Below the pieces are notes generated by a model. It made no database searches. It was not told where the DNA came from and saw only the letters and a program-made list of their open reading frames with translations. The translations under genes and the position numbers were made by a program. A stretch of DNA of 38,455 nucleotides from Pelotomaculum sp. Lineage in GTDB: Bacteria > Bacillota > Desulfotomaculia > Desulfotomaculales > Pelotomaculaceae. The stretch lies in contig JAHDOA010000014.1 in the NCBI GenBank assembly GCA_018435055.1, positions 1 to 38,455 of the forward strand. The letters run 5' to 3'. Below are positions 1 through 38,455 of the stretch, one piece after another (within the stretch, counting starts at the first letter, position 1; every line of letters starts with the position of its first letter).

Positions 1-1131
1 GATTTAGCCAACAACATCCAAATAAATACTGTATATGCGGGATATTTGCAATATATGCCCACTGACGATGTTGATTATTATAAATTCACATTACCCGCAG
101 ACGGCAAAATTGACTTGAATTTTAAACATAACGATCTCGGTGCTAATGACTCCGGTTGGCATGCACGTATTCTAAAATACACACGTGACAGTGATAGTTT
201 TGGAACGGAAACAGATCTGTTAAATTATATATCCTATGGCAAAGACAAAGATCACACAGACAGTGTTTGTTTGCCGGCTGGCAGTTACTACCTAGAAATT
301 AGCCTTTATAAATATTATAGCAGTTCAACTCAAGCTATTAATCAACCATACCTATTCAATGTTAAATTTACTCAGGACAATACATTTGAAAAAGAACCAA
401 ATGATAGTACAAAAGAAACTGACACTATAATGTTAAATCTCCCATATACGGGTTATTTACAAACCACTTTATTGGGGAGTGCAAGCGACAAAGACATTTA
501 CAAATTTACCCTGCCAGGAGAGGATGTTATTTCCTTGAATTTTCGGCATAACGATCTTGGCACTAACGATTCTGGCTGGAGAATTAGACTTTTTTCAATA
601 GCAGAAAATGAGGGTATTTTAGACCCGATAGAAAATGAACTTCTTAATGTTGTTTCAAAGGGTTCAGTTCTTAATGAAAGCTATGATAACATTAAGTTAA
701 ATGCCGGTGAATATTACCTGGAGATTAGCTTGTACAAATATTACAGCAGCTCTACCCAAGCCATTAATCATCCATATACATTAACCGTGAATTCAAAATA
801 CTCATCACAGCCGGCGCCTTTTCTGCCCAATTTTGATATGTGGACAACTAAAAATACCAATGATGTAAATAAAATATGGAATGTTAAATTCAGCACATAT
901 ATCAATGAATACAGCCTAAATAATAACATTTTCATAACCGATAATTATAATCAAAAAGTAACCTGTATTATATCTGCCTTAGATGACGGAAAAACTGTTG
1001 CTATCGCTCCCGCTAATCCCTATGCTTTGAATAACGAATACCGTCTCTATATAACCAATAACATTTGTTCTAAAAACGGTATTAATCTACGTAACGCAAT
1101 AGTTATGCCATTTATTGTATCCAAAACATAG
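1..1131 (+). CDS. Secreted repeat protein with PPC-like domains and a C-terminal Ig-like module (5' end outside window)
   Basis: The frame is open from base 1, so this is the 3' part of a longer gene. Two copies of a unit of about 137 residues are visible, beginning with Y-x-G-Y-L-Q at bases 34 and 445. They share the blocks YKFTLP, HNDLG-NDSGW and YYLEISLYKYYSSSTQAIN. The first unit is followed by an EKEPNDS linker typical of bacterial pre-peptidase C-terminal (PPC) beta-sandwich domains. The last roughly 100 residues form a different module (W..K...D.NK.W.V.F ... DDGK.V.I.P ... Y.LYI) that recurs at the ends of the next two secreted loci. PPC domains usually sit on extracellular proteins, so a secreted or surface role is inferred. 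No catalytic domain is visible in the part present, and the signal peptide would lie upstream. Confidence 0.75.
   Translation, partial: DLANNIQINTVYAGYLQYMPTDDVDYYKFTLPADGKIDLNFKHNDLGANDSGWHARILKYTRDSDSFGTETDLLNYISYGKDKDHTDSVCLPAGSYYLEISLYKYYSSSTQAINQPYLFNVKFTQDNTFEKEPNDSTKETDTIMLNLPYTGYLQTTLLGSASDKDIYKFTLPGEDVISLNFRHNDLGTNDSGWRIRLFSIAENEGILDPIENELLNVVSKGSVLNESYDNIKLNAGEYYLEISLYKYYSSSTQAINHPYTLTVNSKYSSQPAPFLPNFDMWTTKNTNDVNKIWNVKFSTYINEYSLNNNIFITDNYNQKVTCIISALDDGKTVAIAPANPYALNNEYRLYITNNICSKNGINLRNAIVMPFIVSKT
34..813 (+). repeat. Two PPC-like coding repeats, 411-nt period
   Basis: The second unit starts 411 nt after the first, in the same frame. The units diverge in the middle but are nearly identical in the 'YYLEISLYKYYSSSTQAIN' block, which is encoded with different codons. 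That points to an old duplication with the protein sequence conserved. The open frame at base 1 means there may be further copies upstream. Confidence 0.7.
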
Positions 1132-1185
1132 CAAACAAATTAATCCTTCACCTATGAGAACACCCATCAATAAGACATTATGCTG

Positions 1186-1220
1186 TACCGTGCCCCAAAA
1201 AGCACGGTATTTCTTTTGTT
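1186..1220 (+). terminator. Rho-independent terminator after the PPC-repeat gene
   Basis: An 8-bp perfect stem TACCGTGC (1186-1193) / GCACGGTA (1202-1209) with an A-rich loop is followed by TTTCTTTTGTTT. It lies 55 nt after the stop codon and closes the first transcription unit. Confidence 0.85.
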
Positions 1221-1336
1221 TAAATTTGTGGATAACTTTGCCTTTACAGGTCAAAGGCCCCATTATAAAATTAAAAATGTTGAGTATCTAACGGCTAAAA
1301 AGAATAAAAAATTCGAATTTTTGGGGAGGTCCATAA

Positions 1337-1399
1337 ATGGGCGGTTACAAAAATCCTTGCCATACATACGCAGGTAGTTTGAGCCGGCGGTTAGCGTAA
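1337..1399 (+). CDS. Possible 20-residue leader peptide or small ORF
   Basis: An ATG at 1337 lies seven bases after a strong ribosome-binding site (GGGGAGG, 1323-1329) and opens 20 codons to TAA at 1397-1399. The peptide is small, basic and contains one Cys-His pair. It sits in the 400-nt gap between the terminator at 1186 and the 1532 gene. Apart from the terminator, this gap holds only this ORF and two more purine-rich SD-like stretches (near 1421 and 1467), one before a seven-codon ORF at 1438. It could be a regulatory leader for the large gene downstream or chance. There is no homology evidence. Confidence 0.25.
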   Translation: MGGYKNPCHTYAGSLSRRLA

Positions 1400-1531
1400 C
1401 ATAAGTGTTTGACTATAAGTTGGAGGTGTTGCAGGACATGATTAAAAATATTATTTTTTAAAAGAAGGGGAGGTGTTTTACCTGCTGGGTTAGACAAGGG
1501 ATCTTATTATTGAGGGGGGTGCATCATATAT

Positions 1532-4500
1532 ATGAGAAGATTTAAAATTATTTTTGCAATAATTACCCTTTTTGTTGTCGCCAATTTATTTTTTATAATA
1601 ACTAACTTATATGCGAGTTCTCCATTAGGACAACCGGGAATTACATCCCCAAGTAACGGGGCGGCATTAGTAAAAGGGGATGTAACCGTAAAGTGGACCA
1701 GCGTCAGCGGCGCGAGTTACTATAAATTCTCCTTAAGGGATCTAACCACAGATAAAAAACTAATCGATAATGAAACAGTTAATGGTACGTCCTATAAAAT
1801 AACGGCAAGTAAATTACAGGAAGGTCATGAATACCAGTTATCCGTGGGAGCGTTTGCGAATGACGGACGAACAAGCTGGTCGTCAAATCCAAGATTCAGT
1901 ATATTGGAAAAACCCCAAGTAAGTTTAACCAGCCCAACAAATGGCGCGACCTACAAAGTCGGTGATACTATCCCCGTGAAAGCGACCGCCGGCAGTGTTA
2001 AATATGTCCAGATTTACTACAAGAACGTAAACAACGCCCAGGATTGGGGCCAGATCGGTTCGACCTTTATAGACCAGAACAATTGTACAACCAGCTGGTC
2101 AACAGCAGGCAAAGCCCCGGGTCAGTACCGCATCAAAGTGCAGGGGGTCAACGTCCCCAACGAGACGCCGCTTACAGAAGATGAAGTCATCATCACCCTG
2201 GCTGCTGAATCGAAGGTCAACTTAACCAGCCCAACAAATGGCGCGATCTACAAAGTCGGTGATACTATCCCCATGAAAGCGACCGCCGGCAGTGTTAAAT
2301 ATGTCCAGATTTACTACAAGAACGTAAACAACGCCCAGGATTGGGGCCAGATCGGTCCGACCTTTATAGACCAGAACAATTGTACAACCAACTGGTCAAC
2401 AGCAGGCAAAGCCCCGGGTCAGTACCGCATCAAAGTGCAGGGGGTCAACGTCCCCAACGAGACGCCACTTACAGAAGATGAAGTCATCATCACCCTTGAA
2501 GATTCGGAACCTGCGGTCATTAACACCTACCCGGCCAATGGGGCTAGTAATGTTCCAGTTGATAGTACTCTAACCGTTTCGTTTAATAACCGTTTAAGCT
2601 ATGTCAATATCGATTCAAGCAACAACATCAAGGTAGCTGACGAAAATGGCAGTTCAATAGCATTTGACAAAGGACTTGGTGACGGTACCATTTTGACAAT
2701 TGCACCCCGGGGTAATTTGGCTGGTAATACCCGCTATACGGTGACCATCCCGGCTAATTTCCTTAAAGATGCGGCTGGCAATATTTTGCCTCAGCACACC
2801 TTCAGCTTTACAACCAAAGCAGGCTCAGGCTCAAGTTACTATAATCGGGAAGATGCCATTGCATATGCGAAAAAATGGTACGGTAAAGAAAATAATGATG
2901 ACAATATTTTTTATGTTGGAGCAGACTGTGCGCATTTTGTTTCAAGATGCCTTAATGCAGGTGGTTTAGAGCAGTTTGCAACAAGAGAAAATGCAAAGGC
3001 TACTAATCTTTATAATAATGTTAAAGATGATCTAAAGGGTTATATTGTAATAAATGATGAAAAAGTACTAGAATCCGGAGATCTAATGTTTTTTGGCAAT
3101 GCAAACCCCAAAAGCACGGTTAAAACCCATGCGGAAATTGTAACATCAGTTAAAGACGGAGTAATTAAAACCGCATCTCATACTGAGCCCCATTATGATA
3201 CCAAGGTTAGTATATCCAAAGATGGAGGGGGCATTTATAACCAATACAATGACAAAGAAGGTAAGGTTGTTAAGAGGTACCTTTACCCGATCCACTTCAC
3301 TTTTGAAAAGGATAGTGGTAATACAAGTGACAATTTAAATTCAATTACTAAAAAAATAATTAGTGAGAACGAGGGCGGCTATGGCGGGGTAAATCCAAAG
3401 GACGGTAAGGGCGCTTCAGCTTCACTAAGTGTGGGTAAATTTCAGTGGCATTCCGAAAGAGCCCATGACTTGCTTAATAGGATTAAGGTAAAGATAGAAA
3501 GCAGCAATCCTGAACAAGTAAAAATAATTTTACAAGGAACAACCCTGTATAGTGAACTGGGAAGGGATAGGAGTATTTTTAAAGCAAGGATACTCAATTC
3601 TACGGAAACAAAAGCGGTATCAAAGCTTCTTACAACCACAGAGGGGAAAGCTGTTCAAGATCAGGCTATGCTGGAGGATGTTTCTATTTACCTCCAAAAC
3701 GGCAGAAAACATGCAATAACCAACAATAAAACCCTTGCCTATTACGCTGATTTGTATAATCAGAGACCGGCAAGCGCTGTAAGCATTGTTAAGTCAGCGG
3801 GTGGCGGAAGTGGTTTAACCCTGGATATGATTCACCAGGCGGCTCTGCGGGATCCATATATAGGCGCCGGTGCGGGATTCAGCAACAGACGCAATACCAC
3901 ATATAATAAATGTATGAATTTGATTATTTTGCAATCGCAAACGGCATTAGCCGACACAAAAAACAAATTTATATCTATAAATAGCACAGGGGGCGGCGCA
4001 GCTGTTGCTGATCCTGTTGGGCTGCGCCTATCCCCAGAAAGTATAACAATGAATAAAGAGGGCTTGGGATATCTGGAATTAATAGTTGTATATGGCGATG
4101 GTACGGAGGAGTCGTTGTATGAAGGCGTGTTATGGGAATCCGACAACTCTTCAATAGTCTCAGTCGATGAGGGATTTTTGGAAGCCAAGGATCCGGGGAC
4201 GGCAACAATAACAGCAACATACGGGAATTTATCAGTTTCCGCCATAGTTTATGTAGAGGGCAAAGAGCTTGCCGATCCTGTTGGGTTGCGCCTGTCCCCG
4301 GAAAATATAACGATGAATAAAGGGGATCTGGGATGTCTGGAGTTAATAGCTAAATATGCTGATGGCACTGAGGGGTCACCAGGCAAAAACGTGTTATGGG
4401 AATCTGACAACCCTTCAATAGTCTCAGTCGATGAGGGATTTTTGGAGGCCAAGGATTCAGGGACGGCAACAATAACAGCAACATACGGGAATTTATCAGC

Positions 4501-5104
4501 TTCCGCTGCAGTTTATGTAGAGGGCAAAGAGCTTGCAGACCCTGTCGGGTTGCGCCTGTCCCCGGAAAATATAACGATGAATAAAGGGGATCTGGGATAT
4601 CTGGAGTTAATAGCTGAATATGCTGATGGCACTGAGGGGTCACCAGGCAAAAACGTGTTATGGGAATCTGACAACCCTTCAATAGTCTCAGTCGATGAGG
4701 GATTTTTGCAGGCCAGGAATCCGGGGACGGTAACAATAACAGCAACATACGGGAATTTAACGGCCTCGACTGCAGTTTATGTAAAAGATGCTGATGCACA
4801 GTGGCAGGATTGGGCGCCAAAAAATGATGTGGATATAAATAAGGAATGGACCATAACTTTTAATAAAATTGTTAATTTTGATACCATAACCAGCCAAAAC
4901 ATATCTGTTGCCGATAGCAGCGATAACCCGGTGAATGTAACAATAAAGATGTCTAGTAATGATGGAAGATCGGTTATAATCTGCCCGCCGGAAGGTGGTT
5001 ACCACCCTGGACAGGCATACACCCTGTATATAAGAAACGGAATAGAATCAGCAACAGGTGTCCTGCTAGACAAATCATACAAGATGCATTTTTCAATTGT
5101 GTAG
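1532..5104 (+). CDS. Secreted multidomain protein: Ig-like repeats, amidase-like and lysozyme-like domains
   Basis: This is a 1190-residue protein with an N-terminal signal peptide (MRRFK, then a hydrophobic segment to about residue 29). In order: a fibronectin-III-like domain (about 33-125); two nearly identical 94-residue Ig-like repeats (130-223 and 229-322); an SbsA/Big_5-like domain (about 325-428); and an amidase_6-type domain (about 435-590) with the DCAHFVSRC motif, putative catalytic Cys466 and His533. Then follow a lysozyme-like domain with ENEGGYGG (from 612) and GKFQWH (635-640), three 88-residue Big_2-like repeats (826-1089), and a C-terminal Ig-like module shared with both neighbouring secreted loci. 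The composition suggests a wall hydrolase acting on peptidoglycan or peptide crosslinks outside the cell. GGGGGG at 1513-1518 precedes the ATG, although spacing is long (13 nt). The exact substrate is not known. It is convergent with the protease gene downstream. Confidence 0.85.
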   Translation: MRRFKIIFAIITLFVVANLFFIITNLYASSPLGQPGITSPSNGAALVKGDVTVKWTSVSGASYYKFSLRDLTTDKKLIDNETVNGTSYKITASKLQEGHEYQLSVGAFANDGRTSWSSNPRFSILEKPQVSLTSPTNGATYKVGDTIPVKATAGSVKYVQIYYKNVNNAQDWGQIGSTFIDQNNCTTSWSTAGKAPGQYRIKVQGVNVPNETPLTEDEVIITLAAESKVNLTSPTNGAIYKVGDTIPMKATAGSVKYVQIYYKNVNNAQDWGQIGPTFIDQNNCTTNWSTAGKAPGQYRIKVQGVNVPNETPLTEDEVIITLEDSEPAVINTYPANGASNVPVDSTLTVSFNNRLSYVNIDSSNNIKVADENGSSIAFDKGLGDGTILTIAPRGNLAGNTRYTVTIPANFLKDAAGNILPQHTFSFTTKAGSGSSYYNREDAIAYAKKWYGKENNDDNIFYVGADCAHFVSRCLNAGGLEQFATRENAKATNLYNNVKDDLKGYIVINDEKVLESGDLMFFGNANPKSTVKTHAEIVTSVKDGVIKTASHTEPHYDTKVSISKDGGGIYNQYNDKEGKVVKRYLYPIHFTFEKDSGNTSDNLNSITKKIISENEGGYGGVNPKDGKGASASLSVGKFQWHSERAHDLLNRIKVKIESSNPEQVKIILQGTTLYSELGRDRSIFKARILNSTETKAVSKLLTTTEGKAVQDQAMLEDVSIYLQNGRKHAITNNKTLAYYADLYNQRPASAVSIVKSAGGGSGLTLDMIHQAALRDPYIGAGAGFSNRRNTTYNKCMNLIILQSQTALADTKNKFISINSTGGGAAVADPVGLRLSPESITMNKEGLGYLELIVVYGDGTEESLYEGVLWESDNSSIVSVDEGFLEAKDPGTATITATYGNLSVSAIVYVEGKELADPVGLRLSPENITMNKGDLGCLELIAKYADGTEGSPGKNVLWESDNPSIVSVDEGFLEAKDSGTATITATYGNLSASAAVYVEGKELADPVGLRLSPENITMNKGDLGYLELIAEYADGTEGSPGKNVLWESDNPSIVSVDEGFLQARNPGTVTITATYGNLTASTAVYVKDADAQWQDWAPKNDVDINKEWTITFNKIVNFDTITSQNISVADSSDNPVNVTIKMSSNDGRSVIICPPEGGYHPGQAYTLYIRNGIESATGVLLDKSYKMHFSIV
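1919..2497 (+). repeat. Tandem pair of nearly identical 282-bp coding repeats
   Basis: Copy one is 1919-2200 and copy two is 2216-2497, separated by 15 nt. They differ at only a few bases even at silent positions, for example GCGACC versus GCGATC early in the unit and AGCTGG versus AACTGG later. Such low silent divergence indicates a recent duplication or ongoing gene conversion. Confidence 0.9.
4007..4798 (+). repeat. Three tandem 264-bp Big_2-type coding repeats
   Basis: Units start at 4007, 4271 and 4535, each with the exact period of 264 nt (88 residues), and each begins ADPVGLRLSPE. Copies two and three are closer to each other at DNA level than to copy one, suggesting sequential duplication. 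They probably act as spacer domains between the catalytic part and the C-terminal module. Confidence 0.9.
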
Positions 5105-5125
5105 GGGGCAGGCCCCCACACAATT
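5095..5125. repeat. Long inverted repeat across the stop codon of the 1532 gene
   Basis: AATTGTGT plus a G/C block, with one bulged A, pairs with GCCCCC followed by ACACAATT. The arms span 5095-5109 and 5111-5125 and the TAG stop (5102-5104) lies inside the left arm. No T-run follows on either strand, so it is not a simple terminator. It could protect the 3' end of the message. Confidence 0.65.
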
Positions 5126-5142
5126 CTGACAATTTGACACCC

Positions 5143-5177
5143 AGCAAGCCGGTATCGCCCGGCTTGCTTTTCTTCTT
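5143..5177 (+). terminator. Rho-independent terminator of the 1532 gene
   Basis: A perfect 10-bp stem AGCAAGCCGG (5143-5152) / CCGGCTTGCT (5159-5168) is followed by TTTCTTCTTT. The T-run is on the plus strand only, so it serves the plus-strand gene. It lies nine bases before the end of the opposing protease locus. Confidence 0.9.
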
Positions 5178-5185
5178 TATCCAGT

Positions 5186-5563
5186 CTATTCTATATGGAA
5201 TTTCATGCGTATTGTCTTTCCTAACTGCCTGCCGTTGCTTGAACTTATATCTTTGTTAATATAAAGATAGTAGTATTGCCCCGCAGTATATGCTTTTTCG
5301 GGTTCTGCCAGGACTGATTTCCGGCCATCGCTCAGAGACAATTTAACTGGAATAATATCCCCCAGCGCGTCAATAACGTAGATATTGCCGTTCAGTGTAG
5401 CATTGTTTACGGGGGAGCTAAAAGTTATCCTCCATGTTTTCGCCGGTGATACTTTGTCTTTTTCCTGCCACTCCAAATCCGCGGGCGGCAGACCGCCTTT
5501 CGCACAGACTACTTGGTTAACTGCATTGTATAAGTTGGCTAATCCACAGCCGTAATAGATATC
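5186..5563 (-). pseudogene. C-terminal part of the S8 protease gene, cut off by an in-frame TGA
   Basis: This segment continues in exactly the same frame as the protease frame upstream of the TGA at 5564-5566. The first residues after the stop, DIYYGCGLANLYNAV, are the expected end of a subtilase catalytic domain (family pattern G-[RK]-D-x-YYGYGLVNAYKAV). They are followed by a roughly 95-residue Ig-like module (W..KDKV.PAKTW.ITF ... DGR.SVLAEP ... GQYYYLYI) matching the ends of the two plus-strand secreted genes. An ATG-less restart is possible only within the segment, and no convincing ribosome site was seen. It is read here as the separated tail of one original gene of about 515 codons. 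Confidence 0.75.
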
Positions 5564-6733
5564 TCATCCGGGCGCTCCCTTGTCGGCGGTGGTATCTTTT
5601 ATAATTGACGCGATTTCGGCAGGGGTCAGGGTGGGGTCGGTTGCTTTAATAGCAGACGCAATACCCGCTACCATAGGGGCGGCAAAAGATGTCCCATAGT
5701 AAGAACTGTACGAATTGTCCAGACCGGTGGTATATATGTCTTCCCCGGGAGCAACAAGATCAACCCGGTCATTGTGGTTGGAAAAACTGGATATGGTGAT
5801 ATCTTTGGCTACGGAGCCCACGGAGATCACATTGTCAAATGAGGCCGGGTAGGAAAACTCCTGCGTACCTTCGTTACCCGCCGACGCTACCACTACAATA
5901 CCGCTTTGCACGGCCCTTTGTATGGCTTCGTTTTCGATATCAGAAAATGAACTGCTGCCCATGCTCAGGTTTAATACGTCGACCCCTTTTTCTATCGCAT
6001 AATCAATAGCCTTAATAACGTCTGAAACATAAGCATAGCCCTTGTAACTCGCCGCTTGCAGCGGCAGTATTTTTACGTTCAGTCTGCCTGTTACGCCTGC
6101 TATACCGGCGCCGTTTCCTGTTTCCGCCGCAATGACACCGGCCACCCCAGTGCCATGGCCGTTTATATCGTATACATCACTGCTATTTAATATAAAATTA
6201 TATCCGCCGGGGGCAATTCGGCTGGCCAGGTCCGGATGTGTTTTCTCGATACCGGTGTCAATTATCCCCACTGTTACTACCCTTGCCTGGTATGGCAGCA
6301 GCATATCCCAGGCGCTTTCAGCCATTATGGCGCCAAGTCCCCACTGGTTTTCATAAAAGGGATCATTGGGGCGCTCGTTTATGCTGAGCAGCTTATTCTT
6401 TTCCGCATACAATATGTCATTGTTTTTTCTGAGCTCTTCAAGCAACCCGCTTACCTGGCCGGTGTCTTTTGCCCGAATGATTTCCAGTCCATTGCCCATA
6501 CCCTCGCGCTCTTTGATCCTGCTGTCAATGCTATTGCTGAATTTCTTTTCTTGAAAAAGCAGGGTTTTTTTATATTGGACAATTATTTCAGTTTGTTTTT
6601 CGCTCGCCAATTTTTTTTCTAGTTGGATTTTAGTGCTGTCACCGGAGGCGAAAGCCGGCTGATTAAGGGCGGCTATTAATAGTAATGTTACAATACTTAG
6701 CGCGCGCAGGCGGAATAGTCTTTTAATTTGCAT
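5564..6733 (-). CDS. S8 (subtilisin) family serine protease, truncated by TGA
   Basis: This is a 389-residue product with a signal peptide ending near AFAS (residue 30), an inhibitor_I9-like propeptide (about 40-120) and a subtilase catalytic domain. The full triad is present: Asp159 in GIIDTG, His193 in NGHGTG and Ser349 in GTSFAAP, with the oxyanion Asn287. Translation stops at TGA 5564-5566 after GAPG, a few residues before the normal end of the fold; the rest continues in frame to 5186. The start ATG at 6731-6733 follows a GGGGTGG site. Family members are exported proteases. The triad-containing fragment might still fold, but it lacks the last strand or helix and the C-terminal Ig-like module. 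A single C-to-T change (CGA to TGA) would explain the break. Sequencing error is the main alternative. Confidence 0.8.
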   Translation of the reverse strand: MQIKRLFRLRALSIVTLLLIAALNQPAFASGDSTKIQLEKKLASEKQTEIIVQYKKTLLFQEKKFSNSIDSRIKEREGMGNGLEIIRAKDTGQVSGLLEELRKNNDILYAEKNKLLSINERPNDPFYENQWGLGAIMAESAWDMLLPYQARVVTVGIIDTGIEKTHPDLASRIAPGGYNFILNSSDVYDINGHGTGVAGVIAAETGNGAGIAGVTGRLNVKILPLQAASYKGYAYVSDVIKAIDYAIEKGVDVLNLSMGSSSFSDIENEAIQRAVQSGIVVVASAGNEGTQEFSYPASFDNVISVGSVAKDITISSFSNHNDRVDLVAPGEDIYTTGLDNSYSSYYGTSFAAPMVAGIASAIKATDPTLTPAEIASIIKDTTADKGAPG

Positions 6734-6999
6734 TTATCCACCCCGGCCTAATTCCCACAATTTTAGACCTGTTATAATTTTTCTTTAACTACTTTATGTT
6801 TCCATATAAACAGCTTGCATCCTGCCTCCCTAAAGTTTCACAAAACATTTATTTTGGGTATAATCAACCCTGCTTCCATGCGAATTATGGAAAGTATGGT
6901 GATAACCGATAAAAATATTTGAGGAAGAAAGGAATTTGCTAAAATTAACCGAATTAAGAAGAAATAGAATAATAAAGGAAACATATAGAGGGGACAGGG

Positions 7000-7476
7000 A
7001 TGAATCCAGAACTAGAAAAGGCCCTAATGCTGGTAGGAAAATATCGTGTCTGCACTGCTCCTGATTTCCCCCATCTCCAAAATATTTCACAGCAAGAAGG
7101 GCTATTGGTTAAATTTTTCTCCTTCAGCGGCGGTATAATGGGCGTTTATTATAATACGTTTGACGGTATAAAGCTTTTCACCATAAAAAACGGATTAAGT
7201 AAACCTGAACTAAAGCATATGCTCGCCTACGGGTTGGCCTGCCATGTCCTAGGTCCTTCCTCTGTCACACACGCCCATGTAAAAGTAATACATGATTTCC
7301 CAAAACATAGCTTTGATGATGATGCTGAAAATTTTGCTTCTATTTTTCTGGTGCCGCCTCAGGCCATGCTTGATTATGGCAGACGGATTACCCCGGCTGA
7401 AATCAGCCGGCTGGCCCATATCCCGGAATCCCTGGCGCAAAGGAGAATTGACATTGCCAGAAGGTTCTTGGTTTAA
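7000..7476 (+). CDS. ImmA/IrrE-like protein lacking the HExxH zinc motif
   Basis: This 158-residue protein starts at ATG 7000 behind AGGGGACAGGG. The overall pattern resembles the ImmA/IrrE metallopeptidase family: a helix that normally carries HELGH, then a conserved acidic helix (DDDAENFASIFLVPP, residues 106-120) and a C-terminal HTH-like tail. Here the helix reads YGLACHVLG (77-85), so both the first His and the catalytic Glu are replaced. The downstream Glu110 of the 'ExxxFAxxxLMP' segment is retained. Proteolysis is therefore unlikely; a binding or regulatory role is inferred. It converges on the NuoE-like gene with a 20-nt gap. Family assignment is by motif only. Confidence 0.55.
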   Translation: MNPELEKALMLVGKYRVCTAPDFPHLQNISQQEGLLVKFFSFSGGIMGVYYNTFDGIKLFTIKNGLSKPELKHMLAYGLACHVLGPSSVTHAHVKVIHDFPKHSFDDDAENFASIFLVPPQAMLDYGRRITPAEISRLAHIPESLAQRRIDIARRFLV

Positions 7477-7496
7477 TATAGACAAACTCAGCTGGT

Positions 7497-7979
7497 TCAA
7501 CTGTATGATTTAATTATGGACGCCACCCTGGTGGGATCCACATGGGGATGGATCTCATTGTCCACCATCACGGAAGGACCGAAATCGCACGCGCCGAGGC
7601 ACCGGACTACTTCCAGGTAAAACAGGCCGTCAGCGGTCGTCTCTCCGGGAGACACCCCCAGTTCTCCGCAAAACGCCTTAAGCACTTGCATGGCTCCCTT
7701 CAGATAACATGTCGTTCCCATACATACGCTAATCCTGTGCAGCCCCGGGGTTGCGTGCCGGAGTATATTGCAGGAGTAAAGCAGGTCCTCAATTTCTGTT
7801 TCTTCCCTGTCGAAAGCCTCCGCGGCCCTTTTAATAATTTCGCCGGACAGGCCGCCGTATTTCTCCATGTATTCTCTAAAAAAATTCAGCACCCCCCCCG
7901 GCTGATCTTTGTGCTTTGTGATGAGTTCATTAACCCTGGTGTTTTCGCTGTCACGGCCACAGTCGCTGTCATTACACAT
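7497..7979 (-). CDS. NuoE/HydC-like [2Fe-2S] thioredoxin-fold protein
   Basis: This 160-residue protein matches the 24-kDa subunit of NADH dehydrogenase and the HydC subunit of NAD-linked hydrogenases. It has an N-terminal helical region (about 15-75) and a thioredoxin-like domain with the [2Fe-2S] ligands Cys86, Cys91, Cys127 and Cys131 (CMGTTC ... CLGAC). The segment ISVCMGTTCYLKGA is strikingly like the C-terminal domain of the HydA subunit encoded at 14284-16308. GGGGGAG lies nine bases before the ATG. It is divergent from the XRE-cupin gene, sharing a 170-bp control region. It likely shuttles electrons for one of the local hydrogenase modules, but its partner cannot be told from sequence. 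Confidence 0.85.
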   Translation of the reverse strand: MCNDSDCGRDSENTRVNELITKHKDQPGGVLNFFREYMEKYGGLSGEIIKRAAEAFDREETEIEDLLYSCNILRHATPGLHRISVCMGTTCYLKGAMQVLKAFCGELGVSPGETTADGLFYLEVVRCLGACDFGPSVMVDNEIHPHVDPTRVASIIKSYS

Positions 7980-8064
7980 CCAATATACTCCCCCGCAAAA
8001 CTAATATTTTTTAATATATTGTATCATAAACGATATCATATATCATTATAGTAGTGTTTTTCAT

Positions 8065-8085
8065 GTGTAAACCAATAGTGTAAAC
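8065..8085 (+). promoter_or_regulatory. Direct-repeat operator candidate before the XRE-cupin gene
   Basis: GTGTAAAC occurs twice, at 8065-8072 and 8078-8085, 13 bp apart. The first copy extends to TGTAAACCAAT (8066-8076), which matches TGTAAACCCAT at 11785-11795 in the hydCBA promoter at 10 of 11 positions. The repeats overlap the presumed -35/spacer region, as expected for an autoregulatory repressor site. Confidence 0.5.
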
Positions 8086-8095
8086 GTGTTATAAT
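8067..8095 (+). promoter_or_regulatory. Promoter of the XRE-cupin/sensory hydrogenase operon
   Basis: A perfect TATAAT at 8090-8095 has only a weak -35 (GTAAAC at 8067-8072, 17-bp spacer). A perfect -10 with a poor -35 fits a regulated promoter. The start codon is at 8150. Confidence 0.55.
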
Positions 8096-8149
8096 TAGAA
8101 TAGCGCATGGATAGGCGCCGCAGTACCTTTAACAGGAGGTGGGTTATAA

Positions 8150-8698
8150 GTGAGTTTGGGCGCCCGGGTTAAAAGGGTAAGGACTAATAACGGTATGACT
8201 GTCCGGCAGCTCGCCGAAAAAGTAGGCCTGTCAGCCAGCTTTCTTTACCAGCTGGAGCAGGAAAAAACCTCTCCGTCTTTTTCCACCCTGAAAAGTATAG
8301 CGGCAGCCCTCAACACTAATATTACTCTTCTCATTGAAGATAATCTACCCGAGGAATGGCTAATAGTCAGAGGGAACAACTATAAGCGGGTTATCACCGG
8401 CAATTCGGGTATGGAGCTAAACCTCCTCACCTTTCTGGGATCCAGGGAAAAAAGGATGCAGCCCATGGTCTTTGAGCTGGCTCCCGGCGCTGCCAGCGCA
8501 GATATAGCGGAATACCGGGACAAGGAGCATTTTTTATACATCCTGGAGGGGGAGATAGGGGTTACTCTGGGGGATGTGAAATATCTATTGAATAAGGGAG
8601 ATGCCGCTTACTTTATCTTCGATGCACCCGGGGAATTAAGAAATGCAGGTAAGGACAAGGCTGTGGGACTCTGGGTATATAGCCCCCCCGGTACGTAA
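8150..8698 (+). CDS. XRE-family regulator with C-terminal cupin domain
   Basis: This is a 182-residue protein starting at GTG 8150 after AGGAGGTG. Residues 5-60 form an XRE helix-turn-helix (RVRTNNGMTVRQLAEKVG, then LSASFLYQLEQEKTSPSFSTL), and residues about 105-180 form a cupin_2 barrel (KEHFLYILEGE ... LNKGDAAYF). Cupin-HTH proteins of this class bind a small ligand or metal in the barrel and control neighbouring genes. It lies first in an operon with the sensory hydrogenase (37-nt gap) and divergent from a NuoE-like gene. The TGTAAACC element in its own promoter and in the hydCBA promoter makes it the best local candidate for the hydrogenase regulator. Its ligand is not known. Confidence 0.85.
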   Translation: MSLGARVKRVRTNNGMTVRQLAEKVGLSASFLYQLEQEKTSPSFSTLKSIAAALNTNITLLIEDNLPEEWLIVRGNNYKRVITGNSGMELNLLTFLGSREKRMQPMVFELAPGAASADIAEYRDKEHFLYILEGEIGVTLGDVKYLLNKGDAAYFIFDAPGELRNAGKDKAVGLWVYSPPGT

Positions 8699-8735
8699 TA
8701 AATCGGAATTTTTATTTTCGCCATGGAGGTGTGAT

Positions 8736-10454
8736 ATGGAACTAATATCTACAAATGAAGCCCGGTGCAGGGATTGCTACAAATGCGTCCGCGAATGCCC
8801 GGTCAAGGCTATTAGAATTAAAAACGTATCAGGATCCGAGGCCCAAAGGGCGGAAGTAATGGAAGAGCGTTGCGTTCACGACGGCAGGTGCGTACTTGTC
8901 TGCCCCCAGCAGGCTAAAAAGGTGCGAAACGACGTAGACAAGGTTAAAGAACTGATCTCTTCGGGGCGGGCGGTTGTTGCCAGCCTGGCGCCTTCATTTG
9001 CGGCGGGGTTCCCTTTAAGGCCGGGCCGGGTGGTGTCAGCCCTTAGAAAGTTGGGGTTCGCCGGCGTGCAGGAGACGTCCTATGGCGCTGAACTGGTGGC
9101 GGTGGAGCATAAAAAGCTGCCTGCCGGCCGGACTTATCTCTCCAGCGCCTGTTCTTCGGTGGTCAGCCTGGTGGAAAAACATTTCCCGGATTTGATTCCA
9201 AACCTGTCCCCGATCGTATCTCCCATGATCGCCCATGCCAGGATAATAAAATCAATGGAGCCCGAAGCCGCGGTGGTTTTTATCGGCCCCTGCATAGCCA
9301 AGAAGGATGAGGCGGAAGAAAAACAGTACCAGGGCGTTGTTGACGCAGTGCTTGATTTCGGGGAGATCTGGGAATGGATGCAAGAAGAAATATCCGATTT
9401 CAAAAATTTGCCGGCTGAATTCAAGGAGGAATTTGACGGGCCGCGGGCAGATACCGGTAAATTATTTCCGCTCGACGGGGGCATGCTGCGTACCGCGGGC
9501 ATGAGCATGGACAGGCTTGACGACAAAGTGATGGTTATTTCCGGTTTTGAAAATTGTATGGAGATGCTGAGACATCTCCAGTTGGGCCGGGTCTGCAAGG
9601 TAGGTCTGATAGAACTGCTGGCCTGCCCCGGCGGATGTATCAGTGGACCGATGACAGTCAATGAGGAAGACATTTTTATCAAAAAACAAAGAATTATTGA
9701 TTACTTCAATAGGAACCGTCCTGGGGAAAACAGCCAGGCGCCACCGAATTTAAGGGATATCAATCTTTACCGCACTTATTCCAACCGGCGGGTCCCCCTT
9801 CCTGAACCCAGTGAGGCGGAATTAAACGAGATATTTGCCCGCACCGGGAAGACCAAACCGGAAGACAGGCTGAACTGCGGCTCCTGCGGGTATCCTACCT
9901 GCAGGGACAAAGCTGTCGCGGTTTACCAGGGTTTTGCTGAGCTGAAGATGTGCATCCCTTATATGAGGGAGAGGGCTGAATCGGTTTCCAACCGGGTCTT
10001 TGCTTCTATGCCGAATGGTATTATTATAGTGAACCGGGAGCTAAAAATCCTGGAAATAAATGATATGGCCAGGAAGATGCTGGGTATACCGGGCAAAGAT
10101 CCCAAGGGTGAGGATCTGTCCCTGTACATGGACCCCGCTAATTTTCACCAGGTGTCGGTTAACGATTCAGTGTTAAACCTTACTATGAATTATGAACAAA
10201 AGGACCTGATCACCAGGGAGATCATATTCCCCCTGGGACCCGAAGAGATTGCCGGCATATTTATTGACATCACCGCGGATAGTAAACGGGAGGAACAGCA
10301 AGACCTCCTGAACAATGAAACAATCAAAAGGGCCGAGGAAGTAATCTCCAAGCAGATGCAAGTGGCCCAGGAAATAGCCGGCCTGCTCGGTGAGACTACG
10401 GCAGATACTAAAGTGCAGCTGACAAAGCTGATTAAACTTGTGAAAAATAAATGA
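8736..10454 (+). CDS. Sensory-type [FeFe] hydrogenase with ferredoxin, 4Fe-4S (Fes) and PAS domains
   Basis: This is a 572-residue protein. The start chosen is ATG 8736 after GGAGGTG; the open frame extends further up but overlaps the previous gene and lacks a ribosome site. It has an N-terminal ferredoxin (Cys11, 14, 17, 21, then CVHDGRCVLVCP), an H-cluster domain (about 75-350), a Fes-type cluster (Cys381, 384, 389 and a Cys near 406) and a PAS domain (about 420-520). The H-cluster motifs are reduced: SSACSS (Ala138, Cys139), GPCIAKKDE (Cys186) and CPGGC (Cys297, Cys301). The four Cys that hold the [4Fe-4S] sub-cluster remain, but the proton-relay Cys of catalytic enzymes (Cys299 in CpI) is Ala. 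That is the pattern of HydS-type H2 sensors. It probably reports H2 through PAS to the phosphatase encoded next. Confidence 0.85.
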   Translation: MELISTNEARCRDCYKCVRECPVKAIRIKNVSGSEAQRAEVMEERCVHDGRCVLVCPQQAKKVRNDVDKVKELISSGRAVVASLAPSFAAGFPLRPGRVVSALRKLGFAGVQETSYGAELVAVEHKKLPAGRTYLSSACSSVVSLVEKHFPDLIPNLSPIVSPMIAHARIIKSMEPEAAVVFIGPCIAKKDEAEEKQYQGVVDAVLDFGEIWEWMQEEISDFKNLPAEFKEEFDGPRADTGKLFPLDGGMLRTAGMSMDRLDDKVMVISGFENCMEMLRHLQLGRVCKVGLIELLACPGGCISGPMTVNEEDIFIKKQRIIDYFNRNRPGENSQAPPNLRDINLYRTYSNRRVPLPEPSEAELNEIFARTGKTKPEDRLNCGSCGYPTCRDKAVAVYQGFAELKMCIPYMRERAESVSNRVFASMPNGIIIVNRELKILEINDMARKMLGIPGKDPKGEDLSLYMDPANFHQVSVNDSVLNLTMNYEQKDLITREIIFPLGPEEIAGIFIDITADSKREEQQDLLNNETIKRAEEVISKQMQVAQEIAGLLGETTADTKVQLTKLIKLVKNK

Positions 10455-10486
10455 TTATTGATTAACTGGCAGGCAGAGGATGACTA

Positions 10487-11635
10487 ATGAAAATAGCGGT
10501 AGATGTGGGCATATCTCAACTAAAAAAACACGGAGAAGAACTTTGCGGCGACAGTGTTGAGCTGGCCATAAACGACGGCGTCGCTACCATAATGTTGTCG
10601 GATGGGCTGGGAAGCGGTGTCAAAGCCAATATTCTTTCCAGGCTCACCACTAAAACAGCAGTAAGAATGATTACCCGGGGGGCCGCTCTCGAGGAAGTCA
10701 TAGAGACCCTGGCCAAAACACTGCCCAAAGTAAGGGGCCACGCCTACAGTACCTTCGGCATACTTGAAATATTCACCAGCGAGGGAACTGCCCGCCTGGT
10801 GGAATACGACACCCCGGAGACCTTTGTGGGCAATGCGGGGAAACTGAAGCAAATAAAAAGAATTAAAAAGGATATGGCTGGAAAGGTTATACATCAGTCA
10901 ACGTTTTCACTGGAAAGCGGTGACTGGATCATACTTGTTTCCGACGGTGTGCTTCATGCCGGGGCAAACGGTGTGTGGAATATGGACTGGGACTGGAAAG
11001 GTTTTTCAGACTTCTTCTGCAGCAAGGTGCCGTTTGTTGACGACGCGCCTGACTGCGCCCGGATAATTGCGGACCACTGCAACAGCCTGTACGGGTCATA
11101 TCCGGCAGACGACGCCAGTGTTGCGGTAGTCAAAATCAGGGAGCCCCGTTTTCTAAACATATTAATTGGGCCGCCTCACTCCAGGGACGACGACTTCAGG
11201 GCGGTAAACCGGTTGATGGACAGGGACGGCGTCAAGGTTGTGTGCGGCGGCTCAACTGCCAACATGGTGGGCCGTGTCCTGGAACGGCAGGTGAGGGTAG
11301 ACCTGAAATCCACCTGTGACAGGGTACCCCCGACAGGAATTATTGAAGGTGTCGACCTGGTTACAGAAGGGGTCCTAACCATGGCCTACAGCCTGGAGCT
11401 ATTAAGGACCGGCGTAACCGTCAACCAACTGCGCTCCAATAGGGATGGGGCCAGCCGGCTGGCGATTTTATTGCTGGAAGCGGACAGCTTGAATTTCCTC
11501 GTGGGGACTTCAGTTAACAGTACCCAGCAGATAAACGAAAGCTCTTCAAGGGTTTTATTAAAAAAACAGGTAATAAACGACCTGATTAATTTTCTGAAGG
11601 AAAAGGGGAAGAAAGTTACTTTAGAATATTTTTAG
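10487..11635 (+). CDS. SpoIIE/PP2C-type serine phosphatase
   Basis: This 382-residue protein has a SpoIIE-type PP2C domain (about 1-220) with metal-binding acidic motifs MLSDGLGSG (Asp39), VSDGVLHAG (Asp153) and YPADDASVAVV (Asp208/209), so catalysis looks intact. A C-terminal region of about 150 residues (from FLNILIGPPHSRDD) has no domain I can name. No signal peptide or membrane segment is present. It follows the sensory hydrogenase by 32 nt and ends at a strong terminator, making it the last gene of the regulator operon. The inferred role is to turn a hydrogenase/PAS signal into dephosphorylation of a partner, perhaps an anti-sigma antagonist or another phosphoprotein. No partner kinase is present in the window. 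Confidence 0.85.
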   Translation: MKIAVDVGISQLKKHGEELCGDSVELAINDGVATIMLSDGLGSGVKANILSRLTTKTAVRMITRGAALEEVIETLAKTLPKVRGHAYSTFGILEIFTSEGTARLVEYDTPETFVGNAGKLKQIKRIKKDMAGKVIHQSTFSLESGDWIILVSDGVLHAGANGVWNMDWDWKGFSDFFCSKVPFVDDAPDCARIIADHCNSLYGSYPADDASVAVVKIREPRFLNILIGPPHSRDDDFRAVNRLMDRDGVKVVCGGSTANMVGRVLERQVRVDLKSTCDRVPPTGIIEGVDLVTEGVLTMAYSLELLRTGVTVNQLRSNRDGASRLAILLLEADSLNFLVGTSVNSTQQINESSSRVLLKKQVINDLINFLKEKGKKVTLEYF

Positions 11636-11658
11636 ACGACATAAAATTTTCCTGTTTA

Positions 11659-11702
11659 GCCCTGCCGGAAACCCCCAAGGGTTGCCCGGCAGGGCTTTTT
11701 TT
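11659..11702 (+). terminator. Rho-independent terminator of the regulator operon
   Basis: A perfect 10-bp GC-rich stem GCCCTGCCGG (11659-11668) / CCGGCAGGGC (11686-11695) is followed by seven T. It separates the regulator operon from hydCBA. Confidence 0.95.
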
Positions 11703-11776
11703 GTAGGCGCTGGTTTCATATATGCTAAGTGCTGCTATTAATTTTTAAAATTTTGCTTATATTTTTACAATGCCAG

Positions 11777-11805
11777 TTGACATATGTAAACCCATGTCAT
11801 ATATT
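11777..11805 (+). promoter_or_regulatory. Promoter of hydCBA
   Basis: TTGACA (11777-11782), a 17-bp spacer and TATATT (11800-11805) give a near-consensus sigma-A promoter. The operator candidate lies inside the spacer. The transcript would start near 11812, about 55 nt before the hydC ATG. Confidence 0.85.
11778..11799. promoter_or_regulatory. Operator candidate inside the hydCBA promoter
   Basis: The inverted repeat TGACAT (11778-11783) / ATGTCA (11794-11799) encloses TGTAAACCCAT (11785-11795). This element is shared with the control region of the XRE-cupin gene. Its place between -35 and -10 predicts repression by blocking RNA polymerase. Confidence 0.5.
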
Positions 11806-11822
11806 TAAATAGTCAGATAATA

Positions 11823-11839
11823 ACCCGGAGAAAACGGGT
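11823..11839 (+). promoter_or_regulatory. Small 5'-UTR hairpin before hydC
   Basis: ACCCG (11823-11827) pairs with CGGGT (11835-11839) around a purine-rich seven-base loop in the hydC leader, 27 nt before the start codon. It may tune message stability or translation. No T-run follows it. Confidence 0.35.
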
Positions 11840-11866
11840 GAAAAACCTCGGGGGTGAGAGACGCCT

Positions 11867-12391
11867 ATGGACAGAAAATTTGAAAGGCTGCAGGAAATCA
11901 TTGAAAGCCATGGAGGCAGGGTCTCCCATTTAATTGCCATTTTACAGGAGGTGCAGGAAGAATACCGTTACTTGCCTGAAGAGGTGCTAACTTATATCGC
12001 TACGGCTATGAACATATCACCGGCCACAGTATATGGGGTCGCCACTTTTTATACACAGTTTTCGCTAATACCCAAGGGAAAGTATGTTATCAGGGTTTGT
12101 GACGGTACAGCCTGCCACGTAAGGGGTGCAGAACCCATTCATTTCGCTCTGCGGGAGGATCTGGCGCTGCCTAAAGGCGATTCGACCACTCCGGACATGC
12201 AGTTCACTGTGGAGACAGTCTCCTGTCTTGGCGCCTGCGGACTGGCGCCGGTGGTTGTGATTAACGGCGACGAGGTGCATGGCCAGACAACACCGGAATC
12301 AATATTGGGGGCTGTAAAAAAGATTGTATCCCGGGAGCAGCTGAAAGAAAACAAAAACTCCTCCGAAACGGGGTGTTGTCAAAATGCTTAA
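11867..12391 (+). CDS. hydC: NAD-linked [FeFe] hydrogenase, HydC (NuoE-like) subunit
   Basis: This 174-residue protein has an N-terminal helical bundle and a thioredoxin-like domain carrying the [2Fe-2S] cluster at Cys78, Cys83, Cys120 and Cys124 (CDGTAC ... CLGAC). It is the usual small subunit of the cytoplasmic trimeric or tetrameric hydrogenases that couple NADH and ferredoxin to H2. GGGGGTGAGAG precedes the ATG. Its stop overlaps the hydB start (ATG at 12384), so the two are translationally coupled. The last 15 residues are polar and end in a Cys-rich tail (GCCQNA), a minor oddity. Confidence 0.93.
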   Translation: MDRKFERLQEIIESHGGRVSHLIAILQEVQEEYRYLPEEVLTYIATAMNISPATVYGVATFYTQFSLIPKGKYVIRVCDGTACHVRGAEPIHFALREDLALPKGDSTTPDMQFTVETVSCLGACGLAPVVVINGDEVHGQTTPESILGAVKKIVSREQLKENKNSSETGCCQNA

Positions 12392-14267
12392 TTCCAGATT
12401 AGAACTGGATACCTTAAAGAAAAAAGCTCTAGCCGATATCGGCAGTAAGGAAAAAAGAATCCTGGTCTGCGCGGGTACCGGGTGTGTCGCCAACGGTTCT
12501 TTGAAAGTATTCGAGCTCTTCCAGCAACTGCTGGGCGAAAAGCCTGAACTGGCGGTCAGCCTGGCGTTGGAGAAAGAACATTCTCACCAGGGAGTCAGCG
12601 CTCATACCAGCGGCTGCCACGGCTTCTGCCAGATGGGCCCCCTGGTCAGGATCGAGCCCCGGGGAACGCTTTATTGCAAGGTCCAGCCCGGAGATGTCGC
12701 TGAAATTTTCGAGGAACACATTATAAACAACAGGTTGGTTTCCAGACTTCTTTACCATGATGACAAAAACCAGTTGCCTATAGAAACTCAGGACGAAATC
12801 CCTTTTTATAAAAACCAGTTCAGAGTCGCCCTGGCGAACTGCGGGCGTATTGACCCGGACGACATCAAGGACTACATTGCCCACGACGGGTATCAGCCTC
12901 TCGCCAAGGTGCTGTTTGAAATGACACCGGACGAGGTAATCAAGGAAGTACTGGATTCAGGCCTGCGGGGCAGGGGCGGCGGCGGTTTCCCTACCGGAAG
13001 AAAATGGCTGTTCGCCCGTGAAGCCGGCGGGGAAAAGAAATACATTGTATGCAACGGTGACGAGGGAGACCCGGGCGCCTTCATGGACCGCAGCGTCATG
13101 GAAGGCGACCCGCACAGGATCATCGAGGGCATGATGCTGGCCGGCTACGCGGTGGGCGCCGACGAGGGTTACATATACGTCAGGGCTGAATACCCGCTGG
13201 CAGTTAAGCGGCTGCACAATGCGGTGGAAACAGCCGTTAGATACGGTATGCTGGGTGAGAATATACTGGGCAGCGGCTTCAGTTTTAAGGTTAACATAAA
13301 AGAAGGGGCCGGCGCTTTCGTTTGCGGGGAAGAGACTGCCCTGATCGCCTCCATAGAAGGAGAGCGCGGGATGCCCAGGCCCAGACCCCCCTTCCCGGCT
13401 GTCAGCGGCCTCTGGGGTTGCCCCACAGTCATAAACAACGTGGAAACCCTGGCCAACTTGCCGTCCATAATACTGAAGGGCGCGGGGTGGTTTAGCAACA
13501 TAGGCGTTACCACCAGCACCGGCACCAAGACTTTTGCTTTGGCCGGCCAGGTGGCCCATACCGGTCTGGTGGAAGTCCCCATGGGCCTTACTTTAAAGGA
13601 AATAGTATTTGACATCGGCGGCGGGCTCCGGGACAATAAGGTTTTTAAGGCTGTGCAGATAGGAGGTCCCTCCGGGGGCTGCCTCACCAGGGAGCACCTT
13701 GATCTGCCTCTTGATTACGATTCTTTACAGAAGGCAGGGGCGATGGTAGGTTCCGGCGGTCTGGTGGTGATGGGTGAAGACACCTGCATGGTGGAAGTAG
13801 CCAAATTTTTCATGGGTTTTGTCCAGAATGAATCCTGCGGCAAGTGTGTACCATGCCGTGAAGGTACCAGGGGAATGCTGGAGCTGCTCAATCGGATAGC
13901 AAACGGCAGCGGAACGGAAGAAGACCTGTCGTTGCTGGAAGAACTGGCGCTGATAGTTAAAGACGGTTCTCTTTGCGGGCTGGGCAAAACTTCTCCCAAC
14001 CCTGTACTGACCACGCTCAGGTACTTTAGATCCGAATACGAGGCCCATGTGAGGGACAAGAAGTGCCCGGCCGGAGTATGCAAGGACCTGCTTGACTACC
14101 GGATCGATCCCTCCTTGTGCAAGGGGTGCGGGTTGTGTAAGAAGCTCTGTCCGGCCGACGCCATATCCGGGGAGAGAAAAGAGCCCCACTGGATAGACCT
14201 GGAAAAATGTATTAAATGCGGGACCTGTATCAGCAAGTGCAAATTCGGCTCAATAGTCACTAACTAG
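12384..14267 (+). CDS. hydB: NAD-linked [FeFe] hydrogenase, HydB (NuoF-like) flavoprotein subunit
   Basis: This 627-residue protein starts with a [2Fe-2S] thioredoxin-like domain (CAGTGC ... SGCHGFC). Then come the NuoF core with an NADH-binding GRGGGGFPTGRKW, the FMN site CNGDEGDPGAFMDR and GAGAFVCGEETALIASIEG, an SLBB domain, and the N3-type [4Fe-4S] motif ESCGKCVPCREGT with a further Cys in GSLCGLG. It ends with two ferredoxin clusters (CKGCGLCKKLCP, CIKCGTCISKCK). This is the standard architecture of bifurcating-hydrogenase HydB: it exchanges electrons with NAD(H) at FMN and passes them through the Fe-S chain. It overlaps hydC by 8 nt and lies 16 nt before hydA. Confidence 0.94.
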   Translation: MLNSRLELDTLKKKALADIGSKEKRILVCAGTGCVANGSLKVFELFQQLLGEKPELAVSLALEKEHSHQGVSAHTSGCHGFCQMGPLVRIEPRGTLYCKVQPGDVAEIFEEHIINNRLVSRLLYHDDKNQLPIETQDEIPFYKNQFRVALANCGRIDPDDIKDYIAHDGYQPLAKVLFEMTPDEVIKEVLDSGLRGRGGGGFPTGRKWLFAREAGGEKKYIVCNGDEGDPGAFMDRSVMEGDPHRIIEGMMLAGYAVGADEGYIYVRAEYPLAVKRLHNAVETAVRYGMLGENILGSGFSFKVNIKEGAGAFVCGEETALIASIEGERGMPRPRPPFPAVSGLWGCPTVINNVETLANLPSIILKGAGWFSNIGVTTSTGTKTFALAGQVAHTGLVEVPMGLTLKEIVFDIGGGLRDNKVFKAVQIGGPSGGCLTREHLDLPLDYDSLQKAGAMVGSGGLVVMGEDTCMVEVAKFFMGFVQNESCGKCVPCREGTRGMLELLNRIANGSGTEEDLSLLEELALIVKDGSLCGLGKTSPNPVLTTLRYFRSEYEAHVRDKKCPAGVCKDLLDYRIDPSLCKGCGLCKKLCPADAISGERKEPHWIDLEKCIKCGTCISKCKFGSIVTN

Positions 14268-14283
14268 GGAGGGGGCTGTATTT

Positions 14284-16308
14284 ATGAGTAGCAACGGAAA
14301 ACTGACCATAGACGGGCTGGAAATAGAAATCCGGGGAGAGAAAAACCTGCTGGAATTAATCCGCAGGGCAGGAATTAATCTACCCACCTTCTGCTACCAC
14401 TCTGAGCTAAGTGTTTACGGGGCGTGCCGCCTCTGTCTGGTGGAGACCGATAAAATGGGCCTGGTGGCTGCCTGCTCAACCCCTCCCCAGGAAGGGATGA
14501 TTGTCAAAACTAATACCCTGCGGACCCGGCGGCTGCGTAAAATGGTCATCGAACTCCTGCTGGCCAACCACGAGAGGGAGTGTACCACCTGCTCGAGGAG
14601 CGGCAGGTGCAAACTGCAGCTGCTGGCCCAACAGTTGGGGGTAAAGGAAGTAAGGTTCGGCAAGCGGGATAAAAAGCTGCCTTTAGATTTGACCAGCCCC
14701 GCGATAGTAAAAGATCCCAACAAATGCATACTTTGCGGTGACTGTGTCCGCATGTGCAAGGAAGTACAAGGACTGGGGATCTGGGACTTTGCCCACCGCG
14801 GTTCTAAGACGGTGGTTACCACGGCTTTTAACAAGGAACTATCCGATGTGGCCTGCGTTAACTGCGGACAGTGTGTTTCTGTATGCCCGACCGGAGCGCT
14901 TACTGTAAAAAGTGAAATCGACAAGGTCTGGAATGCGATACATAACCCTGATCAGACTGTTGTGGTTCAGATAGCCCCTGCGGTCCGGGTCGCTCTGGGA
15001 GAAGAATTTGGGCTGGGCGCGGAAGACGTCACGGGTAAAATCGTTGCCGGACTGAAGCTGATTGGGGTTGACAGGGTGTTCGATACTCTGTTTGCCGCCG
15101 ATATGACCACTATAGAAGAATCAAACGAGTTTCTGGAACGCCTCGCGAAAAATGAAAACCTGCCCATCTTTACCTCCTGCTGCCCTGGCTGGATAAAGTA
15201 TTGCGAGCAGTTTCACGCCGAGCTTCTGCCCAATGTTTCAAGCTGCCGTTCGCCGCAGCAGATGTTCGGGTCGGTAGTTAAAAAATACTATGCCAAAAAG
15301 CTGGATAAGCGGCCGGAAGAAATGTTTGTGGTATCGATAATGCCCTGCGTGGCTAAAAAATTCGAAGCCCAAAGGCCGGAATTTACTACAGAAGGAGCTC
15401 CTGACGTCGACGCAGTGCTGACCACGGTGGAAATCGCCCGGATGTTCAAGGAAGCCTCCATAGATTTCACAGCGCTGGCAAACAAGGCCTTCGATAATCC
15501 GCTGGGTGTAGGCTCCGGGGCCGCCCTCATCTTTGGGGCGTCCGGCGGTGTAATGGAATCAGTGGTACGCTATGTGGCAGGGCTTACCGGGGGCGACGAA
15601 GTAGGACGCATTGATTTCCTGCCGGTGCGGGGCATGGAGGGGATCAAAACAGCCTCTGTTGAAGTCAATGGCAGGGCTTTGCAGCTAGCTGTGGTAAACG
15701 GCCTGGGAAATACTGAAAAACTCATATCAATGATTAAATCCGGAGAAGCGACCTTCGACGCCGTAGAGGTAATGTCCTGCCCCGGCGGATGCGTTGGCGG
15801 CGGGGGACAGCCTGATATCAACGACACGGTGGCCCGTACCAGGCGGGCGGGGGAAATATATGAAATGGACAGGGTGCAGCAGCTGCATAAACCCCAGGAC
15901 AACTATTTTGTAGGCAAAGCCTTTGAAGAGTGGTTCGGCGGGGTCAACAACCAGGAAACGCACCACGCCATTCATACAACATATGTGCCGCGCCGGCGCA
16001 TAAACGGGAAACCCTTTATAGTAAACGATTCCCGGTCACAGCCCTTGCGGGTGTCGGTATGTCTTGGTACGGGCTGCTACCTCAGGGGAGCGTATGACGT
16101 AATTAAAGAATTCAATGATTTGGCGGAAAACCAGGGGATTGCCGGCCAGTTGGAACTTAACGGCACATTTTGCCTGGAGAAATGCGATAATGGTGTTTCA
16201 GTAAATATAAATGATGAGATTATTACCGGAGTTAGCCCCGAAAATGCCGGGGAGGTATTTAAGAATAAAATATCCCCACTTGTTGGTAAAACTTCGACTA
16301 AATTATAA
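14284..16308 (+). CDS. hydA: NAD-linked [FeFe] hydrogenase, HydA catalytic subunit
   Basis: This 674-residue protein has an N-terminal [2Fe-2S] domain (YGACRLC), a NuoG-type His-ligated cluster (HERECTTC ... GRC), two [4Fe-4S] clusters (CILCGDCVRMC, CVNCGQCVSVCP) and an H-cluster domain with TSCCPGW (Cys299, Cys300), MPCVAKK (Cys355) and SCPGGCVGGGG (Cys499, Cys503). All catalytic residues, including the proton-relay Cys299, are intact and coincide with Clostridium CpI numbering. A C-terminal extension (about 585-674) is a further NuoE-like [2Fe-2S] domain (Cys593, 598, 630, 634). With HydB and HydC it should form a cytoplasmic complex interconverting H2 with NADH and reduced ferredoxin. Bifurcation itself is inferred from family membership. 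GGGAGGGGG precedes the ATG. Confidence 0.95.
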   Translation: MSSNGKLTIDGLEIEIRGEKNLLELIRRAGINLPTFCYHSELSVYGACRLCLVETDKMGLVAACSTPPQEGMIVKTNTLRTRRLRKMVIELLLANHERECTTCSRSGRCKLQLLAQQLGVKEVRFGKRDKKLPLDLTSPAIVKDPNKCILCGDCVRMCKEVQGLGIWDFAHRGSKTVVTTAFNKELSDVACVNCGQCVSVCPTGALTVKSEIDKVWNAIHNPDQTVVVQIAPAVRVALGEEFGLGAEDVTGKIVAGLKLIGVDRVFDTLFAADMTTIEESNEFLERLAKNENLPIFTSCCPGWIKYCEQFHAELLPNVSSCRSPQQMFGSVVKKYYAKKLDKRPEEMFVVSIMPCVAKKFEAQRPEFTTEGAPDVDAVLTTVEIARMFKEASIDFTALANKAFDNPLGVGSGAALIFGASGGVMESVVRYVAGLTGGDEVGRIDFLPVRGMEGIKTASVEVNGRALQLAVVNGLGNTEKLISMIKSGEATFDAVEVMSCPGGCVGGGGQPDINDTVARTRRAGEIYEMDRVQQLHKPQDNYFVGKAFEEWFGGVNNQETHHAIHTTYVPRRRINGKPFIVNDSRSQPLRVSVCLGTGCYLRGAYDVIKEFNDLAENQGIAGQLELNGTFCLEKCDNGVSVNINDEIITGVSPENAGEVFKNKISPLVGKTSTKL

Positions 16309-16330
16309 CCCCCAAAATACTCCTTTCCAA

Positions 16331-16370
16331 ACCCGGATGCTGTGTACTCCAGCGCCGGGTATTTTTTTTT
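16331..16370 (+). terminator. Rho-independent terminator of hydCBA
   Basis: ACCCGG (16331-16336), extended by TGCTG/CAGC pairs, folds with CCGGGT (16355-16360). A run of nine T follows at 16362-16370. Confidence 0.9.
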
Positions 16371-16380
16371 GAAAAAACAA

Positions 16381-16409
16381 TTGCCCTGTAAAATTGACTA
16401 TGTTAAAAT
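16381..16409 (+). promoter_or_regulatory. Promoter of a candidate small RNA or leader
   Basis: TTGCCC (16381-16386), a 17-bp spacer and TAAAAT (16404-16409). It lies just after the hydCBA terminator and before the two structured elements that precede the pantothenate genes. Confidence 0.5.
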
Positions 16410-16415
16410 ATAACC

Positions 16416-16566
16416 GAAAAAGGGTGGTATCCGTGTGGAACCGCACCTAATTTGTTGCTTTTTGAAGTTTTTAGCGATTTTTTAACCGCTTGGAGCCGGG
16501 CCGGACCGAGACGGAGGTTAGATACTTACGCCTTTCGGGCTGTCCCGGAAGGCTTTTTGTTTGTTT
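16416..16566 (+). ncRNA. Candidate structured RNA or attenuator with intrinsic terminator
   Basis: A transcript from the promoter at 16381 would begin near here, in a 423-nt stretch without a gene. It contains a hairpin GGTATCC / GGAACC with a GTGT loop (about 16427-16443). A nested structure follows at about 16485-16519, where AACC pairs with GGTT and, inside it, CTTGG pairs with CCGAG. The element ends in the terminator stem GCCTTTCGGG (16530-16539) / CCCGGAAGGC (16544-16553) followed by T5GTTTG. It could be a free small RNA or the regulatory leader of the DUF2520-panB operon. I do not recognise a known riboswitch class. Confidence 0.45.
16530..16566 (+). terminator. Intrinsic terminator upstream of the pan operon
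   Basis: A 10-bp stem with one G-U pair, CTGT loop and TTTTTGTTTGTTTT tail. It lies 170 nt before the DUF2520 start, so it either ends a separate small RNA or works as an attenuator. Confidence 0.8.
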
Positions 16567-16596
16567 TGGGAAATTATGCTTTTCGAAATTGTAGAT

Positions 16597-16686
16597 AGGC
16601 GACCTGTGGGTTTACGTTAGCGGCGATATTGAGTCCGGACAATTTTAGGGAGCGAACGGAGCCACGTTGTAAAGCTTCAGGTCGCC
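16597..16686 (+). ncRNA. Candidate structured 5' leader of the DUF2520-panB operon
   Basis: A perfect 9-bp stem GGCGACCTG (16598-16606) / CAGGTCGCC (16678-16686) encloses a 71-nt interior. The interior itself has paired segments: TTTAC with GTAAA close to the outer stem, and ATTG with CAAT around a self-complementary GTCCGGAC. A closing stem with multi-part interior is typical of cis-regulatory RNAs. No terminator follows, so translational control of the gene at 16738 would be the likely mode. The class is not recognised. Confidence 0.45.
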
Positions 16687-16737
16687 GCGGGCGAATTTGT
16701 TTTTTACCCCTGACACCAGGCGAGGGAGATAATGTCC

Positions 16738-17619
16738 ATGTCTAAACCTAAAATCGCGGTTGTTGGGGCTGGAAAGGTTGGTTCCGCCCTGGCGTTCCTT
16801 TTAAACCGGCGGGGTTACCCGGTAGCCGGGGTGGCCAGCAGAAGCATTAATTCAGCCAGGCGCGTGGCTGAAGAATTAAAAGTGCCCGCTGCCGTTAAAC
16901 CGGAGGAAGTAACCACCGGCGCGGATGTGGTCTTTATTACTACCCCGGACCGCGTGATTGCGGATGTTGCGGAAAGGATCACCGCACGGGGCGGTTTCAA
17001 GCCCGGTCAGGTGGTTTTTCATACCAGCGGGGCCCATTCAGCCGATGAGGTGGGCTTTGTACGCCGCGCTGGCGCGCTGGCCGCCTCACTGCATCCCCTC
17101 CAGTCTTTTGCCGACATCAAGATGGCCATGGAAAACCTGCCCGGTTCATATTTTGCCCTGGAAGGGGATCCCGAGGCGCTTCCCCTGGCCGAACAGATTG
17201 TCAAAGATCTGGGTGGTAAAAGTTTCTCTATAGCCGCTGCGGACAAGCCTCTGTATCATGCGGCTGCCTGTGTCGCTTCAAACTACCTGGTTTCTTTGAT
17301 GCATTTGGCGACGGGGCTTTATAGCCGTTTCGGCCTTACCCGGGCAGAATCCTTTGAAGCGTTATTACCCCTGATCATGGGCACAATAAAAAATATCAGC
17401 CAGGTGGGACCGGCGCATGCTCTGACCGGCCCTGTAGCCAGGGCTGACGGTCCGACCCTGGAAAGTCACCTGCAGGTTTTAAAAGACGTAGGCGGGCAGG
17501 AACTTGATTTATACAGCAGGCTGGGACTCTACACTGTCGGAGTAGCCCTGGAAAAAGGCGGCATCAGCGCCGAAGAGGCGAAAAAACTAGACGACATATT
17601 CAGGGAGGGTTTTTTATGA
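16738..17619 (+). CDS. Rossmann-fold dehydrogenase with DUF2520 domain (possible ketopantoate reductase substitute)
   Basis: This 293-residue protein has an N-terminal NAD(P)-binding motif (VVGAGKVGSALAF) and a C-terminal helical DUF2520-type domain. It is related to F420-dependent NADP reductase and 6-phosphogluconate-type dehydrogenases. Two in-frame ATGs lie at 16732 and 16738; the second sits 9 nt from GAGGGAG and is preferred. It overlaps panB by 4 nt (ATGA), so the two are coupled. No classical panE is seen in the window, so it may supply ketopantoate reductase activity. That function is an inference from position; the family itself has no settled role known to me. Confidence 0.8.
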   Translation: MSKPKIAVVGAGKVGSALAFLLNRRGYPVAGVASRSINSARRVAEELKVPAAVKPEEVTTGADVVFITTPDRVIADVAERITARGGFKPGQVVFHTSGAHSADEVGFVRRAGALAASLHPLQSFADIKMAMENLPGSYFALEGDPEALPLAEQIVKDLGGKSFSIAAADKPLYHAAACVASNYLVSLMHLATGLYSRFGLTRAESFEALLPLIMGTIKNISQVGPAHALTGPVARADGPTLESHLQVLKDVGGQELDLYSRLGLYTVGVALEKGGISAEEAKKLDDIFREGFL

Positions 17620-18446
17620 GCAAGGTTACCACAGCCACCATAAGACAGATGAAAAGTGAAGGGAAACCGATCACCATGCTCACGGCCTATGATTACTCAA
17701 TGGCCAAACTCGTGGACGACGCGGGCATCGATATGATCCTGGTGGGCGATTCACTGGCCAACGTAATGCTGGGCTATGATTCCACCCTGCCGGTGACCAT
17801 GGACGAAATGGTCCATCACGTCAAGGCGGTCTGCCGGGGCGCAGTCCGGGCCATGGTGGTGGCGGATCTGCCGTTTATGTCCTACCAGGTTTCTGTAAAG
17901 GAAGCCCTGCGCAATTCGGGGCGGTTACTCAAGGAAACTACCGCATCGGCGGTTAAGCTGGAAGGCGGAGTGGAGATTGCCGATAGTGTCCGCGCCATAG
18001 TGAACGCGGGGATACCGGTGGTCGGGCACCTGGGGCTGACTCCCCAGTCAGTCCACCAGATGGGTGGCTACAAGGTGCAGGGCAAAGATGAATCCGCGGC
18101 GAAAAAACTTATTTCCGACGCCAGGGCTATAGAAGAGGCCGGAGCATTTTGCCTGGTCCTGGAATGTGTGCCCACGCCGCTGGCCAAGCTGATAACCGAG
18201 TCCCTGGGTATACCGACCATAGGCATCGGGGCGGGCCCGCACTGTGACGGCCAGGTGCTGGTAATCCACGATATGCTGGGACTATACCCCCGTTCATCAC
18301 CGAAATTCGTAAAAAAATACGTCAATCTGCACGAGCATATGGACGCCGCGCTGAAGCAGTACAGGGAGGAGGTAACGGCAGGGACCTTCCCCGGACCCGA
18401 GCACAGCTTCGGGATGTCTGAGGAAGTGCTGAAGAAACTGTATTAA
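17616..18446 (+). CDS. panB: 3-methyl-2-oxobutanoate hydroxymethyltransferase
   Basis: This 276-residue protein is of normal family length. It transfers a hydroxymethyl group from methylene-tetrahydrofolate to ketoisovalerate, the first step of pantoate synthesis. The Mg-binding and active residues are intact: Asp45 in VGDSL, Asp84 in ADLPF, Glu116 in KLEGG, and Glu in VLECVP. GGGAGGG lies seven bases before ATG 17616, which overlaps the stop of the DUF2520 gene. It is separated from panC by a methyltransferase gene and repeat sequence. Confidence 0.96.
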   Translation: MSKVTTATIRQMKSEGKPITMLTAYDYSMAKLVDDAGIDMILVGDSLANVMLGYDSTLPVTMDEMVHHVKAVCRGAVRAMVVADLPFMSYQVSVKEALRNSGRLLKETTASAVKLEGGVEIADSVRAIVNAGIPVVGHLGLTPQSVHQMGGYKVQGKDESAAKKLISDARAIEEAGAFCLVLECVPTPLAKLITESLGIPTIGIGAGPHCDGQVLVIHDMLGLYPRSSPKFVKKYVNLHEHMDAALKQYREEVTAGTFPGPEHSFGMSEEVLKKLY

Positions 18447-18499
18447 TTAAAGGCGGTTCTCTGTTTCTGCGACGTTGTATCGTTGTATGATACTAGACA

Positions 18500-18589
18500 G
18501 CGGAATGGGGACACACCTCCCTTATGGGTATTCCTTTGGGGTCGAGGTATGTCCCCGATCGCGGAATGGGGACACACCTCCCTATGGGT
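18500..18589 (+). repeat. Paired GGGGACACACC direct repeats
   Basis: GCGGAATGGGGACACACCTC begins at 18500 and again at 18561; each copy continues for 29-30 nt through CCCT(T)ATGGGT. Between them GGTATGTCCCC forms an inverted match to GGGGACACACC. Shorter GGGGACA pieces occur after the methyltransferase gene (19369-19375) and after panC (20357-20363). This looks like an interspersed repeat rather than part of a gene. Confidence 0.75.
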
Positions 18590-18636
18590 TGAATTAATTG
18601 TAGTATATTGTAAGGGGGGAACCATCAAAGTCTGAT

Positions 18637-19365
18637 ATGGATTATGACATATGGAAAGCAACGGAACTTACTGAGAAATATCTCTCCGGTGTTCGGGGAG
18701 CGATTCCTTTGGCTAAGGAACAGATTGAGCTAATGCTTAGGATTATTGATGCTTGTAATATCAAAGTCGAAAGGATTCTAGACCTTGGATGTGGAGATGG
18801 AATTCTGGCAGCTTCTATTTTGCAGAAATATACAGACGCTTCAGGAGTGTTGCTGGATATTTCCGAACCGATGATTCAGGTTGCTAAAAATAAACTTGTA
18901 AAGTACAAGGAGCACTTTGACTTCGTTCTTTTTGATTTCGGCGAAAGTCGATGGGCTGAAAGGGTAAAAGCCAAAGGCCCGTTCAGTGTCATTATTTCAG
19001 GGTTTTCAATCCATCATCAAACTGATGAAAGAAAACAGAAACTTTATTCAGAAATCTTTAATTTATTAATACCTGGAGGATTATTTTTAAATCTGGAGAA
19101 TGTATCTTCTTCCACTAAATGGGTAAGTTCCTTATTTGACGAGTATTTTATTGATTCTTTGTATAATATGCATCTTCTAAATGGTGACGGAATAACAAGG
19201 CAAGGAGTGTCTGAGGAGTGGTATCACAGAGAAGATATAGAAGTAAATAAACTGGCGCCAGTTGAAAAACAATGCGAATGGTTACGCGAAATAGGATTTT
19301 GTGATGTTGACTGTTATTTTAAGGTATTCGAAATCGCGTTGTTTGGCGGGAGGAAACCAAGATAA
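18637..19365 (+). CDS. Class I SAM-dependent methyltransferase
   Basis: This 242-residue protein has the SAM-binding motif LDLGCGDG (about 48-55) and the later motifs FDFVLFDFGE and FSVIISGFSIHH, typical of Methyltransf_12/25-like enzymes. The substrate cannot be told. Its ribosome site is unusual: GGGGGGA at 18613-18619 lies 17 nt before the ATG. Base composition is visibly more AT-rich than panB and panC, it splits an otherwise natural panB-panC order, and GGGGACA repeats lie on both sides. These point to insertion by transfer. It is unlikely to act in pantothenate synthesis. Confidence 0.85.
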   Translation: MDYDIWKATELTEKYLSGVRGAIPLAKEQIELMLRIIDACNIKVERILDLGCGDGILAASILQKYTDASGVLLDISEPMIQVAKNKLVKYKEHFDFVLFDFGESRWAERVKAKGPFSVIISGFSIHHQTDERKQKLYSEIFNLLIPGGLFLNLENVSSSTKWVSSLFDEYFIDSLYNMHLLNGDGITRQGVSEEWYHREDIEVNKLAPVEKQCEWLREIGFCDVDCYFKVFEIALFGGRKPR

Positions 19366-19508
19366 GCGGGGACAATTCTCTTTAATCTTAGTTCAAACGC
19401 TATTTAAAATAGTGGTTCCTATTATACTAATTTTTGTCAATTGCAATATCGACATTCTAATAAATCCTGAAAATCTTATTAATCATGTTGAAATTCCTTG
19501 GAGGTATT

Positions 19509-20351
19509 ATGTTAATTTTCCACACGATCGCGGAAATCCGGGAATTCGTCCGGCAGGCCAGGGTCAAAGGGTACAGTATTGGTCTTGTGCCAACCATGGG
19601 CTACCTGCACGAAGGGCATCTTACATTGATGCGCCAGGCCAAAAAACAATGCGACACTGTTATTATCAGCATCTTTGTAAACCCCACTCAGTTCGGCCCG
19701 GGAGAAGACCTGGCCAGCTACCCGCGGGACCTGGACAGGGACGCGGCAATGGCTGAAGGGGTGGGGGTGGACGCTATATTCAACCCGGCAGCTGAGGAGA
19801 TATACCCATCCGGATACAGCACTTACATCGATGTGGAACAACGCATCACGGAAAAGCTGTGCGGAGCGTCCCGGCCGGGCCATTTCCGGGGTGTGGCGAC
19901 GGTGGTGGCCAAGCTGTTTAATATAGTAAAGCCGGACTACGCGTATTTTGGGCAGAAGGACGCCCAGCAGGTTCTGGTAATAAAACGGATGATCGCTGAC
20001 TTGAACATGGAGGTGGGAGTTGTTACTGTGCCTACCGTGCGGGAGCATGACGGCCTGGCCATGAGTTCACGTAACGTTTACCTGGACCCTGAGCAGCGGC
20101 AGGCCGCCCTTAGTCTCTCCAGCAGTTTAAACAGGGCGGCGGCGGAGGTCAGGGCGGGAGAACGGGACGCCGCGAAAATACGGCAATTGGTTATTGACTT
20201 AATTAAAGCCGAGCCACTCGCCAGGATAGATTACGTGGAAATTTACAGCTATCCGGACCTTGAGCCGGTGGAGTTCATTAAAGGACAGGCGCTGCTGGCC
20301 CTGGCAGTGAAATTTGGTAGGGCGCGGTTAATTGACAACATAATACTCTAA
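19509..20351 (+). CDS. panC: Pantoate-beta-alanine ligase (pantothenate synthetase)
   Basis: This 280-residue protein joins pantoate and beta-alanine using ATP. The HxGH-type nucleotide motif LHEGHL (His34, His37), the GQKDAQQ segment and MSSRN (185-189, the KMSKS equivalent) are present. The open frame has an ATG at 19485 without a ribosome site; ATG 19509 follows GGAGG and gives the normal N-terminus ([13 protein letters not shown]). A possible promoter (TTGTCA, 18 bp, TAATAA near 19434-19463) lies in the AT-rich gap after the methyltransferase gene, so panC may be transcribed independently of panB. Confidence 0.95.
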
Positions 20352-20415
20352 GAAATGGGGACAAAACGAAAGCGGAACGTCTCCGACAGAGATAATCAGT
20401 GTGGGGGAGAGGGCT

Positions 20416-20799
20416 ATGTTTCTGACAATGTTTAAATCAAAAATTCACCGGGCTACGGTGACCGGGGCCAACCTGAACTATATGGGCAGTATCACTATAG
20501 ATGAGGCTCTAATGGAGGCCGCCGGCATTATGCCCAATGAAAAGGTGCAGGTTGTCAACAATAACAACGGCGCCCGTTTTGAAACATATGTGATTAAAGG
20601 GACCCGCGACTCGGGTGTAATCTGCCTGAACGGGGCCGCTGCCCGCCTGGCGCAGCCCGGAGACGTGGTAATTATAATTTCTTACGCCATTATGGATTGC
20701 CGCGAGGCGAAATCGTACAGACCGGCAATTGTAATGGTCGACGACCAGAACAAAATAACTGTAATTAAGCAGGGGGAAGTCCACGGCGATATGGGCTAA
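20416..20799 (+). CDS. panD: Aspartate 1-decarboxylase proenzyme
   Basis: This 127-residue protein makes beta-alanine from aspartate for pantothenate. It self-cleaves between Gly24 and Ser25 ([10 protein letters not shown]) to give the pyruvoyl cofactor; both residues and the N-terminal [10 protein letters not shown] block are intact. The frame opens at GTG 20401, but ATG 20416 behind GGGGGAGAGGG gives the family N-terminus. It follows panC by 64 nt and precedes nadB by 54 nt. Both PanD and NadB draw on aspartate. Confidence 0.96.
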
Positions 20800-20853
20800 G
20801 AAGCCACATGTTACCAAAATAATGCTAAGCGCCGGTATAAAGGAGGAGTTTAT

Positions 20854-22437
20854 TTGCCGGACAATTATATGGTAAATTTCGATACACGGGAGCTGCCCCA
20901 GGTAGAAGAGGAATATATCATTCTGGGCAGCGGCATTGCGGGCTTATATACAGCCCTCTCGGCTTCCCAGGCGGGCAGCTCGGTAACGGTCCTAACTAAA
21001 CAGACCATGATGGATACCGGCACGGATAAAGCCCAGGGCGGGATCGCCGCCGCGCTCGGGGACGCTGATTCACCGGCGCTGCACAGACAGGATACTCTTG
21101 TGGCCGGGGCCGGGTTGTGCGACTCGGAGGCTGTGGCGGCGCTGGTCAGTGAAGGGCCTGACAGGGTCAGGGAGTTGATTAGCCTGGGCGCTATCTTTGA
21201 CCGGGACAGCCAGGGTCTCGCCCTGACTATGGAGGGAGCGCACAGCCAGAGGCGTATTCTACATGCCAGCGGTGACGCTACCGGGGCGGAGATCCAGCGG
21301 GTTCTCACCCAGCGTGTGCGGGAAGACAACCGGATTAAGGTGCTGGAAAACCACTATGTTGTAGACCTGCTGGTGCGGGAAAACATCTGTTATGGCGTAC
21401 TGGCCTATGACAGGCAAAACAAAGAATACAAGGTGTTTCGAGGGAAAGTGACTGTCCTGGCCACAGGCGGGTTAGGCCGCATTTTTGAACACAACACCAA
21501 CCCCGAGGTAGCTACCGGTAACGGCATAGCCATCGCCTTCAGGGCCGGCGCTGAGGTCATGGACATGGAATTCATCCAGTTCCACCCGACAGTATTGAAC
21601 CTGCCCGGCGCCCCTCGCTTTCTAATTTCCGAGGCTGTGCGCGGTGAAGGCGCTTACCTGCGCAATATCCAGGGCCAGCGTTTTATGCAGCGCTATCATG
21701 ACCTGGCGGAGCTTGCGCCCAGAGACATAGTAGTGCGCGCTATTTTAAAAGAAATGGCGGCGACTAACTCCAACATGGTGTTTTTGGACTTGACCCATCT
21801 CGACCCGGAGCTGGTAAAATTGCGCTTTCCCAATATCATGAAGACCTGTGCGGAATACCAACTGGACATCACTGTTGATCGTATTCCAATAGCGCCTGCC
21901 GCCCACTACATGATGGGCGGGGTTAAAATTAACCTGGTGGGGGAAACAAGCATCAGGGGGCTTTATGCCTGCGGCGAGGTTTCCTGCCCCGGCGTGCACG
22001 GCGCCAACCGGCTGGCCAGCAACTCCCTTTTGGACGGATTGGTTTTTGGCGGGCGGATAGTAGAAGAAACCAGACATTTTCTGAAGGATTACCATCCCCG
22101 CAACCTGGAATTTGCCTGTGACTGGCTGCTTGAACCGGCAAAAACAGACTACGCGGCCTTGCGCAAAAAGCTGGAAGTGCTGATGGGCGAAAAAGTGGGA
22201 CCGGTGCGCAGCAGTGAAGGGATGAGAGAAGCCCTGGAGTTTTTCGACAAATGGAGCTATCTCAAGCGGCACAGGGCGGATAACGCTGAGCAGATGGAAG
22301 TAAAAAACATGCTCCAGGTAGGAGAGTTGGTGGCTGAAGCGGCCCTGGCCCGCAGGGAAAGCCGTGGCGGGCACTACCGGGTTGACTGCCCGGATACGTA
22401 CCAGCGCTGGCAGAAGCATATTATATTCAGGCGTTAG
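20854..22437 (+). CDS. nadB: L-aspartate oxidase
   Basis: This 527-residue flavoprotein oxidises L-aspartate to iminoaspartate, the first step of de novo NAD synthesis. It has the FAD-binding GSGIAGLYTA (25-34), the ATGGLGR segment, PTVL/EAVRGEG substrate loop and GEVSCPGVHGANRLASNSLL near the C-terminal half, as in NadB and fumarate reductase flavoproteins. In an anaerobe fumarate rather than oxygen would be the acceptor (family knowledge). It starts at TTG 20854 after AAAGGAGGAG. The partner nadA is not in this window, while nadC is 3.6 kb downstream. Confidence 0.94.
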   Translation: MPDNYMVNFDTRELPQVEEEYIILGSGIAGLYTALSASQAGSSVTVLTKQTMMDTGTDKAQGGIAAALGDADSPALHRQDTLVAGAGLCDSEAVAALVSEGPDRVRELISLGAIFDRDSQGLALTMEGAHSQRRILHASGDATGAEIQRVLTQRVREDNRIKVLENHYVVDLLVRENICYGVLAYDRQNKEYKVFRGKVTVLATGGLGRIFEHNTNPEVATGNGIAIAFRAGAEVMDMEFIQFHPTVLNLPGAPRFLISEAVRGEGAYLRNIQGQRFMQRYHDLAELAPRDIVVRAILKEMAATNSNMVFLDLTHLDPELVKLRFPNIMKTCAEYQLDITVDRIPIAPAAHYMMGGVKINLVGETSIRGLYACGEVSCPGVHGANRLASNSLLDGLVFGGRIVEETRHFLKDYHPRNLEFACDWLLEPAKTDYAALRKKLEVLMGEKVGPVRSSEGMREALEFFDKWSYLKRHRADNAEQMEVKNMLQVGELVAEAALARRESRGGHYRVDCPDTYQRWQKHIIFRR

Positions 22438-22483
22438 ATACAAGGAAGAATATACACTGGCCATTCAGGGCATGTAATATCAA

Positions 22484-22511
22484 AACGGGTTTTCAGGCCC
22501 GTTATTTTATT
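22484..22511 (+). terminator. Weak intrinsic terminator after nadB
   Basis: AACGGG (22484-22489) pairs with CCCGTT (22498-22503), followed by ATTTTATT. The stem is short but well placed between nadB and the next gene. Confidence 0.6.
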
Positions 22512-22535
22512 AGCACAATGAGATTGGGGCCGGAT

Positions 22536-23699
22536 ATGAGTAAAATCACATTGATCGCCACAGCGACTTTTGGCCTTGAGGCTGTCGTGGCCAGAGAAGT
22601 CAGAGGGCTTGGCTACCAGGATCTAATGGTGGAAGACGCCAGAGTTACTTTTGCGGGGGACGAGGCGGCAGTATGCAGGGCGAACCTGTGGCTGCGCACG
22701 GCAGACCGCGTTTTATTGAAAATGGGTGAGTTCAAGGCGCTGACATTTGATGAGCTTTTTGAAAAAACCAGAGCCCTGCCCTGGCCGGATTGGTTGCCCG
22801 AAAACGCCGCCTTTCCGGTTAACGGCAAATCAGTCAAATCACAGCTGCACAGTGTGCCGGACTGCCAGGCCATCGTTAAAAAAGCCGTTGTGGAAAAAAT
22901 GAAACAGAAGTATAAAAGGGACTGGTTTCAGGAAAACGGACCACAGTACACCATTGAAGTAGCCCTGCTCAAGGATATGGCTACCCTGACCATCGATACC
23001 AGCGGCGCGGGGCTGCATAAACGGGGCTACCGCAAGTTGGGCAGCCAGGCGCCGCTAAAAGAAACGCTTGCTGCCGCTATGGTCCTGCTCAGCCGCTGGC
23101 GTCCGGAACAGGCTCTGATCGACCCTTTTTGCGGGTCGGGAACGATCCCGATTGAGGCGGCGCTGATCGGCACGAATATGGCTCCCGGTTTGAACCGGTC
23201 TTTTGCCGCGGAAAAATGGCCGGTTATTCCCAAATCCCTCTGGCATAAAGCCAGGGAGGAAGCCAAGAGTTTTGCTGATTACGCCCAGCCCCTCCATGTT
23301 ATGGGTTCGGATATAGACGGCGCCGTGTTGGGTCTGGCCCGCTATCATGCCAGGCAGGCCGGGGTAGCGGAAAAGGTGTTTTTTCAGAAGCTCCCTGCGG
23401 CCGGGATTCGCTCCAGGCGCAAGTATGGTTATATCATCTGCAACCCTCCCTACGGGGAACGCCTTGGCGATATAAAACAGGCAGAGGAACTGTACAGGGA
23501 GATGGGGAAGGCTTTCAAATCTCTCGATACCTGGTCATATTACATACTTGCCGCCCACCCTAATTTTGAGCGTCTCTTCGGCAGAAAACCGGACCGGAAA
23601 AGAAAGCTGTACAACGGGCGGCTGCAGTGCAATTACTACCAATACTATGGTCCTCGCCCGCCTCGCAGGATGGAACCGTTTGAAAAAACAACTTTGTAA
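22536..23699 (+). CDS. THUMP-domain class I rRNA methyltransferase (RlmL/YpsC-like)
   Basis: This 387-residue protein has an N-terminal ferredoxin-like/THUMP region (about 1-155) and a UPF0020-type methyltransferase domain. The latter carries DPFCGSGTIPIEAA (SAM site) and the NPPYGERLG catalytic motif of N-methylating enzymes. Homologues modify a guanine N2 of 23S rRNA. ATG 22536 is preferred over 22518 because GGGG lies 7 nt before it and the upstream ATG has no ribosome site. The C-terminal 20 residues are basic and proline-rich. Confidence 0.9.
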   Translation: MSKITLIATATFGLEAVVAREVRGLGYQDLMVEDARVTFAGDEAAVCRANLWLRTADRVLLKMGEFKALTFDELFEKTRALPWPDWLPENAAFPVNGKSVKSQLHSVPDCQAIVKKAVVEKMKQKYKRDWFQENGPQYTIEVALLKDMATLTIDTSGAGLHKRGYRKLGSQAPLKETLAAAMVLLSRWRPEQALIDPFCGSGTIPIEAALIGTNMAPGLNRSFAAEKWPVIPKSLWHKAREEAKSFADYAQPLHVMGSDIDGAVLGLARYHARQAGVAEKVFFQKLPAAGIRSRRKYGYIICNPPYGERLGDIKQAEELYREMGKAFKSLDTWSYYILAAHPNFERLFGRKPDRKRKLYNGRLQCNYYQYYGPRPPRRMEPFEKTTL

Positions 23700-23726
23700 C
23701 ACTCGCCGGGGGAGCCCTTTCACGCG

Positions 23727-23939
23727 CTATTTCCTGCCGGACAGTATGCTCGCGGCCCTGGCCAGGTCCGGCTGTCTGACCATCAGCCTTAATCCTCCCA
23801 GGGCAAAGGGCGTATATACCACAACCGCAGAACGTTCGTCAAACAGGTGGACCTCTATGCCCTCGTTTTCCAACAGTCCTTTGGCCAGGTAAGCCTCATT
23901 GACATCAAGAAAAGCAGCGACCTTCACCAGTTTTTCCAC
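23727..23939 (-). CDS. DUF2007-type small protein (putative signal-transducing)
   Basis: This is a protein of about 70 residues with a compact alpha/beta fold pattern: VKVAAFLDVNEAYLAKGLLENEG, then LFDERSAVV and GGLRLMVRQPDLARAASIL. It matches the DUF2007 family, small ferredoxin-like domains related to PII-type proteins and of unknown function. A GTG start at 23939 follows AGGGGAAGGG; a TTG at 23957 would add six residues. It is the only reverse-strand gene between 8 kb and the right end of the window. Confidence 0.75.
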   Translation of the reverse strand: MEKLVKVAAFLDVNEAYLAKGLLENEGIEVHLFDERSAVVVYTPFALGGLRLMVRQPDLARAASILSGRK

Positions 23940-24127
23940 TTTCCCTTCCCCTTTCAAGTTTTTCGGCAGGTATGTGTTGAAATCCCGAATTTAATTTTAA
24001 TGCTGTTCAATTTTACTAAAACTATGAAACATTTGAATAATTTATTTTACTTTTTACCGCATTAAGGTTAAAATAAAATATAAGCTCAATAAACAGGTTT
24101 TGTTCATTTATCCTTCTCAGCCGCTAA

Positions 24128-24164
24128 AATGGTGATGGAGATCAATGATAAGTGAATCACCATT
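24128..24164 (+). promoter_or_regulatory. Inverted repeat in the leader of the zinc-ribbon gene
   Basis: AATGGTGA (24128-24135) and TCACCATT (24157-24164) are perfect 8-bp arms with a 21-nt loop, ending 29 nt before the GTG start. No T-run follows. It may be an operator or a 5'-UTR structure; the rest of 23958-24193 is AT-rich and shows no gene. Confidence 0.4.
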
Positions 24165-24193
24165 GAGCAAATAATTTTGAGGAGGATTTCTTC

Positions 24194-24502
24194 GTGTATC
24201 AAGACAAAACCCTGAACTGCCGTGACTGTGGCTTGGATTTTGTTTTCACAGCATCCGAGCAGGAGTTCTATGCTGAAAAGGGCTTTACCAACGAGCCGGG
24301 TCGCTGTCCCCAGTGCAGGGCCGCACGCAAGCAGAGAAACAGCAGAGAAGGAGGCTTTGGCGGCCGGGGAACCCGTCCCCCGCGCGAAATGCACCCGGCA
24401 GTCTGTGCCAGCTGTGGTGTAGATACGGAAGTGCCTTTTAAGCCCAGTGGAGATCGCCCGGTATATTGTTTTGAATGTTTTAATAAAAATAGAGGCTATT
24501 AA
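24194..24502 (+). CDS. Small zinc-ribbon protein (two CxxC-CxxC units)
   Basis: This 102-residue protein starts at GTG 24194 after GAGGAGG. There are two zinc-ribbon units: Cys9/12 with Cys38/41 (zf-trcl type, DKTLNCRDCG ... RCPQC), and Cys71/74 with Cys92/95 (AVCASCG ... VYCFEC). They are joined by a Gly/Arg-rich linker (GGFGGRGTRPPRE) that could bind nucleic acid. Such proteins are common in Firmicutes and have no established role. It is monocistronic, with its own terminator. Confidence 0.85.
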   Translation: MYQDKTLNCRDCGLDFVFTASEQEFYAEKGFTNEPGRCPQCRAARKQRNSREGGFGGRGTRPPREMHPAVCASCGVDTEVPFKPSGDRPVYCFECFNKNRGY

Positions 24503-24532
24503 AGGGCAACTTGCAAAAATTATGGATAGGGA

Positions 24533-24562
24533 AACTGTAACATCAATGTTACAGTTTTTTTT
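24533..24562 (+). terminator. Rho-independent terminator after the zinc-ribbon gene
   Basis: AACTGTAACAT (24533-24543) and ATGTTACAGTT (24546-24556) are perfect 11-bp arms, followed by eight T. The remaining 300 bases up to 24863 hold no gene that I can support; they are AT-rich. Confidence 0.9.
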
Positions 24563-24863
24563 CGGGCAAAACAGCAGGTTTAACCGCTCACTTCTATTAA
24601 GTTTTGCATGCCTTGGACTCAATCTCCCTGCCTATATGGTATTATAACCTGATAGAAGAAATAGCTGTTAGCATTTCGACAATTTAGATGATTATATGAC
24701 ACATGGACATCTTTTTAGCATTTCAAGCAGGAAATTGATTAATTTGGTTTAATTTTTATTGTTATCATTTAGTTTATCTGCGGGCGCCAGTTTTTTTATA
24801 GATATTTCCATTTTGGATATAAATAAGTTAATGATTTCTGGATTTACTCCGTTCAGGGGGTGT

Positions 24864-25940
24864 ATGAGCGGGTTGAAAAAATTTCTTCTAAAAATTATCT
24901 GGTCGATCCTGCTTGTGGGAGCTTGTGTTTTCCTGCTTACCGGCTGCGATATGTTGGACTTTAACAAGACAGGAGAGAGACGCAACCCCCTGACTATAAA
25001 GGTTGAAGATTTCAGTGTGTTTCTTTTTGAATCTTCAGAGGAAATTTACCGGGCAAATGTAAAAAGTACTGCGATGTGGGCCGGGTTGAAGGAACAGGCT
25101 GACAAGGATCCGCTCTATGCGGCGCATTATCAATGGCTGTACGAGACTTACAAAAGCTGGGACAATAACCGCAAAGCCCAGCTTCATGAAATAATGCTCG
25201 ACTACCACCCCCAGCCCATGGCGGAGAAGCTTATCCAGGCAGGCAAGCAGGACGCCGGACTGGATGAAATAATTGAATTTATGAAAGTTGACCGTTTTTA
25301 CGCAAAAAACAGAAGCACCCTCACCGATTTTTATTCCTGGTATGGGAAAAATTACGCCCTGCCGCACTATGAGCAAATTGTATCGGCGCTGCAGCAGAAA
25401 GTTGATCTGGCGAACGGCAAAGTAGAAAGCTATTTTGATATAGTCGGGTTCATGGAGAAAGAGACCGGGATAAAGCTCAAGCAAAAACCAGACGCGCTCG
25501 AACTGCTGCTTAACATGCGGCTGATCGGGGCTTCCGGCTTCAGCCGGGACAAGGACTCGCTTTATGGGATCCGTTGGAACGACAAACCGGATAAAATCTG
25601 GGCAATCGCCTTCAACGAATTCAGTCACCCTTTCTTCCGCACCTTTACAGGCAGCTGGTCATTCAAGCGGCTGGCGGGGAAATTAAAGAAAGACGATCAG
25701 TTAATGGACAAATATAATGAGGATGTGCCCTACACATGGGAGGGCTGGATTGAAGGGAACCTGACCGAGGGATTTGCCCGTTATCTGACTGTGCGTATGG
25801 GTATTGCGGAGGATGTGGGCGAAGGGGTATTTATTTTTGATCGCGAATATGCCCAGGCCCTGCTGGACGGTTACGATCCGCAAAGGATTTCCCTGGAAGA
25901 CTTCACGGTGCAGTTTCTCAAACAAAAATATGAGATATAA
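24864..25940 (+). CDS. Lipoprotein resembling a metalloprotease with an altered zinc motif
   Basis: This is a 358-residue protein. ATG 24864 after GGGGGTG gives a textbook lipoprotein signal (KKFLLKIIWSILLVGACVFLLTGC, lipobox Cys28), so it should be membrane-anchored outside the cytoplasm. The C-terminal half resembles DUF4932/gluzincin-like proteins, with AFNEFSHPF where HExxH is expected (Asn251, Glu252, His255) and a downstream LTEGFARYL helix (Glu302) that would be the third zinc ligand. The first His is Asn, so zinc binding may be lost or changed. No operon partner is obvious; nadC follows 87 nt later. Confidence 0.65.
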   Translation: MSGLKKFLLKIIWSILLVGACVFLLTGCDMLDFNKTGERRNPLTIKVEDFSVFLFESSEEIYRANVKSTAMWAGLKEQADKDPLYAAHYQWLYETYKSWDNNRKAQLHEIMLDYHPQPMAEKLIQAGKQDAGLDEIIEFMKVDRFYAKNRSTLTDFYSWYGKNYALPHYEQIVSALQQKVDLANGKVESYFDIVGFMEKETGIKLKQKPDALELLLNMRLIGASGFSRDKDSLYGIRWNDKPDKIWAIAFNEFSHPFFRTFTGSWSFKRLAGKLKKDDQLMDKYNEDVPYTWEGWIEGNLTEGFARYLTVRMGIAEDVGEGVFIFDREYAQALLDGYDPQRISLEDFTVQFLKQKYEI

Positions 25941-26027
25941 TATCATTGAAACATCAGACGTATCATTGGCTGGATAAATCGGCCCTGCGGGAAAGTTTAC
26001 GCTACATGTCATGGAAAGGTAGATATC

Positions 26028-26879
26028 ATGTATCTTAACCAGCTCGAACTGAGAAAAATAATAGAAAAATTTTTGTTTGAAGATATCGGTTCTGGAGATA
26101 TAACCACCAACAGTATTGTCCAGGCAGGCGCCGTCTCACACGGATATATCATATCCAGGGAAAATGGCGTTGTAGCGGGACTGCCGCTGGCGGAAATGGT
26201 TTTTCAAATACTTGATCCCTGCATTGAATTCCGGGCGCTGGCGCAGGACGGCCAAAAAATTGAACGCGGCATGGTGTTGGCAGGGATTTCCGGTAACGTA
26301 AGAGCAATCCTGACCGGGGAAAGGCTTGCCCTTAACTTGCTCCAGCACCTTTCCGGTATCGCTACCAGGACGGCCCGGCTGACAGAGTTGGCGGCGGGGA
26401 ATAAATCCCGCATCGTTGACACCAGAAAGACAACCCCCGGACTGCGGATGATGGAAAAATACGCTGTGCGGGTTGGCGGTGGTTACAACCACCGCTTCGG
26501 CCTTTTTGACGCTGTGCTGATTAAAGACAACCATATTAAAATAGCAGGGGGAATCAGACCGGCAGTGGAAGCGGTCAGGCGTCTTTGTCCCCATACTGCC
26601 AGGATCGAGGTTGAGGTGGAGGATGTTGCCGGGGTTAACGAAGCCCTGGCTGCCGGGGCGGATATAATAATGCTCGACAATATGACCCCCGAAAGGATGC
26701 GGCAAGCAGTGGACCTCATCGCCGGACGCGCCCTGGTTGAGGCGTCAGGTGGAATTTCCGAGGAAAATATCCGGGCCGTGGCTGAAACCGGAGTCGACAT
26801 TATCTCTGTTGGAGCGCTGACCCACTCGGTGAGATCGCTTGACATAGGCCTGGACATGAAAGACATTAAGCGCAGATAA
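26028..26879 (+). CDS. nadC: Nicotinate-nucleotide pyrophosphorylase (carboxylating)
   Basis: This 283-residue protein converts quinolinate and PRPP to nicotinate mononucleotide in NAD synthesis. It has the family signature EDIGSGDITT near the N-terminus, the active-site region VDTRKTTPGLRMMEKYAV, and DAVLIKDNH and ASGGI in the barrel. Length is normal. ATG 26028 is preceded by AAAGG. It is separated from nadB by unrelated genes, which is unusual since nadABC are often adjacent. Confidence 0.96.
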   Translation: MYLNQLELRKIIEKFLFEDIGSGDITTNSIVQAGAVSHGYIISRENGVVAGLPLAEMVFQILDPCIEFRALAQDGQKIERGMVLAGISGNVRAILTGERLALNLLQHLSGIATRTARLTELAAGNKSRIVDTRKTTPGLRMMEKYAVRVGGGYNHRFGLFDAVLIKDNHIKIAGGIRPAVEAVRRLCPHTARIEVEVEDVAGVNEALAAGADIIMLDNMTPERMRQAVDLIAGRALVEASGGISEENIRAVAETGVDIISVGALTHSVRSLDIGLDMKDIKRR

Positions 26880-27016
26880 CCTGGTTTCTTCTATGAAATT
26901 ATAAGCAGAATGCCGGTCATTCCGTTATCTTATTTTTGGAATGAAATAGTCTGGCTGTATCCTTCATTATTTGGTAAAATGGGGTTTAAAAGGTTAGTGC
27001 TTTAATAGGAGTGACA

Positions 27017-28678
27017 ATGCAAACTTCTGCTTCAGCCCTATTATTAATTGTCTCACTTGGGGCTATTTCTGTTTTATTGATGTTGCATGTCTATATCTTT
27101 ATGTCTGAACGCAGGCTGTTTCTGCTCCTGTGGTTCGCCGGCTGGGCCGTCATCGGGTTTAATTACGGCCTGGACGCTTTTTTCCCCGACTTGCTGAGAC
27201 AAAACCGCCTGGTTTTACTTTTCAGCCTGAGTTCATTTTTTTGCGCCAACCTTTTAATATCCTGGGGTACTTTAATATTCCTGAAAATCAAAGGCGGAAT
27301 TAACTTATTCATAAGCGCGGGGATAACCTGGCTCTTATTTTTTATCTTTTTCTCAAACCGGATCTGGACGGATCTGCAGATGATCAAATACAATTTTTTA
27401 GCGGTATTCGCCCTGTCCGCCTGGGTAGGCGCGGCTCTGATCAAGTCGTCCAAAAAGTATGGGACTCTGGCCTTTTTATTAGGTTTATTAAATATAGCCT
27501 GGGTCGGCAATACTGTCCTTTTTTCTTATATTCTGGAGATGCCCCGGATGGCGCCCTATATTGTTTCGCAGGTGATCTTAATCCTCAACGCCATCGGACT
27601 CATCCTGCTTTTTTTGAAAGAGCAAAAGGACGAGATCGATCGCGGGCTGGCTCACATCACTTACCTCCCTTACCACGACGAATTAACCGGACTGTATAAT
27701 AAGGCTTATTTTGATCGGAAAATACAGGAACTGGCGGCGGACAACGGCTGCCTGCCCGTCTCCCTGCTGGTGGGCGACATGAACGGGCTGAAATTCGTCA
27801 ATGATGTTTTTGGCCACCATGAGGGAGATAACTGGCTGAAAAGGATGGCCTTCATTATTCAGCAATCATGCCGTCAAAAGGATATTGTCGCCCGGTGGGG
27901 CGGCGATGAGTTCGCCGTTATCCTGCCCAGCACGGACAAAGAAACAGCTCTCGCTGTTGGACAAAAGATTAAAGAAGCCTGTCAAAGCATGCAGGAGATA
28001 GAAATCCTGTTAAGCATATCCCTGGGTGTGGCAACTAAAACAGACAGTGAAGCAGATTTGACCAGTGTCTTAAAAGAAGCTGAAGAATCAATGTATGAAA
28101 ACAAGCTTATCGAGGGCAAGGAAGCCAGGGGGGCTATCGCTGAAACTCTGGGCGAACTTCTGCAGAAAAAAGGTTATGAGACCAAAGAACGCCTGGCAAG
28201 GATGGAATCACTGGCTGAAAACTTCGCCCGGGCTCTTGATTTTTCCCGGGAAAACCTTAATAATCTGGTGCAGGCCGCAAATTTGCATGACATTGGTAAG
28301 ATCGGCATCCCTGCGGATATCGTTCTGAAAAAGACCCCGCTTAATGAATCAGAATGGGCGGTAATGAAAAAGCATGTCGAAATCGGCTACCGGATGGCTC
28401 AAGCCTCTGGAGAATTTGCCCACCTGGCCGATATCATTTTATATCACCATGAATGGTGGAACGGCCAGGGCTACCCCCGGGGGCTTAAAGAAGAAGGGAT
28501 CCCTCTTTTATCGCGGATCATATCCATTTTGGACGCCTTTGACGACATGACCCACCAGCAGCCCTATAAGCCCGCCAGGGCTGTGGACGAAGCCCTGCGT
28601 GAACTCAGCCTCAATGCGGGGAGCCAATTTGATCCTGATCTGGTCCCGGTCTTTATTCAGATGATGACCGCTAAATAA
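27017..28678 (+). CDS. Membrane GGDEF and HD-GYP protein (cyclic-di-GMP turnover)
   Basis: This 553-residue protein has about seven hydrophobic segments in residues 1-205, then a GGDEF domain (about 215-365) with an intact WGGDEF motif (295-299) and an RxxD inhibitory site (RQKD) just before it. An HD-GYP domain (about 375-550) follows, with HD 424-425 in LHDIGKIGIP and GYP 485-487. Both synthesis and hydrolysis of cyclic-di-GMP look possible. The N-terminal membrane part probably senses a signal. ATG 27017 follows AGGAG at the right distance; GTG 27011 lies too close to it. Confidence 0.92.
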   Translation: MQTSASALLLIVSLGAISVLLMLHVYIFMSERRLFLLLWFAGWAVIGFNYGLDAFFPDLLRQNRLVLLFSLSSFFCANLLISWGTLIFLKIKGGINLFISAGITWLLFFIFFSNRIWTDLQMIKYNFLAVFALSAWVGAALIKSSKKYGTLAFLLGLLNIAWVGNTVLFSYILEMPRMAPYIVSQVILILNAIGLILLFLKEQKDEIDRGLAHITYLPYHDELTGLYNKAYFDRKIQELAADNGCLPVSLLVGDMNGLKFVNDVFGHHEGDNWLKRMAFIIQQSCRQKDIVARWGGDEFAVILPSTDKETALAVGQKIKEACQSMQEIEILLSISLGVATKTDSEADLTSVLKEAEESMYENKLIEGKEARGAIAETLGELLQKKGYETKERLARMESLAENFARALDFSRENLNNLVQAANLHDIGKIGIPADIVLKKTPLNESEWAVMKKHVEIGYRMAQASGEFAHLADIILYHHEWWNGQGYPRGLKEEGIPLLSRIISILDAFDDMTHQQPYKPARAVDEALRELSLNAGSQFDPDLVPVFIQMMTAK

Positions 28679-28703
28679 AATACGCAGTTGCCGTACTATT
28701 TCA

Positions 28704-28735
28704 TTGTTAACTTTGTTGTTATAAATGGTTGACGA
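28704..28735. promoter_or_regulatory. BirA box upstream of birA
   Basis: TTGTTAAC (28704-28711), 16 nt, then GTTGACGA (28728-28735), an imperfect mirror of GTTAACAA. Spacing equals that of the perfect box before bioB. The right half overlaps the -35 element, so biotin-loaded BirA should repress its own gene. Confidence 0.7.
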
Positions 28736-28757
28736 TGGAGATTGTCTATATTAAAAT
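28729..28757 (+). promoter_or_regulatory. Promoter of birA
   Basis: TTGACG (28729-28734), a 17-bp spacer and TAAAAT (28752-28757). The message would have a very short leader of about 12 nt before the TTG start. Confidence 0.75.
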
Positions 28758-28775
28758 GGATCCGAGGTGGACCTA

Positions 28776-29750
28776 TTGAAAGAGATCGTATTGCGCCTGC
28801 TAAAAGAAAGAAGTCCGGAGTATGTTTCCGGGGAAGAGATCTGCAGGCTGCTCAATGTCACCAGGACAGCGGTCTGGAAACATATCCAGGCCCTGCGTGA
28901 AAGCGGTTATGAGATTGAAGCGCGGCCTCGCGCGGGTTATACTCTAACCGGTATCCCTGACAGGTTGTACCCGGAAGAGATCCGGGACGGGCTGTCAAAC
29001 CGGTTTTTAGGCCGGAAAATTTACTACTTTGACACTGTATCCACCACAAACGACAAGGCCAAGGAACTGGCGCGCCAGGGCGACGGTGAGGGAACTTTGA
29101 TTGTGGCCGAGGAGCAGACCGGCGGCAAAGGCCGGCTGGGCAGGAAATGGTTTGCCCCCAAATACAAGGGGATCTGGTTTTCCCTGATTTTGTGTCCACC
29201 TGTTCTGCCGCCTGAAGCCAACCAGGTAACCATGCTGGCTGCTGTAGCGGTTGCGTCAGCGATTAAGAAGGAAACCGGGATTGAGGCGGGCATTAAATGG
29301 CCCAACGACCTGCTGGTGGGAAGCAAGAAAATATGCGGTATCTTGACTGAGCTTAGCGCGGAGATGGAGAGGATTAATTACCTGGTGGCAGGCATTGGGA
29401 TTAATGTCAACCAGGATGAGACGGACTTTCCTGAAGAACTGCGGGAGAGCGCCGCTTCGCTTAAAAATGAGTCTAAAAGGAAAATAGACAGGGTGAGGCT
29501 GATCCAGACCACGCTGGCGGAGTTTGAACGCTGGTACGGGACCTGGCTGGAACAGGGTTTCGCGCCGGTCCTGGCCAGGTGGAAAGAGATGTCCGTTTCC
29601 CTGAACTGTCCGGTACGGATCAGCGCGCCGAATAATTCCTGGGACGGATGGGCGGAAGATATAGACGGCGACGGGGCGCTTCTACTGCGCCTGCCCGGCG
29701 GAGAGCTCAAGCGGGTAATATCAGGTGAAGTATCCCTGCGCCTATCGTAA
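28776..29750 (+). CDS. birA: Bifunctional biotin-protein ligase and repressor
   Basis: This 324-residue protein has an N-terminal winged helix (about 1-65, EICRLLNVTRTAVWKHIQ), the biotin-binding loop GGKGRLGRKW, the KWPNDLLVG and GIGINVN segments of the ligase core, and a C-terminal SH3-like domain. It attaches biotin to carboxylases and, with biotinyl-AMP, represses biotin genes; the DNA-binding domain is present, so it is the regulatory (class II) type. TTG 28776 after GAGGTGG is preferred over GTG 28767, which lies inside the ribosome site. BirA boxes lie before this gene and before bioB. Confidence 0.94.
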   Translation: MKEIVLRLLKERSPEYVSGEEICRLLNVTRTAVWKHIQALRESGYEIEARPRAGYTLTGIPDRLYPEEIRDGLSNRFLGRKIYYFDTVSTTNDKAKELARQGDGEGTLIVAEEQTGGKGRLGRKWFAPKYKGIWFSLILCPPVLPPEANQVTMLAAVAVASAIKKETGIEAGIKWPNDLLVGSKKICGILTELSAEMERINYLVAGIGINVNQDETDFPEELRESAASLKNESKRKIDRVRLIQTTLAEFERWYGTWLEQGFAPVLARWKEMSVSLNCPVRISAPNNSWDGWAEDIDGDGALLLRLPGGELKRVISGEVSLRLS

Positions 29751-29762
29751 AGACTATAATTT

Positions 29763-29792
29763 TTTACAAAAGAAATTTGAAATAATTATTAT
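29763..29792 (+). promoter_or_regulatory. Promoter candidate for bioB
   Basis: TTTACA (29763-29768), an 18-bp spacer and TATTAT (29787-29792). The BirA box begins eight bases downstream, over the probable transcription start. Confidence 0.5.
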
Positions 29793-29799
29793 AACATTA

Positions 29800-29831
29800 T
29801 TGTTAACCTATAAACATGTTGCGGTTAACAA
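29800..29831. promoter_or_regulatory. BirA box upstream of bioB-bioY
   Basis: TTGTTAACC (29800-29808) and GGTTAACAA (29823-29831) form a perfect inverted repeat with a 14-nt centre. This is the Firmicute BirA operator. It places bioB, and probably bioY, under biotin control. Confidence 0.9.
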
Positions 29832-29856
29832 AATGCATGTTCGAGGGGGTGTCCTG

Positions 29857-30831
29857 GTGTTTAGTTGTCTGTTAAAACAGATACTATCAGGGGACGATAT
29901 AACTTTTGATCAAGCGTTAACCCTGGGCAAGCTGGACGACAGCCAGTTATATGAACTATTTTTAGCGGCTTTACGGGTTACCCGTCATTTCTACGGCAAC
30001 AGGGTTGATTTGTGTTCCATCATTAATGCTAAATCGGGGCGTTGTTCCGAGAACTGCGCCTTCTGTGCTCAATCTGTTCACCATCACACAAGCATATCTA
30101 CATACCCTGCTCTTTCAAAAGAAATAGTTTTGGAAAAGGCGTTTGAAATGGAATCTAAAGGCGCCCGCCGTTTTTCCCTGGTTACCAGCGGCAAGGGGAT
30201 CCAGGGCGATGATTTCGAAAAAGTTATAGATATATATAAAACCCTCAGGGAAAAGACCCAATTAAGCCTGTGCGCCTCGCTGGGAATCATAGACTATACT
30301 AAAGCCTTGCGTCTAAAAGAAGCCGGGGTCACTATGTACCATCATAATATAGAAACATCCAGAAGCTTTTTTCCTGAAATATGTACCACCCATAGTTTCG
30401 AAGACAGGCTGGAAACGATACGTTCGGCGAGCAAAGCAGGCCTTGGTATCTGTTCAGGCGGTATTGTCGGACTGGGCGAAAATTGGGAGCAGCGGGTTGA
30501 AATGGCCTTCCAGTTAAAAGAACTGGGAGTTGTATCGTTACCGCTAAACATTATAACCCCCATCCCCGGAACCCCCCTCTGGGAAAAACCTGTCCCGGAA
30601 CCCATGGAAATTCTGAAGACAGCAGCCATGTTTAGAATGGTTCTGCCCGGCGCCATTATCCGTCTTTGCGGCGGCAGGGAATCAGCCCTGCGGAGCCTGC
30701 AGCCACTTGCGTTTACAGCTGGAATTAACGGTATGCTGGTAGGTAACTATCTTACAACTACCGGAAGGGAGGTGGAGGACGACATGCAAATGCTCAAAGA
30801 CTTGAAACTTGAGGTAATGCGGCCCTGTTAA
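29857..30831 (+). CDS. bioB: Biotin synthase
   Basis: This 324-residue radical-SAM protein inserts sulfur into dethiobiotin. The SAM-cluster motif CSENCAFC (Cys63, 67, 70) and the Arg/Cys residues of the barrel are visible, with YHHNIETS and GGIVGLGE segments. GTG 29857 behind GAGGGGGTG is chosen. The open frame runs up to 29725, inside birA, and includes the promoter and BirA box, so earlier starts (ATG 29725, ATG 29833) are rejected. No bioA, bioD or bioF is present here. Confidence 0.95.
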   Translation: MFSCLLKQILSGDDITFDQALTLGKLDDSQLYELFLAALRVTRHFYGNRVDLCSIINAKSGRCSENCAFCAQSVHHHTSISTYPALSKEIVLEKAFEMESKGARRFSLVTSGKGIQGDDFEKVIDIYKTLREKTQLSLCASLGIIDYTKALRLKEAGVTMYHHNIETSRSFFPEICTTHSFEDRLETIRSASKAGLGICSGGIVGLGENWEQRVEMAFQLKELGVVSLPLNIITPIPGTPLWEKPVPEPMEILKTAAMFRMVLPGAIIRLCGGRESALRSLQPLAFTAGINGMLVGNYLTTTGREVEDDMQMLKDLKLEVMRPC

Positions 30832-30859
30832 TCACGTAAATTTTTTAGGAGTGAGGAGA

Positions 30860-31420
30860 TTGTCCAATTATTCTGCCCGTGACATTACCATGACCGCTGT
30901 TTTTGCAGCCCTGGCGGTGGTGGCGGCGATGCTGGTGCGCTATGGTGGAAGCATTGTGCCGTTCAGCTTGCTGCCTTTTGTGGTGATGCTGGCCGGAGGT
31001 TTGCTGGGCGCCCGGCTTGGGTCTCTGAGCATAATTGTTTACATCCTGCTTGGTCTGGTGGGAATTCCAGTGTTTGCAACACCTCCTTTTGGCGGTCCGG
31101 CCTATGTGCTGAAGCCCACCTTCGGATTACTGCTTGGCTTTGTCGTAAGCGCTTACGTTATCGGAGCGCTGTTGAAAAACAGAGAGGAAAGCGGCTTTAC
31201 CCGTTATTTCCTATCTATGGTGGCAGGGATAGTTGTTTATTACCTGATTGGTCTTCCTTATATATACGTCATTTTAAACTTTTACCTGGGGCAGGCTGTT
31301 TCAGTCGTAAAAGTCCTGTATATTGGTTTTGTCCCCTTTATCGTACTGGATCTGGTCAAGGCGGCGGCAGCCGCTGTTATGGCCAGGGCGCTTTACCGCA
31401 GGCTGAACGGTGTAATTTAG
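30860..31420 (+). CDS. bioY: BioY biotin transporter substrate-binding subunit
   Basis: This 186-residue protein has about six hydrophobic helices and the BioY pattern (MTAVFAALAVVAAML, GGLLGARLG, GLPYIYVI). It binds biotin in the membrane as an ECF transporter S component. No EcfA or EcfT genes are nearby, so it would use shared ECF modules or act alone. AGGAG (30847-30851) lies eight bases before TTG 30860, which is preferred; a GTG at 30851 overlaps that site. It follows bioB by 28 nt and is presumably under the same BirA box. Confidence 0.93.
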   Translation: MSNYSARDITMTAVFAALAVVAAMLVRYGGSIVPFSLLPFVVMLAGGLLGARLGSLSIIVYILLGLVGIPVFATPPFGGPAYVLKPTFGLLLGFVVSAYVIGALLKNREESGFTRYFLSMVAGIVVYYLIGLPYIYVILNFYLGQAVSVVKVLYIGFVPFIVLDLVKAAAAAVMARALYRRLNGVI

Positions 31421-31524
31421 CCAATTGCATCCCCCGGCAAATAGATCCTGCCTGCCGAAAGGGAAATAGCCTTTTTATGAAGAATAATGTGGCAACAAAC
31501 CTTGCAAAGGGGGCTGGCGCTAAA

Positions 31525-31800
31525 ATGTTCCGGCTAATTAACGTGATGGAAATAATGGTAAATGAGACTGTCGACGAAATACTCCGGGTTAACAAGGATA
31601 TCTGCAGCTGTTCCAGGTGCAGGTTGGACCTGGCTGCAGTCGCCCTTAATAACCTCCCCGCCAATTATGTGGTAACAACAGAAGGGGAAGTCATTAAAAG
31701 GATAAACGCTTTAAAACAGCAGTTTAAAGTGGATATCATCTGCGCACTGACAGAGGCCCTCACGGTTGTTAGCAAGCACCCCCATCACACTTATTTGTAG
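31525..31800 (+). CDS. ComFB-like protein
   Basis: This 91-residue protein has the ComFB pattern: an N-terminal helix with MEIMVNETVDEIL, then a CSCSRCRLDLAAVALNNLPANYV block and a helical C-terminus. The Cys cluster suggests zinc binding. ComFB homologues are linked to late competence and, in some bacteria, to cyclic-nucleotide binding. ATG 31525 gives the normal N-terminus behind AAAGGGGG; the frame extends up to 31477 without support. No comFA or comFC is adjacent. Confidence 0.8.
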   Translation: MFRLINVMEIMVNETVDEILRVNKDICSCSRCRLDLAAVALNNLPANYVVTTEGEVIKRINALKQQFKVDIICALTEALTVVSKHPHHTYL

Positions 31801-31858
31801 AGTAAAAAATGTTTTTAGCATTTTCTATATGTGGAGGCTTTTGGCTTTTGGATCCCTG

Positions 31859-31888
31859 TTGCGCCAGGCCGGCCACCTTTGGTAGAAT
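31859..31888 (+). promoter_or_regulatory. Promoter candidate for coaX-dusB
   Basis: TTGCGC (31859-31864), an 18-bp spacer and TAGAAT (31883-31888). A start near 31895 supports the coaX start at GTG 31921 rather than 31897. Confidence 0.5.
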
Positions 31889-31920
31889 GATCTAAAGTGA
31901 TACGGAAAGCGGTGGTGGCT

Positions 31921-32691
31921 GTGATTCTGGTTTTCGATGTGGGCAATACAAATATTGTTTTAGGTGTTTTTAATGGCAGCGAATTGGTGGCAAACTGGCG
32001 CATTTCCACAAAGCTCAACCGGACTGCAGATGAATACGGGGTAATGCTTGGCGAGCTTTTTTCTTTTTCGGGTAATGATATGAGCCGGATTAAGACCATA
32101 GTAATTTCTACGGTGGTACCGCCGCTGACATTTACCCTGGAGCGGGTATGTCAGAGATATTTCAAACTGACCCCGCTAATTGTCGGCCCCGGCATTAAAA
32201 CAGGCCTGCCGATAAAGTATGAAAATCCCAGGGAGGTAGGCGCCGACCGTATCGTCAATGCGATAGCTGCTATTGACAGATACGGTTATCCTCTTATTAT
32301 TGTGGACTTTGGCACCGCGACGACGTTTTGCGCCATCAACGACAGGGGTGAATATATAGGCGGGGCTATAGCCCCGGGCATCAGCATCTCAACAGAGGCC
32401 CTTTTTCAACGGGCGGCTAAACTGCCCCGGGTGGAATTAACCAAGCCGGCTTCCATAATAGGAAAAAATACTATCAATGCCATGCATGCGGGTATTTTTT
32501 ACGGGTTTGTCGGCCAGGTCGATGAGATCGCCAGGAGAATGAAAAAAGAACTGGGCGCAAACACTAAAGTTGTTGCGACCGGCGGTCTGGCGAACCTGAT
32601 TGCCCAGGAAAGCTCCTATATCGAAATGGTAGACCCTTATCTAACCCTTAATGGACTCAGGCTTATTTACGAGAGGAATATGCAGCGGTGA
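31921..32691 (+). CDS. coaX: Type III pantothenate kinase
   Basis: This 256-residue protein phosphorylates pantothenate, the first step toward CoA. It shows the ASKHA-fold motifs [12 protein letters not shown] near the N-terminus, [17 protein letters not shown] and the glycine-rich GGLAN near the C-terminus. GTG 31921 yields [11 protein letters not shown], the normal family start; an earlier GTG at 31897 would add eight residues. It overlaps dusB by 4 nt. Together with panBCD it completes the path from ketoisovalerate to phosphopantothenate except for the ketopantoate reductase step. Confidence 0.95.
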
Positions 32692-33680
32692 AAATCGGTG
32701 ACGTTATACTGGAGAACCCGGTGATATCCGCGCCAATGGCCGGCATCACGGATAAGTCATTCAGGATTTTGGCGAGGGAGGCTGGTTGTAGCCTGGTCTG
32801 CACCGAAATGGTCAGCGACCAGGCTCTTTTGTATGGAAATCCAAAAACATGCAGCCTGCTTGATATTTCAGGGGAGGACGGCCCGGTAAGCATCCAGGTG
32901 TTTGGCTCTGACGCCGGGTATATGGCCGCGGCTGCCGAAATCGTGGAAAGCCGCGGCGCCCGGCTGATTGATGTCAACATGGGCTGCCCGACGCCGAAAA
33001 TAGTCAAAAATGGCGAGGGCGCGGCACTGATGAAAGAACCTGATAAAGCTGCGGGGATAATCAGGGCTATGGCAGAGCGGGTAAAGGTTCCGGTTACTGT
33101 CAAGCTGAGGAAAGGCTGGGATGAATCTTCTGTTAACGCGGTGGAAATGTCCTGCCTGATGGAGAGCGCCGGGGCGGCGGCGGTAACAGTACACGGCCGC
33201 ACCCGTTCCCAGTTTTATACCGGAAAAGCTGATTGGGGAATAATAGCCTCGGTTAAGCGGGCTGTGGGTATTCCAGTCATTGGCAACGGGGATATATGGA
33301 CACCCCGGGACGCCCTGTTCATGCTGGAACAGACCGGTTGTGACGGGATTATGATTGGCCGGGCCTCACTCGGCAACCCCTGGATTTTTAAGCAGACAGT
33401 ACATTTCCTGAAAACAGGTGAAATGCTGCCGGGACCTGCCCCGGAGGAAAGAGCTGCCGCGGCTTTGAGGCATTTTGATTTATTGCTTAAAAATAAGGGC
33501 GAGAACGTGGCTGTGCGGGAGATGCGCAAACACGCCGCCTGGTATATGAAAGGCCTGCGCGGGGCGGCCCGTCTGAGGGAAATGGTAAACAGGGCAAAAT
33601 CCCAGGAGGAGATAAAAATTTTGCTGAAACAGCTGGCGGGCCAGGCTGAATTAATGATAATCCCGGCAGATAATAAATAG
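32688..33680 (+). CDS. dusB: tRNA-dihydrouridine synthase
   Basis: This 330-residue FMN enzyme reduces uridine in tRNA. It has the N-terminal [12 protein letters not shown], the [19 protein letters not shown] active-site block with its catalytic Cys, VHGRTR and GNGDIW, then the C-terminal helical tRNA-binding domain. The GTG start at 32688 overlaps the coaX stop (GTGA), so translation is coupled. The pairing of coaX with dusB is common in Firmicutes. Confidence 0.94.
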
Positions 33681-33696
33681 TAGTATAAAACCCCTG

Positions 33697-33726
33697 CGGC
33701 TACTTGAAAAAGGCCGTTATTTTTTA
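33697..33726 (+). terminator. Weak terminator after dusB
   Basis: CGGC (33697-33700) pairs with GCCG (33713-33716), followed by TTATTTTTTA. The stem is short, so efficiency is doubtful. Confidence 0.45.
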
Positions 33727-33771
33727 TAGAATTATTTATGTACACAATTCTGTGCACATAAATAATTCTAT
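33726..33771. repeat. 46-bp near-perfect inverted repeat upstream of the HTH gene
   Basis: The 20-bp arms (33726-33745 and 33752-33771), with a single mismatch, enclose a 6-nt centre. The left arm starts ATAGAATTATTTATGT and the right arm ends ACATAAATAATTCTAT. It is AT-rich with no T-run, so it resembles an operator for a dimeric regulator more than a terminator. A second hairpin (GGGAAG / CTTCCC, around 33805-33840) lies between it and the gene. Confidence 0.8.
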
Positions 33772-33855
33772 GAGGGAAAAACTAAGACTGTACGGGATGC
33801 AGACGGGAAGGAAACGGGCAGAACGTTCTTTTGCTTCCCTTTAGGGGAGATATTT

Positions 33856-34380
33856 ATGGAATTAATCCGCTTGGGAGATAAGATTATCAGCCGGCGAAAA
33901 ATTGACCAGGCAATAAATAAAATCCTGAATCTAAGGATGAAAGGCCTGACTCAGAAAGAGGTCGCCCAGCGTTTAGGAGTTGATCGGACTCTGGTCTGCC
34001 GTCTTGAAAACCTGGGGGAGCTGAGGAAGGGGCGCAGTCTTGCGGTAGTTGGTTTCCCGGTCCTGAATAAAAAAGAGGTTGAGGAAGCGCTGGAGCGAGA
34101 AGGAGTAGACCTGGTTTTTATCATGTCTGAGAAAGAGCGCTGGCAATTTATAAAACAAAAGAGCGGGGTTGACCTGTTTGACTCGATTATGGAACAGATC
34201 GCGAAGGTCCATTCCTATGACCAGGTGATAGTAATCGGTTCGAATCAGCGGATAAAGGTATTTAAGGCTGTCCTTGACAAGGAGGTAGTCGGTTTTGAAA
34301 TTGGCGAATCACCTATACAGGAAGATAAAATAGTCGAGATTGATGATCTGATTAAATTAGTCAGGGCAGTTAAGGAATAG
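33856..34380 (+). CDS. Helix-turn-helix transcriptional regulator
   Basis: This 174-residue protein has an HTH of XRE type (about 28-58, MKGLTQKEVAQRLGVDRTLVCRLENLG), followed by an alpha/beta domain with VVGFPV, DLVFIMSEKE, YDQVIVIGSNQR and GFEIGESPI. That domain may bind a small ligand; I do not recognise it. TAGGGGAGA precedes ATG 33856. Its stop is 11 nt before the acyl-ACP-reductase-like gene, so the two form an operon, and the large inverted repeat upstream is its likely own operator. Confidence 0.75.
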   Translation: MELIRLGDKIISRRKIDQAINKILNLRMKGLTQKEVAQRLGVDRTLVCRLENLGELRKGRSLAVVGFPVLNKKEVEEALEREGVDLVFIMSEKERWQFIKQKSGVDLFDSIMEQIAKVHSYDQVIVIGSNQRIKVFKAVLDKEVVGFEIGESPIQEDKIVEIDDLIKLVRAVKE

Positions 34381-34391
34381 GGGGAACTTTC

Positions 34392-35483
34392 ATGCAAAAC
34401 TTTGCTTTCATGATCCACCCGATGGACGCGGGGGACGTTGCCAGGAAATTTAAATTTGCCCGGTATGTGCCCCAGCAGGCGATTGAAAGGGCTTTTGCCT
34501 TGCTCCCATCCATGAAGGTGGCCCATATCACCGGCATTCGCTCAGCATATGAAGAGGCGGAAGGGTGGTTTATCGCCTGTCCGCTTACCACCAGGCTGAT
34601 AATGAGTATGTCCCCGGGTTATGTGACCAAGAAAATTATCCAGGGAGGCCGTGCCGCAGAAAAACTTGGCGCCAAAATATTTGGACTGGGCGCGTTTACC
34701 AAGGTAATCGGCGATGCCGGCATTACTGTTGCTAAGAATCTGAACATACCGGTGACAACCGGGAACAGCTATACGGTAGCGACTGCTGTTGAGGCGACCA
34801 GGGAGGCAGCACGGGTGATGGGGCATGACCTGAAAAAGTCCTCGGTGGTTATAATGGGCGCGACAGGGGCCATCGGTCGTGTGTGCGCCATGATTCTGGC
34901 CGGAGAAACGCAAAATATGACGCTGGTTGCGCGCAATAAGCGCAAGCTAGAGGACCTCGCCGCCAAAATTCTTTACGACACAGGGCTTGCCGTTAAGATT
35001 ACCTCCGACAGTAAAAAAGCACTGCGCGGCGGGGATATTGTTGTTACCGTAACCAGTGCTGTTGACACAGTGATTGAGCCCGGGGATATCAAAGCCGGCG
35101 CTGTAATATGTGACGTAGCCCGCCCGCGGGATGTATCAAAACGGGTCGCCGAGGTGCGGAAGGATGTGCTGGTTATTGAAGGCGGTGTGGTCGAAGTTCC
35201 CGGGGACGTTAAATTTAACCTTAATTTCGGCTTCCCGCCGGGAACCGCCTATGCCTGTATGGCTGAAACAATGATTCTGGCCCTGGAAAAACGTTATGAG
35301 AGTTTTACGCTCGGCCGGGATTTGACTATAGATCAGGTTGAAGAAATTTCCGGTCTGGCCAAAAAGCATGGTTTTAAATTGGCTGGTTTTCGCAGTTTTG
35401 GCAAAGCTGTCACAGTGAAGGAAATTGAAGGGATTAAGCAGTGCGCCAGGGACTTGCAATTGATTCCGGCCCTTGCAAAATAA
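34392..35483 (+). CDS. Protein resembling cyanobacterial long-chain acyl-ACP reductase (AAR)
   Basis: This 363-residue protein has an N-terminal domain (1-150) with FAFMIHPMDAGDVARKF and GLGAFTKVIGDAGITVA, and a Rossmann domain with the NADP motif VVIMGATGAIGRVCA (152-166) and LVARNKRKLEDLA. The C-terminal part has VIEGGVVEVPGDVKF and AYACMAETMILALEKRYESFTLGR. As I recall the AAR sequence of Synechococcus elongatus, these blocks correspond in order, and Cys289 aligns with the acyl-carrying Cys of AAR (context FACFAEAMLLEFE). Substrate could be acyl-ACP or acyl-CoA reduced to an aldehyde; this is inferred. Automatic annotation may call it shikimate dehydrogenase-like. GGGGG precedes the ATG. 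Confidence 0.7.
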   Translation: MQNFAFMIHPMDAGDVARKFKFARYVPQQAIERAFALLPSMKVAHITGIRSAYEEAEGWFIACPLTTRLIMSMSPGYVTKKIIQGGRAAEKLGAKIFGLGAFTKVIGDAGITVAKNLNIPVTTGNSYTVATAVEATREAARVMGHDLKKSSVVIMGATGAIGRVCAMILAGETQNMTLVARNKRKLEDLAAKILYDTGLAVKITSDSKKALRGGDIVVTVTSAVDTVIEPGDIKAGAVICDVARPRDVSKRVAEVRKDVLVIEGGVVEVPGDVKFNLNFGFPPGTAYACMAETMILALEKRYESFTLGRDLTIDQVEEISGLAKKHGFKLAGFRSFGKAVTVKEIEGIKQCARDLQLIPALAK

Positions 35484-35503
35484 CCGTAAGTAAATCCGAT
35501 TGT

Positions 35504-35536
35504 AAGATGGCCTTGACAAAGGGGGGCCATCTTTTT
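35504..35536 (+). terminator. Intrinsic terminator of the HTH-AAR operon
   Basis: AAGATGGCC (35504-35512) and GGCCATCTT (35525-35533) form a perfect 9-bp stem followed by TTT. It is physically interleaved with the promoter at 35513-35541. Confidence 0.8.
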
Positions 35537-35541
35537 ATAAT
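35513..35541 (+). promoter_or_regulatory. Perfect consensus sigma-A promoter inside the terminator
   Basis: TTGACA (35513-35518), a 17-bp spacer and TATAAT (35536-35541) match the consensus at all twelve positions. The -35 lies in the terminator loop and the spacer contains its descending arm. Confidence 0.9.
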
Positions 35542-35547
35542 GTTTAG

Positions 35548-35690
35548 GAAAAGAAAGAAGCCGCCATTGGCGGATTGTCAGCCAAGAGAATTGGCTGGGA
35601 AACATATTCAGGCGATGTGCCATACAAGCACTGCAAAGCAAGGTTTTTGCAGTGCTTTAAGTGTAGTTTAGGGCCTTTTTTTACTGTTGC
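35548..35690 (+). ncRNA. Candidate small RNA or structured greA leader
   Basis: Downstream of the perfect promoter come three hairpins in a row: CCGCC/GGCGG (35561-35573), CAGCCAA/TTGGCTG (35579-35597), and a 12-bp AAGCACTGCAAA/TTTGCAGTGCTT stem (35626-35657). A GGGCC and seven T follow at 35671-35682. No ORF is present. A second promoter for greA lies further on, so this transcript may be independent. The class is not recognised. Confidence 0.5.
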
Positions 35691-35705
35691 CGAATAATAA
35701 GAGGG

Positions 35706-35735
35706 TTGACACATATATTGTTTGTAACGTTATTA
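35706..35735 (+). promoter_or_regulatory. Promoter of greA-lysS
   Basis: TTGACA (35706-35711), an 18-bp spacer and TTATTA (35730-35735), 22 bp before the greA start. The very short leader just includes the ribosome site AAGGAG. Confidence 0.6.
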
Positions 35736-35757
35736 CAGGGATAAGGAGATTATGTAG

Positions 35758-36234
35758 ATGAATGAAAATGATGTAATGCTGACTTTGAACGGCCTTAAGA
35801 AGCTTGAAGATGAGCTGATGCATCTCAGGTCTGTAAAGAGAAGAGAGGTTGCTGAGCGGATTAAACAAGCCATAGAATTTGGAGATATCAGTGAGAATTC
35901 AGAATATGAAGATGCTAAAAATGAGCAGGCTTTTATCGAAGGACGCATTTTAACACTGGAAAAAATGTTGCGTAATGCCAAAATTATAGATGATGAGAAC
36001 CTGGACACAAAGCTTGTGTACATCGGCTCGACCGTTTTACTCAAGGATCTGGAGTGCGGCGATGAGGTTAAATATACTATAGTAGGGTCGGTGGAGGCCG
36101 ATCCGGATGCTAATAAGATATCGAACGTTTCACCTGTGGGAAAGGCTATCATCGGTCAGCCCAAGGGGAGCATTGTTGAGGTTAATGTCCCGGCGGGACA
36201 ATTAAAATACCAGATAGTGGATATACTGAGGTAA
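35758..36234 (+). CDS. greA: Transcription elongation factor GreA
   Basis: This 158-residue protein has normal length. The N-terminal coiled coil carries the acidic tip [18 protein letters not shown], and the C-terminal FKBP-like domain has [14 protein letters not shown]. It stimulates RNA cleavage by backtracked RNA polymerase. ATG 35758 follows AAGGAG by nine bases. lysS follows 22 nt later, a pairing common in Firmicutes, and the rRNA operon comes next. Confidence 0.96.
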
Positions 36235-36256
36235 GATAATTTTTGGAGGGTTTATA

Positions 36257-37780
36257 TTGGCGCAAAAAAATAAAGATGCTGATTTTCACGGCGATGCCAC
36301 AAGCGGTACTAAGGAAGAAGACCTGAATGAGTTAATGCAGATTCGCCGGGAGAAACTCGCTGACATCAGGAGTAGGGGATTTGAACCTTATGGGGGGCGT
36401 TTTGAACGGACTCATTTAGCGCGCTATGTTTTAGATAATTACGATGAAATGGAAAACAAGCCTGTGATTATGGCCGGCAGAATTATGTCAAAGAGGGGCA
36501 TGGGTAAAGCATCTTTTGCTCATATCCAGGATCCGACAGGCCAAATCCAGATTTATATAAGATCTAACGATATCGGCGCCGGGCTGTACGATTTTTTCGG
36601 CAAGCTTGATATCGGCGACATCATAGGTGTTCAGGGCCATGTGTTTAAGACCCGCATGGGTGAAATAACTGTTGCGGTTGAAAATTTTAATTTGCTGGCC
36701 AAGTCGCTAAGACCGCTTCCCGAAAAATGGCACGGCCTGAAGGACGTGGAGCTGCGCTACCGGCAGAGGTATGTTGATTTAATTGTAAATCCTGAGGTTA
36801 AAGAGGTATTTGTTACAAGAAGCAAAATTGTCAGGGCGATACGTGGTTTTCTTGACCGCAAGGGTTTTTTGGAAGTTGAAACTCCGATGATGCAGGTTAT
36901 TGCCGGAGGCGCCACAGCCAAACCTTTTGTTACACACCACAATGCTTTAAGCCTCAATTTATTCATGAGAATAGCCCCGGAACTTTATCTGAAGAGACTC
37001 CTGGTAGGCGGATTCGATAAGGTCTATGAGATCAACCGCAACTTCCGCAACGAAGGTATTTCTACCAAACACAACCCCGAGTTCACTATGATGGAGCTTT
37101 ACCAGGCCTATGCCGATTATAATGATATGATGGATCTGACTGAAGAAATGATTTCGACAGTAGCACAAGAAGTGCTTGGTTCGGCCGTGATTAATTATCA
37201 GGATACGGAAATTAATCTTTCTCCGGGATGGACGAGACAGCCGATGCTTGAGGCGGTAAAGATCCACTCGGGACTTGATTTTAATGTGATCAAGACGTCA
37301 GACGAGGCCCGCAACGCGGTAAAGCAGGCTAAACTGGGCATTGAGCTGGATCCTGCGGATTCATGGGGAGATATTCTAAACAAGGTTTTCGAGGAAAGCG
37401 TTGAGCCCAGGTTAATTCAACCAACATTTATTATGGACTATCCGGTGGAAATATCGCCTCTGGCCAAGCGTAAAACTGAAAATTCCAGTCTGACGTACCG
37501 CTTTGAGCTGTTTATCTACGGGCGTGAGATAGCAAACGCGTTTTCCGAATTAAATGATCCAATTGACCAGAGGGCCCGTTTTTTAAAGCAGGTCGAAAAG
37601 AGAAAAGCAGGAGACGAAGAAGCCCATATGATGGACGAGGACTATATAAACGCGCTTGAGTACGGCATGCCTCCTGCCGGTGGGCTCGGGATCGGGATCG
37701 ACCGCCTGGTAATGCTGCTGACCAATACATACTCTATTCGCGATGTTATTTTGTTCCCGCTGATGAGGCCCCGCGATTAG
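36257..37780 (+). CDS. lysS: Lysyl-tRNA synthetase (class II)
   Basis: This 507-residue protein has an N-terminal OB-fold anticodon-binding domain (about 75-180, [23 protein letters not shown]) and a class II catalytic core. Motif 2 is [23 protein letters not shown] and motif 3 is [11 protein letters not shown]. It charges tRNA-Lys. TTG 36257 after TTTGGAGGG is the start. It is co-transcribed with greA and is the last gene before the rRNA promoters. Confidence 0.97.
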
Positions 37781-37821
37781 GTCTCACAAGTTAGCGTGGT
37801 TTAAACAGGATATTGCATGCA

Positions 37822-37859
37822 GCCGGTTTGTTCTGCCGGCCCTGCTGGTGGTTTTCTTA
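37822..37859 (+). terminator. Probable terminator of greA-lysS
   Basis: GCCGG (37822-37826) pairs with CCGGC (37836-37840), and GGTTTTCTT follows a few bases later. The T-run is offset from the stem, so efficiency is uncertain. Confidence 0.45.
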
Positions 37860-37907
37860 AGAAGGGGACTGTTAATCTGATTTTCTTTTTTACCTGTAAA
37901 TACCTTG

Positions 37908-37936
37908 TTGACAAGTAGAATGCGAAATGTTAAGAT
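37908..37936 (+). promoter_or_regulatory. rRNA promoter P1
   Basis: TTGACA (37908-37913), a 17-bp spacer and TAAGAT (37931-37936). First of three tandem promoters in the 530-nt gap before the 16S gene. Confidence 0.85.
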
Positions 37937-38009
37937 GGCGTTCCGGGTGCAAGACGGCCCTGAAGAAATAACCTGGGCCAGAGAAAAAAGTTTTTAGCAA
38001 AAAAGCTTA

Positions 38010-38038
38010 TTGACAAGAAAGAAGCGAAGTGCTAAAAT
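38010..38038 (+). promoter_or_regulatory. rRNA promoter P2
   Basis: TTGACA (38010-38015), a 17-bp spacer and TAAAAT (38033-38038), 102 bp after P1. The region just upstream (from 37985) is A- and T-rich, like an UP element. Confidence 0.88.
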
Positions 38039-38068
38039 AAAATTCCATCCTAAATGGATGATGTTGCT

Positions 38069-38090
38069 GAAAAATATTTGAAAAATATTT
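38069..38090 (+). repeat. Tandem 11-bp A/T repeat before rRNA promoter P3
   Basis: GAAAAATATTT occurs twice in direct succession (38069-38079 and 38080-38090), ending 15 bp before the -35 of P3. The position and composition suit an UP element for the RNA polymerase alpha subunit. Confidence 0.6.
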
Positions 38091-38105
38091 AAGGAAGATA
38101 CTGGC

Positions 38106-38134
38106 TTGACAACAGTATGCCTTTATGGTAACAT
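38106..38134 (+). promoter_or_regulatory. rRNA promoter P3
   Basis: TTGACA (38106-38111), a 17-bp spacer and TAACAT (38129-38134), 96 bp after P2. The leader to the 16S start is about 170 nt and contains a boxA-like TCTTTGAAAACT at 38181-38192. Confidence 0.88.
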
Positions 38135-38312
38135 AAGTACTCGGGGCTGCCACATAAGCTGTCAGCCTGATGTATCCAGGTCTTTGAAAACTAAACAGTG
38201 GAATGGATGTTTAAAGAACACATGACTCGTCAAGTCTAAGAAGACCGAAGCGAGCAGTAAATTCCGAGCAAGCGATTTATAAAAGAGCTAGAGAAATTAA
38301 ACTTTTCAGATA

Positions 38313-38455
38313 TAAACGGAGAGTTTGATCCTGGCTCAGGACGAACGCTGGCGGCGTGCTTAACACATGCAAGTCGAACGGTTGAGAGGTGAGAGTTGAG
38401 AGGTTAGAAGTGAGATTAAGGAGCAATTCGGCAAGGCCGAATTGCAACCATTAGA
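38313..38455 (+). rRNA. 16S ribosomal RNA, 5' end (continues past the window)
   Basis: AGAGTTTGATCCTGGCTCAG at 38320-38339 is the universal 16S 5' sequence (E. coli positions 8-27), followed by GACGAACGCTGGCGGCGTGC and the TAACACATGCAAGTCGAACG block. The mature end is placed about seven bases upstream by analogy with E. coli. After GAACGG the V1 helix is expanded by a purine-rich tandem repeat and an extra hairpin. The gene runs off the right edge. Confidence 0.97.
38381..38408 (+). repeat. Tandem 14-nt repeat inside the 16S V1 region
   Basis: GTTGAGAGGTGAGA (38381-38394) is followed at once by GTTGAGAGGTTAGA (38395-38408), one mismatch. A third partial unit AGTGAGA follows. A separate perfect hairpin (GCAATTCGGC / GCCGAATTGC, 38423-38445) lies just downstream. 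Confidence 0.85.

Follow-up and report, generated by a model that had tools for sequence, protein, structure and literature searches.

The question raised by this locus is what function lies in the segment at positions 16381 to 16566, just upstream of a pantothenate operon, in a 38,455-nt stretch of Pelotomaculum sp. DNA (the window; all features described here lie on its + strand). The first-pass annotation had described a promoter, a hairpin with a GGTATCC/GGAACC stem, a second structure, and an intrinsic terminator within a stretch devoid of ORFs. It had left the RNA unassigned to any class, with a tentative guess that it might be one of the published pan RNAs, and had proposed an Rfam search and a covariation analysis in related genomes as checks. 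When all Rfam families were searched, positions 16421 to 16518 (+) matched the pan motif (RF01749) across the whole model (1-92) with 57.3 bits, compared to a gathering score of 36.2, and with an E value of 1.4e-7 in cmscan when the whole window was taken as the search space. This was the sole match above cut-off in the region; the L10 leader, Scr3920, and other low-threshold Rfam matches in 16309 to 16740 all scored under their own cut-offs and were rejected. The tentative guess was thus right, and the element can be named as RF01749 and does not represent an unassigned class. The sequence and the model match also confirmed the two hairpins and the terminator, and no ORF of at least 60 aa was present in 16309 to 16731, in agreement with the description of the stretch as ORF-free. 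The folding-energy z score of 16415 to 16566 was -1.95, but energy alone is weak evidence here and is not informative. No DNA similar to the element was found in phage records. Judged by its match to the family model, the element is a genuine pan RNA, placed with good support in a class that is known but orphan, and forms an RNA leader.

The pan motif was described in 2010 as tandem stems with two conserved bulged A residues that precede panB, panC, or panD operons, and the part of that report devoted to it proposes that the tandem stems form a dimeric protein-binding site (Weinberg et al. 2010, PMC2864571). The element in the window shares with RF01749 the tandem stems, each with two bulged A residues, and the pantothenate-gene context, and we observed no difference in the RNA itself. 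Upstream of the motif is a promoter-like site (TTGCCC, a 17-nt spacer, and a TG-extended TAAAAT; 16381 to 16409), and its sequence is identical in four congeners, which bears out the promoter called at first pass. Hairpin 1 (16421 to 16448) consists of 3 bp, a bulged A, 5 bp, a bulged A, 2 bp, and a loop, and its arms, GGGTGGTATCC and GGAACCGCACC at 16422 to 16447, contain the GGTATCC and GGAACC strands. Hairpin 2 (16486 to 16514, arms CCGCTTGGAGCC and GGACCGAGACGG) differs in having 3 bp in its last segment before the loop. Both hairpins follow from the Rfam model and from covariation, and the motif ends in a conserved 3' tail (AGGT here; 16515 to 16518) that is unpaired in the Rfam model.

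We compared the element with pan loci from across the phylum. Among 60 relatives, 54 carry the motif, as do 102 of 113 class-level genomes and 116 of the 299 genomes in a phylum-wide sample, whereas Bacillus subtilis was the only 1 of 14 control genomes to carry it; the pan element is therefore ordinary in its lineage. Both stems covary across 128 loci, with several pair types at most positions and approximately 117 to 128 of the 128 loci paired at most positions. The bulged A of hairpin 1 was present in 128/128 loci on the 5' side and in 127/128 on the 3' side, and both bulged A residues of hairpin 2 were present in 128/128; given that the loci were picked with the Rfam model, and that the parser favors pairing and one bulged A per hairpin, these counts are supportive rather than independent. 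A nonstandard pair also recurs beside a bulged A in hairpin 2, where the first pair of the innermost stem is G.A in 66 loci and U-A in 53.

The intrinsic terminator of the window (GCCTTTCGGG-CTGT-CCCGGAAGGC followed by TTTTTGTTT; 16530 to 16562) has a 10-bp stem at 16530 to 16553 and a T-rich tract at 16554 to 16562. Terminators in this position are conserved across the family: a terminator hairpin occurred within 150 nt after the motif in 115 of the 128 phylum loci, compared to 24 of 128 when the downstream sequence was shuffled, and the median spacing between motif and terminator was 15 nt. The 5' arm of the terminator is recurrent (CCUUUCG, CCUUCCG, or CCUUCUG) and complementary to the base of hairpin 2 together with the tail (CGGGAGG, CGGAAGG, or CAGAGGG). 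Among 103 distinct loci, the duplex of tail and terminator arm had a mean energy of -8.6 kcal/mol, compared to -7.7 kcal/mol (sd 0.17) when arms were swapped between loci, with none of 500 permutations as good, although swapping removes the relatedness of loci only partly. With one locus per taxonomic family (43 families), p was at most 0.007 in all 60 draws. The duplex fell to -5.7 kcal/mol when the letters of the arm were shuffled, and among sliding windows of the motif, it was the tail that paired best with the terminator arm. Position 2 of the helix was G-C in 49 cases, G-U in 11, and A-U in 8, and the same base also pairs within hairpin 2 as C-G or U-A, such that three strands change together. 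L060 and similar loci place the U and G of CCUUCUG in the loop of the terminator, whose own folding does not require them. Together, the complementarity of arm and tail, the permutation results, and the covariation support a predicted antiterminator whose formation would exclude the terminator as well as a closed hairpin 2 base. The candidate sensor domain is in this way coupled to the expression platform, given that comparison of loci ties antiterminator and terminator to the hairpin 2 base.

In the window, the predicted antiterminator is a 6-bp helix, G-U pairs included, between CGGAGG (16512 to 16517), formed by the hairpin 2 base and tail, and CUUUCG (16532 to 16537), within the 5' arm of the terminator; comparative pairing also suggests a second register, in which CCGAGA (16506 to 16511) would pair with 16533 to 16538. 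Fold prediction for the moment at which the 5' arm of the terminator has just been made gave a probability of 0.38 for the antiterminator and 0.23 for the closed hairpin 2, and this similarity is as expected of a switch. The antiterminator was the best fold at this decision point in only 46 of the 103 loci. For the complete RNA of the window, the terminated fold was better by approximately 10 kcal/mol, and with an antiterminator of only 6 bp, readthrough would require either kinetic control or a factor.

These findings suggest, with a probability that we place at about 0.72, that the pan-motif RNA is a transcription attenuator of the panG-panB-panC-panD operon in which hairpin 2 and the antiterminator form the switch and the signal turns the operon off. 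RNA synthesis would begin from the promoter, near 16409, and both bulged-A hairpins would fold. As long as hairpin 2 is open at its base, the 3' strand of that base and the tail (CGGAGG here, CGGAAGG or, as in Bacillus-type loci, CAGAGGG elsewhere) would block the terminator by pairing with its 5' arm (CUUUCG here, CCUUUCG or CCUUCUG elsewhere), and the operon would be read. A signal of sufficient pantothenate or CoA, carried by a protein dimer or a small ligand, would lock the tandem hairpins and hold hairpin 2 shut at its base, leaving the terminator free to form and to end transcription near 16560. The sign of control is one that we infer: the antiterminator needs the base of hairpin 2, and a stabilized hairpin 2 should therefore mean termination. 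The nature of the signal and the identity of the binder are likewise putative.

The same RNA could act with the opposite sign, either as an on switch in which the bound hairpins favor readthrough or through a bound protein that acts directly on polymerase or the terminator, with the tail complementarity being secondary. The strong preference of the complete, factor-free RNA for the terminated fold makes a readthrough-promoting factor conceivable; however, the antiterminator recruits bases from the three lowest pairs of hairpin 2, a hairpin whose stabilization should favor termination, and biosynthetic operons are usually controlled by feedback repression. We therefore regard this reading as unlikely. 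The alternative raised at first pass was a stand-alone small RNA with its own promoter and terminator; such an RNA would act in trans, with panG as a mere neighbor. Promoter and strong terminator do frame a unit of approximately 150 nt, but the motif precedes pantothenate or CoA genes in nearly all examined loci despite a varying gene order (panG-panB, panC-panD, panB, PanS-panC, and kinase operons), and in two genomes (L131 and L135) the tail GGGAGG stands directly at the start of a transporter gene without a terminator. This synteny contradicts the small RNA reading, which we consider very unlikely, whereas the attenuator that had been offered beside it gained support from the conserved terminator and antiterminator. 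Finally, the terminator could be the plain end of the hydrogenase operon that stops upstream at 16308, with the remainder being nonfunctional sequence. That operon appears by eye to have a terminator-like stem of its own at approximately 16334 to 16369, and the pan match and phylum-wide conservation refute this reading, to which we give next to no credence. The upstream genes themselves (12384 to 16308) encode a NuoF-like subunit and the large subunit of a group A6 [FeFe] hydrogenase with a C-terminal thioredoxin-like ferredoxin domain.

The attenuator logic may extend to loci that have no terminator. In L071, the sequence CUCCUCU is complementary to the tail and also to GAGGAG, the ribosome binding site, and could pair with either, and in L131 and L135 the tail is itself positioned like a ribosome binding site. 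From these single-sequence readings, it is possible that terminator-less loci keep the switch at the level of translation, with the tail competing with the ribosome binding site or acting as one.

The genes downstream of pan RNAs bear on the signal. In the window, a ribosome binding site (GAGGGAG; 16722 to 16728) precedes a candidate ketopantoate reductase gene (16732 to 17619) whose product has Rossmann and DUF2520 domains and which we take to be panG from its operon position and our knowledge of the family. It is followed, by domain match, by panB (PF02548; 17616 to 18446), panC (PF02569; 19485 to 20351), and panD (PF02261; 20401 to 20799), and then by a gene for an FAD-binding protein, presumably nadB. 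A SAM-dependent methyltransferase gene of unclear specificity lies between panB and panC (18637 to 19365) and is absent from nine related pan operons (L039 to L047). The contig ends within a 16S rRNA gene (38313 to 38455), a usual assembly break. Most pan copies in other genomes precede panG, panB, panC, or panD, and rarer copies precede other genes: BioY, an ECF S component, and type III pantothenate kinase (L162); panB and type III pantothenate kinase (L168); birA, an ECF S component, and type III pantothenate kinase (L068 with L194); an OPT transporter and type II pantothenate kinase (L163 with L193); PanS-like transporter genes followed by panC (L159 and L200), so called because their PanS matches score under the NCBI cut-off (300 versus 400 bits); and ECF S components, candidates for pantothenate uptake (L131 and L135, with L198 and L199). 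Two further copies precede genes without a family or pantothenate link, namely, a 78-aa ORF for a small CxxC protein (L158) and a gene for a secreted-looking protein (L111), which are possible new regulon members. The common denominator of the targets is the supply of pantothenate and its entry into CoA, and we infer from this that the sufficiency of pantothenate or CoA is the likely signal. A more specific proposal is that CoA or a compound of the CoA pathway is sensed directly by the pan RNA as a riboswitch, with tandem aptamers controlling pantothenate synthesis, uptake (ECF S and PanS-like proteins), and phosphorylation (type II and III kinases); we consider this proposal speculative and rather improbable.

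The gap of 170 nt between the element and the next gene was described correctly at first pass, and most of it is an insertion. Positions 16569 to 16701, after the terminator and outside the pan RNA, hold a 133-bp repeat that recurs many times within this genome (18 BLAST pieces). It is missing at this site in four congeners, in which approximately 72 nt separate the pan motif from panG, compared to 213 nt here. A second structured RNA at 16590 to 16700, suggested by an 18-nt inverted repeat, was considered and rejected, since the sequence belongs to this dispersed repeat and is not leader structure. The left end of the repeat is shared with a complete element (L181) that codes for a Y2/IS91-type transposase and resides in another genus of the family, and the copy in the window is a nonautonomous one. 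All but 1 of 17 element ends, taken from four genomes (copies including L032, L033, L086, L088, L089, and L183 to L192), immediately follow a terminator-like hairpin with a T-run, compared to 23 of 300 random positions; in this sample, L034 and L192 represent a single insertion shared by two genomes, and for one of these 16 ends the preceding hairpin is itself the end of another element copy. Ends most often fell 7 to 17 nt after the terminator stem. The terminators hit include those of the pan leader and, as recognized by eye rather than by model, of two T-box-like leaders and one cobalamin-riboswitch-like leader. The element's own end also resembles a terminator, with a hairpin plus ATTTGTT. 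The IS91-type element is thus probably a transposon that targets terminators, here that of the pan RNA, and a literature search for IS91-type or other transposons targeting terminators found nothing to the point. The insertion leaves the pan RNA and the panG ribosome binding site unchanged.

PyrR-type leaders are protein-bound transcription attenuators that exert feedback on a biosynthetic operon. The pan RNA resembles the PyrR-binding leaders of pyr operons in being a 5' leader with a terminator and a predicted, mutually exclusive antiterminator and in its proposed biosynthetic feedback, but their binding protein is known, whereas a protein binder of the pan RNA is hypothetical. Likewise, it shares with transcription-terminating riboswitches a conserved domain, a candidate sensor in its own case, in which the base would compete with antiterminator formation, but those have a ligand, whereas that of the pan RNA is putative. 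Our search for literature on the mechanism, ligand, or protein of the pan RNA found only the discovery paper and transcriptome listings, and the main-text pan passage of the former (PMC2864571) contains neither the terminator/antiterminator pairing nor the kinase and transporter targets. Reviews from 2022 report no validated CoA riboswitch (PMC9971707, PMC10043782), a stated gap that a CoA-pathway riboswitch would fill if that proposal were true. Collectively, the pairing of tail and terminator provides a concrete, mutable model of the switch and would account for the conservation of a 3' tail that the Rfam motif leaves unpaired, and the kinase and transporter targets suggest that the signal is CoA-pathway sufficiency. 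An old orphan, the pan RNA thereby becomes directly testable in B. subtilis, which carries the motif.
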